DNA from: Ferroacidibacillus organovorans
GTDB taxonomy: Bacteria; Bacillota; Bacilli; Alicyclobacillales; SLC66
Length of the DNA stretch: 64,000 nucleotides
Direction of reading: 5' to 3'
NCBI RefSeq assembly: GCF_001642725.1
Contig: NZ_LSUQ01000006.1
Coordinates: 1-64,000, forward strand
Part shown: positions 1 to 64,000 of the stretch, one piece after another
Position numbering within the stretch: position 1 is the stretch's first letter
Layout of the letters: each line of letters starts with the position of its first letter
The notes under the pieces: model-generated
What the model saw: only the letters and a program-made list of their open reading frames with translations
Databases searched by the model: none
What the model was told of the DNA's origin: nothing
Translations under genes and position numbers: made by a program

Positions 1-292
1 TCGACACGCTCATGAGCGAACCGATGAGCAGTTCGACGACGTCGAGCAGACTTTGCAATTTTAGCATCCAGATCGCAGGCGCGCAGATGGTCACGATCGG
101 CAGGATGACGCTGAGCAGTTTGCTCCCTGTGGTCAGATCGATCAGCATCGCGAAGATGAAGGCGAGCGCCATGCAGTTGATCATGGAGGCGCGCATCGTG
201 ATGTGGCGCGGGGCGTGCGCGACGCGTGCAAACATCTGGTAGTAGGCGAGAAAGCCGATGAGCGAGCCGATGAAACTGGTGGCGATCAGCAT
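1..292 (-). CDS. N-terminal part of an unidentified membrane protein
   Basis: An open frame starts with ATG at 292 on the minus strand and runs off the left edge with no stop (97 codons visible). The start is set by an AGGAGGTG ribosome-binding site a few bases upstream. The visible protein is strongly hydrophobic, with likely membrane segments near residues 2-18, 38-53 and 59-77. The first loop is basic (residues 22-36). No family motif was recognised, so no function is given. It is divergent from the fluoride operon. The coding call is good; identity is open. Confidence 0.7.
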   Translation of the reverse strand, partial: MLIATSFIGSLIGFLAYYQMFARVAHAPRHITMRASMINCMALAFIFAMLIDLTTGSKLLSVILPIVTICAPAIWMLKLQSLLDVVELLIGSLMSVS

Positions 293-307
293 GGGACACC
301 TCCTGTG

Positions 308-337
308 TTGACGTATGTATATGCGAGACAGTATCAT
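308..337 (+). promoter_or_regulatory. Sigma-A promoter of the fluoride operon
   Basis: TTGACG (308-313), an 18-base spacer and TATCAT (332-337). Transcription would begin near 344, a few bases before the riboswitch aptamer, which supports the assignment. Confidence 0.65.
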
Positions 338-349
338 TCAAGTAATTGA

Positions 350-397
350 ATCGCGATGGAGCTCGCATAAGCCCGGCCGTGGGATGATAGCCCCTAC
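350..397 (+). promoter_or_regulatory. Fluoride riboswitch aptamer (crcB motif)
   Basis: The segment has the features of the crcB-motif fluoride aptamer: a GCGATGGAGCTCGC hairpin element, a short CCC/GGG helix (372-374 with 381-383), then GATGATAGCCCCTAC. The GGAGCT at 358-363 can pair with AGCCCC at 389-394, with one mismatch, as the aptamer pseudoknot/closing helix. The same transcript reaches two crcB fluoride-channel genes, which is the expected regulon. Identification is by eye against the known consensus; a covariance search was not possible. Confidence 0.85.
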
Positions 398-441
398 AAG
401 TGTCCTTGGAGGAAACTCTGTGGCGCTTGTGGGGGTTTTTT
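391..441 (+). terminator. Riboswitch-controlled intrinsic terminator
   Basis: CCCCTACAAGTG (391-402) pairs over 12 bases, with two G-U pairs, with CGCTTGTGGGGG (424-435), followed by six T. The 5' arm contains the 3' end of the fluoride aptamer. Ligand-stabilised aptamer and terminator are therefore mutually exclusive, as expected for an ON switch. Confidence 0.85.
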
Positions 442-510
442 GCTGAGATCGAGTGGGACGCGACGATCGCAAAACCTAAAGAGACTGCAACACCTAGAGG
501 AGGAAGTTGT

Positions 511-753
511 GTGAAACAGGGAGATCGCCTGGAGGCGCGCGTGGTTGCGCTCGATCAGCGCGGCGCGTGGGTGGAGCATCAAGGCATTCGCGCGTTCGTG
601 CCACTCGCAGAACTCGCGTGGTACGAGATTGAGCACCCGACGGTTTCGCTTGGCGTTGGCGATTTGGTGCGCGTGCGTCTTGTAAAGAAGATGGAGGATG
701 GGGTTTGGGCGTGTTCCGTTCGCCGGGTGGACGTGGATGGGACGCTGACGTAA
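511..753 (+). CDS. Small S1-domain RNA-binding protein in the fluoride operon
   Basis: An 80-residue protein made almost entirely of one S1/OB-fold domain. Seen are the opening GDRLEARV (4-11), the typical GIRAFVPLAEL strand-loop (25-35) and GDLVRVRLV (50-58). S1 domains bind single-stranded RNA. The GTG at 511 is chosen because AGAGGAGGAA lies 6 bases upstream. A longer in-frame GTG at 400 would fall inside the riboswitch terminator. It is the first gene after the fluoride riboswitch and precedes the crcB pair, with no terminator between, so it should be induced with the channels. Its role there is unknown; an RNA-related protective or regulatory role is speculation. Confidence 0.85.
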   Translation: MKQGDRLEARVVALDQRGAWVEHQGIRAFVPLAELAWYEIEHPTVSLGVGDLVRVRLVKKMEDGVWACSVRRVDVDGTLT

Positions 754-821
754 GGCATGAATAGAGGCGTGGCCAGTCGGTTGCGCGACAGATCGATAGA
801 GACAACTTCGATCAACGAAAG

Positions 822-1274
822 GTGTGTCAGGTGTTGGCTGAGGAGAAAAAACGCGAAGAAACGTCGCGCGATCTGTCTTTGCGGGGGGATGTCGCGCGCC
901 AATACGGCGCAGTGGCAGTCGGTGGGGTCATCGGGGCGCTTTTGCGCGAACTGCTCGAGGTGGCGGTGCCACCCGTGCACGGGTTTCCGCTGGCGACACT
1001 CTTGATCAATTGGTCAGGAAGCTTTGTGCTGGCGTGGTTTTACACGGTCACCATCTGGCGCTTTAAGGTGCCGCAGTGGCTGCGCGCGGGCATTGGAACG
1101 GGGATCATCGGAGCGTATACCACGTTTTCCACGTTTGCCGTTGAGACGAACGCGCTTCTCATGCATGGGCAAAGTGCAACCGCACTTCTCTATGTGGTCC
1201 TCAGCCTTGTCGGCGGCTTTCTCATAGCGCTGCTCGGAAGCCATCTGGGCGGCGAGAGGAGGGAGATCGGATGA
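822..1274 (+). CDS. crcB: Fluoride channel subunit CrcB/Fluc (first of a pair)
   Basis: CrcB/Fluc proteins are small four-helix dual-topology channels that export fluoride. The family marks are GGVIGALLRE, the Asn-containing TLLINWSGSF helix and GTGIIGAYTTFSTF, which carries the Phe-box Thr/Ser/Phe residues. At 150 residues it is longer than its partner because of a hydrophilic N-terminal tail of about 25 residues. GTG 822 is used; GTG 831 and TTG 834 are in frame and the upstream AAAGG does not decide between them. Its stop overlaps the next crcB start (ATGA), the usual arrangement for subunits that pair as antiparallel heterodimers. Confidence 0.93.
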   Translation: MCQVLAEEKKREETSRDLSLRGDVARQYGAVAVGGVIGALLRELLEVAVPPVHGFPLATLLINWSGSFVLAWFYTVTIWRFKVPQWLRAGIGTGIIGAYTTFSTFAVETNALLMHGQSATALLYVVLSLVGGFLIALLGSHLGGERREIG

Positions 1275-1633
1275 TCGAGTGGGTCGGCGTTGCCATCGGC
1301 GGAATGTTTGGCGCGTGCACACGCTTTTTTATCACCAATCAGATCAACGCACGCTTTAAAAAAGGCTTTCCCGTCGCGACATTTCTCATCAACATCACAG
1401 GCGCGTTTTTACTCGGCTATGTCTATGCGGCGGCGCGTCCGAACAACCTTGTGGACTACTGGCTACGCAGCGCCATTGGCATCGGGTTCATTGGGGCGTA
1501 CACCACGTTTTCCACGTGGATGTTTGAGAGCGCAACACTGCGCGATCGGCGCGCTGTGAAAACGATGGTCGCCTATCTGCTCGCGAGTCTGGTGGTCGGA
1601 CTGTTTGGCGCGTGGGTCGGTTCACGCTTGTAA
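1271..1633 (+). CDS. crcB: Fluoride channel subunit CrcB/Fluc (second of a pair)
   Basis: A 120-residue second Fluc subunit, the standard family length. Motifs are GGMFGACTRF, ATFLINITGAFLLG and GFIGAYTTFSTW, with four predicted membrane helices. The ATG overlaps the upstream crcB stop by four bases, so the two are translationally coupled. Expression is expected to be fluoride-dependent through the riboswitch at the head of the operon. AGAGGAGGGAGATCGG just before the ATG gives a strong ribosome-binding site inside the first gene. Whether the channel is a heterodimer or two homodimers cannot be told from sequence. Confidence 0.94.
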   Translation: MIEWVGVAIGGMFGACTRFFITNQINARFKKGFPVATFLINITGAFLLGYVYAAARPNNLVDYWLRSAIGIGFIGAYTTFSTWMFESATLRDRRAVKTMVAYLLASLVVGLFGAWVGSRL

Positions 1634-1748
1634 TTTGTGGCGTCACTTAGGAATTACTTGCCAAGACGCGCTGTGTCTACTACCCTTAACCTATTGAATA
1701 GGAATAAGCGAGAATCGTTTGTTCAAATGGGCCAAAGGGGATGGCGGG

Positions 1749-2978
1749 ATGAGTGACTCTTTTCCAATCGATGAGGTTCGCGCGCATTTTCCGGCGCTGA
1801 AGCGTCTGTATCACGGCCAGCGTGTCGCCTACTTTGACGGACCTGGCGGGTCGCAAGTGGCGCAATCGACGATTGATGCGATGACCTCTTACATGGCGCG
1901 CGGCGGCGCGAATCTGCACGGCGTCTTTCCGACGAGCGTTGAGACGGAAGCGACCATCGCAGACGCAAAGACAAAACTGGCGGCACTTCTTCATACGCAA
2001 CCGTCGGAGATCGCATTTGGCGCCAACATGACAACCCTTACGTTCGCCATAGCGCGTGCACTCGCAAGAACGTGGGATGCGCAGACAGAGATTGTCGTGA
2101 CGGAACTTGACCATCGGGCAAATGTTGACCCGTGGCTCACGGCGGCACGCGATCGCGGCGCAAAACCGGTGTGGCTACGGGTGAATGAAGAGTCACTCGC
2201 GCTCGATCTTGATCGTCTTGATGAAGCGATTACCCCACGCACGAGAGTGGTCGCGGTGGGACTTGCCTCCAATGCAGTCGGCACAATAACGGATGTGCGA
2301 CGGATCGCACAGCGCGCGCATGAGGTGGGGGCGCTCGTGGTGGTTGACGCGGTGCATGCAGTACCGCATTTTTCCGTTGACCGCGAAATCTTGGACGCTG
2401 ACATCCTGTTGTGTTCAACGTATAAGTTCTTTGGCCCGCACGTCGGCGTTGCGGCGATTCGCGAGGTGCTGTTTGCGCAAATCGACGTTTACAAACTGGA
2501 CCCAGCCCCAACGTATGATCCGGACAAACTTGAAACGGGAACGCAGAGCCACGAAGGGATCGCGGGGATTGGCGGCGCGCTCGATTTTCTGGCAAGCCTT
2601 GGCGACGGGACGACGCTGCGTGAAAAGATGATTTCTGCCATGAAACGGATCGAGGCGTATGAGGACAGTCTGGCGCGTCACATGCGCGCGGGGTTACAGG
2701 CCATTCGTGGTGTGCGGCTTTTTTCGGCAGAAGAGGGAATCCCTAAAACGCCGACGCTTGCGATCACGGTCGATGGGAAGAATGCGCGCACTGTGTGCGA
2801 GCAAGTGGTGGAGACAGCGAGTGTTTTTGTGGCGGATGGCCATTTCTATGCGAGTACACTGGCTGATCGGCTCGATGTAAACGCCTGTGGCGGCTTTGTG
2901 CGGGCCGGGATTGCGCCGTACAATACGCAAGAAGAGGTGGATCGCTACCTGAATGCCTTAGAGCGAATCGCGCGGTAG
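1749..2978 (+). CDS. Cysteine desulfurase-like class V aminotransferase
   Basis: A fold-type I PLP enzyme of the NifS/Csd superfamily, about 409 residues. The PLP lysine is in CSTYKFFGP (Lys226), preceded by the cofactor-binding aspartate in VVVDAVHAVPH. The region where SufS-type enzymes carry the catalytic cysteine reads FVRAGIAPYN, without cysteine. It therefore resembles the cysteine desulfurase-like subfamily, whose substrate is not established, rather than a true sulfur donor. ATG 1749 is preferred to an upstream in-frame TTG because AAAGGGG lies at the right distance. It stands alone, with no suf or isc genes beside it. Confidence 0.85.
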   Translation: MSDSFPIDEVRAHFPALKRLYHGQRVAYFDGPGGSQVAQSTIDAMTSYMARGGANLHGVFPTSVETEATIADAKTKLAALLHTQPSEIAFGANMTTLTFAIARALARTWDAQTEIVVTELDHRANVDPWLTAARDRGAKPVWLRVNEESLALDLDRLDEAITPRTRVVAVGLASNAVGTITDVRRIAQRAHEVGALVVVDAVHAVPHFSVDREILDADILLCSTYKFFGPHVGVAAIREVLFAQIDVYKLDPAPTYDPDKLETGTQSHEGIAGIGGALDFLASLGDGTTLREKMISAMKRIEAYEDSLARHMRAGLQAIRGVRLFSAEEGIPKTPTLAITVDGKNARTVCEQVVETASVFVADGHFYASTLADRLDVNACGGFVRAGIAPYNTQEEVDRYLNALERIAR

Positions 2979-3090
2979 CGCCATGGCGTGATCTGGCATG
3001 CGAAAAATGCCGTGAATCGCATGGCCACGTTGTATACGCGTATAGGAGCTTCGCCAGGTGGATCGATTGCAGGCGTTTCGTACATCGAAA

Positions 3091-3099
3091 TGCTATAAT
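3091..3099 (+). promoter_or_regulatory. Extended -10 promoter before the aldo/keto reductase
   Basis: TGCTATAAT is a perfect extended -10 element. No good -35 box lies 16-18 bases upstream; TTGCAG at 3067 is 21 bases away. It sits about 35 bases before the gene. Confidence 0.55.
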
Positions 3100-3132
3100 A
3101 GGTAAGCTACATACAAAAAGGAGGTTCTCGTG

Positions 3133-4119
<987 letters not shown>

Positions 4120-4129
4120 GACTCAGCGC

Positions 4130-4178
4130 AACCAGGCAACCGATCCACGCTACAGTGGAGCAGTTGCCTGGTTTTTTT
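4130..4178 (+). terminator. Intrinsic terminator of the aldo/keto reductase
   Basis: AACCAGGCAAC (4130-4140) pairs perfectly with GTTGCCTGGTT (4163-4173), with an inner TCCAC/GTGGA helix, followed by seven T. Confidence 0.9.
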
Positions 4179-4217
4179 GCGTGTCTGCCTACGTTGCGTC
4201 GGTCTTGGCGTACCTTG

Positions 4218-5366
4218 TTAAAACGTGAGTTTGCGAACGTTTACGTTGTTTTCAATGACCGGCCAGAGTTGCGGAAAATCAGCGGGCATCGTCCACAGGC
4301 TGATGCCGCGTAGTCCGTAGCGTTTGACAAGATCCAGTTTTGCGAGAATGCTGCGCGCATCTTCAAACCACACTTCGTGCGCGCGATGCTGCGCGTCAAC
4401 GTAGCGATAAAACGGCGCCTGATACGTGGTGTTGTACTGAATATCAACTTTGTATTGCGCGGCGCGCTCGACAGCCACTTGTGGGTCAAACGTCTCGGCG
4501 AGCGATTTGCCCTTGACAAAAGGGAGTGTCCAGTCGCGTCCATACGTAGGCACGCCCATCACGATCTTGTGCTTGGGAATCGCCGTGACCGCATAGTTGA
4601 GCACCTTTTCCACTTCATTGATCGGTGCAATCGCCCACGGCGGGCCGCCCGCCCAACCCCACTCATACGTCATGAGCACCACGAAATCGCACAATGCGCC
4701 GTGGACAGGATAATCGTGCGCGACATAGAGTAAGCCTTGCTGATTGGCGGATGTCTTTGGCGCGAGCGCCGTGGAGAGAAGGAAGCCTGCCTGGTGGATT
4801 CGCGTGGCGACTTTTCGCAAAAACGCGTTGTAGGCGTCCTTGTCTTGCGGGTAGAGGTACTCAAAATCGATATTGAGCCCCTTTAGGCCCTGGCTGTGCA
4901 TGAGTTCGAGCGCGTTTGTGATCAGCGTGTCTTGCACGGCGGGCGTGTTAAGAATGGCATGAGCCACGTCCGAACTGAACATGCTTCCTGCATAGTTTGT
5001 GAGGACGAGCATGGGCATCACATGATGATTGCGCGCGATCAGAAGGAGACTCGACGTCTCGATCGGACGGATCGCGCCTTGCGCTGTCGCTTGGTGGCTA
5101 AAGGGGCTGACATACGTAAGATCGTGCGCCACCTGTGTAAGGTTGTTTTGACCTTTTGCGCCAAAATCGGTGTAATACGCATTGATTTCGATCATTGGTA
5201 AAGTTGCCTTGTTGACGTTTTCAGACGGAATGATCAACGCTTGACCGATGACCAGTTCATCAGGCGTTGTCAGTCCATTCATGTGAATCAACGTGTCGAG
5301 TGAAACGTGGTATTCTTTGGAGAGTGCGTAGAGCGTGTCGCCATGGGACACGATATGGATGATCAC
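4218..5366 (-). CDS. LysM-GH18 spore cortex-lytic type glycosidase (SleL/YaaH-like)
   Basis: A 382-residue protein with one N-terminal LysM peptidoglycan-binding repeat (residues 2-47, HIVSHGDTLYALSKEYHVS) followed by a glycoside hydrolase 18 domain (about 57-380). The catalytic motif is LKGLNIDFEYL, with Glu169 as proton donor. This architecture matches SleL/YaaH/YdhD, N-acetylglucosaminidases that break down spore cortex fragments during germination. SleL usually has two LysM repeats; here only one is present. No signal peptide is seen, as usual for enzymes deposited from the mother cell. GTG 5366 is set by AGGAGGAAACC. Confidence 0.9.
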   Translation of the reverse strand: MIIHIVSHGDTLYALSKEYHVSLDTLIHMNGLTTPDELVIGQALIIPSENVNKATLPMIEINAYYTDFGAKGQNNLTQVAHDLTYVSPFSHQATAQGAIRPIETSSLLLIARNHHVMPMLVLTNYAGSMFSSDVAHAILNTPAVQDTLITNALELMHSQGLKGLNIDFEYLYPQDKDAYNAFLRKVATRIHQAGFLLSTALAPKTSANQQGLLYVAHDYPVHGALCDFVVLMTYEWGWAGGPPWAIAPINEVEKVLNYAVTAIPKHKIVMGVPTYGRDWTLPFVKGKSLAETFDPQVAVERAAQYKVDIQYNTTYQAPFYRYVDAQHRAHEVWFEDARSILAKLDLVKRYGLRGISLWTMPADFPQLWPVIENNVNVRKLTF

Positions 5367-5396
5367 GACGGTTTCCTCCTGTGCGTTCGTCTCGAC

Positions 5397-5424
5397 AACG
5401 TATGCGAATGCCTAGCGTGATGTT
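5397..5424 (-). promoter_or_regulatory. Possible mother-cell sigma promoter of the spore hydrolase
   Basis: On the minus strand GCATACGTT resembles the CATA-type -10 of sigma-E/sigma-K promoters, with ACA 16 bases upstream as in sigma-K promoters. The match is short and suggestive only. Confidence 0.3.
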
Positions 5425-5519
5425 CCTTTTCTGTCGCGTTGGCGCTCGTGACGTGATCAACGGTAACGGAATAAGTAAAATACTACAGCACATTTCGTTA
5501 CATCTTTTTTTTTATCTAC

Positions 5520-5549
5520 TTGTTTTTTGTGTTAGGGTCGTTGTATGAT
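5520..5549 (+). promoter_or_regulatory. Sigma-A promoter of the YceI gene
   Basis: TTGTTT (5520-5525), 18 bases, TATGAT (5544-5549), about 56 bases before the GTG start. The surrounding sequence is AT-rich. Confidence 0.6.
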
Positions 5550-5605
5550 GGAGTTGAGCATTTAACGAAGCAGTGAACATTCGAAAATAATAGGGAGGTT
5601 TTTTC

Positions 5606-6139
5606 GTGGCAACAACAACGTGGGCACTTGATACAGCACATAGTCACATTTCTTTCTCTGTTCGGCACATGATGATTTCGAACGTGCGTGGATCGTTTAA
5701 AACCTTTGAGGCGCAGGTGACGGCAGATCCTACAGATCTGACGGATGCAAAGGTTTCAGTGAAAATGGATACGAAGAGCATTGACACAGCAAACGAAGAT
5801 CGTGACAACCATTTGCGCTCAGGGGATTTCTTTGAGGCAGACACGTATCCGACGATCGAATTCGTGTCGGACAGTGTGAAAAAATTGAGTGAGAATACAC
5901 ACACCTTGAAGGGGCAACTTACGATCAAAGGCGTAACGCGTCCGATTGAACTCACCTGTGAGATTGAAGGTCCTGCTAAAGATCCGTGGGGCAATGAGCG
6001 CATTGGCGTGGCTGCGACGGGTACGATAAATCGCTCTGACTTTGGTCTAACGTATAACGCGGTGCTTGAGACAGGCGGCGTACTCGTCGGTGATGCAATC
6101 AAGTTGAACATAGAGCTGGAGTTTGTAAAACAGGCGTGA
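5606..6139 (+). CDS. YceI family protein
   Basis: A 177-residue YceI-like lipocalin-fold protein. Family marks are the opening WALDTAHSHISFSVRHMM, then NLRSGDFF-type text (DNHLRSGDFFEADTYPTIEF), the central GVTRPIEL and a terminal NRSDFGL. Members form a beta-barrel that binds polyisoprenoid or other long lipids. No signal peptide is present, so this copy is probably cytoplasmic, unlike the E. coli protein. GTG 5606 follows GGGAGG by 8 bases. It is monocistronic, convergent with the MFS operon. Precise function is unknown. Confidence 0.92.
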   Translation: MATTTWALDTAHSHISFSVRHMMISNVRGSFKTFEAQVTADPTDLTDAKVSVKMDTKSIDTANEDRDNHLRSGDFFEADTYPTIEFVSDSVKKLSENTHTLKGQLTIKGVTRPIELTCEIEGPAKDPWGNERIGVAATGTINRSDFGLTYNAVLETGGVLVGDAIKLNIELEFVKQA

Positions 6140-6162
6140 TTGGCTGATTTTCCTGATGAAAA

Positions 6163-6200
6163 GCAAAAGGCGATCGGGGATGTACCCGGTCGCCTTTTGC
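6163..6200. terminator. Shared inverted repeat between convergent genes
   Basis: GCAAAAGGCGATCGGG (6163-6178) pairs with CCCGGTCGCCTTTTGC (6185-6200) with a single G-U pair. It lies between the convergent YceI gene and MFS gene and can act for both; the T-run is short and partly inside the stem. Confidence 0.7.
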
Positions 6201-6221
6201 GTATCTTGATGTTGCGATGGA

Positions 6222-7418
6222 TCACGCTACAGGTGTCGCCTTCTTTGCGTCAGATGGCAAAAAGATGGAAATGAGTGTCGCCGTAACCGGCAACCATACG
6301 ATCAAATCAAAAATAAATGGAATGCCGTAGCGATCTGCGACAACGCCGAGCAGTGTCGCGCCGATACCGCCCGCCCCGACGCCAAATCCGATGATCAGGC
6401 CTGACGCCATGCCAATGTTTCGCGGCAGGAGCATCTGACCATAGACAACCGTTACGGCAAACGAAGAGAGAATGGTAAAGCCGAGCAAAAAGAGATCGAT
6501 GGCTGCCATCCAGCCAGAAAGGTGGGGCAATAACCACGCGAATGGGATGGCGAGTGCGACCGATGCGAGTACCAGCTGTTTTTTGCTGAAGCGGTCGCTC
6601 AGCGTGCCGCCGACATACGTGGCCAACGCACCTGCGGCGAGAAAGAGGAATGTAAACAGTTCTGCGACGTTTAAGCTCAAATGGTGGTGAAGGTAGTAGA
6701 AGGGCAGAAAACCGGAAAGGCTGATTTGCGCAAAAGAGCGTAGAATGACGACAATGACGAGCAGTGTCAACCCGAGCGGTTGATTTTTTCCTGTGATTTC
6801 GCGCGCCTTGCTGCGCTCTTCTGCGATGCGTCGGCGATACCAGGGCAAAATGCGAAAGGTCATCCAACCAATCAGTGCGGAAGGAATGATAAAGTAGCGC
6901 AATCCTTGGACGCCTGTTGCAAAGAGAAAAAGTGGGATCATCAGGGGTCCCAAGGCTTGCCCCATATTGCCTCCAACTTGAAAAATCGCCTGAGCCATCC
7001 CTTTGACAGGTCCAGACGCGAGATGAGCGCCGCGCGACGCTTCGGGGTGAAATGCGCCTGAGCCTAACCCAGAGAAGGCGATGGCGATGAGTAGCCATGG
7101 CAGGGATGGCGCAAAGCCTGTCAAACTGAGACCCACACCTGAGAGCGTGACGCCAAGTGGTAAAAAAAATGCCTTTGGATGGCGATCCGTATAAAGGCCA
7201 AACAGTGGCTGCATGACGGACGACGTCAGGTAGGATGCGAGCACGATGAAGCCAACGCCGATGTAAGAGAGGTGAAACTCCTCTTTATAGAGCGGAAGAA
7301 GTGCCGGGACGATGCCTGTCGTCATCAGGTCATTAAACAGGTGTGCACCCGAGAGGGTCCACACCTGTTTTTTCTGAAGCTTGAGGGGTGCGCCCTGTGT
7401 CGTGGGGTTCGCTGCCAT
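6222..7418 (-). CDS. MFS exporter, fosmidomycin-resistance (Fsr)-like
   Basis: A 398-residue protein with about 12 membrane helices and the MFS A-loop motif near GLYTDRHPKAF. GSGAFHPEASRGA and GGNMGQALGP match the Fsr/YfnC-like drug:proton antiporters. The basic cytoplasmic loop between helices 6 and 7 (WYRRRIAEERSKAREITGK) is seen. It starts 27 bases after the stop of the upstream MFS gene, so the two form an operon. The substrate cannot be inferred; efflux of a toxic compound is likely. Confidence 0.88.
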   Translation of the reverse strand: MAANPTTQGAPLKLQKKQVWTLSGAHLFNDLMTTGIVPALLPLYKEEFHLSYIGVGFIVLASYLTSSVMQPLFGLYTDRHPKAFFLPLGVTLSGVGLSLTGFAPSLPWLLIAIAFSGLGSGAFHPEASRGAHLASGPVKGMAQAIFQVGGNMGQALGPLMIPLFLFATGVQGLRYFIIPSALIGWMTFRILPWYRRRIAEERSKAREITGKNQPLGLTLLVIVVILRSFAQISLSGFLPFYYLHHHLSLNVAELFTFLFLAAGALATYVGGTLSDRFSKKQLVLASVALAIPFAWLLPHLSGWMAAIDLFLLGFTILSSFAVTVVYGQMLLPRNIGMASGLIIGFGVGAGGIGATLLGVVADRYGIPFIFDLIVWLPVTATLISIFLPSDAKKATPVA

Positions 7419-7445
7419 TTCATCTTCCTTTCGCGTGTGCTTCGA

Positions 7446-8654
7446 TCAGGCTGCCAAAGGTTCTGTGGCCTCTTGGTTCAATCGTAACACGCTGAGGCAA
7501 ACAGGGATAGCGATTACGGAGAAAAGGGAGCAGACGATCATGATCGAGCGAATCGGTACAAATGGAACAAGCGCCCCTCCCACCAGAACGGAGATCGAAC
7601 CTGCGGTCATGTTAAGGGTGGCGAGCGCGCCGAGCACGCGACCTTGGACTTCGATAGGAATGAGGTTTTGCCGTATGGTGCGCGACGCGGTCATCATCGA
7701 CATGATCCCAAGCCCCATCACGGCAACCCCTGCACCGACAGTAGCCAGCGTGTGCCCAAGCACATAAGTGATAATGCCAATGGGCGTGATCAAGCCGCCA
7801 ATCGCCATGGATTGCCTTGGCGTGATTCGTTTTGCCAAACGCATGTTGATCATGCCGGAAACGACAAACGCAAGTCCGTTAATGGCGAGAAAGATCGAGT
7901 AACCCGTTGCGTTTAAATGGACTCCTTTGGTAATATAAATCGCTTCGTACGCATCGATCGCCCCTGCGCCCAAATTCATGATAATCATAATCGTCATGAT
8001 CCTTCTTAAGAGGGTTGATCTTTTCATATAGGAAACAGCGAGTTGCAAATCTTCTTTGATCGTCGCGAGTGCAAATTTACGCGATCCACTCGCCGGTTTA
8101 GGCACGTTTAGGCGGAGCAGGAGAAGCGAGCCGGCCGACAAGAGAAACGAGAGCGACTGAGCATAAAAAGGAAACGTGTCTCCCGAAATCACGAGATACC
8201 CGCCGATCAATGGGCCAAACACCATCGCCACATAGGAAAACGTTGTTGTCATCGTGTTGACGCGGTGGCGGTTTCCCGTTGTTGTGATGCTCGTTATCAA
8301 TGGGTTAAACGCATTGGTAAACGTATCCGTGCCAAATGTGTTGAGCGCGACGAGAAAAAAGAGAAAGGGGGTGCCGAGGGTGAGCGGAATGAGCGCGGTT
8401 GAGATTGCACAGAGGAGATCGGCAGAGAGCGCTGCGGTTCGAAACCCGAAGCGATCGACGAGCGTTCCTGAAAAATAGGAGAAGAAAAAGGGAACAAGCA
8501 TGCGGATCGACCACAGCAGCAGAAGCTGTTCGCCGTGTTTTACCAAGAAAAGGCTAAGGGCAATCATATAGATACGATCTCCCATTTGCGAAACAAAACG
8601 TCCGAGATAAATGATCCAGTGCTTTGAGGTGTACGCGCTTTCGGTCAAGTTCAT
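7446..8654 (-). CDS. MFS exporter, DHA3/macrolide-efflux-like
   Basis: A 402-residue 12-helix MFS transporter beginning with GRFVSQMGDRIYMIALSLFLV, characteristic of the DHA3-type branch (MefA, EntS-like). The A-loop motif is GTLVDRFGFRTA, and IPIEVQGRVLGAL is the conserved segment between helices 10 and 11. ATG 8654 is set by AGGAGA. It is the first gene of a two-exporter unit, with its own promoter and an inverted repeat in the leader. Substrate unknown. Confidence 0.87.
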   Translation of the reverse strand: MNLTESAYTSKHWIIYLGRFVSQMGDRIYMIALSLFLVKHGEQLLLLWSIRMLVPFFFSYFSGTLVDRFGFRTAALSADLLCAISTALIPLTLGTPFLFFLVALNTFGTDTFTNAFNPLITSITTTGNRHRVNTMTTTFSYVAMVFGPLIGGYLVISGDTFPFYAQSLSFLLSAGSLLLLRLNVPKPASGSRKFALATIKEDLQLAVSYMKRSTLLRRIMTIMIIMNLGAGAIDAYEAIYITKGVHLNATGYSIFLAINGLAFVVSGMINMRLAKRITPRQSMAIGGLITPIGIITYVLGHTLATVGAGVAVMGLGIMSMMTASRTIRQNLIPIEVQGRVLGALATLNMTAGSISVLVGGALVPFVPIRSIMIVCSLFSVIAIPVCLSVLRLNQEATEPLAA

Positions 8655-8666
8655 TCTCCTAATTTG

Positions 8667-8684
8667 TGTTACAACGGAGTAACA
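8667..8684. repeat. Inverted repeat in the MFS leader, possible operator
   Basis: TGTTAC (8667-8672) and GTAACA (8679-8684) form perfect 6-base arms around a 6-base centre, about 11-28 bases downstream of the predicted transcription start. This is a common place for a repressor site. No regulator gene is adjacent. Confidence 0.4.
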
Positions 8685-8701
8685 ACGATCATTTTTACTA
8701 G

Positions 8702-8730
8702 AGTGTAATTCGGTTTCCTAGGACTGTCAA
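8702..8730 (-). promoter_or_regulatory. Sigma-A promoter of the two-MFS operon
   Basis: Reading the minus strand: TTGACA (complement of 8725-8730), 17 bases, TACACT (complement of 8702-8707). The start would be near 8695, giving a leader of about 40 bases. Confidence 0.7.
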
Positions 8731-8827
8731 TGCAAAGATTGGCGTTTTTTGTAATTGTAAGACATGGCGAGAAATCGTGAGATGGAACATGCTATGATCA
8801 CGAGAAGAAGAAAAAGGGGGACGTCTC

Positions 8828-9202
8828 ATGATCCTCACCCAGGATCGCGCGATACTCGCAGTTCTTGCGCTTGGTTTCGTATTTTTTCTGCAGATGAAAC
8901 AGCGTCGCGCATCCGATGCTTACATGGCGCGCATCCGTGATCGTCAGCGCATGCGCGAGGATGCGCTACGGGACCGAGAAAGTGAAGCAAACGCGAGTGA
9001 TGTGGATCTCTTTGAGGTGAGTCCGCAAAGCGGGGAAGTAAAACCAGAAGATCTCGTGTTGCCCGTTCCACCGACGGCTGCAGAAACGGCGGAGCGTCAA
9101 GCAGGGGTATCGGCAGACGTGAAGAAGGCACACCAAGAGGATGAACATCTGGATACGGATCCCGCCGCACAGCATCACCAACCCACACCGCCATCGCCCT
9201 AA
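8828..9202 (+). CDS. Hypothetical single-span membrane protein
   Basis: A 124-residue protein of no recognised family. Residues 8-22 form one hydrophobic segment (AILAVLALGFVFFLQ). It is followed by a basic stretch with Arg/Asp/Glu alternation (MARIRDRQRMREDALRDRE, probable helix), then an acidic, proline-rich, low-complexity tail ending HHQPTPPSP. ATG 8828 has GGGGGACG upstream, and TGCTATGAT (8790-8798) could be an extended -10. Codon use and the ribosome-binding site support a real gene. The next gene is an AI-2E-family permease about 100 bases on. Confidence 0.65.
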   Translation: MILTQDRAILAVLALGFVFFLQMKQRRASDAYMARIRDRQRMREDALRDRESEANASDVDLFEVSPQSGEVKPEDLVLPVPPTAAETAERQAGVSADVKKAHQEDEHLDTDPAAQHHQPTPPSP

Positions 9203-9304
9203 GCGTGAACGCAGATTTCGCGCGCAGCTTGTCTAGAAAGCGCTGATTTCGCATACCCTAGAATCGCCGGCCACGCACAGCGCGGTGATAAGGGGGGATG
9301 GCAC

Positions 9305-10378
9305 ATGACGGAGCGGCGATCCCGCCTGCTGTTTATTGCGGTCATGACGCTGCTCGTGCTTTGCGACATCGCTTTGTTGGGGCATCTGCGCGCATTTTTC
9401 ACTGACATCTGGGCGGTCGCGCGCGCGGTGATTGGCCCGCTTTTGCTCGCGATCATTGCAACATACGTGTTGCGCCCATCCGTCGATCTGCTCGAGCAAC
9501 GCCGCGTTCCGCGCACGATCGCGATTCTCATGCTCTATACGATGATTCTCGTGTTGATCTTGCTGTTACTGGTTAGCACCATTCCGCTTTTACTTCATCA
9601 AATGCAACTTTTCATCACGTATTTGCCAGGCTACGTGACAATGGTTGACAAGACGATCGATCACATGTCAATCGCCACGCGCGTCCTTCCAAATAGCGTC
9701 AGACTTGGTATTGAAAAGGCACTTTCAAGCGCCGAAGGCGGCATTGCAGCTTGGCTATCTGGCACGCTTATCGGTGTGCGGGATTTGATCACAGGGATCG
9801 TGTCTGCGTTTGTCATCCCGTTTCTTGTTTTTTATCTCCTAAAGGATTACAGTCGCTTTCAATTGTTGCTCGTGCGCCTTTTTCCGCGTTCACAGCGTGA
9901 GACGGTCGTGCGCATTTTGCAGGGGGTTGACCACGCGCTCGGAAGGTATGTGCGCGGTCAGTTGCTCGTGATGGCGCTGGTGGGGGTTGCCACACTCATC
10001 GGTCTGATGATCGTGCGCATGCCAAATGCGCTACTGCTCTCGGTGGTGGTGGGGCTCACCAATATCATTCCGTATGTCGGGCCGTTTATCGGCGCCGCGC
10101 CCGGGCTCGTCATGGCCATCGGCATCTCTAAAGGAATGTTTATTAACGTTTTGCTTGTGAATCTGGTTGTGCAGCAGTTGGAAGGAAATTTGCTCTCCCC
10201 GATGATTATGGGAAAAACGATCGAGTTACATCCGCTGCTCATTTTGCTTGGCGTGATGGCGGCAGGCGAGATCGGCGGGATCACGGGACTCATCTTCGCG
10301 GTGCCCATCCTTGCGGTTATCAAGGTGGTCTACACGCAGATCCATCTTCACGTTTCGCGAAATGATGGGGGATCTTGA
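9305..10378 (+). CDS. AI-2E family (PerM/YtvI-like) membrane transporter
   Basis: A 357-residue polytopic protein of the AI-2E/UPF0118 family. Marks are the N-terminal helices, the central amphipathic region, IPFLVFYLLKDYSRF, LLSVVVGLTNIIPYVGPFIGAAPG and the C-terminal GVMAAGEIGGITGLIFAVPILAVIKV. Members include the autoinducer-2 exporter TqsA, Na+/H+ antiporters and the sporulation-linked YtvI; this one cannot be placed further. GGGGGG lies 8 bases before ATG 9305. Its TGA stop overlaps the -35 box of the downstream 5S rRNA gene. Confidence 0.9.
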   Translation: MTERRSRLLFIAVMTLLVLCDIALLGHLRAFFTDIWAVARAVIGPLLLAIIATYVLRPSVDLLEQRRVPRTIAILMLYTMILVLILLLLVSTIPLLLHQMQLFITYLPGYVTMVDKTIDHMSIATRVLPNSVRLGIEKALSSAEGGIAAWLSGTLIGVRDLITGIVSAFVIPFLVFYLLKDYSRFQLLLVRLFPRSQRETVVRILQGVDHALGRYVRGQLLVMALVGVATLIGLMIVRMPNALLLSVVVGLTNIIPYVGPFIGAAPGLVMAIGISKGMFINVLLVNLVVQQLEGNLLSPMIMGKTIELHPLLILLGVMAAGEIGGITGLIFAVPILAVIKVVYTQIHLHVSRNDGGS

Positions 10379-10403
10379 CCTTTTCTTACAAATCGTGTAT
10401 GCT
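10375..10403 (+). promoter_or_regulatory. Promoter of the solitary 5S rRNA gene
   Basis: TTGACC (10375-10380), 17 bases, TATGCT (10398-10403). The -35 box shares bases with the stop codon of the preceding gene. The predicted start falls at about 10410, the 5' end of the 5S sequence. Confidence 0.8.
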
Positions 10404-10410
10404 TACTCTT

Positions 10411-10528
10411 GCCTGGTGATGATGGCGGAGGGGACACACTCGTTCCCATCCCGAACACGGCAGTTAAGCCCTCCAGCGCCGATGGTACTTGGACCGCAGG
10501 GTCCTGGGAGAGTAGGACGTTGCCAGAC
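10411..10528 (+). rRNA. rrf: 5S ribosomal RNA (solitary copy)
   Basis: About 118 bases with the conserved 5S core: CGTTCCCATCCCGAACACGG, CAGTTAAGCCCTCCAGCGCCGATGGTA and GAGAGTAGGACG. The ends form helix I (CTGG 10413-10416 with CCAG 10523-10526, extended by outer pairs around one C-A mismatch). It has its own promoter and a terminator 7 bases downstream. No 16S or 23S sequence flanks it; the upstream neighbour is a permease gene. Ends are accurate to a few bases. Confidence 0.96.
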
Positions 10529-10534
10529 AAACGA

Positions 10535-10561
10535 GCGACACCTCACGGTGTCGCTTTTTTT
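10535..10561 (+). terminator. Intrinsic terminator of the 5S rRNA gene
   Basis: GCGACACC (10535-10542) and GGTGTCGC (10547-10554) form a perfect 8-base stem with a 4-base loop, followed by seven T. Confidence 0.95.
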
Positions 10562-10572
10562 CTTCAAATGGT

Positions 10573-10614
10573 AGCAAAAAAGCACCTGACTTCGATATCA
10601 GGTGCTTTTTTGCT
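10573..10614. terminator. Terminator-like hairpin downstream of the glycosyltransferase
   Basis: A perfect 17-base stem (10573-10589 with 10598-10614) whose ends carry A6/T6 tracts, so it can work on either strand. It closes the minus-strand glycosyltransferase gene and backs up the 5S terminator. Confidence 0.88.
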
Positions 10615-10622
10615 AATGCATG

Positions 10623-12017
10623 TTATTTTTCTGCTTTGACGAGATACTGATAGACATTGAATTGCGTTGGCTCAGTATGAATTGAAAGCTTCATAAGGCT
10701 TGCAATCCAAATTTGGTCATTTTCCGAAATTGGCATTTGTGTAGAACTGTATAACCGGTTTATGAATCCACAGTTAACAAACATGCGTTCAATTTCATAG
10801 AGTGTGAAAAAACGGATGTGTGTTCGGTCTAATAACCCTGCATCTGTGTAGGTGAATTGTCCGTTGATGAGACTGCGTAGTGCACTAACATGCATCAAGT
10901 TGGGTATACTTGAGAGTACATATCCCCCCACTTTTAGATAATTCCTCAGATTAGCAAGCACTTTCCAAGGATCATATAAATGTTCAAGTACATCAGCCAA
11001 GATGATATAGTCAAAAAAATCCTGAGGGTATGAGAGGGGTTCTTCTGCGTTCATCGCCTGAACCTTCGCGAATGTTTCGGCAATAGCGGAAGAATGGGGA
11101 TTTAACTCAATTCCGTATAGTTCGGCTTGTGGAAACCTATTTTTAATTTCTAATAGGGTTGCACCGCATGCACAGCCAATTTCAAGGACGCGAAGCGGGG
11201 CGCTCGAATCATGTTGGTCGAGCAATTGCAGAAGTTCATAACGTATAAATGAAGAATACGTTGTGTTAAATCCCCATTTTTTTTCGAATTTTGCCTGGTT
11301 CGTGGTAAGTAGTTGGTGATAAAGAGATTGTTCTTTTCCGAAGGATACAGAGCCTGTGTGATGAATAAATACATCTCGACATAGTTTGAGGCGATACCCC
11401 ATTTGAACCATGCGGTAGGATAGATCATCATCTTCAAAATTTCCGGGAGAAAACTGTTCGTCGAGTAGGCCAATTGTATCGATCACCGAACGTTTGATAA
11501 GTATACAAAATCCTACAAGTTTTAAACGGTATTCTGATCTGCCATATGCATCACTCATGATATCCTTTGCGAATTGTTGCATTTCATCGAGCGATGAATA
11601 GGAAACTGGGATTGCTTGATAGTAACTGCAGTTATTTGTGATTGGACCAACGGCACCAGTGAATTCATCTTCATATAAGACCTCTGTCATGCGTTTTAAC
11701 CATTTTGAAGTAACGACTGTATCATTATTTAAGAGAAGAATATTATTTCGCGTCGCAAGCTGTATGCCTTGATTGCATCCTGCTGGAAATCCAACATTTA
11801 TTAGATTCTCCTGAACGATCAGATCCGGCTGGGCGTGTAGCCATTCGCGCGTTCCGTCAGTCGATGCGTTGTCAATGACGATGATCTCATAGTCGACATC
11901 TGACGTGTAGTCGCGAATACTTTGAATGCATAACTGCGTGTGCACGAGTTGGTTGTGAGTCAGAATTACAATGCTTGTAGAGTATAGACTCGCATCAGTC
12001 TGTAGCGTGTATTCCAT
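10623..12017 (-). CDS. Family 2 glycosyltransferase fused to a SAM methyltransferase
   Basis: A 464-residue two-domain protein. Residues 14-255 form a GT-A glycosyltransferase: TSIVILTHNQ, VIDNASTDGT, the metal-binding LNNDT (96-100) and NFEDDDLSYRM (193-203). Residues 275-460 form a class I SAM methyltransferase with motif I LEIGCACGA (278-286), an acidic GIELN loop and DVLEHLYDPW. Such fusions build and methylate glycans on flagella, S-layers or other surface polymers. ATG 12017 is set by AGGAGG. It starts 46 bases after the tetR stop on the same strand, so it may be co-transcribed. It is visibly more AT-rich, with more A/T-ending codons, than its neighbours, which suggests acquisition by transfer. 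Confidence 0.88.
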   Translation of the reverse strand: MEYTLQTDASLYSTSIVILTHNQLVHTQLCIQSIRDYTSDVDYEIIVIDNASTDGTREWLHAQPDLIVQENLINVGFPAGCNQGIQLATRNNILLLNNDTVVTSKWLKRMTEVLYEDEFTGAVGPITNNCSYYQAIPVSYSSLDEMQQFAKDIMSDAYGRSEYRLKLVGFCILIKRSVIDTIGLLDEQFSPGNFEDDDLSYRMVQMGYRLKLCRDVFIHHTGSVSFGKEQSLYHQLLTTNQAKFEKKWGFNTTYSSFIRYELLQLLDQHDSSAPLRVLEIGCACGATLLEIKNRFPQAELYGIELNPHSSAIAETFAKVQAMNAEEPLSYPQDFFDYIILADVLEHLYDPWKVLANLRNYLKVGGYVLSSIPNLMHVSALRSLINGQFTYTDAGLLDRTHIRFFTLYEIERMFVNCGFINRLYSSTQMPISENDQIWIASLMKLSIHTEPTQFNVYQYLVKAEK

Positions 12018-12063
12018 GAAAAATGCCTCCTGAGTTGAACGGTATCGATGATGCGACCCGCGG

Positions 12064-12636
12064 TCAGCGATTGAGAATTCCGCGCAGGTGCAGGTCGCAA
12101 AAGTAGCGTGCTATCTCCTGCGGTGACTTTTTTCCATCCGCTTTATACCAGCGATAGACCCAGTTGCAAGATCCGAGAATGGAGAGGGCAGTCAAGCGTG
12201 GATCCTCGCCTCGAAATTCTCGTGTGGCGACCCCTTCTCGGATAATTTGTACCCATAGGTTCAGATAGCGATCGTTTGCATCTTTGATGAGTTGATGCTG
12301 GTCATCGCTTAAGAAAAAGGCCTCGCGAAGTAAGACGGTGGTCATCTCAAGGTGGCCGATGACGATATCAAAATGGTGTAGGATTGCCCGCTCAAGTTTC
12401 TCCTGTGCGGAGGATGCTTGTTCGCACACGGCTTCGAGATCGCGGCAAAATCCATTGATGGATTTTGTGGCGATCTCCAGCAACAACTCTTCTTTGCTGT
12501 TGATATAATGGTACAAACTGCCTTTTTGTAGGCCTACTTCATCGGCAATATCTTGAACAGAGGTGGCGTGATACCCTTTTCGGTTGAAAAGGGTGATGGC
12601 AGCTTGCGCGATTTCGTCATACTTGTTTGTGGCCAA
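12064..12636 (-). CDS. TetR/AcrR family transcriptional regulator
   Basis: A 190-residue regulator. The N-terminal helix-turn-helix (about 8-53) reads AAITLFNRKGYHATSVQDIADEVGLQKGSLYHYINSKEEL in pieces typical of TetR. The C-terminal ligand domain resembles the FadR/KstR2-like acyl-CoA-responsive branch, but that is only a resemblance. The start is TTG 12636, about 8 bases after AGAAGG. The promoter lies inside a tandem repeat that may be its operator. It is followed by the glycosyltransferase fusion gene and diverges from a HAD phosphatase gene. Confidence 0.9.
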   Translation of the reverse strand: MATNKYDEIAQAAITLFNRKGYHATSVQDIADEVGLQKGSLYHYINSKEELLLEIATKSINGFCRDLEAVCEQASSAQEKLERAILHHFDIVIGHLEMTTVLLREAFFLSDDQHQLIKDANDRYLNLWVQIIREGVATREFRGEDPRLTALSILGSCNWVYRWYKADGKKSPQEIARYFCDLHLRGILNR

Positions 12637-12667
12637 AAGGGTACCTTCTCACACATTCATTTTCCTC

Positions 12668-12697
12668 AGTCTACCAACATGCGTGTGAAGGCGTCAA
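12668..12697 (-). promoter_or_regulatory. Promoter of the tetR gene
   Basis: Minus strand: TTGACG (complement of 12692-12697), 18 bases ending TGG, then TAGACT (complement of 12668-12673). The -35 box lies within the first unit of a 16-base tandem repeat. Confidence 0.6.
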
Positions 12698-12722
12698 TTG
12701 AGTGATGCGTCAATTGGGTGAT
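12691..12722. repeat. Two 16-base tandem repeats over the tetR promoter
   Basis: GCGTCAATTGAGTGAT (12691-12706) is followed directly by GCGTCAATTGGGTGAT (12707-12722), differing at one base. Each unit holds the palindrome CAATTG. They lie in the gap between divergent tetR and HAD genes and cover the tetR -35 box. A role as operator for the TetR protein is inferred. Confidence 0.7.
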
Positions 12723-12781
12723 GGTGTCATGAAAGGCGGTTCGTTTTAAGAGGTTGAATCTAGTTCATGGAGGAATGGTGG

Positions 12782-13474
12782 ATGCAGAGAGAAGGCAATC
12801 TTTACATCTTTGATATGGATGGAACGCTGTTTCGGACGGAGGGGCTCGCCGTAAAAGCGTTTCGGGAAACCTTTGTCCGTCTTGAGGCGCGTGGAGTGAA
12901 ATGTCCAATGGACGTGACGGATGGGGAGATTGTAGGAACATTCGGCCGCGTTCATGAAGAGATTTGGGAAGTGTTATACAGTCGACGTTTGACAAAGGAC
13001 GAGTTGGAAGTGGCAGACGCGATTCTTCTTGAAGAAGAACTCGCTTTGTTAAAAAGAGGATACGGGAAACTTTATGATTGTGTTGAAAGCACCTTGGAAA
13101 CACTGACAAAGGAAGGGGCGATTTGTGCCGTGGCAAGCAACGGTCAGCAGCGCTACATCGAGGGAATAGCAGATCACTTCGGTATCTCTCGCTATTTCAA
13201 AGGTGGACTTTTGAGCGCGGGCGGCATGCGTGTCGCACAAAAAGCGGATCTTGTTGGCGCGCTGTTAAAAGAAAATCCCCATAAACACGCGATGATGGTC
13301 GGTGATCGCTCATCGGATATCGCGGCTGGCATGGCGCACGGAATCCATACGGTTGCGTGTCAATACGGGTTTGGATCGCTTGAAGAATGGCGCATGGCTG
13401 ATGATCAAGTTCATCGTTTCGACGAAATTTTAAATTTGACACCACGTGCACGTCGTACTATGATTAAGCCATAA
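12782..13474 (+). CDS. HAD superfamily phosphatase (phosphoglycolate phosphatase-like)
   Basis: About 230 residues, a HAD hydrolase with a helical C1-type cap. Motif I is FDMDGTLF (nucleophile Asp11, acid/base Asp13), motif II is VASNG, motif III is a downstream lysine (AQKADLV) and motif IV is MVGDRSSDIAAG. The layout is that of phosphoglycolate phosphatase/beta-phosphoglucomutase-like enzymes; the substrate is not predictable. ATG 12782 is preferred because GGAGGAA lies 6 bases upstream; an in-frame ATG at 12767 would overlap that site. The ctsR promoter is embedded in its 3' end. Confidence 0.88.
   Translation: MQREGNLYIFDMDGTLFRTEGLAVKAFRETFVRLEARGVKCPMDVTDGEIVGTFGRVHEEIWEVLYSRRLTKDELEVADAILLEEELALLKRGYGKLYDCVESTLETLTKEGAICAVASNGQQRYIEGIADHFGISRYFKGGLLSAGGMRVAQKADLVGALLKENPHKHAMMVGDRSSDIAAGMAHGIHTVACQYGFGSLEEWRMADDQVHRFDEILNLTPRARRTMIKP
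13436..13464 (+). promoter_or_regulatory. Sigma-A promoter of the ctsR operon
   Basis: TTGACA (13436-13441), 17 bases, TATGAT (13459-13464), nearly consensus. It lies inside the last codons of the HAD gene, just upstream of a CtsR operator. Confidence 0.88.
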
Positions 13475-13497
13475 GGTCAAAGATAGTCAAAGTCAAA
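13475..13497 (+). promoter_or_regulatory. CtsR operator
   Basis: GGTCAAA-GATA-GTCAAA-GTCAAA closely matches the CtsR heptad direct repeat (GGTCAAA spaced by three, with a third copy in tandem). It begins about 10 bases after the -10 box, over the transcription start, so bound CtsR would block RNA polymerase. Heat or stress relief through McsB/ClpC would induce the operon. Confidence 0.92.
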
Positions 13498-13529
13498 TTG
13501 CTGATTTTCAAGAGGGAGGGATGGGATGG

Positions 13530-14006
13530 GTGAAAAGTACGGCTGATCAGATCGAAGCCTATCTCTTCAAGAGGATTGAAGACAGTGAGAATGGCATGAT
13601 CGATCTACAACGAAACGAATTGGCGCAACTCTTTTCTTGTGTTCCTTCACAAATCAATTATGTGATCGCCACTCGCTTTACACTTGAGCGGGGTTATGTG
13701 ATCGAGTCAAAGCGTGGCGGTGGAGGATATATACGGATTCGCCGAGTTACCGACGAAGCGCACTCGGAACTGGATCCAATCATGCGCGCCATCGGTTCTC
13801 AGATTAGCCAGCGCGAAGCAGAAGGCATTGTCTGGCGCATGGAGTCAGACGGGATCTTGACGGCGCGCGAGGCAAAAATGATGCGTGCGGTGCTTTCGAG
13901 GGACGTGATTCACATGCCACTGCCGGCACGCGATGAGTTACGGGCACGTCTCTTTGTGGCGATGCTGGTCGCTGTTTTAACGCATGATGGAGAAGAAATG
14001 GAATAG
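13530..14006 (+). CDS. ctsR: Heat-shock repressor CtsR
   Basis: A 158-residue class III heat-shock repressor with an N-terminal winged helix (TADQIEAYLFKRIE to the RGGGGYIRIRR wing, about 5-75) and a C-terminal dimerisation domain. The glycine-rich wing arginines are those recognised by McsB in related species. GTG 13530 is preferred because the GGGAGGG site is 10 bases upstream, while ATG 13521 is only about one base from it. It is the first gene of ctsR-mcsA-mcsB-clpC and is autoregulated through the operator at 13475-13497. Confidence 0.95.
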   Translation: MKSTADQIEAYLFKRIEDSENGMIDLQRNELAQLFSCVPSQINYVIATRFTLERGYVIESKRGGGGYIRIRRVTDEAHSELDPIMRAIGSQISQREAEGIVWRMESDGILTAREAKMMRAVLSRDVIHMPLPARDELRARLFVAMLVAVLTHDGEEME

Positions 14007-14060
14007 TACATCGAGCCACACGTGAGTTGCTCGATTGGGTTATGTCAGGAGGTGATCGCT

Positions 14061-14573
14061 GTGATGTGCGAGCAGTGTGGAAATCGCACGGCGACCGTTC
14101 ACTTTACCGAGATTGTGCAGGGCGAGAAAAATGAATTCCATCTTTGTGAGACCTGCGCGAAAGAAAAGGGATACGCCGCGTATCAATTTATGACAGGCGC
14201 GTTCTCTGTCAATCAGTTGCTGTCGGGACTGATGAACCTTGATCCTGCTGTGAAGCAGCGGGCCGGGTCATCACAGACGCGTTGTGAATCGTGTGGTCTT
14301 ACGTTTTCGCAGTTCTCTCAGATTGGACGATTCGGGTGCGCGCATTGTTACGAGGCGTTCGCGCCGGGTCTCAATCCGATGCTCAAAAAAATTCAGAGCT
14401 CCAATCAACACGTGGGGAAGGTACCAAAGCGACAAGGGGGCACGATCGCCTATCGCCGCGAACTGACCCGTCTTCGACAGGAACTTCAGACGCGCATCCA
14501 GCAAGAGCAGTTTGAAGAGGCGGCGCGATTGCGCGATCAGATTCGCGAACTTGAGACGCGTGTGATGGAGTAA
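14061..14573 (+). CDS. mcsA: McsA, activator of the McsB arginine kinase
   Basis: A 170-residue protein with two pairs of CxxC zinc motifs (CEQC and CETC near the N-terminus, CESC and CAHC in the middle) and a C-terminal UVR coiled motif (RLRQELQTRIQQEQFEEAARLRDQIREL region). McsA stimulates McsB and tunes CtsR release. GTG 14061 is chosen: it follows AGGAGGTGATC and makes the protein start VMCEQC, aligning with MICQEC in B. subtilis. ATG 14064 is the alternative. Confidence 0.95.
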   Translation: MMCEQCGNRTATVHFTEIVQGEKNEFHLCETCAKEKGYAAYQFMTGAFSVNQLLSGLMNLDPAVKQRAGSSQTRCESCGLTFSQFSQIGRFGCAHCYEAFAPGLNPMLKKIQSSNQHVGKVPKRQGGTIAYRRELTRLRQELQTRIQQEQFEEAARLRDQIRELETRVME

Positions 14574-14607
14574 GCAGAAATTTCGACAGGATGAAGAAGG
14601 TGATCGG

Positions 14608-15684
14608 ATGTCTCTTGAAGACTACCTTGCGCAAAACTCCGCAACGTGGCTAAAGGATGATGGCCCCGAATCAGACATTGTCATCAGTAGCCGCGTGCGT
14701 ATCGCACGAAACCTGCGTGGACGCATCTTTCCGATGCTGGCAACGGATCAAGACAAGCAGGAGATTCTGGAGGCGGCGGCTCGCGCGGCAAAACACAGTG
14801 CGCTTTCTAAGCTCGGACCTTTTGAGCTGTTTGCGATGCGTGATCTGTCAGAGGTTGACCAGCAAGTTCTCATTGAAAAACATCTGATCAGTCCGGGCTT
14901 GATCGAATCATCGGGTGGCGCTGTTCTTTTACGGCCTGATGAGGAAGTGAGCATCATGGTCAATGAAGAAGACCATCTGCGGATTCAGTGCCTGTTGCCT
15001 GGGTATCAACTTGAGACGACGTACCGTCTGGCCGATCAGTTGGATGATGGACTAGAAGAAATGATCGACTATGCGTTTGATGAAGAGAAAGGTTATTTGA
15101 CGGCATGTCCGACAAACGTCGGAACGGGGATGCGGGCGTCCATCATGATGCACCTGCCTGTTCTCGTGTTGACGGGGCACATCAACCGCATCCTGACCGC
15201 CGTGACGCATGTGGGACTGGCTGTTCGCGGAATCTATGGTGAGGGCAGCGATGCACTCGGGAACCTATTTCAAATCTCCAATCAGATCACGCTTGGTCAA
15301 ACCGAACAGGAGATTATCGGGAACCTGCATGGAGTCGCGCGACAGTTGATCAATCACGAGCGAACTGCGCGTCAGCATCTTTTGCAAACGAATCGCGTGT
15401 TGCTTGAAGACCGCGTATGTCGCTCGTTTGGCATTCTTGCGTATGCGCGTCAGATTGATTCCAAAGAGGCGCTCTCTCGGCTCTCTGATGTGCGTCTGGG
15501 CATTGATCTTGGCATCATTCGCGGCGTTTCCGCAGGGATTCTAAAAGAGTTGATGGTAGCGACGCAACCGGGTTCTCTACAGAAAGCGGCGGGCCAGACG
15601 ATGACTCCAGAGGAGCGGGATGTTCGCCGTGCCGCACTGATTCGCGATCGGCTGCGCGCCGATCCATCGAGCTCACTGCAATAA
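14608..15684 (+). CDS. mcsB: Protein arginine kinase McsB
   Basis: A 358-residue ATP:guanido phosphotransferase-fold kinase that phosphorylates protein arginines and marks substrates for ClpCP. Visible are the ATP-binding [12 protein letters not shown], the NEEDHLRIQ motif and the catalytic cysteine in [14 protein letters not shown] (Cys167). The C-terminal RDRLRA matches the RDxxRA allosteric phosphoarginine pocket. AAGGTGATC precedes ATG 14608. All key residues are present, so it should be active. Confidence 0.97.
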
Positions 15685-15698
15685 CGGAGGGGATGAAG

Positions 15699-18137
15699 AT
15701 GATGTTCAATCGATTCACGGAACGCGCGCAAAAAGTGCTTACACTCGCGCATGAAGAAGCGGTGCGACTGGGACATCCTGGCGTCGGCACGGAACATATT
15801 CTCCTTGGTCTCGTTCGGGAAGGTGAAGGCATTGCGGCAAAAGCGCTCGTCAGCTTTGGCCTCAGCGCAGAAAAGATTCAGCGCGAAGTAGAGCAGATTA
15901 TCGGGCGCGGAACGGGCAATGCGACAGGCACGACGTATACGCCGCGCGCGAAAAAGGTGATCGAGCTCTCGATGGATGAGGCTCGCAAACTCGGCCACAA
16001 TTACATTGGCACAGAGCACATCCTGCTCGGCCTGATTCGCGAGGGGGAAGGCATTGCCGCGCGCGTGCTCACAAACCTTGGCATCAGTCTGAACAAGGCG
16101 CGCCAGCAAGTCTTACAGTTACTTGGTTCGGACGCCCCAGAAGCAAGCTCGGATAATACACCTTCGGCGAGTACGCCGACGCTCGACGGACTCGCACGCG
16201 ATTTGACTGTTCTTGCGAAAGACGGAAAACTCGATCCTGTGATTGGACGTGCAAAAGAGATTGAGCGCGTGATCCAGGTGCTCTCGCGACGCACAAAGAA
16301 CAACCCTGTGCTCATTGGGGAGCCGGGCGTTGGAAAGACGGCGGTCGCAGAGGGGCTCGCGCAACGCATCGTGACCAACGAAATTCCAGAGGTGCTTCGC
16401 AATAAGCGCGTCATGGTGCTCGACATGGGAACCGTGGTTGCGGGAACCAAGTATCGCGGTGAGTTTGAGGATCGATTGAAGAAGATTATGGATGAGATTC
16501 GCAATGCGGGGAATGTGATTCTCTTCATCGACGAGTTGCACACCTTGATTGGCGCGGGTGGCGCAGAGGGCGCGATTGACGCGTCAAACATCCTGAAACC
16601 GGCGCTTGCACGCGGTGAGCTTCAGTGCATCGGAGCGACAACGCTTGACGAGTATCGCAAGCACATCGAGAAGGATGCAGCCCTTGAGCGGCGCTTCCAG
16701 CCAATCAAGGTGGAGCAACCCTCGACGGAAGAGGCGATTCAGATCCTGCTCGGTTTGCGTGACCGCTACGAGGCGCACCATCGCGTAAAAATCACCGATC
16801 AAGCGGTGGAAGCGGCGGTTCGCTACTCAGATCGCTACATCACGGATCGTTTCCTCCCTGACAAGGCGATCGATTTGATTGATGAAGCAGGCTCGCGCGT
16901 GCGGCTGCGCACGTATACTGCGCCGCCCAATTTGAAAGAGGCCGAGCAAAAACTCGAAGAGATTCGCTCTGAGAAGGACTCGGCCATTCAGGGGCAAGAA
17001 TTTGAGTTGGCCGCCTCGCTGCGCGACCAGGAGCAGAAGCTTCGAGATGAGCTGGAGCGCCGGAAAATGGAGTGGCAGCAGCGGCAGGATTCACACGATG
17101 TGGCTGTGACAGAAGAGGATATTGCGGAAATTGTCTCTAGTTGGACGGGGATTCCAATCAAGAAGTTGGCTGAAGGGGAAACGCAGCGGCTTCTCAACAT
17201 GGAACAATTGCTGCATGAGCGAGTCATTGGACAGGATGAGGCGGTCAAAGCCGTGGCGCGCGCGATTCGGCGGGCGCGGGCGGGTCTGAAAGATCCGAAG
17301 CGACCGATCGGGTCGTTCATCTTCCTTGGTCCGACGGGTGTTGGGAAAACGGAATTGGCGCGGGCGCTTGCGGAGTCAATGTTTGGGGATGAGGACGCCA
17401 TGATTCGGATTGACATGTCCGAATACATGGAACGCCACACCACAGCGCGGCTTGTCGGAGCGCCTCCGGGCTATGTCGGGTTTGACGAAGGTGGACAGCT
17501 GACGGAAAAGGTTCGCAGGAAACCCTATTCCGTGGTGTTGCTCGACGAGATTGAAAAGGCGCACCCTGAGGTGTTTAACGTTCTCTTGCAGGTGCTGGAT
17601 GACGGTCGATTGACGGATGGCAAAGGGAGAACGGTTGATTTTCGGAATACAGTGATCATCATGACGTCAAACGTTGGCGCGCAGATGGTCAAAAAAGGTG
17701 GGCCACTCGGATTTACGAATAATCGCGAGAACGAGTACAACGACATGAAAGACAAAGTGATGGAAGAGTTAAAGCGAACCTTCCGACCGGAATTCTTAAA
17801 CCGGATTGATGACTTAATCGTCTTTCACTCGCTCGCAGAGCAAGACATCTCGAAGATCGTCAAACTACTTTTGGAAGAGCTCCGTGCGCGCCTTCACGAT
17901 TATGGTCTCGATTTTACGCTGACAGAAGGCGCTGAAGCGTTCTTGGCGAAGGAAGGGTTTGACCCGCAGTATGGCGCGCGCCCACTGAAGCGCGCGATGC
18001 AGCGCCACATTGAGGATCGTCTCTCGGAGGCGCTGTTGAGCGGGGAGATCAAACAGGGCGATCACGTTACGATGGATCTTGATCCGGAGGGCGGATTGCG
18101 TGTGATCCGCGAAACGAAAGAGGTTGTCGGAAGCTGA
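15699..18137 (+). CDS. clpC: ATP-dependent Clp protease ATPase ClpC
   Basis: An 812-residue Hsp100 unfoldase. It has two Clp-N repeats ([17 protein letters not shown] and the second [15 protein letters not shown]), AAA1 with Walker A GEPGVGKT, a middle domain with a UVR motif and AAA2 with Walker A GPTGVGKT plus the C-terminal sensor region. It feeds arginine-phosphorylated and other proteins to ClpP, which is not in the window. ATG 15699 is preferred ([11 protein letters not shown], as in B. subtilis) because GGAGGGG is 8 bases upstream; ATG 15693 is too close. Last gene of the CtsR operon, followed by a hairpin. Confidence 0.97.
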
Positions 18138-18158
18138 GCGACACCGGGTTGATTCGAC

Positions 18159-18193
18159 GCCGTGGGTGGGGACGCCCACGGCATTTTGTTCTT
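18159..18193 (+). terminator. Terminator after clpC
   Basis: GCCGTGGG (18159-18166) and CCCACGGC (18175-18182) form an 8-base stem followed by ATTTTGTTCTT. The broken T-tract suggests partial termination, allowing some read-through to radA. Confidence 0.75.
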
Positions 18194-18264
18194 GATTTGA
18201 CTGGGTGGGAAATATCCAATTTGCTATGGTGAGGACAAAAATCAAGGCGTATAGTGGTGACACA

Positions 18265-19629
18265 ATGAAAAAAACAAAAACGAAGTTTGTCTGCGCGGAG
18301 TGTGGGGCGGAAAGCCCGAAGTGGATGGGAAAGTGTCCGAATTGCGGCACGTGGGGCAGTATGGTTGAGGAGATCGACAGCAAGGCATCGCCGAGTGCGC
18401 GTCTGCCGAGTTTCTCTTCTCCAGTGTTGCTTCAAGATGTACATATGGAAAAGATGGACCGGTATTCGTCTGGCAGTCACGAATTCGACCGCGTGCTCGG
18501 CGGTGGGATCATTCCGGGTTCGCTTTTTTTAGTCGGCGGCGATCCGGGGATTGGCAAATCGACACTGCTTTTGCAGACGGTGCACCGCATCGCAATAGAG
18601 GGGGGCGTCACCCTCTATGTTACGGGAGAAGAGTCACCTCAACAGGTGAAAATGCGGGCCGCGCGATTGGGGTCTTTCGCAGAATCGCTCTATATTTTGG
18701 CGGAGACGGATTTAGATCAAATTGAAAAGCATGTAAAGCATATCCAACCGATATTCTTAGTTATCGACTCCATTCAGACGATGTTTCGCTCTGCACTTCC
18801 TAGTGCGCCCGGTAGTCCGCAACAGGTGAGGGAGTGTACGATGCAGATCTTGCGGTTTGCTAAAGAGGCGCAGATCGCGACATGCATCGTCGGACATGTC
18901 ACGAAGGATGGGACGATCGCGGGACCGAGATTGATGGAACACATGGTGGATGCTGTTCTCTATTTTGAGGGGGATCGCCATCACCGGTTTCGTATCTTGC
19001 GGGCCGTTAAAAATCGCTTTGGTTCGACGAATGAAATCGGTGTGTTTGACATGCAAGGCGGCGGATTGGAGGATGTCGCGAGTCCTTCGGAGATTTTCCT
19101 CGAGGAGCGGACGCAAGGCGCGGCCGGGTCGGCGGTTGTCGCAAGCCTTGAGGGGACACGTACAGTGCTCGCCGAAATTCAGGCGCTTGTCACGACAAGC
19201 GCCTTCGGGCAACCGCGCAGAATGGCGTCAGGGATGGATTATCAGCGCGTCACTCTGCTTATGGCGGTGCTCGAAAAACGGGTGGGACTCTATTTGCAAA
19301 GTCAAGATGCGTATGTCAATGTAGCGGGAGGTTTGCGCATTGAGGAACCCGCAATTGACTTGGGGATTTGTCTCGCCATCACGTCGAGTTTTCGCGACCA
19401 GCCATTGAAACCGGGAACGGTCGTGATCGGTGAAGTTGGACTTACGGGTGAGATACGCGCCGTCACGCGGCTTGAGCAGCGCATTCAGGAAGTGGCCAAA
19501 CTCGGATTTTCTCGCATCATCGCCCCCAATCGAAGTGTAGCGCGATTAACAGAGTCGACTGTGCGCGATCTCGAACTGATCGGGGTCGACACCGTGGCGG
19601 ATGCGATTCGGTATGCCATAGGGGGGTAG
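18265..19629 (+). CDS. radA: DNA repair protein RadA
   Basis: A 454-residue RecA-like/Lon-like protein that promotes branch migration in recombination. It has an N-terminal zinc finger (Cys10, Cys13, Cys24, Cys27 in FVCAECG and KCPNCGTW), Walker A GGDPGIGKST, the RadA-specific KNRFG and a C-terminal Lon protease-like domain. ATG 18265 (MKKTKTKFVCAECG) gives the usual family length; an in-frame ATG at 18205 would add 20 residues of non-family sequence. The ribosome-binding site is weak (GTGGTGA). Confidence 0.95.
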   Translation: MKKTKTKFVCAECGAESPKWMGKCPNCGTWGSMVEEIDSKASPSARLPSFSSPVLLQDVHMEKMDRYSSGSHEFDRVLGGGIIPGSLFLVGGDPGIGKSTLLLQTVHRIAIEGGVTLYVTGEESPQQVKMRAARLGSFAESLYILAETDLDQIEKHVKHIQPIFLVIDSIQTMFRSALPSAPGSPQQVRECTMQILRFAKEAQIATCIVGHVTKDGTIAGPRLMEHMVDAVLYFEGDRHHRFRILRAVKNRFGSTNEIGVFDMQGGGLEDVASPSEIFLEERTQGAAGSAVVASLEGTRTVLAEIQALVTTSAFGQPRRMASGMDYQRVTLLMAVLEKRVGLYLQSQDAYVNVAGGLRIEEPAIDLGICLAITSSFRDQPLKPGTVVIGEVGLTGEIRAVTRLEQRIQEVAKLGFSRIIAPNRSVARLTESTVRDLELIGVDTVADAIRYAIGG

Positions 19630-19634
19630 ATGGA

Positions 19635-20720
19635 TTGAAGGAACGGGATGACGGGAAAAAAGAAGCGGTCATGATGAAGATTTTGCGAATGGTGGCGCCT
19701 GGAACCCCCATTCGCGAAGGGGTTGACAACGTTTTGCGTGCGAAAACGGGTGGGCTCATTATCGTTGGCTGTGACGATGAAATGCTCTCCACCGTTGACG
19801 GCGGCTTTGCGATTAACTGCGAATTTACACCTGCTGGTCTCTACGAACTCGCAAAGATGGATGGTGCGATCATTCTGAGCGATGACGCAAAAAAAATTCT
19901 ATACGCGAATACACAGTTAAATCCCGATCCATCAATCCCTACGAGCGAGACGGGAACGCGCCATCGCACGGCTGAACGAATGGCTCGGCATACGCAAAAG
20001 CTGGTGATCTGTGTTTCGCAGCGGCGAAATGTGATCACGCTGTATCAGGGAAACCTGCGCTATTCTTTGAAAGATTTGAGTGTTATCGTCACAAAGGCAA
20101 ATCAAGCGATTCAAACCTTGGAGCGCTACAAGACTGTTCTTGACAATGCGCTTGGCAATCTCTCGGCGCTTGAGATGGGTGAATTGGTAACCCTGCAAGA
20201 TGTTGTCAACGTGGTGCAGCGGTTTGAAATGGTGCTGCGGATTCGAACGGAGATCAAACGCTACATCACCGAACTCGGCACGGAGGGGCGGTTGGTCGCG
20301 ATGCAGCTCGATGAACTGGTTTCGCGTGTCGATGAGGAAGCGTATTTGCTTGTAAAAGATTACGCTGGACCAGAACAATCGCTCACGCCGCATCAGGTAT
20401 TGACGGAAGTGCATGAGCTTGATGCGGAAGAACTGTTGAATGGGCAGGTATTGGCGCAACTGCTCGGTTACACAGGCGTTCAAAACCTGTCTGAGGCGAC
20501 GGTGCTCTCGCGCGGATTTCGCATTCTGCATAAAATTCCGCGTTTACCGCAACCGGTGATTGAGAATCTCGCAGAGGAGTTTGAGAGCTTGGGGCGCATC
20601 GTCTCAGCATCCGTCGAGGAATTGGATGAGGTGGAGGGGATTGGCGCTGTGCGCGCTCGCTCGATTAAAGAAGGATTAAAACGTATGCAGGAGCAAGTGT
20701 ATCTAGAGCGCAATTTGTAA
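19635..20720 (+). CDS. disA: DNA integrity scanning diadenylate cyclase DisA
   Basis: A 361-residue protein that makes c-di-AMP from two ATP while scanning DNA for branched structures. The DAC domain carries the DGA motif (AKMDGAIILSDD) and the RHR motif (GTRHRTAER). A helical spine follows, and the C-terminus holds helix-hairpin-helix DNA-binding elements (ELDEVEGIGAVRARSIKEGL). The start is TTG 19635, 8 bases after AGGGGGG. It lies 5 bases after radA, so the two are coupled, as in B. subtilis. Confidence 0.96.
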   Translation: MKERDDGKKEAVMMKILRMVAPGTPIREGVDNVLRAKTGGLIIVGCDDEMLSTVDGGFAINCEFTPAGLYELAKMDGAIILSDDAKKILYANTQLNPDPSIPTSETGTRHRTAERMARHTQKLVICVSQRRNVITLYQGNLRYSLKDLSVIVTKANQAIQTLERYKTVLDNALGNLSALEMGELVTLQDVVNVVQRFEMVLRIRTEIKRYITELGTEGRLVAMQLDELVSRVDEEAYLLVKDYAGPEQSLTPHQVLTEVHELDAEELLNGQVLAQLLGYTGVQNLSEATVLSRGFRILHKIPRLPQPVIENLAEEFESLGRIVSASVEELDEVEGIGAVRARSIKEGLKRMQEQVYLERNL

Positions 20721-20773
20721 GCCGCAGTGACGCACACAAAGATTGTGACACATCCTACGCGTGGAGGCTTACT

Positions 20774-21484
20774 ATGTTCCGACTGATTCCCAATATGCTG
20801 ACGCTTGCGAATCTCATCGCGGGCATGACCGCCGTATTGCTCACTGTCGATGGAATGCCGCGCACGGCGGCAATCCTGGTGTTGGCAGGGATGTTGCTAG
20901 ACGCGCTCGACGGTCGCGCCGCTCGCGCACTTCGCGTGGAGAGCGCGTTTGGTGAACAGCTTGACTCACTCTGCGACGTGGTCACATTTGGGGTGGCTCC
21001 GGCGCTCATCATGTATGTCGTTGCACTGCGCGGACTCGGTGTTGCTGGGATTCTCGGCGCGCTCGCGTTTGTGATTGCAGGCGTTTTGCGTCTGGCGAGA
21101 TTTCACGTTTTGAAAGGCAACCGGAACGAATTTGTTGGAATGCCGATCACCGCTGCAGGTGGTCTGCTTGCGGCACTGGCGCTCTATCACGAAATGATCC
21201 CCACGCCGCTTATGGAAATTTTCACTTTCTCACTCAGTTATCTCATGGTGAGTAAATCGCGGTATCCAAACTTTAAACATGTAGGCCCACCGACTGTCTC
21301 TTACTTGGCGATTCCGATCATCGTTTTGTTCGCGGTGTTTATTTTTATTTTTCAACGTTCGTTTATCCCGCTTTTTTTGATGATTGTGTTGGCCGGCTAT
21401 GGAATTTTCGGTGTTTTACACGACCTGCGCGCCGCGTACCGGATTTTCGGGCGGTTTTTTCATCGCCTTCACAGGGAGTTGTAA
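20774..21484 (+). CDS. pssA: CDP-diacylglycerol--serine O-phosphatidyltransferase
   Basis: A 236-residue integral membrane enzyme that makes phosphatidylserine from CDP-diacylglycerol and serine. The CDP-alcohol phosphotransferase signature DG-x2-AR-x8-G-x3-D-x3-D is complete (DALDGRAARALRV... FGEQLDSLCD). About seven membrane helices follow. ATG 20774 has GGAGG 8 bases upstream. It sits 53 bases after disA on the same strand. No psd gene is seen here. Confidence 0.93.
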   Translation: MFRLIPNMLTLANLIAGMTAVLLTVDGMPRTAAILVLAGMLLDALDGRAARALRVESAFGEQLDSLCDVVTFGVAPALIMYVVALRGLGVAGILGALAFVIAGVLRLARFHVLKGNRNEFVGMPITAAGGLLAALALYHEMIPTPLMEIFTFSLSYLMVSKSRYPNFKHVGPPTVSYLAIPIIVLFAVFIFIFQRSFIPLFLMIVLAGYGIFGVLHDLRAAYRIFGRFFHRLHREL

Positions 21485-21558
21485 GGAATGCTTGCTATCC
21501 TGTACACAGGCGTGTTCAGACGCGTGTGGCAGATCTTCTCAGAATCCATAGAGCTTTG

Positions 21559-21587
21559 TTGACCGACCAAATTCTCCGTGGTAATGT
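21559..21587 (+). promoter_or_regulatory. Promoter of the PIN-TRAM gene
   Basis: TTGACC (21559-21564), 17 bases ending GTGG, then TAATGT (21582-21587). The TGG before the -10 box gives a TG extension, compensating for a poor -10 hexamer. Confidence 0.6.
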
Positions 21588-21649
21588 AATTCTGAATACG
21601 TTTAAAAGGTGTGAAATTGCCTATACTGCTTGAAAGGAGGTGAACATTT

Positions 21650-22738
21650 ATGGTTAATCGGATTGTGCAATTGTTTTTTATCGTGACAGGTATTGGACTC
21701 GGGTGGTCCTACGGTGAGCATTTGTTTGCACTTATCCATGTTCCTTCTTCAACGTGGATCACTCCTGTTTCGATTCTGATCGGCGGTTTAATTGGGTTGA
21801 CAGTCGGAACCTTCCTCGTTGATCCGATTGTGAGATGGTTTCATTGGCTTGAAGATCGGTTGATTAAAACGCCGCTTCTGGATCTCCTTTCAGGGATTGT
21901 GGGACTTTTGATTGGACTGGCTGTCGCGTTTGTGCTGACACCGGCGATTGAACGGATTCCTTATGTGGGGATTTACGTTCAATTCTTTGTCTCCATTCTT
22001 TTAGGGTATCTCGGATTTCGTATCTTTTTTTCTCGTCGCGAAGAGATCGTTTCGCTGCTTCCGTTTCTCGCGCAGCGCGTCTCTCGTGATAAAAGCGGAG
22101 CAAAGGCAGTTCAAGAGGAGAATCCGTTCGTTGGAGCAAAATTGCTTGATACGAGCGTCATTATTGATGGCCGTATCGCAGATCTCGTGCAGACGGGGTT
22201 TTTGGAAGGCGTTTTGATCATTCCTTCTTTTGTTCTGGAAGAGTTGCAACACATTGCAGACAGCTCCGATGTGTTAAAACGAAATCGTGGACGGCGCGGA
22301 TTGGACATTTTGAATCGCGTGCAAAAAGAACTCAAGGTGAAAGTCGAAGTTCTTGAGACAGACTTTGAGGATGTGGCGGAAGTCGACAGCAAACTCGTCA
22401 AACTCGCAAAACAGCTTGACGGGAAAGTGGTTACGAATGACTTTAATTTGAATAAAGTCTGCGAACTACAGGGAGTTTCCGTTTTAAACATCAATGATCT
22501 GGCGAATGCAGTAAAGCCAGTCGTTCTACCAGGAGAAGAGATTGTTGTTCTTGTGATCAAAGATGGCAAAGAGTTCGGGCAAGGGATCGGATACCTGGAT
22601 GACGGTACGATGATTGTCATTGAGGGTGGACGTGAGCACATCGGCAATCGACTCGAAGTGGTTGTGACGAGTGTATTGCAAACATCAGCCGGGCGCATGA
22701 TTTTTGCGAAACCCAAACTCCTCGAAAAAGCGCTATAA
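21650..22738 (+). CDS. PIN/TRAM domain membrane protein (YacL-like)
   Basis: A 362-residue protein with four N-terminal membrane helices (about 1-130), a PIN-domain nuclease-like fold ([43 protein letters not shown]) and a C-terminal TRAM domain (about 295-360). The PIN acidic residues are conserved. Members of this family occur next to ispD in Bacilli, and a role in RNA metabolism is presumed. ATG 21650 follows AAAGGAGGTG. It probably leads the transcription unit running into ispD. Confidence 0.93.
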
Positions 22739-22785
22739 TGGAAAAATGGGTTTGTGGAGAGAAGTAAGGCAGGGAATCGCGCGAG

Positions 22786-23478
22786 ATGAAGCACTATGAT
22801 GATGTTGATGTTTTGATTATGGCGGCTGGGACAGGTTCCAGAATGAATTTGGATGTGAAAAAGCAGTGGTTGACGCTTTGCGGTCAGCCACTGTTTAGCT
22901 ATGTCGCACGCATGTTTCAAGCGCTCGGATTCACGTCGATCACGCTCGTCATGCATGAGGACGATCTTGCGCGCGCGCAGGGCGTGCTTCATGCGCAAGG
23001 ACTTGACGCGATACGTCTTGTTGCGGGCGGTCCTGATCGCCAGACATCTGTGCGCAACGGACTTCTCGCATGTGTGCGTACGATCGTGTTGGTGCATGAC
23101 GCGGCTCGTCCATTTCTTTGCGAAGAAGATGTGCGGGCGGTTATTGCGCGGGGTCGCGCTACTGGGGCTGCGACACTCGGGCACGCGGTGCGGGATACGC
23201 TCGTGAAGGCAGAGCGCGAAACGATTGTTGCGCGCGTGGATCGCGAGCAGCTCTATCAGTTGCAGACGCCACAAGTCTTTCGGCGCGAATTGTTGCAGCG
23301 CGCACACGATGAAGCGCTGCGTGCAGGGGCTGTTGCGACGGATGATACGAGCGTTGTAGAAAGGTTGGGCTGTGTGGTTGAAATTGTTGGGGGCGCTGCA
23401 CACAACCTAAAAATTACGGAGCCTTCTGATCAACTTTTTTTGGCCATGTGGGAGGCTGTGCAATGCGGGTCGGATTAG
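22786..23478 (+). CDS. ispD: 2-C-methyl-D-erythritol 4-phosphate cytidylyltransferase
   Basis: A 230-residue enzyme of the MEP isoprenoid pathway that joins MEP to CTP. Seen are LIMAAGTGSRMNLDVKKQW (nucleotide-binding loop with the catalytic Arg and Lys), VLVHDAARPFL and QLQTPQVFRRELL. The ribosome-binding site before ATG 22786 is weak. It overlaps ispF by 16 bases, so the consecutive pathway genes are translationally coupled. Confidence 0.95.
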   Translation: MKHYDDVDVLIMAAGTGSRMNLDVKKQWLTLCGQPLFSYVARMFQALGFTSITLVMHEDDLARAQGVLHAQGLDAIRLVAGGPDRQTSVRNGLLACVRTIVLVHDAARPFLCEEDVRAVIARGRATGAATLGHAVRDTLVKAERETIVARVDREQLYQLQTPQVFRRELLQRAHDEALRAGAVATDDTSVVERLGCVVEIVGGAAHNLKITEPSDQLFLAMWEAVQCGSD

Positions 23479-23948
23479 GATTTGATGTCCATCGATTTCA
23501 AGAGGGCAGACCGCTCGTCCTGGCGGGGGTGGCAATTCCGTCGCCTATTGGACTGTTGGGTCACTCCGACGCGGATGTTATCTTGCACGCGCTTATGGAC
23601 GCGTTGCTCGGGGCGCTGGCGCTGGGCGATATCGGCGATCACTTTCCGGACACGGATGAACAGTATCGCGGAATTTCTAGCGTGCAGTTGCTTTCTCGCG
23701 TGATGGATTTGATCACAGCGCGCGACTATGTCGTCTCAAACGTAGACGTGATGGTGATGGCAGAGGCGCCTAAGCTTTCACCCTATAAAAAAGAAATGAT
23801 ACAAAAGATGGCGCAGACCCTTCAGGTGAGCGATGATCAGGTCAGCTTGAAGGCGACGACCATGGAAGGCATGGGGTTTGTCGGGCGCAGGGAAGGAATT
23901 GCCGCGCAGGCGATGGTCTCTCTTGTGCGCTGCACAGAAAACGTGTAG
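23463..23948 (+). CDS. ispF: 2-C-methyl-D-erythritol 2,4-cyclodiphosphate synthase
   Basis: A 161-residue MEP-pathway enzyme that closes the cyclodiphosphate ring and acts as a homotrimer. Metal ligands are in GFDVHRF (Asp8, His10) and GHSDADVILHALMDALLGAL; the C-terminal AEAPKLSPY and TTMEGMGFVGRREGIA are family signatures. ATG 23463 (MRVGLGFDVHRF) is preferred to an upstream in-frame start because GGGAGG is 8 bases before it. ispE is not in this window. Confidence 0.96.
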   Translation: MRVGLGFDVHRFQEGRPLVLAGVAIPSPIGLLGHSDADVILHALMDALLGALALGDIGDHFPDTDEQYRGISSVQLLSRVMDLITARDYVVSNVDVMVMAEAPKLSPYKKEMIQKMAQTLQVSDDQVSLKATTMEGMGFVGRREGIAAQAMVSLVRCTENV

Positions 23949-24020
23949 CGTCACGCGGTGGGTGTCTATGAAATGGATTTACTCTGTAAAGAGAATCAAA
24001 CCTAAAAAGTGGGGATCGCA

Positions 24021-25475
24021 ATGACTGTACGATTGCGCTATGCGCCGAGTCCAACGGGGCATTTACATATCGGGGGCGCGCGGACAGCGCTTTTTAATTA
24101 TTTGTACGCGATGCACCATCAAGGCACGTTCATCCTGCGCATCGAGGACACAGATCTTGAGCGCCATGTCGCGAATGCGGCAGATGAGTTTGCGGAAAAC
24201 TTGCGCTGGCTTGGCATCGAGTGGCAAGAAGGTTATCAGGTAGGGGGCTCTTTTGGCCCGTACACGTGCATGGAACGGCTTGGCATCTATCGCGATCATG
24301 TGGATAAGCTGGTTCAGTCAGGTCGCGCGTATCCTTGTTTTTGCACAGAGGATGAACTGAGCGCTGTTCGCGAAAAACAACAGGCAGAAGGGGTCACCCC
24401 GCACTATCTCGGAACATGCCGCGCGCTTGCGGAGGATGAGCGTGCGATTCGCATAGAGCGTGGGGATGCGTATACGATTCGCTTTCGCGTGCCGGAGCAC
24501 GCTGTTTCGTTTGATGATCTCATTCGGGGCGCACTGCATTTCGAGCCGGAGCATGTCGGAGGTGACTTTGTCATCGTCAAGTCAAACGGTGTGCCCGTTT
24601 ACAATTTTGCTGTCACGGTCGATGATATGCTCATGGAAATTACACATGTGATACGCGGTGAAGAACACATTTCCAATACGCCGCGCCAGCTTTACCTGTA
24701 TGAGGCGTTTGGAGCGAACCCGCCAATCTTTGGGCATGTACCTCTGATTCTCGGCGCGAATGGGAAAAAACTTAGCAAACGGGATGAGTCGATTGTACAG
24801 TTCATCGATCAGTACAGGGAACTCGGCTATCTTCCCGATGCGATCTTCAACTTCCTGGCGCTTTTGGGTTGGTCTCCGGGCGGAGAGCAAGAGGTCATGA
24901 CGAAGCAAGAATTGATTGATCGATTCGATCTTGAACGCGTGAGTAAAAGTGGGGCGTTTTTTGACGCGGCCAAACTGCAGTGGATGAACGGGCACTATCT
25001 CCATGCGGTAGATCCTGCCACACTGCTGGAAGAGGCGCGCGCGTTACTGTTCGCTCGCGGCGTGGCAGCGCCTGACGATGAATGGCTTCACGCGTTTTTG
25101 TCGCTGGTACTTGAAAAAGTGACTCAACTCACAGAGATCGAAGGATATGCTCGCAATCTTCTCTCAGAGAACGTGACGCTTGAGCGCGATGCGCAGGAGA
25201 CGCTCGCGTCCCCTCAGGCAATTACGGTGCTCGAATGTTTTGCGGGGGTGATTGACGCGGAGTGTGACGGGACGCCAGACGGGTTTAAAGCGGCGATTCG
25301 CCGCGTGCAAGATGAGACGAAGATTAAAGGCAAGGATCTGTTTATGCCGATTCGTGCGGCGCTTATGGGAACACTGCACGGACCTGACTTGAATCGCTCA
25401 CTCTCGCTCATTGGCTGTGTTAGGTGTGTGAAACGCGTGCGGGAGGCACTAGTAAAGATGAAATCCTTAGGGTAG
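24021..25475 (+). CDS. gltX: Glutamate--tRNA ligase
   Basis: A 484-residue class I aminoacyl-tRNA synthetase. The HIGH-like motif is HIGGARTA at the N-terminus, and the KMSKS-like motif is KKLSKRDE. The C-terminal anticodon-binding domain is helical. In Bacilli this enzyme also charges tRNA-Gln, which is then amidated. ATG 24021 (MTVRLRYAPSPTG) is preferred; GTG 24009 lacks a ribosome-binding site. It lies between ispF and the cysES leader, the conserved Bacillus order. Confidence 0.96.
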   Translation: MTVRLRYAPSPTGHLHIGGARTALFNYLYAMHHQGTFILRIEDTDLERHVANAADEFAENLRWLGIEWQEGYQVGGSFGPYTCMERLGIYRDHVDKLVQSGRAYPCFCTEDELSAVREKQQAEGVTPHYLGTCRALAEDERAIRIERGDAYTIRFRVPEHAVSFDDLIRGALHFEPEHVGGDFVIVKSNGVPVYNFAVTVDDMLMEITHVIRGEEHISNTPRQLYLYEAFGANPPIFGHVPLILGANGKKLSKRDESIVQFIDQYRELGYLPDAIFNFLALLGWSPGGEQEVMTKQELIDRFDLERVSKSGAFFDAAKLQWMNGHYLHAVDPATLLEEARALLFARGVAAPDDEWLHAFLSLVLEKVTQLTEIEGYARNLLSENVTLERDAQETLASPQAITVLECFAGVIDAECDGTPDGFKAAIRRVQDETKIKGKDLFMPIRAALMGTLHGPDLNRSLSLIGCVRCVKRVREALVKMKSLG

Positions 25476-25565
25476 AATAGGAAGTGTATCAAGATAGGAT
25501 CGCTCTATCGAGTCATCTCGGTTTTTGTGTGCAAGCGTGAGTTTCACAGATGAAATGGATGGATA

Positions 25566-25628
25566 GACGGTAGCATGGCGCTCTCACGCCACCGTCTGTG
25601 GGAAAAATAATCGGCTACGCCGTTATTT
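25566..25628 (+). other. Two hairpins between gltX and the T-box leader
   Basis: GACGGT/ACCGTC with an inner GGCG/CGCC (25566-25596), then AAATAATCGGC with GCCGTTATTT (25605-25628). Neither has a clean T-run, so termination of gltX here is possible but unproven. The rest of 25476-25640 holds nothing else recognisable. Confidence 0.4.
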
Positions 25629-25639
25629 CTAGATAGACA

Positions 25640-25881
25640 ATCGAACGCGCAGAGGAGTAAATTCGTTGCGCCATGACAGAGAGCCTTTTACGGGATACCG
25701 GTTGAGAAAAAGGGCCATGGCGACGAATTGAATGCACTGCACGCGAGCGGGATGAACAGGAGTACCCTCAGTAGTCCACGACGGATCGGCTCGTTATCGC
25801 CGTGAAAGGCGCGATCGTTGCGCGAAGCAGAGTGGGACCACGGCTGACGCCGTCTCTGGGATTACCGGAGACGGCATTTTA
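25640..25881 (+). promoter_or_regulatory. T-box riboswitch, cysteine-type, before cysE-cysS
   Basis: The T-box core AGAGTGGGACCACGG (25829-25843) is followed by a terminator stem GCCGTCTC (25849-25856) / GAGACGGC (25868-25875) and a T-rich run. The 5' part forms a long stem I with an AGAGAG distal element (25679-25684) and a specifier-side strand containing UGC (25733-25735, followed by A), a cysteine codon. Uncharged tRNA-Cys would bind and stabilise the antiterminator, switching on serine acetyltransferase and cysteinyl-tRNA synthetase. Ends are approximate. Confidence 0.9.
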
Positions 25882-25903
25882 TGTTCTTTGGAGGTGTAGA
25901 GTG

Positions 25904-26596
25904 ATGTTACAGGGCATGAAGGAAGATGTCGATCACGTCATGCAACTGGATCCGGCCGCTCGCTCTCGCTTTGAAGTGTACATGACGTATGCGGGGCTTC
26001 ACGCGGTGTGGTTGTATCGTATCGCACACGCGCTTCATGTGCGGGGCGTGACGACGCTGGCGCGCGTTTTGTCGCAAATCGCCCGATTTTTTACGGGCAT
26101 TGAGATCCATCCTGGAGCGGTGATTGGCAAAGGACTTTTTATTGATCACGGGGATGGTGTCGTGATTGGTGAAACGGCAGTGCTTGGCGACTATGTAATC
26201 ATGTATCAAGGCGTAACGCTCGGTGGGACGGGCAAAGAGCGGGGAAAACGTCACCCGACGATTGGCAATCACGTTCTGATTGCGACGGGCGCCAAAATTC
26301 TCGGCTCGATTACAGTCGGTGATTACGCGAAGATTGGCGCGGGGTCTGTTGTGCTAAAACCGGTTCCTCCGAATTCGACGGTCGTTGGCATCCCAGCGCG
26401 CATCGTCGTCATCGACGGTCGTCGCGTCGATGAGATGGATCAGACAAACCTGCCTGATCCGGTGAGTGAGCAGTGTGAGATGCTCGAAGATCGCATCGTG
26501 AAACTGGAACGCCACATCACAGAACTCGAGAGCAGGCTTTGCAAAACGCAGGTGAAAACGTTGGAGGAAGATTCAAATGTCTATTCGGGTGTATAA
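25904..26596 (+). CDS. cysE: Serine O-acetyltransferase
   Basis: A 230-residue left-handed beta-helix acetyltransferase that makes O-acetylserine, the cysteine precursor. Visible are DPAARSRFEVYMTY, FTGIEIHPGAVIGKG, the catalytic-site DHGDGVVIGET and GTGKERGKRHPTIG. The C-terminus adds a charged coiled tail. ATG 25904 follows GGAGGTG; GTG 25901 is the alternative. Longer in-frame starts would lie inside the T-box. The 3' end overlaps cysS by 20 bases. Confidence 0.95.
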   Translation: MLQGMKEDVDHVMQLDPAARSRFEVYMTYAGLHAVWLYRIAHALHVRGVTTLARVLSQIARFFTGIEIHPGAVIGKGLFIDHGDGVVIGETAVLGDYVIMYQGVTLGGTGKERGKRHPTIGNHVLIATGAKILGSITVGDYAKIGAGSVVLKPVPPNSTVVGIPARIVVIDGRRVDEMDQTNLPDPVSEQCEMLEDRIVKLERHITELESRLCKTQVKTLEEDSNVYSGV

Positions 26597-27965
26597 CAGT
26601 CTGACCGGGCAGAAGGAGCCGTTTCAAACGCTTGAACCGGGTATTGTTCGCATGTACTCTTGCGGACCAACGGTTTACAATTACTTTCACATTGGGAACG
26701 CGCGCGCGTTTGTCGTTTTTGATATGGTGCGGAGATACTTACGGTATCGCGGCTATCGCGTGACGTTTGTCCAGAACTTTACAGACGTCGATGACAAGTT
26801 GATCGTGCGCGCGAATGAGTTGGGGACGAGTGTCACGGATGTGGCTGATTCGTATATTGAGGCGTATTTTCAGGACGCAGAGACGCTCGGGATCGAGCGG
26901 GCAGATGTGCACCCACGCGTCACGGAGACGATGCAGGATATCATCGACTTTATTGAATCGTTGGTGCGTGCGGGGTACGCATATGAGGCGGATGGCGATG
27001 TGCTGTTTGAGACTGTGCGCTTTCCGGGGTATGGCAAGCTTTCCAATCAATCTCTTGAAGACCTTCAGGCGGGAAGCCGCGTCGAAGTTTCTGACAAGAA
27101 AAGGAACGTGACCGATTTCACGCTGTGGAAAGCGGTAAAGCCGGGGGAACCGGCCTGGGAGAGTCCGTGGGGACTCGGGCGCCCAGGCTGGCATATCGAA
27201 TGCTCGGCGATGATTCGCAAATACCTCGGCAACCACATTGACATTCACGGTGGCGGTCACGACTTGCTGTTTCCTCATCATGAGAATGAGATCGCGCAGA
27301 GTGAGTCGATCCTTGGTGAACCGCTGGCGGCGTACTTTATGCACAACGGGTACATCAACATTGACAACCAAAAAATGTCGAAGTCACTCGGCAACAGCAT
27401 TTTTGTCCACGAACTCGCCAAACGTTATGATCCGCGCGCGCTTCGTCTGTTTCTTTTATCGGCGCATTATCGCAACCCGATCAATTACTCGGACGAGATC
27501 ATGGGACAAATGACGGCGGCGCTGCGGCGCATCGACAACTTTCGCGAGCATCTCGCGCTAAGACAGCGCATGGAGTACCTGCCTGAAGGTGAGGTGCTGC
27601 ATTTCTCAGCCGAAGAAGAGCGTCTGCAGGCGGCGATGGATGATGATTTTAACACGGCGGACGCGCTCGGCGTTTTGTTTGATTTTGTGCGAGATGGCAA
27701 TCAGTACATTCATTCTTCGGTGATCACGCGAAAAGGGCTTGAGAGTTACCGCGCAAAGCTCGCGACTTGGCTTTCGCTCTTTGGCTTGCGCGAGAGTGAG
27801 GTGACAGCGCGTGACGAAGAGATTGACGGCTTGATCGCAGAGCGTGAACAGGCGCGCAAATCGCGCGATTTTGCGCGTGCGGATCGCGTGCGCGAAGAGC
27901 TCACGGCGCGCGGTATTAAATTGGAAGACACTGCGCAAGGAACGCGTTGGTGGCGAGAGGCATGA
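26577..27965 (+). CDS. cysS: Cysteine--tRNA ligase
   Basis: A 462-residue class I synthetase. Marks are MYSCGPTVYN (zinc cysteine), the HIGH-like HIGNARAF, the zinc histidines in GGHDLLFPHHENE and KMSKSLGNS. ATG 26577 has GGAGGAA at good spacing and lies within cysE, so translation of the pair is coupled. Both are under T-box control by uncharged tRNA-Cys. Confidence 0.97.
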   Translation: MSIRVYNSLTGQKEPFQTLEPGIVRMYSCGPTVYNYFHIGNARAFVVFDMVRRYLRYRGYRVTFVQNFTDVDDKLIVRANELGTSVTDVADSYIEAYFQDAETLGIERADVHPRVTETMQDIIDFIESLVRAGYAYEADGDVLFETVRFPGYGKLSNQSLEDLQAGSRVEVSDKKRNVTDFTLWKAVKPGEPAWESPWGLGRPGWHIECSAMIRKYLGNHIDIHGGGHDLLFPHHENEIAQSESILGEPLAAYFMHNGYINIDNQKMSKSLGNSIFVHELAKRYDPRALRLFLLSAHYRNPINYSDEIMGQMTAALRRIDNFREHLALRQRMEYLPEGEVLHFSAEEERLQAAMDDDFNTADALGVLFDFVRDGNQYIHSSVITRKGLESYRAKLATWLSLFGLRESEVTARDEEIDGLIAEREQARKSRDFARADRVREELTARGIKLEDTAQGTRWWREA

Positions 27966-28348
27966 TGAGCGAACAGGAGGCGTTTGCGGTCGCTCCGCTC
28001 GCGCTCGCCTATTTAGGGGACGCAGTGTGGGAGCTGGCTGTGCGCGAGGCTTTGATTCTAAAGGGTGAGCGCCAACCGAATCAGCTGCATCACCAAGCGC
28101 TCGATTATGTGAAAGCGGTCAATCAGGCTGAGCGGATTCGGCGAATGTCGGAGCGTTTGACTGAGCGTGAAATGTCTGTCTTTAAACGCGGTCGAAACGC
28201 GAAGAGCCACTCGATGCCAAAATCAGCACGGATGGCTGACTATCGGCATAGCACGGGGCTTGAAGCGCTATTGGGATACCTCTATTTAGCGGGAGATCAA
28301 GTGCGGATGAAGGAAATTCTTCACTTGCTTCTCGCAGAGGTGGAGTGA
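27962..28348 (+). CDS. mrnC: Mini-ribonuclease III
   Basis: A 128-residue RNase III catalytic domain without the double-stranded RNA-binding domain; it matures 23S rRNA ends in Bacilli. The metal-binding YLGDAVWEL and the second acidic site EALLGYLYLAGD are intact, with RGRNAKSHSMPK between. ATG 27962 overlaps the cysS stop; ATG 27965 is equally possible. It sits next to rlmB, another 23S rRNA enzyme. Confidence 0.95.
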   Translation: MMSEQEAFAVAPLALAYLGDAVWELAVREALILKGERQPNQLHHQALDYVKAVNQAERIRRMSERLTEREMSVFKRGRNAKSHSMPKSARMADYRHSTGLEALLGYLYLAGDQVRMKEILHLLLAEVE

Positions 28349-28392
28349 GAACGTCAGGAAGTATATATCAAAACAGCTAAGGGTGTGTCAGG

Positions 28393-29379
28393 TTGAGAAA
28401 TCAAGGATCAGGGCGAGCGCAAGGGTTCAAATCCCGCTCCGAACGCGGTGGAAAACAGGAGAGGCAAGAAGGTGGTTTGCGCAGAGGAGGCGATTCGCGC
28501 GGTTCGGAGGATGCGCGCAGAAGGAACGGTCCGCGCGGTTCGGAGGATGCGCGCAGGAGGAGCGGCCCGCGCAGAGGAGTGAGTCGCGGACCCATTCGCG
28601 AGCGCGACGGTGCGGACGTCGAGATGACGCAAGAAACCGAGATGGTCATCGGTCGCCGGGCAGTGCTCGAAGCGATCAAGGGACAGCGCACACTGAACAA
28701 GTTGTTGGTTCAAGAAGGCGCTTCTGGCGGAAGTATCGGCGAAATCCTTGCGCTCTCGCGCGCAAACGGCATCGTCACACAGATGGTCCCGAAAGCAAAG
28801 CTTGACGAACTTGCGCAGAACAAGAGCCATCAAGGCGTCGCCGCTTATTTGAGCGCGAAGGATTACGTCGAGTTGGAAGCGCTCATCGCGCACGCTAGGG
28901 CGCACGGACCTGGGCTTATCGTGCTTCTCGATGGGTTGGAAGACCCGCACAACCTCGGTTCGGTCTTACGTTCTGCGGAAGGAGCAGGCGCACACGGCGT
29001 GATTATCCCGAAACGGCGCGCGGTTCCGCTTACGGGTACAGTGGCAAAGGCATCGGCAGGGGCGCTTGAACATGTGCAGGTTGCCCGTGTTGGAAATGTG
29101 AGCCAGGCGATTGAGACACTCCAAAAAGCGGGGTTCTGGGTATACGGGGCGGATGCAGAAGGGGAACAGACGCATGATCGCGTTGATCTGACAGAAGATG
29201 TTGTTCTCGTCATCGGCAATGAGGGTGCAGGACTTGCGCCGCTCGTAAAAAAACGCTGTGACCATTTGATTCGCATCCCGATGACTGGGAAAATTCAATC
29301 GCTAAATGCCGGAGTCGCGACAGGAATTTTACTGTTTGAAGCGGTGAGGCAGCGGAGAAACGCGAAATCGCCTCAATGA
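28393..29379 (+). CDS. rlmB: 23S rRNA 2'-O-methyltransferase RlmB with a basic N-terminal extension
   Basis: A SPOUT-fold TrmH/RlmB-type methyltransferase. The family part begins at about residue 78 (EMVIGRRAVLEAIKG) and has the three knot motifs: GLEDPHNLGSVLRSAEGAGA, VLVIGNEGAGL and IPMTGKIQSLNAGVA. TTG 28393 gives 328 residues, about 77 more than B. subtilis RlmB. The extra segment is Arg/Gly-rich and contains a 12-residue unit twice. ATG 28624 would give a standard-length protein but lacks a good ribosome-binding site; AAGGGTG precedes the TTG. Continuous coding phase favours the long form. Confidence 0.9.
   Translation: MRNQGSGRAQGFKSRSERGGKQERQEGGLRRGGDSRGSEDARRRNGPRGSEDARRRSGPRRGVSRGPIRERDGADVEMTQETEMVIGRRAVLEAIKGQRTLNKLLVQEGASGGSIGEILALSRANGIVTQMVPKAKLDELAQNKSHQGVAAYLSAKDYVELEALIAHARAHGPGLIVLLDGLEDPHNLGSVLRSAEGAGAHGVIIPKRRAVPLTGTVAKASAGALEHVQVARVGNVSQAIETLQKAGFWVYGADAEGEQTHDRVDLTEDVVLVIGNEGAGLAPLVKKRCDHLIRIPMTGKIQSLNAGVATGILLFEAVRQRRNAKSPQ
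28497..28568 (+). repeat. Tandem 36-base repeat inside rlmB
   Basis: Two adjacent 36-base units (28497-28532 and 28533-28568) that differ at a few bases encode RGSEDARRRNGP and RGSEDARRRSGP. The length is a multiple of three, so the frame is kept. Confidence 0.9.
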
Positions 29380-29426
29380 TTCGCTGCGGTGGTAGAGAAT
29401 AGTAGCGCGATTGTATCGCGTCGCAA

Positions 29427-29462
29427 GGCACCTTCCGCGTGTCAGGGGAGGTGCCTTTTTGT
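29427..29462 (+). terminator. Intrinsic terminator after rlmB
   Basis: AGGCACCTTCC pairs with GGGGAGGTGCCT and is followed by TTTTTG. It ends the cysE-rlmB unit. The rest of the 29380-29647 gap holds the sigH promoter and leader. Confidence 0.88.
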
Positions 29463-29502
29463 GCGATGGAGCCGTCTGATCATGGATCTCTCATTCAATC
29501 GT

Positions 29503-29532
29503 TGACCTTACTAGATTACATAATGTATACTA
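29503..29532 (+). promoter_or_regulatory. Promoter of sigH
   Basis: TTGACC (29503-29508), 18 bases, TATACT (29527-29532), with a leader of about 108 bases. This is a sigma-A type site. Confidence 0.7.
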
Positions 29533-29647
29533 GGCTCACTTCAAAGGATTGCGAAACACGCCCCTGTCTGTTGCTCTCGATAGGTCACGACACGAAACCG
29601 TGATGTTCATCTTTGCGCTTTTTTAGGTTCAGCAGGAGGGATGCCTC

Positions 29648-30292
29648 ATGGCTATGGAAATCCCCGTTACTCTGGAGCGAGATCTCTCCGACATCCCTGA
29701 TGAACTGCTGGTGGAGTGTGTACGAATCGGCGACGATGACGCACTGCTCAGTCTAATTCATCGCTACAAGTCATTTGTGCGTGGGAAGGCAAGATCGTAT
29801 TTCCTCATTGGGGCGGATCGCGAAGATATTGTTCAAGAAGGCATGATTGGGCTCTACAAGGCTATTCGCGACTTTCGCGATGACAAGCTCTCGTCGTTTA
29901 AAGCGTTTGCCGAGTTGTGCGTGACGCGCCAGATCATCACGGCGATCAAGACGGCGACTAGGCAGAAACACGTTCCCCTCAACTCCTATATTTCGTTGGA
30001 CAAGCCTATATACGAGGAAGATTCGGATCGCACACTGATGGACGTCATTGGCGGCGCGCGCGTCACAGATCCGGAAGAGCTGTTCATACACCAAGAAGAG
30101 TTCTCTGCAATCGAAGGTAAGATGGCAGAGCTTTTGAGTGGATTGGAGCGTGATGTTTTGATGCTCTATCTTGATGGACGCTCATACCAAGAGATTGCGG
30201 AAGACTTACAGCGTCATGTTAAAAGTATTGACAATGCGCTTCAACGCGTCAAACGGAAACTGGAGAAATATTTGGAAGACCGTTTTTTGTAA
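29648..30292 (+). CDS. sigH: RNA polymerase sigma factor SigH
   Basis: A 214-residue group of the sigma-70 family that drives early stationary-phase and sporulation genes in Bacilli. Region 2 is seen in DREDIVQEGMIGLYKAIRDF, with core-binding and -10 recognition residues. Region 4 is in LLSGLERDVLMLYLDGRSYQEIAEDL. The spacing and KSIDNALQRVKRKLEKYL tail match SigH. ATG 29648 follows AGGAGGG by 7 bases. It is transcribed on its own and ends at a hairpin. Confidence 0.95.
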   Translation: MAMEIPVTLERDLSDIPDELLVECVRIGDDDALLSLIHRYKSFVRGKARSYFLIGADREDIVQEGMIGLYKAIRDFRDDKLSSFKAFAELCVTRQIITAIKTATRQKHVPLNSYISLDKPIYEEDSDRTLMDVIGGARVTDPEELFIHQEEFSAIEGKMAELLSGLERDVLMLYLDGRSYQEIAEDLQRHVKSIDNALQRVKRKLEKYLEDRFL

Positions 30293-30328
30293 TCTGTCGA
30301 GATTTTTGATAAGATGTCTAAGTGTCAT

Positions 30329-30351
30329 GGGACGGTCGACGTCCCTTTTTT
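30329..30351 (+). terminator. Intrinsic terminator after sigH
   Basis: GGGACG (30329-30334) and CGTCCC (30340-30345) form a short GC stem followed by six T. Confidence 0.85.
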
Positions 30352-30368
30352 GACGTGTGATTTTTTTG

Positions 30369-30397
30369 TTGACTTTCGCTTAACTCAGTGGTAATGT
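30369..30397 (+). promoter_or_regulatory. Promoter of rpmG-secE-nusG
   Basis: TTGACT (30369-30374), 17 bases ending GTGG, TAATGT (30392-30397): a TG-extended -10 with a poor hexamer, matching the site before the PIN-TRAM gene. Confidence 0.6.
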
Positions 30398-30446
30398 ATA
30401 TGGGTATTTTTACGGATTTCTGACCGTGGTTTTGGAGGTGGTTGAT

Positions 30447-30596
30447 GTGAGAGTCATGATTACGATGGCGTGCACGGATTGCAAACAGCGCAATTACACA
30501 AGCATGAAAAACAAGAAAAACAATCCTGACCGTATGGAACTCAAGAAATATTGCAAGTTCTGCAACGGTCACACGGTGCACCGCGAAACGCGCTGA
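30447..30596 (+). CDS. rpmG: Ribosomal protein L33
   Basis: A 49-residue protein starting GTG 30447 ([19 protein letters not shown]...), with GGAGGTG 6 bases upstream. Two CxxC pairs (CTDC and CKFC) form a zinc ribbon, so this is the zinc-binding L33 form. It lies before secE and nusG as in B. subtilis. An ATG two bases earlier is followed at once by TGA and cannot be the start. Confidence 0.95.
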
Positions 30597-30636
30597 TCAT
30601 CGATTGCTTTCAGAGAAGGATGGAGGCGAAGCGTTC

Positions 30637-30858
30637 GTGAGTTCAACGCCGTCTGAAGAGGGTCGACCCTTGCCGCAACCCTTCTCCTATTTTCGGGGGG
30701 TCTATGCGGAACTAAAGAAGGTGCGCTGGCCTAACCGCAAGGAAATGGTTCGTTATACGACGACAGTGGTTGTCGTATGTGTCATTCTTTTTGTCTTAAC
30801 GTACGCATTCGATCTTCTGGTCACAAAGCTCTTTCAGTTGATCGGGATCGGTTCTTAG
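30637..30858 (+). CDS. secE: Preprotein translocase subunit SecE
   Basis: A 73-residue single-span translocon subunit. The amphipathic YFRGVYAELKKVRWPNRKEM is the family signature, followed by a membrane helix VVVVCVILFVLTYAFDLLV. GTG 30637 is chosen because GGAGG is about 10 bases upstream; an in-frame TTG at 30604 has no ribosome-binding site. Its partner SecY is encoded in the spc cluster at 57 kb. Confidence 0.94.
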   Translation: MSSTPSEEGRPLPQPFSYFRGVYAELKKVRWPNRKEMVRYTTTVVVVCVILFVLTYAFDLLVTKLFQLIGIGS

Positions 30859-30869
30859 TCATCTACGCA

Positions 30870-30897
30870 GGGGAGGTGCGGGCGTCCGCCCTCGGTA
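30870..30897 (+). promoter_or_regulatory. Hairpin-bridged ribosome-binding site of nusG
   Basis: The strong site GGGGAGGTG (30870-30878) is 20 bases from ATG 30898, too far for normal use. Between them GGGC (30880-30883) and GCCC (30888-30891) form a tetraloop hairpin. Folding it out leaves about 7 bases of spacing. Confidence 0.5.
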
Positions 30898-31443
30898 ATG
30901 GACAATCAAACAGAAGTCAGTTGGTACGTGGTGCACACGTATTCCGGCTATGAAAACAAAGTAAAAGCAAACCTTGAGCGCCGCGTTGAGTCGATGGACA
31001 TGTCGGACAAGATTTTTCGCGTTCTCGTGCCGGTTAACGAGGAGATCGAGGTCAAGAACGGCAAGCGAAAGACAGTCCAGCACAAGGTCTATCCCGGTTA
31101 TGTTCTCGTCGAGATGATCATGACGGACGATTCGTGGTATGTGGTGCGCAATACGCCGGGGGTGACGGGGTTCGTTGGCGCCAATACGTCAGGAGCCAAA
31201 CCGATTCCTCTTTTGTCCAACGAGGTGCGTTCGATCATGCGCCAAATGGGCGTAGATGATGTGAAGACGCGTTTTGATTTCGAGCAAAAAGAGGCTGTGC
31301 GAATTGTCGCGGGACCGTTTGCAAACTTCGTCGGCACGATCGATCAGATCGATATGACGCTCGAAAAAGTACAGGTGGTCGTCACGATGTTCGGTCGTGA
31401 TACGCCAGTAGAACTTGATTTTGATCAGATCGAAAAACTATAA
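30898..31443 (+). CDS. nusG: Transcription termination/antitermination factor NusG
   Basis: A 181-residue NusG. The NGN domain begins WYVVHTYSGYENKVKANLERRVES and binds the polymerase clamp. The KOW domain is seen at GPFANFVGTIDQID. ATG 30898 is fixed by alignment with B. subtilis NusG; no closer in-frame start exists. It follows secE by 39 bases. Confidence 0.97.
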   Translation: MDNQTEVSWYVVHTYSGYENKVKANLERRVESMDMSDKIFRVLVPVNEEIEVKNGKRKTVQHKVYPGYVLVEMIMTDDSWYVVRNTPGVTGFVGANTSGAKPIPLLSNEVRSIMRQMGVDDVKTRFDFEQKEAVRIVAGPFANFVGTIDQIDMTLEKVQVVVTMFGRDTPVELDFDQIEKL

Positions 31444-31475
31444 TCATTTGGTTGTGATGTGTGCTATACGTACCT

Positions 31476-31514
31476 GTGGGAGGTCGCGTGGTGCAAAGCG
31501 TCCGTCATGACCAC
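31476..31514 (+). promoter_or_regulatory. Possible L1-binding hairpin before rplK
   Basis: GTGG (31476-31479) pairs with CCAC (31511-31514), enclosing GA and a second stem GGTCGC/GCGTCC with GTCATGA opposite. The same GTGGGAGG...ACCAC layout recurs before rplA. L1 of other bacteria represses its operon by binding such an mRNA mimic of 23S rRNA; here that is inferred. Confidence 0.55.
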
Positions 31515-31543
31515 ATTCTGAGCGAAAAGAGGAGGTGTGCGCA

Positions 31544-31969
31544 GTGGCAAAACGCGTTATGAAGATCGTGAAGCTCCAAGTTATCGGGGGCAAAGCCACG
31601 CCAGCGCCACCGATTGGTCCAGCTCTTGGCCAAGCCGGTGTCAACATTATGATGTTTTGTAAAGAGTTTAATGCACGCACGGCAGATCAGGCGGGAACTG
31701 TGATTCCTGTTGTCATCACGGTGTACGAGGATCGCTCGTTTACGTTTGAGCTGAAGACGCCGCCTGCGGCAGTCTTGATCAAGAAAGCGATTGGAATCGA
31801 GTCTGGTTCCGGCGAGCCGAACAAGAAGAAGGTCGGCACGATCAGCCGTACGAAAGTCCGCGAGATTGCGGAGTTGAAGATGGTCGATCTGAATGCCGCT
31901 TCGATCGAAGCTGCAATGCGGATGGTTGAAGGTACAGCGCGTTCGATGGGCGTGACAGTCGGGGAGTAA
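31544..31969 (+). CDS. rplK: Ribosomal protein L11
   Basis: A 141-residue L11, the standard length. The N-terminal [16 protein letters not shown] contains the proline-rich thiostrepton-binding region, and the C-terminal domain binds the 23S GTPase-associated region ([18 protein letters not shown]). GTG 31544 follows AGAGGAGGTG by 7 bases. Confidence 0.97.
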
Positions 31970-31986
31970 GGATATCCCTGATGAGC

Positions 31987-32015
31987 GTGGGAGGTATTCG
32001 CATACCGCTTACCAC
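31987..32015 (+). promoter_or_regulatory. Possible L1-binding hairpin before rplA
   Basis: GTGG (31987-31990) pairs with CCAC (32012-32015); inside are GA, a GGTAT/ATACC stem with TCGC loop and CGCTTA opposite. It is the more compact of the two related elements and sits 21 bases before the rplA start. Confidence 0.6.
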
Positions 32016-32035
32016 ATGTGAAGGAGAGTGATCAA

Positions 32036-32740
32036 ATGGCGGGGAAAAAGTACCAGGACGTCGTGAAGTTGATCGACCCAGAAAAGGCGTACGATCCGCT
32101 TGAAGCGATGGAACTCGTGAAAAAGACCTCTGTCGTCAAGTTCGACGCGACAGTTGAAGTTGCATTCCGTATGGGTCTTGACCAACGGAAAAATGATCAG
32201 CAAATCCGTGGCGCGGTTGTCTTGCCGCACGGCACAGGGCGCTCCGTTCGCCTTGTCGTTTTTGCGAAGGGTGACAAAGCGCGAGAGGCTGAGGCGGCTG
32301 GAGCTGACGTCGTGGGCGATGACGATCTCATCGCGCGCATTGCAGGTGGATGGCTTGAGTTTGATGCGGCGATCGCAACGCCAGACATGATGGCGTCGGT
32401 GGGTCGCTTAGGGCGTGTCCTTGGACCGCGTGGCTTAATGCCAAACCCCAAAACAGGCACGGTTACGTTTGATGTTAAACGTGCGGTTGAAGAGGTAAAA
32501 GCCGGTAAAGTGGAATACCGTCTCGATAAGGGCGGCAACGTTCACGCGGTGCTCGGCAAAGTTAGTTTCTCGACAGAACAATTGCTGGGGAATTTCCGCG
32601 TGATTGTCGATGCGATTCAGAAAGCCAAACCGGCTGCGGCGAAAGGTCAATACTTCCGCCATGTCAGTGTGAGCAGCACGATGGCGCCTGGTATTCAGCT
32701 GAACTTGCAACGGTTGTCTGCCTCTTCTGCGGCTGAGTGA
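32036..32740 (+). CDS. rplA: Ribosomal protein L1
   Basis: A 234-residue L1 with the two-domain fold and signature [24 protein letters not shown]. It forms the mobile stalk at the ribosomal E site and commonly represses its own mRNA. ATG 32036 ([11 protein letters not shown]) follows GAAGGAGAG. The two leader hairpins upstream make autoregulation plausible. Confidence 0.97.
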
Positions 32741-32768
32741 GTTGTAGGTGAATCGTTGGTCGCGTGGA

Positions 32769-32798
32769 TTGCTAAATGCAATCGCGCTCTGCTATACT
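32769..32798 (+). promoter_or_regulatory. Promoter of rplJ-rplL
   Basis: TTGCTA (32769-32774), 18 bases ending CTGC, TATACT (32793-32798), with a TG extension. Start expected near 32805, at the 5' edge of the L10 leader. Confidence 0.75.
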
Positions 32799-32805
32799 GA
32801 TACAG

Positions 32806-32920
32806 TATGTCGCGCTGTAGACAGCGGGTGCCGCGAGGCTTAATGTTACCCGCCGAGGTCGTCGACACTCTAACACTTCATAGGAATGTGTATGACTCCT
32901 TGATAGGGTTTGGGTTCGAG
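32806..32920 (+). promoter_or_regulatory. Ribosomal protein L10 leader
   Basis: The segment TGTAGACAGCGGGTGCCGCG...GAGGCTTAATGTTACCCGCCGAGG has the conserved elements of the Firmicutes L10 leader. GCGGGT (32823-32828) pairs with ACCCGC around the GGCTTAAT kink-turn-like loop. Binding of the L10(L12)4 complex is expected to favour the terminator that follows, giving feedback control. Confidence 0.85.
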
Positions 32921-32957
32921 AAGAGACCTCCGTCGCAATGCGGAGGTCTCTTGGTTT
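32921..32957 (+). terminator. Attenuator of the L10 leader
   Basis: AAGAGACCTCCG (32921-32932) and CGGAGGTCTCTT (32941-32952) form a perfect 12-base stem followed by TTGGTTT. The imperfect T-tract fits partial, regulated termination. Confidence 0.8.
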
Positions 32958-32989
32958 ACAGCAACCAATGTAGAGTGGAGGTGTCAAAA

Positions 32990-33484
32990 ATGAGTGTGCA
33001 TGAAGAAAAAGCGCAGGTTGTCACTGAAGTCGTCGAGAAATTTCAAGCGGCCAAAAGTGTGATCGTCACCGATTATCGTGGCTTGACTGTCGCTGAGGTG
33101 ACAGAGCTTCGCAAGAATTTACGTGAAGCTGGAATTGATTTTCGGGTGCTTAAAAACACCTTGACACGTCGCGCAACGGCGATTGCACAGGTGCAAGGTT
33201 TGGATCCTTTCTTGAAGGGACCGACTGCCGTAGCGTTTGGTGAAGATGTTATCAGCCCTGCCAAAATTCTCAATGACTTTGCCGGAAAACACAAGGCGCT
33301 TGAGATCAAAGGCGGATTGGTAGAAGGGCGCGTCATTGATGTTGATGGCGTGAAAGAGCTTGCGACGCTACCGTCGCGCGAAGGATTGCTCTCGATGCTG
33401 CTTAGTGTGCTACAAGCGCCGATGCGCAACTTTGCCTATGCGACAAAGCAAGTGGCCGATCAAAAGGAAGCTGCTGGCGCTTAA
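32990..33484 (+). CDS. rplJ: Ribosomal protein L10
   Basis: A 164-residue L10. The N-terminal 23S-binding domain includes [31 protein letters not shown]. The C-terminal helix anchors L7/L12 dimers. ATG 32990 is set by GGAGGTG; an in-frame ATG at 32807 would run through the structured leader and is rejected. Confidence 0.97.
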
Positions 33485-33562
33485 ACACATGATTTCGAGA
33501 GGTGATGCGCTATTGATGCGTGTTGCCGCAAATTTATAGAATGATTCCAAGGAGGAATTGAG

Positions 33563-33931
33563 ATGTCGAGTGAACAAATTCTCGAAGCGATCAAAACGAT
33601 GACGGTTCTCGAATTAAATGATTTGGTGAAAGCGATTGAAACAGAGTTTGGCGTGACGGCTGCAGCGCCTATGGCAATGGGCGGTGGCGGCGGCGCCGCG
33701 GTTGAGGCGGAAGTGGAGCAAACAGAGTTTGACGTCATTTTGACGGGCGCTGGCGCATCCAAAATCAACGTCATTAAAGCGGTTCGCGAAGTGACAGGCC
33801 TTGGTCTGAAAGAAGCAAAAGATCTTGTAGACAACCTGCCGAAACCTCTTAAAGAGAAAGTAAGCAAGGAAGATGCAGAAGGCTTCAAAGCGAAGATTGA
33901 CGAAGCTGGCGGAACGGTCGAAATCAAGTAA
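33563..33931 (+). CDS. rplL: Ribosomal protein L7/L12
   Basis: A 122-residue stalk protein that recruits translation GTPases. The N-terminal dimerisation domain ends near residue 32; a Gly/Ala/Met hinge ([18 protein letters not shown]) follows; the C-terminal domain has [41 protein letters not shown] 33563 follows AAGGAGG. The glycine run in the hinge is longer than in many relatives. Confidence 0.97.
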
Positions 33932-33956
33932 GTTAATTGAAGAATGGATGATGATA

Positions 33957-33989
33957 AAAAGGAGTTGCTGCATTGCGGCGCTCCTTTTG
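33957..33989 (+). terminator. Terminator-like hairpin after rplL
   Basis: AAAAGGAG (33957-33964) pairs with CTCCTTTT (33981-33988) with an inner imperfect stem. It probably ends much of the rplJL transcription ahead of the methyltransferase gene. Confidence 0.7.
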
Positions 33990-34007
33990 TCTGTCAGGTG
34001 AACGATC

Positions 34008-34619
34008 ATGAGCGACCACTATTACACAGAAAATCCTCAGTCCCCCTCTGCTAAAACGCGGTGGACAACACGTATCAAAGACGTGCCTATCACATTTCAA
34101 ACTGCTCACGGCGTATTCAGCCGTGAGCGAGTGGATGAAGGGACGCGTCTCTTGATTGAGTCTGCGCAGATTTTGCCTCACGCGAATGTCCTTGATCTCG
34201 GTTGTGGCTATGGCGCGGTTGGCGTGAGTGTTCTCACGCTCGTGAAGACTGCGACCGTTACAATGGTGGATGTGAATGCGCGCGCGGTAGCGCTGGCTGA
34301 ACAAAATGCGCAGATCAATCATGTCGATGAGCGCGCGCGGACGCTGTGTGGCGACGCCGTCGGTCTTTTGATGACAGATGCGCAATGCTATGACGTTATC
34401 ATGTTGAACCCGCCTATTCGCGCTGGGAAAGACGTCGTATTTTCGCTCTATGAAGTTGCTCGAATGAAACTGAATCAGCAGGGCGTGTTGTACGTCGTGA
34501 TTCAGAAGAAGCAAGGTGCGCCTTCGACGGAAGATAAATTGCTTACGCTCTTCCAACAGGTGGAACGCGTCGCGCGCCATCGCGGTTATGTCGTCTTCTG
34601 TGCCAGGAACCCCCGCTGA
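34008..34619 (+). CDS. Class I SAM-dependent methyltransferase (RsmC-like, YbxB position)
   Basis: A 203-residue methyltransferase. SAM motif I is VLDLGCGYGAVGV (residues about 61-73), the acidic loop is VTMVDVNARAV and the catalytic motif is NPPIRAGK, as in N2-guanine methyltransferases RsmC/RlmG. It sits between rplL and rpoB as ybxB does in B. subtilis. A 16S rRNA target is likely but inferred. CAGGTGA precedes ATG 34008. Confidence 0.9.
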   Translation: MSDHYYTENPQSPSAKTRWTTRIKDVPITFQTAHGVFSRERVDEGTRLLIESAQILPHANVLDLGCGYGAVGVSVLTLVKTATVTMVDVNARAVALAEQNAQINHVDERARTLCGDAVGLLMTDAQCYDVIMLNPPIRAGKDVVFSLYEVARMKLNQQGVLYVVIQKKQGAPSTEDKLLTLFQQVERVARHRGYVVFCARNPR

Positions 34620-34655
34620 CATTCAAAATTTATTCATTTTGATGAAATTCTCCTG

Positions 34656-34684
34656 TTGACTTCAATTTGTCGTCGTGGTATTGT
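34656..34684 (+). promoter_or_regulatory. Promoter of rpoBC
   Basis: TTGACT (34656-34661), 17 bases ending GTGG, TATTGT (34679-34684), again TG-extended. Predicted leader about 165 bases. Confidence 0.7.
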
Positions 34685-34773
34685 TTAATAATGCGAAATG
34701 ATACTGTGGTATGCTATGCCACTGGGAATATTTTGCTTTGCTATTGGCAATACAAGAATACTGCGCGCTATGT

Positions 34774-34809
34774 AAAGGGAATTTGCGGCTGTGAGGCCCG
34801 TTCCTTTTT
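34774..34809 (+). terminator. Possible attenuator in the rpoB leader
   Basis: AAAGGGAA (34774-34781) can pair with TTCCTTT (34801-34807) with one bulged G. An inner GCGGC-like stem is present and the T-run overlaps the 3' arm. A regulatory role is possible only. Confidence 0.35.
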
Positions 34810-34856
34810 CTATCTTTTCACGGAACGCCAGCATCCAGCTACGAGGGGTGACCGTA

Positions 34857-37800
34857 TTGCAAGGACATGTTGTTCAGTATGGACGCCGTCAGCGTCGGAC
34901 GTATTCGCGGGTGTCAGAAGTTCATGAACTTCCGAATTTAATTGAGATTCAACAAAAGTCGTATGAATGGTTTTTGAATGAGGGGTTGCGCGAAATGTTT
35001 GCGGACATTTCACCGATCCAAGACTTTACAGGAAACCTCGTGCTGGAGTTTATCGACTACAGTCTCGGCGAACCGAAATACAGTGTTGATGAGTCAAAAG
35101 AGCGCGATGTTACCTATGCTGCTCCTCTTCGTGTCAAAGTACGGTTGATTAACCGTGAAACGGGCGAAGTGAAAGAGCAAGAGGTATTCATGGGTGATTT
35201 CCCTCTGATGACTGAAACGGGAACGTTTATCATCAATGGCGCTGAGCGCGTCATCGTAAGCCAACTCGTTCGCTCTCCGAGTGTGTATTTTAACGCAAAG
35301 ATTGACAAAAACGGCAAACGCACATTCAGTGCGACTGTGATTCCCAATCGCGGCGCCTGGCTCGAACTTGAGACGGACGCGAAAGACATAATATATGTTC
35401 GCATTGATCGAACGAGGAAAATTCCGGTCACGGTGCTTTTACGCGCGCTCGGATTCTCGACGGATGCTGAAATTTTAAACCTTTTGGGTGAAGACGACTA
35501 TCTGAGAAACACGCTCGAAAAGGATAGCACAGATTCGACCGAAAAAGCGTTGACTGAAATTTATGAGCGGTTGCGTCCTGGTGAACCGCCGACGGTAGAT
35601 AATGCGCGGAATCTCTTGTCTTCACGCTTTTTCGACCCGAAGCGCTACGACCTTGCCAACGTGGGTCGCTACAAAATCAATAAGAAATTACATCTTAAAA
35701 ACCGCCTTCTGAATCAACGGTTGGCAGAGACGCTGGTCGACCCGGAAACGGGGGAGGTCATCGCAGAGACGGGACAGTTGATTGATCGTCGCCTCCTTGA
35801 CCGATTGACGGTATACCTCGAAAACGGACTGAATCAAGTGACGCTGCGTTCGAACGCGGGACTTCTTGAAGACCCGACGGTCGTTATGCAAGAGATTCGC
35901 ATCCTCAGCCAAGTCGAAGAGGGTAAAATGATCAAAGTGATCGGGAATGGGCAAATCGACCGTCAGGTTAAAAACATCATTCCGGCGGATATTATTGCAT
36001 CGATCAACTACTTTATGAATTTGTTGCACGGTGTTGGAACGACGGATGACATTGACCATCTCGGCAATCGTCGTCTGCGCTCCGTGGGAGAGTTGCTTCA
36101 AAACCAGTTTCGTATCGGGTTGTCGCGCATGGAGCGCGTGGTTCGCGAGCGGATGTCAATTCAGGATGCCAATGCAATCACGCCACAGGCGCTGATCAAC
36201 ATTCGTCCGGTGATTGCCGCGATCAAGGAGTTTTTCGGTTCCAGCCAGTTGTCGCAGTTTATGGACCAAACCAACCCGTTGGCTGAACTTACTCACAAGC
36301 GCCGCTTGTCTGCGCTTGGGCCGGGCGGACTTACGCGCGAACGTGCAGGCTTTGAGGTGCGCGACGTTCACCCGTCTCACTACGGACGCATGTGTCCAAT
36401 CGAGACGCCAGAAGGTCCGAACATTGGCTTGATCAACTCCCTCTCGACGTATGCGCGCATTAATGAGTTCGGTTTTATTGAAACACCGTACCGCCGCCTT
36501 GACCCGGATACGGGCCGCATTTCTGAAGTTGCGGACTATTTGACGGCGGATGAAGAAGACAATTATGTCATCGGGCAGGCTGTCGCCAAACTGACGAAAG
36601 AAAACCGCATGGTTGAGGATGAGCAGATTGTCCGCTACAAAGGCGACATCCTCACGATGCCAAAAGAGCGCGTCGATTATATCGACGTTTCGCCAAAACA
36701 AGTTGTGTCTGTCGCGACGGCCATGATTCCGTTTCTTGAGAATGACGATGCGAACCGCGCTCTAATGGGATCAAACATGCAACGTCAAGCGGTGCCGCTG
36801 CTCGTGACGGAAGCGCCGTTCGTTGGAACGGGTATGGAACACAAAGCAGCGAAAGACTCAGGCGTGGTCATCGTGGCGCGACATGACGGTGTCGTTGAGC
36901 GCGTGACGGCCACCGAGATTATCGTGCGCACAGAGCTCACTGTGGATGGACAACTGGTGAAAGGTGACGTAGTACGCTACCGCTGCCAGAAGTTTATGCG
37001 CTCTAACCAAGGGACGTGTATTAATCAGCGTCCGCTCGTGCGCATGGGTGATCGCGTGAAACGCGGTGATATCTTGGCGGATGGACCTGCGACAGAACAG
37101 GGCGAGTTAGCGCTCGGACGAAATGTGCTCGTCGCGTTTATGACGTGGGAAGGGTACAACTACGAGGATGCGATTCTGCTCAGCGAAACGATGGTCAAGG
37201 ACGATGTTTACACATCGATTCACATTGAAGAGTACGAGTGTGAAGCGCGCGATACGAAGCTAGGGCCTGAAGAGATTACGCGCGATATCCCGAACGTGGG
37301 TGAAGAGGCGCTGCGCAATCTCGATGACCGCGGAATTATTCGCATTGGCGCAGAGATATTTGCAAATGACATCCTTGTCGGGAAGGTTACGCCAAAAGGA
37401 GTCACGGAACTCACAGCTGAAGAGCGATTGCTACACGCGATTTTCGGAGAGAAAGCGCGTGAAGTGCGTGACACGTCTCAGCGTGTTCCAAACGGTGGCG
37501 CGGGAATCGTCGTCGACGTGAAGGTGTTTACGCGTGAAAATGGCGATGAGTTGCCACCGGGCGTCAATCAGTTGGTCCGCGTTTATATTGCACAGAAGCG
37601 CAAGATTTCCGAGGGTGACAAGATGGCAGGCCGTCACGGAAACAAGGGTGTCGTCGCGCGGATCATGCCGATCGAGGATATGCCTTATTTGCCTGATGGT
37701 ACCCCTGTGCAAATCGTCTTGAATCCGCTTGGTGTTCCTTCACGGATGAACATTGGCCAGGTGCTGGAGACGCATTTGGGGATGGCGGCGAAAATGCTCG

Positions 37801-38390
37801 GCATTCATGTTGCGACGCCGGTTTTTGACGGCGCTCACGAGAGTGACGTGTTTGACGCGTTGGAAGAGGCGGGGCTTGCGCGGGATGGCAAAACGGTGCT
37901 CTTCGATGGTAGAACGGGTGAACGCTTTGACGGTCGCGTGACCGTTGGGTACGTGTATATGTTGAAATTGGCACACTTGGTCGATGACAAGATTCACGCG
38001 CGCTCGACGGGGCCTTACTCGCTTGTCACACAGCAACCGCTCGGAGGCAAGGCGCAGTTTGGCGGACAACGCTTTGGGGAGATGGAAGTGTGGGCGCTTG
38101 AAGCGTATGGAGCAGCCTATACCCTGCAGGAGATTCTCACAGTCAAATCGGATGATGTCGTGGGTCGCGTGAAAACCTATGAAGCGATCGTGAAAGGCGA
38201 GAATGTACCGGAACCTGGTGTGCCTGAGTCATTCAAAGTGTTGATCAAGGAACTGCAAAGTCTTGGTCTCGATGTCAAGATCTTGTCTGAAGATGAACAA
38301 GAGATCGCGATGCGCGAAGTCGATGAGGATGACGATACGTCAGAAAAACTCAACTTTAGCCTCGAAATGCGCGAGTTAGGCGACGACTGA
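34857..38390 (+). CDS. rpoB: RNA polymerase beta subunit
   Basis: About 1177 residues. It aligns from [22 protein letters not shown] onward with B. subtilis RpoB. The rifampicin pocket reads [27 protein letters not shown] in pieces, with the usual sensitive-type residues. ATG-like starts further up (34791) lie in the leader; TTG 34857 follows GAGGGGTGA, and GTG 34848 is the alternative. It is followed 15 bases later by rpoC. Confidence 0.97.
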
Positions 38391-38405
38391 TAGGGAGGGA
38401 CCCCT

Positions 38406-41400
38406 TTGCTGGATGTCAACAACTTTGAGTATATGAAAATCGGTCTTGCATCGCCGGATAAAATTCGCTCGTGGTCACACGGTGAAGTAAAAAAACCGGA
38501 AACGATTAACTATCGCACACTGAAACCCGAAAAAGAGGGGCTCTTTTGCGAGAAGATTTTTGGCCCGCAGCGCGACTGGGAGTGTCACTGCGGAAAGTAT
38601 AAGCGTGTCCGCTATAAAGGCGTGGTGTGTGATCGCTGCGGCGTGGAGGTTACACGCGCAAAAGTTCGACGCGAGCGCATGGGGCACATTGAATTGGCGG
38701 CGCCGGTATCGCACATCTGGTATTTCAAAGGAATTCCAAGTCGCATGGGGCTTGTCCTTGACATGTCTCCGCGCAATCTTGAAGAAGTCATCTATTTTGC
38801 CTCCTATGTCGTGACAGATCCAGGCGATACCCCGCTTGAGTTAAAGCAGTTGCTCTCGGAGAAAGAGTATCGCAGCTATCGCGAAAAGTATGGCTATGGC
38901 TTCGAGGCGGGGATGGGCGCAGAGGCAGTGAAAAAGCTTCTGCTCGGCATTGATGTCGATCAACAAATTGAAACACTCCGCGAAGAACTGCGCACCGTTC
39001 AAGGTCAGCGTAGAAATCGTGCGATCAAGCGCCTCGAAGTTCTTGACGCTTTCAAGCAATCAGCAAACGACCCGTCGTGGATGATTCTTGACGCACTACC
39101 CGTCATTCCGCCGGATCTTCGCCCGATGGTTCAGCTCGACGGAGGACGTTTTGCGACTTCCGATCTAAATGACCTGTATCGCCGCGTCATCAACAGAAAC
39201 AATCGTCTAAAGCGGTTGCTTGAACTGGGCGCGCCTGACATCATCGTGCAAAATGAGAAGCGGATGCTTCAAGAAGCGGTCGACGCGTTGATTGACAACG
39301 GCCGCCGTGGTCGCCCTGTTACCGGGCCTGGAAATCGACCGCTCAAATCTCTGTCGCACATGCTAAAAGGGAAACAGGGGCGGTTTCGTCAGAATCTCTT
39401 GGGTAAACGCGTTGACTATTCCGGTCGCTCAGTAATCGTTGTTGGTCCGGAGTTGAAGATGTATCAGTGCGGCCTGCCAAAAGAGATGGCGCTCGAACTG
39501 TTCAAACCGTTTGTTATGAAGGAGCTTGTTGCACAAGGGCTCGCGCACAACATCAAGAGCGCAAAACGCAAAGTTGAGCGCGTGTCGGATGAGGTTTGGG
39601 ATGTTCTCGAACAGGTCATCACCGAACACCCTGTGTTGCTCAATCGTGCACCGACGCTCCACCGACTGGGGATTCAGGCATTCGAACCGATTCTCGTGGC
39701 GGGGCGCGCCATTAAACTGCACCCGCTCGTCTGCACGGCGTATAATGCTGACTTTGACGGCGACCAGATGGCGGTTCACGTTCCGCTCTCGGCAGAAGCT
39801 CAGGCGGAAGCGCGTCTGCTCATGCTTGCAGCGCATAACATCTTGAATCCAAAAGATGGAAAACCGGTTGTTACGCCGACGCAGGACATGGTGTTAGGAT
39901 CGTATTACCTTACGATTGAGCGAGAAGGCGAAGTTGGTGAGGGACGGATTTTTTCGAGTCCGGAAGAAGTCCTTCTTGCCTATCAGGACCATCAAGTAAC
40001 GCTCCACACGCGAATCATGATTCCGGCAAAAGTGTTAAACAAGGTGTCCTTTACAGCTCGTCAACGTGAGGCTATTTTGGTGACGACGCCGGGAAAAATC
40101 CTATTTAATGAGATCTTCCCGAGCGAGTTTCCTTACATCAACGTGGCGGATCGCAAGAACTTGCTGCATGGAACGCCGGATGACTACTTTGTCTTTGAAC
40201 GGGGCGTCAATCTGCGCGAACACGCGATGAGTATTCCGTTTAAGGGAGCGATCGTCAAGTCTTTCCTCGGTGCGATTATTGGTGAGTGCTTTGCGCGCTA
40301 TGGAACGACGAGAACGGCAGAAATTCTCGACAGAGTGAAAAAGCTTAGCTTTACGTACTCGACGAAAGCAGGCATCACCATCTCTGTCGCAGACATCTAT
40401 GTTCCTGAGCAAAAAGAGCGGATTCTGGCTGACGCGGAACAAAAGGAAGATCGCGTCTTGGTTCAGTTTCGCCGCGGATTGATCACGGAAGAAGAGCGCT
40501 ACAATCGATTTATTAGCATTTGGAGTTCGGCGAAAGATGAACTTACCAATACGCTTATGGATTCGCTCGATCGGTTTAATCCGATTTACATGATGGCCAA
40601 TTCTGGAGCGCGCGGATCGGTTTCGCAAATCACGCAGCTCGCGGGAATGCGCGGATTGATGGCGAATCCATCTGGTCGCATTATCGAGTTGCCGATTAAG
40701 TCGAATTTCCGCGAGGGTCTCACGGTTCTCGAGTATTTCATATCGACGCACGGCGCTCGAAAAGGACTCGCAGATACGGCACTGCGGACGGCAGACTCAG
40801 GGTACTTGACGCGGCGCTTGGTTGACGTGGCGCAAGATACGATTGTCCGCCAGGAAGACTGTGGGACGGATCGCGGAATCATGGTGGAAGAGATTCGCGA
40901 TGGAAAAGAGATTATTGAGGATCTTTATGACCGGATTGTCGGGCGCATCGCGTTCAAAACGCTGCGCCATCCAGAGACGAGTGAGGTTCTCGTTGAAAAA
41001 GACGGTCTGATCGATGAAGCGATCGCGCGTTCGATCATCGACGCGAACATTCAGTCTGTCGTGATTCGCTCCGTGCTGACCTGCCGGGCGCGCCACGGTG
41101 TCTGCATACAGTGCTATGGAAGAAACCTCGCGACAGGAAAAATGGTCGAGATTGGTGAAGCTGTTGGAATTATTGCGGCGCAATCCATCGGTGAGCCAGG
41201 AACACAGTTGACCATGAGGACGTTCCACACAGGGGGCGTCGCGGGAGATGACATCACGCAAGGTTTGCCGCGGATTCAGGAACTTTTTGAAGCGCGCCAC
41301 CCCAAAGGGCAAGCGACGATCACGGAGATTTCTGGCACGATCTCAGATATTCGCGAGATCAAAGACAAGCGCGAGGTTGAAGTCGTCGGTGAGTCTGAGA

Positions 41401-42065
41401 CAAAAGTCTACGCGATTCCGTTTGGATCGCGCATTCGGGCGAGTGTCGGGCAGATTGTTGAAGCGGGCGACGAGTTGACGGAGGGTTCGGTTGATCCGAA
41501 GGAAATGTTGCGCGTTAAAGGGTTGCGTGGGGTGCAAAACTACCTTTTACGCGAAGTCCAACGGGTTTACCGCATTCAGGGCGTCGACATCAATGACAAG
41601 CACGTCGAGGTGATGATTCGCCAAATGATGCGCAAAGTGCGTATCGTGGATAGTGGCACTACGGATCTGTTACCAGGCACGTATGTCGATTTACTTGCGT
41701 ATGAAGAGTCGAATCGCAAGGTGCTTCTGTCGGGTGGAGAACCGGCCGTTGCTCGTCCAGCGCTTCTTGGCATCACGAAAGCATCGCTTGAGACAGATTC
41801 CTTCTTGTCCGCTGCATCCTTCCAGGAGACGACGCGCGTCCTTACGGAAGCCGCCATCAAAGGAAAGGTTGATCATCTGCTCGGGCTGAAAGAAAATGTC
41901 ATCATCGGCAAATTAATCCCTGCGGGAACGGGTATGTCGCGCTACCGCAACATTGCGCTGGTTGATGCATCTGCGTATACCGATGATGTGACGGGAACGG
42001 CTACAGCAGTGAAACCTAAAGAACTGGTTGAAGTTCTCGCGACAGAATCGGGCGATCTGCACTAG
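38406..42065 (+). CDS. rpoC: RNA polymerase beta-prime subunit
   Basis: A 1219-residue subunit with the catalytic magnesium motif [12 protein letters not shown]. The N-terminal zinc ribbon is [20 protein letters not shown] and the second zinc cluster is [13 protein letters not shown]. The start is TTG 38406, about 8 bases after GGGAGGG. It is followed by a strong terminator that ends the rpoBC transcript. Confidence 0.98.
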
Positions 42066-42087
42066 CCCTTGCGTGATGAGAGACGGT

Positions 42088-42124
42088 GAAAGCCGGGAGA
42101 GCGAAAAATGCTCCCCGGCTTTCT
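42088..42124 (+). terminator. Intrinsic terminator after rpoC
   Basis: GAAAGCCGGG-AGAGC pairs with GCTC-CCCGGCTTTC. The T-run is short (TTTCTT), and the -35 box of the next promoter begins at its end. Confidence 0.85.
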
Positions 42125-42153
42125 TGACTTGAATGTCAAAGACGTGATAATAT
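42124..42153 (+). promoter_or_regulatory. Promoter of the str operon
   Basis: TTGACT (42124-42129). Either GATAAT (42146-42151, spacer 16) or TAATAT (42148-42153, spacer 18, preceded by TGA) is the -10 box. Confidence 0.7.
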
Positions 42154-42192
42154 CATCAAGTGTGCCTACATGTGAGCGTTGAGGTGTCACCT

Positions 42193-42447
42193 ATGTACCA
42201 ACGAGTCAAAAAACAGCAGCGTCGTACAGTCGGAACTTCGTCGACTCTGCGTGCGATTGAACGCGACCGAATCTCGGAGGTTTATATCGCGCGAGATGTT
42301 GACCGCCATGTCCTCAACCCGGTAATCGCCATCTGCAAAGAAAAGGGCGTCAAAATTAATTGGGTTGATTGCCAAGGTGCGCTAGGCGCAGCCTGCGGAA
42401 TGAAATTAGCTACGTCGACCGTAGGATTTCTTCGTGACGATGTGTGA
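42193..42447 (+). CDS. L7Ae-family k-turn RNA-binding protein (YbxF-like)
   Basis: An 84-residue L7Ae/L30e-fold protein that binds kink-turn RNA. Family features are the N-terminal helix, EVYIARDVDRHVLNPVIAICKEKGVKINWV and the LGAACG loop that contacts RNA. ATG 42193 has GAGGTG 7 bases upstream. It is located just before rpsL, the YbxF/RplGB position in Bacillus. It is not an essential ribosomal protein in that species. Confidence 0.92.
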   Translation: MYQRVKKQQRRTVGTSSTLRAIERDRISEVYIARDVDRHVLNPVIAICKEKGVKINWVDCQGALGAACGMKLATSTVGFLRDDV

Positions 42448-42534
42448 TTCTTTTTTTGGCTCACAAAATGAACCACCAGGGTCTGTGGTCTAAAAAAACA
42501 CTGCAGAACCCACTCTTGGAAGGAGGTGCACACG

Positions 42535-42954
<420 letters not shown>

Positions 42955-43048
42955 GACTCATCGATCTGTCGCCTGATGCAACGTATTGTACAGTGTGATG
43001 GAGGTATTGCGCGATGTCACGGATCGTGCGAGAAAGGAGGATGTACTC

Positions 43049-43519
43049 ATGCCGAGAAAAGGACCTGTACCGCGTAGAGATGTTATGCCGGACCCGCTTT
43101 TCACCAACAAGTTGGTCACGCGTTTGATTAATAAAGTGATGCTTGATGGCAAGCGTGGTGTGGCACAGAATCTCGTTTACGGTGCGTTTGAAAAAGTGCG
43201 TGAACGTTCGGGAAAAGACCCGATGGAAGTGTTTGACGCGGCAATGAAAAATATTATGCCCGTCTTGGAAGTCAAAGCACGTCGGGTTGGTGGATCGAAT
43301 TATCAGGTGCCTGTTGAAGTTCGCCCGGATCGTCGCACGACGCTTGGCTTGCGCTGGCTTGTTCAGTATTCGAGACAGCGTCATGAAAAGAGCATGGATG
43401 ATCGTCTCGCCAATGAAATTCTTGATGCTGCCAACAATGCGGGCGGCGCTGTAAAGAAACGCGAAGATACGCATCGCATGGCGGAAGCGAATAAGGCGTT
43501 TGCCCACTATCGCTGGTAG
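43049..43519 (+). CDS. rpsG: Ribosomal protein S7
   Basis: 156 residues, standard length; [16 protein letters not shown] opens it, and the 16S-binding [12 protein letters not shown] is intact. It nucleates assembly of the 30S head. ATG 43049 follows AAAGGAGGATG by 5 bases. A gap of 94 bases from rpsL holds no recognisable signal. Confidence 0.98.
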
Positions 43520-43554
43520 GATCATGAGATTGCGAAGAAAGGAGGACACAGCTC

Positions 43555-45627
43555 ATGGCAAGGCAGTTTCCGCTCGATAAGACGCGCAACATTGGTATCA
43601 TGGCGCATATCGACGCGGGTAAGACAACGACCACGGAGCGTATCCTGTTTTACACAGGCCGCGTGCACAAAATCGGTGAAGTTCACGAGGGTGCGGCGAC
43701 CATGGACTGGATGGTTCAAGAGCAAGAGCGTGGAATCACGATTACGTCGGCTGCTACGACTGCGCAGTGGAAAGCGCATCGCATCAACATCATTGATACG
43801 CCAGGGCACGTTGATTTCACAGTTGAAGTCGAACGCTCTTTGCGTGTACTCGACGGTGCGGTGGCTGTTTTTGACGCCAAGGGTGGCGTTGAACCACAGT
43901 CAGAAACGGTGTGGCGTCAAGCAGACAAGTATGATGTGCCTCGTTTGGCTTATGTCAACAAAATGGATATTATCGGTGCTGACTATTTTGAGTGCATTCG
44001 CCAAATCCGCGATCGCCTTAAGTCAAACCCGGTTGCGATTCAAGTCCCAATTGGAGCTGAAGATCACTTTCATGGCGTCATTGATCTGGTCGAGAATCGC
44101 GCGATCGTCTATACGGATGATCTCGGTACAACTTCAGAATCTCGCGATATCCCGGAAGAGTATCAAGCCCAAGTGGAAGAGTACCGCACGTTGTTACTTG
44201 AAGCTTGCGCCGAGGTTGAGAACGAGTTGATGGAGAAGTATCTCGAAGGCGAAGAGCTCACGGTTGAGGAGATCAAACGCGCGCTTCGCAAAGGCACGAT
44301 CGCTTCAACGCTCGTGCCTGTACTCTGTGGCTCATCGTACCGCAACAAGGGTGTTCAACCAATGCTTGATGCGGTTGTCGACTACCTTCCATCGCCGCTC
44401 GATGTGCCGGCGATCAAAGGGACATCGCCTGACGGTGAGGATATGGAGCGGCACGCGAGTGACGAAGAACCGTTCTCGGCGCTTGCGTTCAAAATCATGA
44501 CCGACCCGTTTGTCGGAAAGCTTGCGTTCTTTCGCGTCTATTCCGGAACGCTCTCTTCTGGTTCGTATGTCTTGAATTCGACGAAAAACAAGCGTGAGCG
44601 CATTGGGCGCATTCTGCAGATGCACGCGAACCACCGCGAAGAGATTCCGGTTGTGTACTCCGGAGATATTGCGGCTGCCGTCGGATTAAAAGATACGACG
44701 ACTGGCGATACACTGTGCGAAGAGAAGAATGTGGTTATTCTTGAGTCGATGGACTTTCCGGAACCGGTTATCTCGGTTGCGATTGAGCCTAAAACAAAAG
44801 CGGACCAGGATAAGATGGGAATTGCGCTCTCCAAACTGTCTGAAGAGGATCCGACGTTTCGGACGCACACCAACCACGAGACTGGGCAAACGATCATCTC
44901 GGGCATGGGCGAGTTGCACCTGGAAATTATCGTTGATCGCATGATGCGTGAGTTTAAAGTCGAGGCAAACGTCGGCAAGCCGCAGGTTGCTTACAAGGAA
45001 ACCATTCGCAACAAGGTAAAGGCGGAAGGGAAATTTGTGCGGCAGTCCGGCGGTCGTGGACAGTATGGTCACGTCTGGGTCGAATTCGAACCACTCGAGC
45101 GCGGTCAAGGGTATCTGTTTGAAAACAAAGTTGTCGGTGGTGTTGTTCCTCGCGAATACATCCCGGCGGTTGACAACGGTATCCAGGAAGCCATGCGCAA
45201 TGGCGTGCTTGCAGGCTATCCGATGCTTGACGTCAAGGCGACAATCGTTGACGGTTCGTACCATGATGTTGACTCGTCTGAAATGGCGTTTCACATTGCC
45301 GGTTCGATGGCGCTGAAAAACGCGGTAAGCCGCGCTGACGCGCACTTGCTTGAACCGATCATGAAGGTTGAAGTAACCGTTCCGGAAGAGTACATGGGCG
45401 ATATCATGGGGGATATCAACTCCCGCCGTGGTCGCATCGAGGGTATGGAGGCGCGCTCTGGCGCGCAAGTCATCCGCGGGTTTGTCCCTCTCTCTGAAAT
45501 GTTCGGATACGCGACAATCCTTCGCTCGCGCACGCAAGGACGCGGAACGTATACGATGGAACCTGCCACGTATGAAGAAGTTCCGAAAAACATCGCGGCA
45601 GAGATCATTGCGAAACAAAAAGGTTAA
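43555..45627 (+). CDS. fusA: Elongation factor G
   Basis: A 690-residue translocase GTPase. The G domain has the P-loop [12 protein letters not shown], the switch II DTPGH and NKMD. The five-domain layout ends with the typical [14 protein letters not shown] region. AAAGGAGGACAC precedes ATG 43555. Confidence 0.98.
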
Positions 45628-45653
45628 AACGATACGATAAGGAGCTGATTTCA

Positions 45654-46844
45654 TTGGCAAAGTCAAAATTCGAACGGAATAAACCGCACGTAAACATCGG
45701 TACAATCGGTCACGTTGACCACGGTAAAACCACACTCACAGCGGCGATCACGACCGTTCTTTCTAAATCTGGTCAAGCGCAAGCGATGGCGTATGACGCG
45801 ATTGACAAGGCGCCGGAAGAGCGCGAGCGCGGTATCACGATCAACACTGCGCACGTGGAATACGAGACGGCAAACCGTCACTATGCACACGTTGACTGCC
45901 CGGGACACGCCGACTATGTAAAGAACATGATCACGGGTGCCGCGCAAATGGACGGCGGTATTCTCGTCGTGTCCGCGACGGATGGCCCTATGCCACAAAC
46001 GCGCGAGCACATCCTGCTCTCCCGCCAAGTTGGCGTTCCGCACCTTGTCGTCTTCATGAACAAGTGCGACATGGTGGAAGACGAAGAACTTCTTGAGTTG
46101 GTCGAGATGGAAATTCGTGATCTTCTCAGTGAGTATGAATTCCCTGGCGATGACACCCCAGTGATTCGTGGTTCGGCGCTCAAGGCGCTCGAAGATCCGA
46201 GTGGTGAGTGGGCGAAGAAGATCGACGAGTTGATGGCGGCGGTTGACAGCTTTATCCCAACGCCTGAGCGCGATACCGACAAGCCTTTCTTGATGCCTGT
46301 TGAAGACGTGTTTACGATCACGGGTCGCGGTACGGTTGCAACAGGTCGTGTTGAGCGTGGACAACTGAAAGTCGGCGACGAAGTTGAAGTGGTTGGCTTT
46401 ACGGAAGACCCACGCAAAACGGTTGCCACGGGGATTGAAATGTTTCGCAAGCTCCTCGACTTTGCGCAAGCCGGCGACAATATCGGCGCTTTGCTTCGCG
46501 GCGTTGATCGCAAAGACATCGAGCGCGGCCAAGTCATTTGCAAACCGGGCTCGATTAAACCGCACACCAACTTTCAAGCGCAGGTGTACGTTTTGAAAAA
46601 GGAAGAAGGCGGTCGTCACACGCCGTTTTTCAACAACTATCGCCCGCAGTTTTATTTCCGTACGACGGACGTTACGGGAATCATCACGCTCCCAGAAGGT
46701 ACGGAAATGGTGATGCCTGGTGATAACATCACGGTTACGGTTGAGCTTATTTCGCAAATTGCAATCGAAGATGGCACGCGCTTCGCGATTCGCGAAGGCG
46801 GCCGCACAGTTGGTGCGGGTGTCGTTGTTGGCATCTCGAAATAA
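45654..46844 (+). CDS. tuf: Elongation factor Tu
   Basis: A 396-residue GTPase that delivers aminoacyl-tRNA. P-loop [21 protein letters not shown] and NKCD are intact, and the C-terminal VGAGVV is normal. It starts with TTG at 45654 after AAGGAGCTG, an unusual start for one of the most abundant proteins. A bulged but strong terminator follows. Confidence 0.98.
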
Positions 46845-46861
46845 GGAAAATTGATGTAAGG

Positions 46862-46892
46862 AAGGGGCCTTCTTTGAAGGCTCCCTTTTTTT
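46862..46892 (+). terminator. Intrinsic terminator after tuf
   Basis: AAGGGGCCTTC pairs with GAAGGCTCCCTT (one bulged A) around TTT, followed by seven T. Confidence 0.92.
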
Positions 46893-46928
46893 GTGATCAG
46901 GCTCGTCGCATTGGGCGATGGATGTATG

Positions 46929-46934
46929 TATAAT
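46929..46934 (+). promoter_or_regulatory. -10 element of the signal peptidase promoter
   Basis: A perfect TATAAT preceded by TGTATG, 59 bases before the gene and after the tuf terminator. No clear -35 box is seen. Confidence 0.5.
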
Positions 46935-46992
46935 GATGAAGGTATAACCATGGACATTGTAGGCAGGTAATGCTTGTACATAAAGGAGTGCT

Positions 46993-47595
46993 TTGACGTT
47001 GGATGACCAGGTGACGGACGAGATACAAGCGCCTGCGCATAAAAAGGGCAACCAAAGGAAAGATTCCGTTTGGGATTGGGTCAAAGCGGGAATTGTTGCG
47101 TTGATCATCGCGTTTGGCATTCACCAGTTTCTTTTTACGCAGTTTCGCGTCGACGGTCAATCGATGGATTATACTCTGGCAAATGGCGAACGCTTGATCG
47201 TCGATAAGATCCCGTATTATTTTGGCATGCCAAAACGAGGCGACATCATTGTATTTTTGGCGCCGGATGGTCAATATTGGGTGAAGCGTGTCATCGGCTT
47301 ACCGGGTGATACGATTCAAATCAAGAATGGTCAATTGATCTTGAATGGCAAAGTGATCAAGGAACCGTTTATCGCGCAACCGATGGACCCGAGTATGCCG
47401 TTTGGTCCGGTAAAAGTACCACCAGGACGACTGTTCGTTATGGGGGACAATCGAAACATCAGTGAAGATAGTCGCGTCATTGGACCGATTAAGATTTCAA
47501 GCGTCGTGGGGCGTGTCGATCTGGTGATTTGGCCGTTCAATAAATTCGAAGTGATCGGATCGACGCAGGAACATTTTTTACCGCAAACACCGTGA
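46993..47595 (+). CDS. lepB: Type I signal peptidase
   Basis: A 200-residue membrane protease that removes signal peptides. One membrane anchor (about 30-48) is followed by the catalytic serine in FRVDGQSMDYTL (Ser57) and lysine in WVKRVIGLPGD (Lys98). GRLFVMGDNRNISEDSR is the third signature. It is the SipS-like Gram-positive form. TTG 46993 is used; TTG 46999 is possible because AAAGGAG is only about 4 bases from the first. It forms its own unit between tuf and rpsJ. Confidence 0.94.
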   Translation: MTLDDQVTDEIQAPAHKKGNQRKDSVWDWVKAGIVALIIAFGIHQFLFTQFRVDGQSMDYTLANGERLIVDKIPYYFGMPKRGDIIVFLAPDGQYWVKRVIGLPGDTIQIKNGQLILNGKVIKEPFIAQPMDPSMPFGPVKVPPGRLFVMGDNRNISEDSRVIGPIKISSVVGRVDLVIWPFNKFEVIGSTQEHFLPQTP

Positions 47596-47646
47596 TCATC
47601 TGAGTGAGCGCTTGAAAGATCGATAACGCTGAAGTGCAGCTTTTCG

Positions 47647-47674
47647 GATGCGGAGAGACTCCGCATCTTTTTTT
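47647..47674 (+). terminator. Intrinsic terminator after lepB
   Basis: GATGCGGAG (47647-47655) and CTCCGCATC (47659-47667) form a perfect 9-base stem followed by seven T. Confidence 0.93.
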
Positions 47675-47684
47675 ATATATTGTA

Positions 47685-47713
47685 TTGTGTTTCGTCGAGG
47701 TGTTTAGTATAAT
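47685..47713 (+). promoter_or_regulatory. Promoter of the S10-spc-alpha superoperon
   Basis: TTGTGT (47685-47690), 17 bases, TATAAT (47708-47713), with a leader of about 120 bases before rpsJ. No other clear promoter or terminator was found until rplQ. Confidence 0.8.
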
Positions 47714-47842
47714 TTTATATTGTTGGTTTAAGACTGCGTTGATGCAAAAGGTTGCTCACGTACCGTTCGCCATGTGCGGGACCACTGAGGAAATTTTTGC
47801 TGAGTATGTCCAATCGATTGGGCGACGAAGGAGGGAAACCAT

Positions 47843-48151
47843 ATGGCAAAGCAAAAGATTCGCATTCGACTCAAAGCGTATGACCACAAGTTGTTGGATC
47901 AGTCCGCTGAAAAGATTGTCGAGACCGCCAAACGTTCTGGCGCTGGTGTGGCGGGGCCCATACCGCTTCCGACCGATAAGTCAATTATCACGATTTTGCG
48001 TTCACCGCACAAATACAAAGACTCTCGGGAGCAGTTTGAGATGCGCACCCATAAACGACTCATTGATATATTGAGTCCGACGCCGCAGACGGTTGATGCG
48101 CTGATGCGTCTTGATCTGCCTTCTGGCGTGGACATTGAGATTAAACTTTGA
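47843..48151 (+). CDS. rpsJ: Ribosomal protein S10
   Basis: 102 residues; [17 protein letters not shown] and [35 protein letters not shown] (in parts) are diagnostic. The protein also pairs with NusB in antitermination. ATG 47843 follows GAAGGAGGG by 7 bases. Confidence 0.98.
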
Positions 48152-48174
48152 TGTAAGAAGCGGGGGTGTAAGTT

Positions 48175-48795
48175 ATGAAAGGGATTCTTGGACGCAAACT
48201 TGGAATGACACAAGTGTTTCTCGAAGATGGAAACGTTGTGCCTGTGACCGTTGTTGAAGCGGGTCCGTGTGTTGTGTTGCAAGTGAAAACGCCTAATACG
48301 GATGGCTACGAAAGTGTACAGTTGGGGTTCGCTGACAAAAAGCGCCCAACCAAACCGGAGGCAGGCCACGCTGCAAAAGCGAACACGGTTGCCAAGCGCT
48401 ACGTTCGAGAGCTTCGTGGGCCACTCAGCGAGACTTATGAAGTGGGTCAGGAAGTCAAAGCGGATGTCTTTGCAAGCGGGGATATCGTCGATGTGATCGG
48501 CGTCTCAAAAGGTAAGGGGACGGCGGGACCGATCAAGCGTCACAATCAATCGCGCGGTCCAATGGCGCACGGTTCCAAATATCACCGTGGTGTCGGTTCG
48601 CTTGGTTCGATCAATGCAAACCGCGTTTTTAAGGGTCAAACCATGGCGGGACGCATGGGTCACGAGCGCGTGACGGTGCAAAACCTTGAAGTGGTTCGCG
48701 TTGATGTTGCTCGCAATGTTCTTCTGATTAAAGGTGCGTTGCCTGGTCCGAAGAACTCATTTGTAACCGTGCGTTCTGCGGTTAAAAAGCGCTAG
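48175..48795 (+). CDS. rplC: Ribosomal protein L3
   Basis: 206 residues. [15 protein letters not shown] opens it, and the central loop [17 protein letters not shown] reaches the peptidyl transferase centre. GGGGGTG precedes ATG 48175. Confidence 0.98.
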
Positions 48796-48815
48796 GATGA
48801 AAGGAGGTACAATCC

Positions 48816-49442
48816 ATGGCAAAAGTTCCGGTTTACAACCTGGAAGGTGCGGTCGTCGGGGAAATTGAGCTCTCGGCTGACGTGTGGAATACAGAAGGAA
48901 AAGAACACTTGTTGCATCCGGCTGTCGTCGCGCAATTGGCGAGTCGCAGAGCGGGCACGCATAAAGTGAAGGGCCGCTCAGAAGTGCGCGGTGGCGGACG
49001 CAAACCTTGGCGTCAAAAAGGAACGGGTCGGGCGCGTCAAGGAAGCATTCGCAGTCCGCAATGGGTAGGCGGCGGTACGGTTCACGGTCCAGTTCCACGC
49101 AGTTACGCGATCTCGCTTCCGAAAAAGGTGCGTCGCGCAGCGATTCGCTCGGCACTCACGTCAAAGGTTCAAGCGGGCACCATTCTTGTGTTGGATCAAC
49201 TGTCGCTTGAAGGTATCAAAACCAAAGTGATGGCACAAGCGTTACAGAAACTCGGCGTGACTAAAAAAGCGTTGCTGGTGGATGCTGTTAAGCAGCAAAA
49301 TGTGTACCTATCGATACGCAATCTACCGGGTGTTTCTTATTCAGGCGCAGACACTGTCAACGTATACGATGTCTTGGCGCATCAGCGTCTCGTCATCACG
49401 ACGGCTGGCGTGGCTCGTGTGGAGGAGGTGTTTTCAAAGTGA
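48816..49442 (+). CDS. rplD: Ribosomal protein L4
   Basis: 208 residues. The tunnel loop [23 protein letters not shown] is intact; macrolide-resistance positions look wild-type. ATG 48816 follows AAAGGAGG. Its stop overlaps the rplW GTG. Confidence 0.98.
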
Positions 49443-49726
49443 AAGATGCGCGCGATATCATTAAACGCCCGATCGTAACGGAAAACACCACAGAGCTTAT
49501 GGAATCGAATGTTTATACGTTTGAAGTGGACGGACACGCGAACAAAATCGAGATTGCACAGGCTGTCGAAACCCTTTTTGGTGGATCGAAAGTGGCTGCC
49601 GTCAATACGATGTGGGTTCCGGCAAAACGCAAACGCTACGGGAAACATTATGGTTTCACATCGAAATGGAAAAAAGCCTATGTAAAATTCACGGCTGAAT
49701 CCGAATTGCCTGATTTCTTAGGTTGA
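49439..49726 (+). CDS. rplW: Ribosomal protein L23
   Basis: 95 residues at the tunnel exit, the docking site for SRP and trigger factor. [17 protein letters not shown] and the basic [13 protein letters not shown] are typical. GTG 49439 overlaps the rplD stop (GTGA), with GGAGGAGG upstream. Confidence 0.97.
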
Positions 49727-49759
49727 TTGACAACGGCGTGAAAAGAGGAGGGAAACAAG

Positions 49760-50590
49760 ATGGCGATTAAGAAGTATAAACCGACTTCTCCAGGGCGCAG
49801 ATTTATGTCTGTCTCGACGTTTGAAGAGATTACGACAGATAAACCGGAAAAGTCGCTGCTAAGACCGCTTGCAAAGCGTGCGGGTCGCAACCATCAGGGT
49901 AAAATTACTGTGCGCCATCGCGGTGGCGGACACAAGCGTCAGTACCGGATTATCGATTTTAAACGTGACAAAGATGGCATACCAGGCCGCGTTGCCACGA
50001 TCGAGTACGATCCGAATCGCTCTTCGCGTATTGCACTGATTAACTATGTGGATGGCGAGAAGCGGTACATCTTGGCTCCGGTTGGATTGAAAGTTGGAGA
50101 CATGATCTACTCCGGTCCGGATGTTGACATTAAAGTGGGAAATACGTTGCCGCTTATCAACATTCCTGTCGGTACGGTTCTTCACAACGTGGAATTGAAG
50201 CCTGGCAAAGGTGGCCAATTGGCGCGTGCGGCGGGTGCGGAAGCGCAACTGCTTGGTAAAGATGGGGATTATGTCACGCTTCGCCTTTCGTCGGGGGAAG
50301 TTCGAATGGTTCGCAAAGAATGTCGCGCGACGGTTGGGCAAGTTGGGAATCTTGATCACGAGAATATATCGATCGGAAAAGCGGGTCGCACGCGCTGGAA
50401 GGGCATTCGTCCAACAGTTCGTGGTGTCGTTATGAACCCGAACGATCACCCGCACGGTGGCGGTGAAGGTCGCGCTCCGATTGGTCGCAAGTCTCCGATG
50501 TCGCCTTGGGGTAAGCCGACCCTTGGTAAAAAGACGCGGAAAAAGAATCACAATACGGATAAGTACATTGTGCGTCGCAGGAAGAAGTAG
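49760..50590 (+). CDS. rplB: Ribosomal protein L2
   Basis: 276 residues. [12 protein letters not shown] opens it, and the conserved [19 protein letters not shown] loop near the peptidyl transferase centre carries the key histidine. The basic tail [12 protein letters not shown] is present. ATG 49760 follows AGAGGAGGG. Confidence 0.98.
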
Positions 50591-50610
50591 TGTGAGAGGA
50601 GGCTTTAGGC

Positions 50611-50892
50611 ATGGGACGTTCTTTGAAGAAAGGCCCGTTTGCGGATGAGCATCTGCTAAAGAAGGTTGAAGTACTAAACGCTGCGAATGAAAAACGCGTG
50701 TTTAAGACGTGGTCACGTCGCTCAACCATTTTTCCGCAGTTTGTAGGTCACACCATTGCAGTGCATGATGGTCGTAAACATGTGCCGGTGTATATTACAG
50801 AAGACATGGTTGGTCACAAACTCGGAGAGTTTGCCCCGACCCGCACGTTTAAGGGCCATGCTGGTGACGAGAAGTCGTCGCGGTCACGCTGA
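50611..50892 (+). CDS. rpsS: Ribosomal protein S19
   Basis: 93 residues; [18 protein letters not shown] and [30 protein letters not shown] (in parts) are diagnostic. It forms part of the 30S head. ATG 50611 follows AGAGGAGG. Confidence 0.98.
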
Positions 50893-50914
50893 TCGCGAAA
50901 GGAGGAGGCAAGTC

Positions 50915-51247
50915 ATGGAAGCACGCGCTGTGGCAAAACACATCCGCATTGCGCCGCGTAAGATGCGTCTGGTTGTCGACCTGATTCGCGGTAAAAGTGT
51001 GGGCGAAGCAATTGCGATTTTGAAACACACCCCAAAAGCAGGTTCGCCTGTCATAGAAAAGGTGTTGAAATCGGCGATTGCCAACGCAGAACACAATTAC
51101 AACCTGGATACAGAACGTCTTGTTATCAGCAAGGTGTTTGTCGATCAAGGGTCTACACTGAAACGGTTTCATCCCCGGTCCCAAGGACGTGCGTTTAGTA
51201 TTCTTAAGCATACGAGCCATGTGACGGTCGTTGTGACGGAAAAGTAA
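50915..51247 (+). CDS. rplV: Ribosomal protein L22
   Basis: 110 residues. [23 protein letters not shown] opens it, and the tunnel hairpin near [12 protein letters not shown] is intact. ATG 50915 follows AAAGGAGGAGG; a longer in-frame start at 50756 would lie inside rpsS. Confidence 0.97.
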
Positions 51248-51263
51248 AGGAGGGATCGACTGC

Positions 51264-51929
51264 ATGGGTCAAAAGGTAAACCCTACAGGCTTGCGTATTG
51301 GTATCATTCGCGACTGGGAGTCAAAATGGTTTGCGTCCAAGAAGGACTATCGCGGTCTCTTGCATGAAGACCTTCGCATTCGTGAATTCGTGTTTCGTCG
51401 TTTGAAAGATGCAGCGGTTTCCCATGTGCAGATCGAGCGTTCGCCGAATCGCATCAATGTGACGGTGCAAACCGCGAAACCTGGCATGGTGATCGGCAAG
51501 GGCGGAACGGAAGTGGACACACTCCGAAATACGCTTAGCGACATGACGGGCAAACGTGTACACATCAATATCACGGAAATCAAATCGGCGGATCTCGACG
51601 CGAAACTGGTTGCGGACAATATTGCATTGCAGCTGCAGCGGCGGGTAGCGTTTCGTCGCGCGATGAAGCAGGCGATGCAGCGGACGCTTCGCGCGGGAGC
51701 TAAAGGGATCAAGGTGCAGGTTTCTGGTCGACTGGGCGGTGCGGACATTGCGCGGACAGAAGGCTATTCAGAAGGTACTGTTCCATTGCACACCCTTCGC
51801 GCAGATATCGACTATGCACTCTCTGAGGCGCATACGACATTTGGTCGCATCGGTGTAAAGGTATGGATTTATCGCGGAGAAATTCTCCCGACTAAAGTAA
51901 AAAAAGAGGCGGAACAGCCCGAACTCTAA
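51264..51929 (+). CDS. rpsC: Ribosomal protein S3
   Basis: 221 residues. The N-terminal [13 protein letters not shown], a type II KH domain with the [10 protein letters not shown] loop and the C-terminal RGEILPTK are present. It lines the mRNA entry channel. ATG 51264 follows AAAGGAGGGATC. Confidence 0.98.
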
Positions 51930-51948
51930 GTTAGGGAGGCAACCAAGC

Positions 51949-52383
51949 ATGTTGATGCCAAAGCGCGTCTTACACCGTAAAGAACATCGCGGGCGTATGA
52001 CGGGAATGAGCAAGGGCGGCAACGAAGTGACGTTTGGTGAGTATGGACTACAGGCTCTTGAGCCTGCGTGGATCACCAATCGGCAAATTGAGGCTGCTCG
52101 AATTGCGATGACACGCTATATCCGTCGAGGCGGAAAAGTGTGGATCAAGATTTTCCCGAGTAAGCCAGTGACAGCAAAGCCTGCTGAGACTCGGATGGGT
52201 AGCGGTAAAGGTTCACCGGAAAAATGGGTGGCCGTAGTAAAACCAGGTCGAATTCTTTTCGAATTAGCTGGTGTTCCTGAAGAGGTTGCACGCGAGGCGT
52301 TGCGTCTGGCTGCTCATAAACTTCCGATTAAAACGAAGTTTGTCACTCGCCAGGAAGCAGGGGGTGAATCGGTTGAAGGTTAA
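51949..52383 (+). CDS. rplP: Ribosomal protein L16
   Basis: 144 residues; [17 protein letters not shown] opens it, and [26 protein letters not shown] (in parts) is diagnostic. It helps position A-site tRNA. AGGGAGG precedes ATG 51949. The 3' end overlaps rpmC. Confidence 0.98.
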
Positions 52384-52570
52384 AGAGATGCGTTCAAAGA
52401 CTAACGTAGAAATTTTGCAAGATATCGATTCACTTAAAGGCGAATTGTTCAATCTGCGCTTTCAGGTTGCCACAGGTCAGTGTGAGAATCCGATGCGCAT
52501 CCGTGAAGTTCGCAAAGCGATCGCGCGTGCAAAAACCATTTTGCGCGAGCGTGAACTGGGTATCGGTTAA
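52373..52570 (+). CDS. rpmC: Ribosomal protein L29
   Basis: 65 residues starting at TTG 52373 ([15 protein letters not shown]), aligned with B. subtilis L29. AGGGGGTGA lies about 6 bases upstream. [14 protein letters not shown] and the [14 protein letters not shown] helix are typical. It overlaps the last codons of rplP, so the two are coupled. Confidence 0.94.
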
Positions 52571-52593
52571 GCAAGACGAAAGGAGGCTGTTTG

Positions 52594-52860
52594 ATGAGCG
52601 AAGTGCGTAGTGAGCGTAAAGTTCGAAGTGGCAAGGTTGTCAGCGATAAAATGCAAAAGACAATCGTTGTGGCAGTTGAAACGACGATGCGCCATCCGCT
52701 TTATGGTAAGCGAGTAAAGCGCACGAAAAAATTCAAGGCGCACGATGAATACAACGAAGCTAAGATTGGCGATGTTGTGCGCATCATGGAGACGCGGCCA
52801 CTCAGCAAAGACAAGAATTGGCGCTTGGTGGAGATCGTTGAGAAGGCTGAGATTTTGTGA
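52594..52860 (+). CDS. rpsQ: Ribosomal protein S17
   Basis: 88 residues, an OB-fold 16S-binding protein; [14 protein letters not shown] and [19 protein letters not shown] are diagnostic. ATG 52594 follows AAGGAGG by 7 bases; a TTG three bases earlier is not preferred. Confidence 0.97.
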
Positions 52861-52906
52861 TCAAATGCGTGTGTAGCATCGAGTTAATGGAAGGGAGGCG
52901 CTCGCA

Positions 52907-53275
52907 GTGATTCAACCGCAAACGAGACTGGTTGTCGCCGATAATTCAGGTGCGAAAGAGATTATGTGTTTTCGTGTACTGGGTGGGTCCAACCGTAAGA
53001 CTGCGAACATCGGAGATATCATTGTGGCTTCTGTCAAAAGCGCAACACCAGGGGGCGTTGTCAAGAAAGGCGATGTTGTTAAAGCCGTCGTCGTTCGTAC
53101 CCGTCGTGGTGTCCAACGCGAAGATGGATCGTATATCCGATTTGATGAAAATGCCGCAGTCATTATTAAAGAGGACAAGGGACCACGTGGGACGCGGATC
53201 TTTGGCCCTGTCGCTCGCGAACTTCGCGATCGGGATTTTATGAAGATCATCTCCCTCGCTCCTGAGGTACTGTAA
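52907..53275 (+). CDS. rplN: Ribosomal protein L14
   Basis: 122 residues; [17 protein letters not shown] and [15 protein letters not shown] are diagnostic. It bridges to the 30S subunit. GTG 52907 follows GGGAGG. Confidence 0.98.
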
Positions 53276-53288
53276 AGGAGGGATTAAC

Positions 53289-53615
53289 GTGACACAACCG
53301 AAGTTGAAGGTCAAAAAAGGCGATACGGTCATTGTGATCTCTGGCAAAAATCGCGATCAAAAGGGTAAGGTATTGGCTGTCTATCCGCGCGAAAGCCGTG
53401 TGGTGATCGAAGGCGTCAATATGATCAAGAAGCACACAAAGCCGAGCTTTCAATCGCCAGAAGGCGGTATTGTTGAGAGAGAAGCTCCGCTGCACGTTTC
53501 CAATGTTGCTCTGGTCGACCCAAAGACAGGTGGCCCAACGCGTGTAGGCTACAAAATCCTTGAGGATGGAACCAAGGTTCGCATTGCAAAAAAATCTGGT
53601 GAAGTACTCGACTAG
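53289..53615 (+). CDS. rplX: Ribosomal protein L24
   Basis: 108 residues with a KOW motif near the N-terminus ([25 protein letters not shown]). It starts 50S assembly. GTG 53289 follows AAAGGAGGG. Confidence 0.97.
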
Positions 53616-53642
53616 TAGCCAGGTCAAAACGAGGTGATGTTC

Positions 53643-54185
53643 GTGGCAAGGTTAAAAGATCACTATGTCAGTGCGGTTACGCCGAATCTCATGGAAAAAT
53701 TCTCTTATAAAAGCGTAATGCAAGTGCCGAGAATTGAAAAAGTCGTCATCAATATGGGTGTCGGCGAAGCGGCTCAAAACGAGAAGGTTCTCGACCATGC
53801 GGTTACCGACCTAACGCTGATCGCAGGTCAAAAACCTGTGATCACAAGGGCGAAAAAGTCGATTGCCGGTTTCAAACTCCGTGAGAATCAGAAAATCGGC
53901 GTGAAAGTAACACTGCGCGGTGAGCGGATGTTTTACTTTCTCGACAAGCTTTTCAACATTGCACTCCCACGCGTTCGCGACTTTCGCGGGGTTTCTCCAA
54001 AGTCGTTTGACGGACGCGGCAATTACACGCTTGGCGTTCGCGAGCAATTGATTTTTCCTGAAATCGAGTATGACAAGATTGACAAAACTCGCGGCATGGA
54101 TATCGTCATCGTCACAACGGCGGGGAGCGACGAAGAGGCGCGCGCGCTGTTGACGGAGATGGGCATGCCTTTTCGCACTGCATAA
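53643..54185 (+). CDS. rplE: Ribosomal protein L5
   Basis: 180 residues; [18 protein letters not shown] and [23 protein letters not shown] (in parts) are diagnostic. It binds 5S rRNA and the P-site tRNA. GTG 53643 is chosen from GAGGTGA five to six bases before; upstream GTG/ATG codons overlap that site. Confidence 0.97.
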
Positions 54186-54215
54186 TGCGGTGAGCAAGAT
54201 TAAGGAGGAACACCT

Positions 54216-54401
54216 GTGGCAAAAAAGTCGATGATCATTAAAGCGTCACGGCCCGCAAAATTCAGCACGCAGGCGTACACGCGTTGCACGCGTTGTGGAC
54301 GACCACACTCCGTACTACGTCGCTTTGGGATTTGTCGGATTTGTTTCCGCCAATTGGCACACAACGGGCAACTGCCTGGCGTGACCAAGGCGAGCTGGTA
54401 A
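54216..54401 (+). CDS. rpsN: Ribosomal protein S14, zinc-binding type Z
   Basis: 61 residues with four cysteines (CTRC and CRIC) forming a zinc finger, the short S14 type. RKFSTQ-like [10 protein letters not shown] and [14 protein letters not shown] are typical. GTG 54216 follows AAGGAGG. A zinc-free paralogue is not in this window. Confidence 0.97.
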
Positions 54402-54427
54402 GGGGAATCGGAAGGAGGTTTTGTTTC

Positions 54428-54826
54428 ATGGTATTGTCAGATCCAATCGCGGATATGCTCACACGCATTCGAAACGGCAACATGGTCGGGCATGAGAAGG
54501 TTGACATTCCAGGGTCGAAGATTAAAAAATCGATCGCTGATATCCTGAAAGCTGAAGGATACATTCGGGATGCCGAGTTTATTGCAGATGAGAAGCAAGG
54601 CACGATTCGCGTGCACCTGAAGTATGGTCCGCAAAATACGAAGGTGATCACTGGGCTAAAGCGTATCAGCAAACCAGGGTTGCGCGTTTATGCAGGCGCC
54701 GAGGAATTGCCTCGCGTGCTTGGGGGACTTGGCATCGCGATCGTCTCGACATCGCGCGGCATCATGACGGATCGTCAAGCCCGTCAGCACAAAGTTGGCG
54801 GAGAAGTTCTCTGCTACGTTTGGTAA
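54428..54826 (+). CDS. rpsH: Ribosomal protein S8
   Basis: 132 residues; [14 protein letters not shown] and [26 protein letters not shown] (in parts) are diagnostic. It anchors the 16S central domain. ATG 54428 follows GGAAGGAGG by about 10 bases. Confidence 0.97.
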
Positions 54827-54856
54827 TCGATTCAGTCAGACAAGGGAGGTGTCGGT

Positions 54857-55396
54857 GTGTCCCGTATTGGCAGAAAGCCGATTGTTGTGCCTGCGGGTGT
54901 AACCATCACCCAGGAAGGCCACGTGTTGACCGTTAAAGGACCCAAGGGGACTTTGAGTCGCGCGCTACATGAGGACATGATCGTACGTATAGAAACCGAC
55001 GAAATTCATGTAGAACGTCCATCCGATGCAAAATTGCATCGCAGTTTGCACGGTACGACGCGCAGTGTGGTTTCCAACATGGTTGAAGGTGTCACGAAAG
55101 GCTATGAAAAAGTGCTGGATCTCGTTGGTGTCGGTTACCGCGCTACGAAGGCTGGCAACAAGGTCACCCTGACACTCGGATTTTCCCACCCGGTTGAAGT
55201 GGTTGCGGAAGAGGGTCTGGAGATTGACGTCCCGACCAATACGCGCCTTATTGTAAAAGGAATTGACAAGGAGCGTGTGGGGACATTCTCCGCAAAGATC
55301 CGTGATCTGCGCAGACCTGAGCCGTACAAAGGTAAAGGAATTCGCTATGAAAATGAAGTGGTTCGCCGCAAGGTCGGTAAGACCGGTAAGAAATAA
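54857..55396 (+). CDS. rplF: Ribosomal protein L6
   Basis: 179 residues in two related domains; [14 protein letters not shown] opens it and the C-terminal [16 protein letters not shown] binds 23S rRNA. GTG 54857 follows AGGGAGG. Confidence 0.98.
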
Positions 55397-55415
55397 CCGG
55401 AAGGGGGCGTAAACG

Positions 55416-55784
55416 GTGATTAATAAAGTTGATAAAGTCGCGGGCCGCGCGAGAAGACACTCGCGGATTCGCAAAAACCTGACGGGTTCCCCTGCGCGTC
55501 CGAGGTTGAATGTGTTTCGCTCTGGCAAGCACATCTATGCGCAAGTCATCGATGATTCGGCGTCTCGCACACTCGTCTCCGCATCGTCTGTCGAAAAGGA
55601 TCTCAAAACGGAGATTCCACACGGCAATACGGTGGAAGCAGCGAAAGCGATTGGTCGCATTGTGGCAAAACGTGCTAAAGAAGCAGGGATTTCAACAGTC
55701 GTTTTTGATCGCGGCGGTTATCTCTATCACGGACGGATTCAGGCGCTTGCCGACGCTGCTCGTGAAGAAGGCCTCGAGTTTTAA
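55416..55784 (+). CDS. rplR: Ribosomal protein L18
   Basis: 122 residues; the Arg-rich N-terminus [14 protein letters not shown] and [24 protein letters not shown] are diagnostic. It brings 5S rRNA into the 50S subunit with L5. GTG 55416 follows GGAAGGGGG. Confidence 0.97.
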
Positions 55785-55813
55785 CTTGAAAGGACAAGGA
55801 GGGAATCTCGCAG

Positions 55814-56311
55814 GTGCGCATTGATCCGACTAACCTCGATTTGACAGAGAAAGTAGTACACATCAACCGCGTCGCCAAAGTGGTGAAAGGCGGTCGTCGC
55901 TTCAGTTTCAGCGCGCTCGTCGTCGTCGGCGACGGTCAAGGGCATGTTGGCGCTGGTCTTGGCAAAGCTTCGGAGGTTCAAGAAGCTGTACGTAAGGGTG
56001 TCGCGGATGCGAAGAAGAATCTCATTAGCGTCGCAATGCAACGCACGTCGGTCCCACACGAGATTTTGGGACGCTTTGGCGCTGGTCGCGTCTTGATCAA
56101 GCCAGCGCGCGAAGGTACGGGTGTTATTGCAGGCGGTCCTGTTCGCGCAGTGATCGAACTCGCAGGGATTAAGGATATTGTGACAAAGTCGCTTGGCTCT
56201 TCAAACTCCATCAACATGGTACACGCAACACTTGAAGGTCTTCGTCAATTGAAACGCCCTGAAGACGTTGCAAAAATGCGCGGTAAAACGGTTGAAGAGA
56301 TTCGCGGATAA
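55814..56311 (+). CDS. rpsE: Ribosomal protein S5
   Basis: 165 residues; [30 protein letters not shown] is seen in parts, and the spectinomycin-loop region looks normal. GTG 55814 follows AAGGAGGG by about 10 bases. Confidence 0.97.
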
Positions 56312-56363
56312 TACGTGATTCGGATCCGCTGAATCTACTGTGTTTTGTAGGAGGTGCATCGTC

Positions 56364-56549
56364 GTGAAACAAGTGGAAATCACCTTGGTGAAGAGCCTGA
56401 TTGGCCAGAATGAGAAACAAAGAGCAACGGTACAGGCTTTGGGACTTCGCAAGATTCGCCAATCGATCGTTCGGGAAGATTCGCCATCCTTACGCGGTAT
56501 GATCGACAAGGTTGGGCACCTCGTTCAGTACAAAGTGATTGAAGCGTAA
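56364..56549 (+). CDS. rpmD: Ribosomal protein L30
   Basis: 61 residues; VEITLVKSLIGQNEKQRATVQALGLRK (in parts) and the end VGHLVQYKVIE are diagnostic. GTG 56364 follows AGGAGGTG; an in-frame upstream start at 56340 would include the ribosome-binding site. Confidence 0.96.
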   Translation: MKQVEITLVKSLIGQNEKQRATVQALGLRKIRQSIVREDSPSLRGMIDKVGHLVQYKVIEA

Positions 56550-56600
56550 CAGACGTGAATACGGAACGGGTCACTCATCGACCCGATCGGAGGGATCGCA

Positions 56601-57044
56601 TTGAATCTTCATGAACTATCTCCGCAACCCGGATCGCGCAAAAGTCGCAAGCGTTTGGGACGCGGAATCGGTTCTGGACTTGGAAAAACATCGGGGCGCG
56701 GACACAAAGGTCAGTGGGCGCGTTCAGGCGGTGGTGTACGTCTCGGATTTGAGGGTGGTCAGACACCGCTTTTCCGTCGACTGCCAAAGCGCGGTTTTTC
56801 CAATGAACCGTTTAAAACGGAGTATGCAATTGTTAATGTGGGTCAGTTGAAGTCGTTTGAAGCGGGTACGGTCGTGACACCTGAGCTCCTTCTTGAGCGT
56901 CGGATCATCCGTAAGCTGAAAGATGGCGTCAAGCTGCTTGGCGAGGGGGAAATCGCAATGGGCGTGACAGTTCGCGTGCATGCGGCTTCTTCGAGCGCTG
57001 TGGAAAAGATTCAAAATGCGGGTGGCACGGTTGAGGTGATCTGA
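56601..57044 (+). CDS. rplO: Ribosomal protein L15
   Basis: 147 residues. The Gly/Arg/Lys-rich N-terminus ([19 protein letters not shown]) threads into 23S r[21 protein letters not shown] follows. It starts at TTG 56601 after GGAGGG. Its stop overlaps the secY ATG by one base. Confidence 0.97.
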
Positions 57045-58342
57045 TGGCGTCGACGTTGGCGGGTGTATTTCGGGCGAAGGATTTGCGCAAGCGCATCCTG
57101 TTTACCTTGATGATTCTCGCCGTCTATCGCATTGGCGTCATCATTCCCGTACCGGGAGTCAACGCGACGATGCTCCAATCTCTCGCATCGAAAAGCGCGG
57201 TGATTGGACTGCTCAACACCTTTTCAGGCGGCGCGCTCAATCGTTTTTCCATCTTTACGATGAACATTTACCCGTACGTCACTGCATCGATCATCGTCCA
57301 GTTGCTTTCGCAAGGCGTTATCCAGCGCTGGGACGACTGGTCGAAAGAAGGCGAAACGGGTCGGGCGAAACTGACACAGTGGACGCGGTTTCTCACAGTG
57401 GGTCTGGGTATCGTTCAGGCCGTTGCGCTAACCTTTTCGTTCAGTCGTCAGTTAGGAGCCGGGTTTATCGTTGATCCATCCATTTGGACGTATGCGCTGA
57501 TTGCGATCACAATGACTGCGGGCACCGTTTTCATGATGTGGCTCGGGGAACAGATCACAGACAAGGGCATCGGTAACGGGATCTCGGTGATCATTCTGCT
57601 GAGTATCTTGTCTCGCGTCGAGACGGTGATCCCGTTGCTTTATGCAAACTGGTTTCAAGCGCATCCCGGACAGATTTTCCTGAATGTCTTGAAGGTGGTT
57701 ATCCTTCTCGCGGTTGTTCTGCTTATGACGGTGTTCATCGTCTTTGTGCAACAAGGTGTGAGACGCATTGCTATCCAGTACGCAAAACGACAAGTGGGTT
57801 CAACGGTGTACGGCGGTCAAAGTGCGCACATTCCGATCAAGGTGAATGCGGCGGGTGTTATTCCTGTCATCTTTGCCACATCGCTGTTGTTTCTTCCGGC
57901 GATTATTGGCGGGTTCATTCAAGGAAGTCCGGTAGGTCAGTGGTTAGTGAACTTCTTCTCACCCACCAACTGGATCTTCGATGTTCTTGAGTTCGCATTG
58001 ATTGTCGGGTTCACGTTCTTTTACACGCTGGTGCAAATGAACCCGCAACAGATGGCGGAAAACCTCCAGAAGAATGCTGGATCAATACCCGGCATTCGCC
58101 CTGGGAAGGCCACAGAGGATTACATTACGCGACTCCTCAACCGTCTCTCGCTGATTGGCGGATTGTTCCTGGCCGTTGTCTCGATCCTACCGCTCGCCTT
58201 CATGAGTATCGGTGGCATGAGCCAGATCAATAGCTACTACAGCGGAACATCGTTTCTCATCGTCATCACCGTCGCGCTTGACACCATGCGACAGCTTGAG
58301 GGGCAGATCTTGCAGCGCAGTTATCGAGGCTTCATTCGCTAA
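57044..58342 (+). CDS. secY: Preprotein translocase subunit SecY
   Basis: A 432-residue channel with ten membrane helices. The plug and first-loop region (GGALNRFSIFTMNIYPYVTASIIVQLL in parts), GIGNGISVIILLSI and the cytoplasmic loops are typical. It works with SecE (30.6 kb) and the ATPase SecA. ATG 57044 overlaps the rplO stop. Confidence 0.98.
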   Translation: MASTLAGVFRAKDLRKRILFTLMILAVYRIGVIIPVPGVNATMLQSLASKSAVIGLLNTFSGGALNRFSIFTMNIYPYVTASIIVQLLSQGVIQRWDDWSKEGETGRAKLTQWTRFLTVGLGIVQAVALTFSFSRQLGAGFIVDPSIWTYALIAITMTAGTVFMMWLGEQITDKGIGNGISVIILLSILSRVETVIPLLYANWFQAHPGQIFLNVLKVVILLAVVLLMTVFIVFVQQGVRRIAIQYAKRQVGSTVYGGQSAHIPIKVNAAGVIPVIFATSLLFLPAIIGGFIQGSPVGQWLVNFFSPTNWIFDVLEFALIVGFTFFYTLVQMNPQQMAENLQKNAGSIPGIRPGKATEDYITRLLNRLSLIGGLFLAVVSILPLAFMSIGGMSQINSYYSGTSFLIVITVALDTMRQLEGQILQRSYRGFIR

Positions 58343-58365
58343 CGCGATGCGCGGGGGGCAGTAAA

Positions 58366-59019
58366 ATGCAGATCGTATTCCTGGGATTGCCCGGGGCGGG
58401 TAAGGGAACACAGGCGACTTCGATCACCGAAGAGTTCCGAATTCCCCATATCGCAACCGGTGACATGTTCAGGGCTGCGCGCGCCGCGGGAACACCGCTT
58501 GGCGAGGAGGTCAAAGGGTATCTGGATGCCGGGCGTCTTGTACCTGATGAACTGACGATTCGCGTCGTAGAAGACCGCCTGATGAAAGAGGATTGCAAAG
58601 GCGGGTTCTTGCTTGACGGGTTTCCGCGCACGGTGCCACAGGCGACAGCGCTCGATGATGTGTTGAGCGGGCTAGGAAAACCGGTGACGCATGTTTTGTA
58701 TCTCAACGTGAGCCCGTCCGAATTGCTCGCGCGAATCACGGGGCGGCGCGTATGCCCGTCTTGTGGTGCATCGTACCATCTGTCGTTTCATCCGCCGACG
58801 CAAGCCGGAATCTGCGATCGCTGTGGTGCTGAACTCATTCAGCGGAGTGACGATACGCCTGATGCGGTGGCGGTGCGAATCGAAGAAAATTTAAAGCGTA
58901 CGCAGGTGCTCGTTGAACGCTATCGCGAGCGCGGTGTGTTGACACAGATTGACGGGGAACAACCCATCGATACGGTGTACAGCCAGATTCGCGATACGCT
59001 TCGAGGGAATGTTCGTTGA
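58366..59019 (+). CDS. adk: Adenylate kinase
   Basis: A 217-residue nucleotide kinase. The P-loop is [11 protein letters not shown] (near residues 6-16). The LID has a zinc-binding set CPSC...CDRC, a Gram-positive and thermophile feature. DGFPRT is present. ATG 58366 has a modest GGGGGG site. It overlaps the map start by four bases. Confidence 0.97.
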
Positions 59020-59762
59020 TCACGCTTAAGTCTCAACGCGAATTGGAGATCATGCGTGAGGCTGGACGCATTGTGGCGAGAGTGCATCAATTGATGCGCA
59101 CGCTCGTGCAACCGGGAATCACAACGGCAGAACTTGACGCGGAGGCGGAAAAGCTTATCCGCGCGCATGATGCGACACCGTCGTTTAAGGGGTATAACGG
59201 GTTTCCGGCCTCCATTTGCGCATCGGTAAATGAAGAGCTGGTGCACGGAATTCCCGGAATGCGCGTGTTGCGCGAAGGAGACATTGTTTCGATTGATGTC
59301 GGTGCGAAGTGGAACGGCTTCCACGGAGACTCCGCATTCACGTACGCTGTGGGGCAGATTCATCCGGACGCGCAGGCGCTTCTCGATGTAACTGAGCAAT
59401 CGCTGTACGAGGGAATCCATCACGTGCGCTCGGAGAATCGTCTGTCTGATGTCTCTCACGCCATCCAGATGTACGTCGAGGCGCGAAACGGTTCGATCGT
59501 GCGCGATTATGTCGGACACGGCATCGGACGCGAGATGCATGAGTCCCCCCAGATTCCAAACTTTGGCCCGGCGGGCAAAGGCCCGCGGTTGCGTCCCGGA
59601 ATGGTACTTGCGATTGAGCCGATGGTCAATGCAGGCAGCTATGAAGTGCGGACCCTCTCGGACAACTGGACGGTGGTTACGGCGGATGGTTCGCTTTGTG
59701 CACATTTTGAGCACACCATCGCCGTTACGGAAGACGGACCACTCATCATGACTGCGCTGTGA
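59016..59762 (+). CDS. map: Methionine aminopeptidase type I
   Basis: A 248-residue metalloenzyme that removes initiator methionine. Metal ligands are in [18 protein letters not shown] (two Asp), [12 protein letters not shown] (His), and the C-terminal glutamates in AIEPMV and HFEHTIAV. It starts at TTG 59016, overlapping the adk stop, with GAGGGAA upstream. Confidence 0.97.
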
Positions 59763-59843
59763 CGGAGAAAATCGTAAGACGCCTTCCCCTTTGTCAAGGG
59801 AGAGGGGCAACAGGCGAATGAAGCAGAAAAAGGGGTGCCATGC

Positions 59844-60062
59844 GTGGCAAAAGACGATGTCATTGAAGTCGAAGGTAAAGTGATCGAGCCGCTACCCAAT
59901 GCGATGTTCCGAGTTGAACTGGAGAATGGCCATAAGATTCTTGCGCATGTATCCGGTAAGATTCGTATGAACTACATCAAGATCTTGCCTGGGGACAGAG
60001 TGACGGTCGAGTTGTCACCCTATGATCTTACTCGGGGTCGGATCACGTATCGTTACAAGTAA
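59844..60062 (+). CDS. infA: Translation initiation factor IF-1
   Basis: 72 residues, exactly the family length; an OB fold with [36 protein letters not shown] (in parts). GTG 59844 is preferred, 6 bases after AGGGGTG. The 82-base gap from map holds no other gene; the small KOW gene found here in B. subtilis is absent. Confidence 0.97.
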
Positions 60063-60089
60063 TTGACCTTGTGAGAGGAGGCGCACGAC

Positions 60090-60203
60090 GTGAAAGTTCG
60101 TCCTTCCGTCAAGCCGATCTGCGAAAAGTGCAAGATCATTCGTCGCAAAGGCAACGTGATGGTTATTTGCGAAAATCCAAAACACAAGCAACGCCAGGGT
60201 TAA
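60090..60203 (+). CDS. rpmJ: Ribosomal protein L36
   Basis: 37 residues starting GTG 60090 ([20 protein letters not shown]). The zinc ligands CEKC...C...H are present, so this is the zinc form. AGAGGAGG lies 8 bases upstream. Confidence 0.97.
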
Positions 60204-60243
60204 CCTGATGCAAAGATTGAAAGACTATTAGGAGGTGCAGTGA

Positions 60244-60612
60244 ATGGCACGTATCGCAGGCGTCGACTTGCCTCGCGACAAGCGCGTGGAGATCGGCTTA
60301 ACCTATATCTTTGGCATTGGCCGTCCAACCGCAAATGCGATTCTGGCAAAAACCGAGATTAACAAGGATACGCGTATTCGCGATCTTTCGGATGAAGATG
60401 TACAAAAGCTTCGCGATGAGATCGACAAGACGTTAAAGGTTGAAGGCGATCTACGTCGTGAGATTGCGCTGAATATTAAACGTCTCATCGAAATCGGTTC
60501 TTTCCGTGGCGTTCGTCATCGCAAGGGTCTGCCGGTTCGTGGACAGCGGAGCAAAACCAATGCGCGCACGCGCAAAGGCCCGCGTCGCACGGTTGCTGGC
60601 AAGAAGAAATAA
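60244..60612 (+). CDS. rpsM: Ribosomal protein S13
   Basis: 122 residues; [25 protein letters not shown] opens it (in parts), and the basic tail [19 protein letters not shown] contacts P-site tRNA. ATG 60244 follows AGGAGGTG. Confidence 0.98.
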
Positions 60613-60624
60613 GGAGGTCTGCAC

Positions 60625-61035
60625 GTGGCGACTAAGGTTAAACGCAAATCGGCTGCAACCGCTCGACCAAAGCGTCGGGACCGCAAAAATGTTGAAGTGG
60701 GAATCGCGCACATTCGCTCGACGTTTAACAACACGATTGTTACGATTACGGATCCAACAGGAAACGCGATCAGCTGGGCGAGTTCAGGCGGTTTAGGATT
60801 CAAAGGTTCACGCAAAAGCACGCCGTTTGCAGCGCAAATGGCCGCGGAGTCTGCCGGTCAGGCTGCAATGGAGCACGGAATGAAGTCGGTCGAAGTCTAT
60901 GTCAAGGGACCGGGCGCAGGACGTGAAGCGGCAATTCGCTCCCTTCAGTCCGTGGGACTTGAAGTTTCTGCGATCCGCGACGTAACGCCGATCCCACACA
61001 ATGGGTGCCGCCCTCCGAAACGCCGTCGCGTATAA
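60625..61035 (+). CDS. rpsK: Ribosomal protein S11
   Basis: 136 residues; [19 protein letters not shown] and the terminal [13 protein letters not shown] are diagnostic. It lies at the 30S platform. GTG 60625 follows AAGGAGG. Confidence 0.98.
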
Positions 61036-61095
61036 CGCAAACCATGCGCGAGTAGGCTCGCGTTTTGATGAATTCATGGAGGTGTCAATCACAGA

Positions 61096-61728
61096 ATGGC
61101 TCGATATTCTGACCCTGTCTGCAGAATTTGCCGCCGCGAGGGATTAAAGCTCTACCTAAAGGGTGAGCGTTGTTACACGGATAAGTGTGCAATTGATCGT
61201 CGCGGTTATGCACCTGGCCAACACGGCCAAACGCAAGGTCGCAAACGTACCAGTGAGTACGGATTGCAACTGCGCGAGAAGCAAAAAGCACGCAAAATGT
61301 ATGGCGTGCTCGAGAAGCAATTCCGCGCATATTACGATGAAGCGGCGCGTCGCAAAGGGATCACGGGTGATACACTCTTGCAACTGCTTGAAACGCGTCT
61401 CGACAATGTCGTGTACCGTCTCGGCTTTGCAGCGTCCCGCCCGGAAGCGCGTCAACTCGTCAAACACGGTCATTTTGAAGTCAACGGCCGTCGAGTCGAC
61501 ATTCCGTCCTACCAAGTGCGTATTGGGGAGTTGGTGAGTGTTCGCGAGAAGAGCGCTACATCCCCTAAGTTTAAAGAGTTGCTCGAAGCGGCGGAAGGAA
61601 AAACCGTATTGTCGTGGCTCGAGCGCGACATGGTTACGCGAAGCGGTAAAGCGACACGCCTGCCCGCACGCGAAGAAATCGATGCACCAGTAACGGAGCA
61701 ACTGATCATCGAATATTACTCGCGATAA
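61096..61728 (+). CDS. rpsD: Ribosomal protein S4, four-cysteine form
   Basis: 210 residues. Cys9, Cys12, Cys26 and Cys31 form a zinc site, the C+ type. The S4 RNA-binding domain is at [14 protein letters not shown]. It lies between rpsK and rpoA, as in E. coli and many clostridia, whereas B. subtilis has rpsD elsewhere. GGAGGTG is about 10 bases before ATG 61096. Confidence 0.97.
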
Positions 61729-61790
61729 GTGCGACCTGCCCGATCTCGCGCGTGGCGCGGGTCGGCTTCGTCCTGAGGGAGGGTTAGTGG

Positions 61791-62735
61791 ATGAACGATA
61801 GGGAAAAGTCACGCATCCTGATCGAAGAGATCAGTGAGGATGGAAAGTACGGCAAGTTCGTGATCGAACCGCTTGACCGAGGTTACGGAACGACACTTGG
61901 AAATTCGTTGCGTAGGGTGCTTCTCTCGTCGCTGGAGGGAGCGGCTGTAACGTCCGTCAAGATTGAGGGCGTATTGCATGAGTTTTCAACGATTCCAGGT
62001 GTTGTGGAAGACACGACGGAGTTTATCCTCAATGTCAAGAAACTGGCATTGAAAATTCACTCTGACGAGTATAAGCGACTGATTATTGACATCGATCAAC
62101 CTGGAGAAATTCGTGCAGGCGATATTCGCGGTGATTCGGATGTGGAGATTCTCAATCCGGATCTGCACATCGCGACGCTTGCCCCGGGTTCCCGCATCTA
62201 TGTCGAAATGATGGCGCGAACGGGGCGCAGCTACATTCCGGCGAATCTGAACAAAGGCGAAGAGCAGGAGATTGGCGTGCTGCCGATCGATTCGATCTTC
62301 TCCCCGATCTACCGCGTGAATTATCAGGTTGAGAACACGCGCGTTGGGCAGATTACCGACTATGACAAGTTGACGCTTGAGGTGTGGACGGATGGCAGTG
62401 TTCGGCCAGATGAAGCGGTGAGCGACGCTTCCCGCATCCTGATTGAACAATTGGACCCGTTTCGCCGTTTGACAGATCACGGACGCCCGCTCGACACGAC
62501 ACTTGAGCGTGGTGACGAAAAGCATGACAAGGCTTTGGATATGACCATCGAAGAGCTTGATCTTTCGGTGCGTTCCTATAATTGCCTAAAGCGTGCAGGA
62601 ATCAACACGGTTGCGGAACTCTGTTCCCGCACGGAAGAAGAAATGATGAAGGTGCGTAACCTCGGCCGTAAGTCGCTGGAGGAAGTGCTTGAAAAATTGG
62701 AACGTCTCGAGTTGGGCTTGCGCCCAGACGAGTGA
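61791..62735 (+). CDS. rpoA: RNA polymerase alpha subunit
   Basis: 314 residues. The N-terminal assembly domain includes [24 protein letters not shown] linker leads to the C-terminal domain ([32 protein letters not shown]) that binds UP elements and activators. ATG 61791 follows GGGAGGG. Confidence 0.98.
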
Positions 62736-62767
62736 AACTAGGCTGAGAGGCTGAAGGAGGAGTTACA

Positions 62768-63145
62768 ATGGCCATGGGCTACCGCAAGCTCAATCGGCGC
62801 ACGGGTTCGCGCGAAGCGATGTTTCGCAGTCTCGTCACGGATCTCTTCATGTATGGAAGGATTCGCACGACAGAGGCGAAAGCCAAAGAGCTTCGCAAAC
62901 TCGCGGATAAGATGATTACTCTCGCAAAGCGTGGCGATCTGCATTCCCGTCGCCTCGCCGCTGCGTATGTTCGTCCGGAAATGGTGCAAGTCGAGGGCGA
63001 AGCAACGCAAAATGTGCTGCAAAAGCTGTTCACGGAGATTGGTCCGAAATTCGCGGAGCGTCAAGGCGGCTACACGCGCATTCTTAAACTCGGACCACGT
63101 CGCGGCGATGCAACAGAGATGGTTTACATCGAGCTCGTCGAGTAG
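62768..63145 (+). CDS. rplQ: Ribosomal protein L17
   Basis: 125 residues; [22 protein letters not shown] and [24 protein letters not shown] are diagnostic (in parts). AAGGAGG precedes ATG 62768; a second ATG is two codons on. Confidence 0.98.
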
Positions 63146-63156
63146 TTTGCATTGCG

Positions 63157-63924
63157 ATGACTCGGATCCGTCTCGTCGTCGCCTATGACGGCACAGGGTT
63201 TCGCGGCTTTCAGACACAGGGTTCCTTGCGAACTGTCCAGGGTGAATTGGATCGTGTGCTGTCCCGCGTCTTCTCACGAGAGATTCGTGTTGTCGGCGCA
63301 AGTCGCACCGATGCAGGCGTTCATGCGATTGGGCAGATGATTCACTTTGATGTGGATCATTGCCCGTATTCGGCGGATCATTTGCGCTATATTCTGCGCG
63401 CGCATCTTCCTGTTGATTTGACGGTGCCGCGCGTGGATATCGTGCCTGATACGTTTCATGTTCGCCACGATGTCACGTGGAAGACCTATCGCTATGAGTT
63501 GGACACGCGCGCTGTACCAGACGTCTTTCGTGCGAGGTACGCGGTTCACGTTCCTTATTCACTGAATGTGCGCGCGATGCAGGTCGCGAGTCACTATTTA
63601 GAAGGAATGCACGATTTCTCATCGTTCTGCTATGTTCACGCGCAGCAACCGGATAAGGTTCGAGAGGTCTACGCATTTCACGTAGAAGAGCGATCGGACT
63701 CGCTTCTTCTCACGGTCTCTGGCAACGGGTTTTTGCACAATATGGTGCGCATCATGGCGGGAACGCTGATCGACGTTGGTCGAGGACGTTTTCAAGCGGA
63801 TGACATTCAGACGATGCTCGGTGCAAAAGATCGCGCGAAGGCGGGGCCCACAGCGCCTGCCAAGGGGTTATGCCTCTGGCAGATCTCTTACAAGCCTTGG
63901 CCGTATCTTGACGAAACCCCTTGA
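63157..63924 (+). CDS. truA: tRNA pseudouridine synthase A
   Basis: A 255-residue enzyme that makes pseudouridine at tRNA positions 38-40. The catalytic aspartate is in GASRTDAGVHA, and YDGTGFRGFQ and GNGFLHNMVRIM are signatures. ATG 63157 has almost no ribosome-binding site but lies 11 bases after rplQ. The energy-coupling factor genes usually found between rplQ and truA in Bacilli are absent. Confidence 0.96.
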   Translation: MTRIRLVVAYDGTGFRGFQTQGSLRTVQGELDRVLSRVFSREIRVVGASRTDAGVHAIGQMIHFDVDHCPYSADHLRYILRAHLPVDLTVPRVDIVPDTFHVRHDVTWKTYRYELDTRAVPDVFRARYAVHVPYSLNVRAMQVASHYLEGMHDFSSFCYVHAQQPDKVREVYAFHVEERSDSLLLTVSGNGFLHNMVRIMAGTLIDVGRGRFQADDIQTMLGAKDRAKAGPTAPAKGLCLWQISYKPWPYLDETP

Positions 63925-63989
63925 GGTACGGTACTCTAAAATTCAATGCGTTGGATCAGCGAATGGAATGACATTTAGGAGGAACACCC

Positions 63990-64000
63990 ATGCGAACGAC
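63990..64000 (+). CDS. rplM: First codons of ribosomal protein L13 (cut by window edge)
   Basis: AGGAGG (63977-63982) precedes ATG 63990, followed by CGA ACG AC, coding MRT and the start of a fourth residue. Bacillus L13 begins MRTT, and rplM follows truA in that genus. The call rests on position and three residues. The 65 bases between truA and this start hold no recognised element. Confidence 0.6.

Follow-up and report, generated by a model that had tools for sequence, protein, structure and literature searches.

Known fluoride-resistance genes code mostly for exporters, antiporters or substitutes for inhibited enzymes. Short proteins made of a single S1 domain, like GSP13/YugI and YabR of Bacillus subtilis, have to our knowledge no link to fluoride. 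It has been reported that enolase, pyrophosphatase (PPase) and formate hydrogenlyase genes are associated with fluoride riboswitches (PMC11139923, PMC2864571), PPase genes being common associates (PMC11139923). The locus described here lies in a window of 64,000 nucleotides, which is the whole stretch of Ferroacidibacillus organovorans DNA that was analysed. It resembles the regulons of fluoride riboswitches (RF01734) in having an aptamer with an overlapping terminator ahead of crcB, and aptamers of the same GTDB family are also found before eno, PPase and hydrogenase/formate-hydrogenlyase-type genes. It differs from these regulons in that a gene for an S1-domain protein, or for an S1 domain joined to a pseudopyrophosphatase, is part of the unit and that the aptamer pseudoknot mostly carries an A-C mismatch. 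A reading of this DNA from the sequence alone (hereafter the sequence-only reading) had held that such a gene is not a standard member of fluoride regulons. In agreement with this, the searchable literature, a scope that does not include the main list of fluoride-riboswitch genes (Baker et al. 2012), yielded no mention of an S1 protein under such a switch. The finding extends the fluoride regulon rather than defining a separate kind of system.

The closest solved sequences to the window protein are the repeats of ribosomal protein bS1, best at residues 191-247, and domain 3 of bS1 is also among the best fold matches (7a05). In contrast to that domain, the window protein is single-domain and has the F19 and H34 positions replaced, and all bS1-like repeats score more than 55 bits below the S1 family on the family profile. 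GSP13/YugI and YabR are likewise short single-S1 proteins of similar fold, but their NCBIfam models give the window protein 13-18 bits against cut-offs of 171-183. The NCBIfam equivalog cut-offs were missed in general, the best scores being 29.5 against 577 (rpsA) and 18.0 against 171 (S1 domain-containing RNA-binding protein).

The leader and the operon behind it

The features of the locus are as follows.

308..337, + strand: promoter-like site TTGACG-18-TATCAT (10/12 consensus matches)
343..403, + strand: divergent fluoride riboswitch-like aptamer (crcB motif; RF01734, 21.3 bits; pair counts over 12 family aptamers)
389..441, + strand: intrinsic terminator, the putative expression platform, overlapping the 3' pseudoknot strand of the aptamer (fold of 340-450; similar hairpins in relatives)
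499..503, + strand: Shine-Dalgarno sequence GGAGG of the S1 gene (sequence reading)
511..753, + strand: S1-domain protein gene, GTG start, 80 residues (PF00575, 37.1 bits, cut-off 22)
822..1274, + strand: crcB, first Fluc fluoride-channel gene (PF02537, 89.6 bits)
1271..1633, + strand: crcB, second Fluc fluoride-channel gene, with an ATGA overlap with the first (PF02537, 89.3 bits)

The sequence-only reading had described promoter, aptamer, terminator, S1 gene and two crcB genes as an unbroken series. This order was borne out, and a pattern scan gave no further terminator on the plus strand from behind the riboswitch to the last codon of the second crcB. The promoter-like site is weak when taken alone, as chance alone would give 1.8 such sites in the scanned 3.2 kb. 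A longer S1 reading frame, opening at 400 within the aptamer, was discarded in favour of a start at the GTG at 511 because of the GGAGG at 499-503. At the other end, a VC1184-type cysteine-desulfurase-like gene (window 1719-2978) begins 85 nt past the second crcB; only a weak terminator-like site lies between the two, and in a related genome (G001) this gene is found behind the unit as well.

The default Rfam scan reported no fluoride switch in the window, because 21.3 bits is below the gathering score of 34. The gathering score is a curation threshold and no structural feature, and it is on structural grounds that 343-403 is named fluoride-riboswitch-like. The aptamer was recovered by a low-threshold scan (E 0.0016 in a 611-bp search), by pair counts on an alignment of 12 aptamers from the window and 11 relatives, all of one GTDB family, and by our own model (R1). 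The structural elements by which the riboswitch is recognised, namely the conserved CCUAC, the helices P1 and P3 and the long-range pseudoknot, are all present in 343-403. Across the 12 aptamers P1 is paired in 36/36 cells, P3 is 92% paired with compensatory changes, and the pseudoknot GGAGC/GCCCC forms five pairs of which four are invariant. Overall, 90% of cells are paired, against 35-50% in slid controls. The terminator consists of a hairpin at about 389-435 and a T tract at 436-441, and it dominates the fold of 340-450 (MFE -44.4 kcal/mol, z -3.6). An overlapping terminator and a fluoride-export gene downstream, which also mark such riboswitches, are thus both found at the locus.

The middle position of the pseudoknot is A-C in 10 of the 12 family aptamers and A-U in the other two. 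This mismatch may be a partial cause of the low Rfam score. It may also bias the switch to OFF or, as an A+-C pair, give pH dependence. The base that is changed at this pair forms a G-C within the terminator. It should be noted here that the P3 5' side in R1 is offset by one column, and that R1 was built with the hydrogenase-operon aptamers of G007 and G009, whose matches to it are by construction. The G009 aptamer has independent Rfam support, and an Rfam scan at E up to 1 gave no match to the aptamers in G007, G013 and G016.

A family of S1 proteins and its operon settings

When the S1 protein was searched against 101 genomes, a distinct group was found in the window's GTDB family besides the ribosomal-S1-like proteins, with the gene present in 10 of the 18 genomes of that family. 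A profile of the group recovers 11 full-length loci in these 10 genomes at 112-134 bits (126 for the window protein), and the next best scorers in the order, at 55 bits or less, are multi-S1-domain proteins. Among 299 genomes of the phylum, the window's own genome alone passes a cut-off of 1e-16. When 84,980 species genomes were scanned, the motif W[FY]E[IV]EHP[AST] turned up in seven Bacillota MAGs, which match genomes of the same family set, and three further hits, with 22% identity, came from other phyla. Outside the GTDB family the S1 family was thus found neither in the order, nor in 298 sampled genomes of the phylum, nor by this one motif scan. The S1 family looks lineage-specific, the contig scan being for one strict motif.

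The S1 protein stands alone in the genera g1 (that of the window), g4 and g5, and it is fused to a second domain in g2, g3, g7 and g9. The order aptamer-S1-crcB-crcB occurs in four genomes of three genera (G000, G001 with two copies, G005 and G015). Recurrence of the gene pair in related genomes was a check set beforehand by the sequence-only reading, and the gene passes it. In G003 the order is aptamer-eno-crcB-crcB-fusion. In G007, G009 and G013 the aptamer is followed by genes of an NADH-dehydrogenase/[NiFe]-hydrogenase-like complex and then by the fusion gene. The fusion is in turn followed by a PPase gene in G009, G013 and G016, whereas G007 has none there. The G016 contig that carries the aptamer and hydrogenase-type genes stops inside the S1 start, and the full-length fusion of this genome is on a different contig, beside a transposase-like ORF. 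The fusion in G002 is an exception to this setting, as no aptamer or crcB lies nearby. Altogether the S1 family is found downstream of fluoride aptamers in three layouts and six genera, and its membership of the fluoride regulon is well supported by these three layouts.

The gene is missing from 8 of the 18 family genomes, and G004 and G011 have aptamer-crcB-crcB without it. In two of the three genera with a stand-alone S1 there are sister species with aptamer-crcB-crcB or with no detected copy, and since such species do without the protein it is dispensable. Between G000 and G001 the S1 gene has a dN/dS of 0.23.

The second G001 copy of aptamer-S1-crcB-crcB (L031:5233-6502, contig C52) has an identical S1; its crcB frame contains an in-frame stop, and a TnpB-like ORF is close by. 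In genera g7 and g9, the loci where a fluoride-type aptamer precedes an operon of hydrogenase/formate-hydrogenlyase type are L036:1902-9864, L037:1360-9621, L038 and L041.

The S1 surface and the pyrophosphatase-fold partner

The AF2 model of the window protein is an OB fold (pLDDT 83) whose Foldseek matches are S1 structures including bS1 D3-D4, YabR and GSP13, and together with the PF00575 match this marks it as an S1 domain. We take F19, F22 and H34 (PNPase numbering) to be the usual RNA-contact residues of S1 domains. In the ten S1 members F19 is replaced by R, S, Q or T, F22 by W and H34 by P, and domain 3 of rpsA in the same genome has F, F and H at these positions. What the family keeps is the motif P-L-x-E-[IL]-x-[WF]-[YF]-E-[IV]-E-H-P. 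The sequence-only reading had spoken of a small RNA-binding protein; the S1 domain stands, and RNA binding is not assured because F19 and H34 are replaced in all ten members. Binding through the usual S1 face is doubtful on these residues. Net charge is the same as that of rpsA domains and is uninformative on RNA binding.

The fusions are found in six genomes (G002, G003, G007, G009, G013 and G016). They are single ORFs of 250-265 aa with an N-terminal S1 and a complete C-terminal family-I pyrophosphatase domain (PF00719, 109-159 bits in the three tested). In this they resemble family-I inorganic pyrophosphatases across the whole domain, and they differ by the added S1 and by the active site. 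The 14 active-site positions mapped on them are those of the E. coli PPase, D67 being the general base. Between 4 and 8 of the 14 are replaced, so that none of the six fusions has the full catalytic and metal-binding set of family I. D67 is replaced in every one, along with 3-7 further residues, which are E20T, D97N and D102N in G003, E31K and Y51S in G002, and K29V, E31R, Y51C, Y55I and D70R in G007, G009, G013 and G016. By comparison, all 14 positions are intact in nine of the ten stand-alone PPases of the family. In G009, the stand-alone PPase that follows the fusion (L050, G009:C98:30511-30966) itself has A at D67 and R at K142. From their residues the fusions appear to be catalytically inactive. 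The PPase part has a dN/dS of 0.10-0.31 between related species, and losses that differ by lineage, combined with low dN/dS, fit selected non-catalytic proteins. An AF2 model of the G003 fusion, made with six sequences, was poor (pLDDT 49) and was set aside.

G005 has a stand-alone S1 and no family-I PPase, and G002 has a fusion and no other family-I PPase; both have a family II enzyme instead. Both cases argue that S1 works without a family-I PPase partner. No genome of the family has a membrane-bound pyrophosphatase. An intact stand-alone PPase is encoded once in the window's genome, away from this locus, and no PPase remnant is recognisable between S1 and crcB in the window. Trees did not separate fusion from fission.

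Possible roles of the S1 protein

The sequences themselves show how the operon is built, that the S1 gene recurs, that it is fused in some genera, that the fused domain has lost catalytic residues and that purifying selection acts. The explanation that we favour, though tentatively, is that the S1 protein is a lineage-specific accessory of the fluoride regulon in which S1 is the constant unit and docks on the ribosome or on RNA machinery. The gene would be a genuine yet optional member of the fluoride regulon of one bacterial family. Binding of fluoride to the aptamer would disfavour the terminator, and the S1 protein would then be made together with both Fluc channel subunits. Being like bS1 domain 3 or GSP13, it could, under fluoride stress, dock on ribosomes or on the RNA machinery and tune or protect them while pyrophosphate hydrolysis and glycolysis are inhibited. 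The fused PPase-fold domain would probably be an oligomerisation or ligand-binding platform. Persistence of S1 in G005 without a family-I PPase argues for a role of its own. Against this explanation, the domain fused to S1 has the fold of a metabolic enzyme, not of an RNA enzyme, and docking on ribosome or RNA machinery is a prediction; moreover the F19 and H34 replacements, the dispensability and the aptamer-less copy in G002 weigh on the same side. To the known resistance genes this family adds an S1 domain and a seemingly dead, selected pyrophosphatase behind fluoride switches. These suggest that the fluoride response has a layer that is regulatory or acts at the RNA level, for which the 80-residue protein of the window is a handle for testing.

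Less probable, and still a serious possibility, is that the S1 domain does not bind RNA and acts as an OB fold for protein interaction, binding fluoride-sensitive phosphoryl-transfer enzymes (pyrophosphatase, enolase) and shielding or reactivating them, the fusion being a record of that interaction. The pyrophosphatase-fold fusion in six genomes, the adjoining enolase and PPase genes, and the conservation of PLxExxWxExEHP while RNA-contact residues are altered all speak for it. The family-I enzyme that it would shield is, however, missing from G005, and G002 has none apart from its fusion.

It is unlikely that the fusion is a sensor-adaptor in which the dead PPase fold reads pyrophosphate or Mg-F and S1 relays the signal to ribosomes or RNA polymerase, the window's species keeping only the output domain. 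This would be a dedicated link from fluoride and pyrophosphate stress to gene expression.

Instead, the fusions might have rebuilt their active site and still be active, or fluoride-resistant, as pyrophosphatases, with the stand-alone S1 as a leftover or an activator of them. Their PPase domain is complete, purifying selection acts on it, and PPase genes commonly accompany fluoride riboswitches (PMC11139923), but loss of D67 with several other residues in lineage-specific combinations, and a stand-alone S1 left unexplained, make this improbable. Equally improbable is a near-neutral hitch-hiker in the operon. The eight genomes that lack the gene, including G004 and G011, would suit it, whereas three fluoride-operon layouts in six genera under purifying selection would not, and a random gene would fall within 10 kb downstream of an aptamer in about 0.2% of cases (an estimate from 24 aptamers in about 50 Mb).

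Feedback of the protein on its own operon mRNA through the riboswitch leader (action on the operon mRNA was one possibility raised by the sequence-only reading) fits the four genomes in which S1 comes immediately after the riboswitch, but it is very improbable because the same S1 family comes last in the unrelated eno and hydrogenase/formate-hydrogenlyase-type operons and occurs once without an aptamer (G002), and aptamer-crcB-crcB operons exist without S1.

On the upstream side, some fluoride aptamers of genera g4 and g7 are immediately preceded by a gene for an NDH-2-like pyridine-nucleotide-disulphide oxidoreductase (L039:6307-7404, L069:342-1412, L077:1638-2762 and L036:623-1690).
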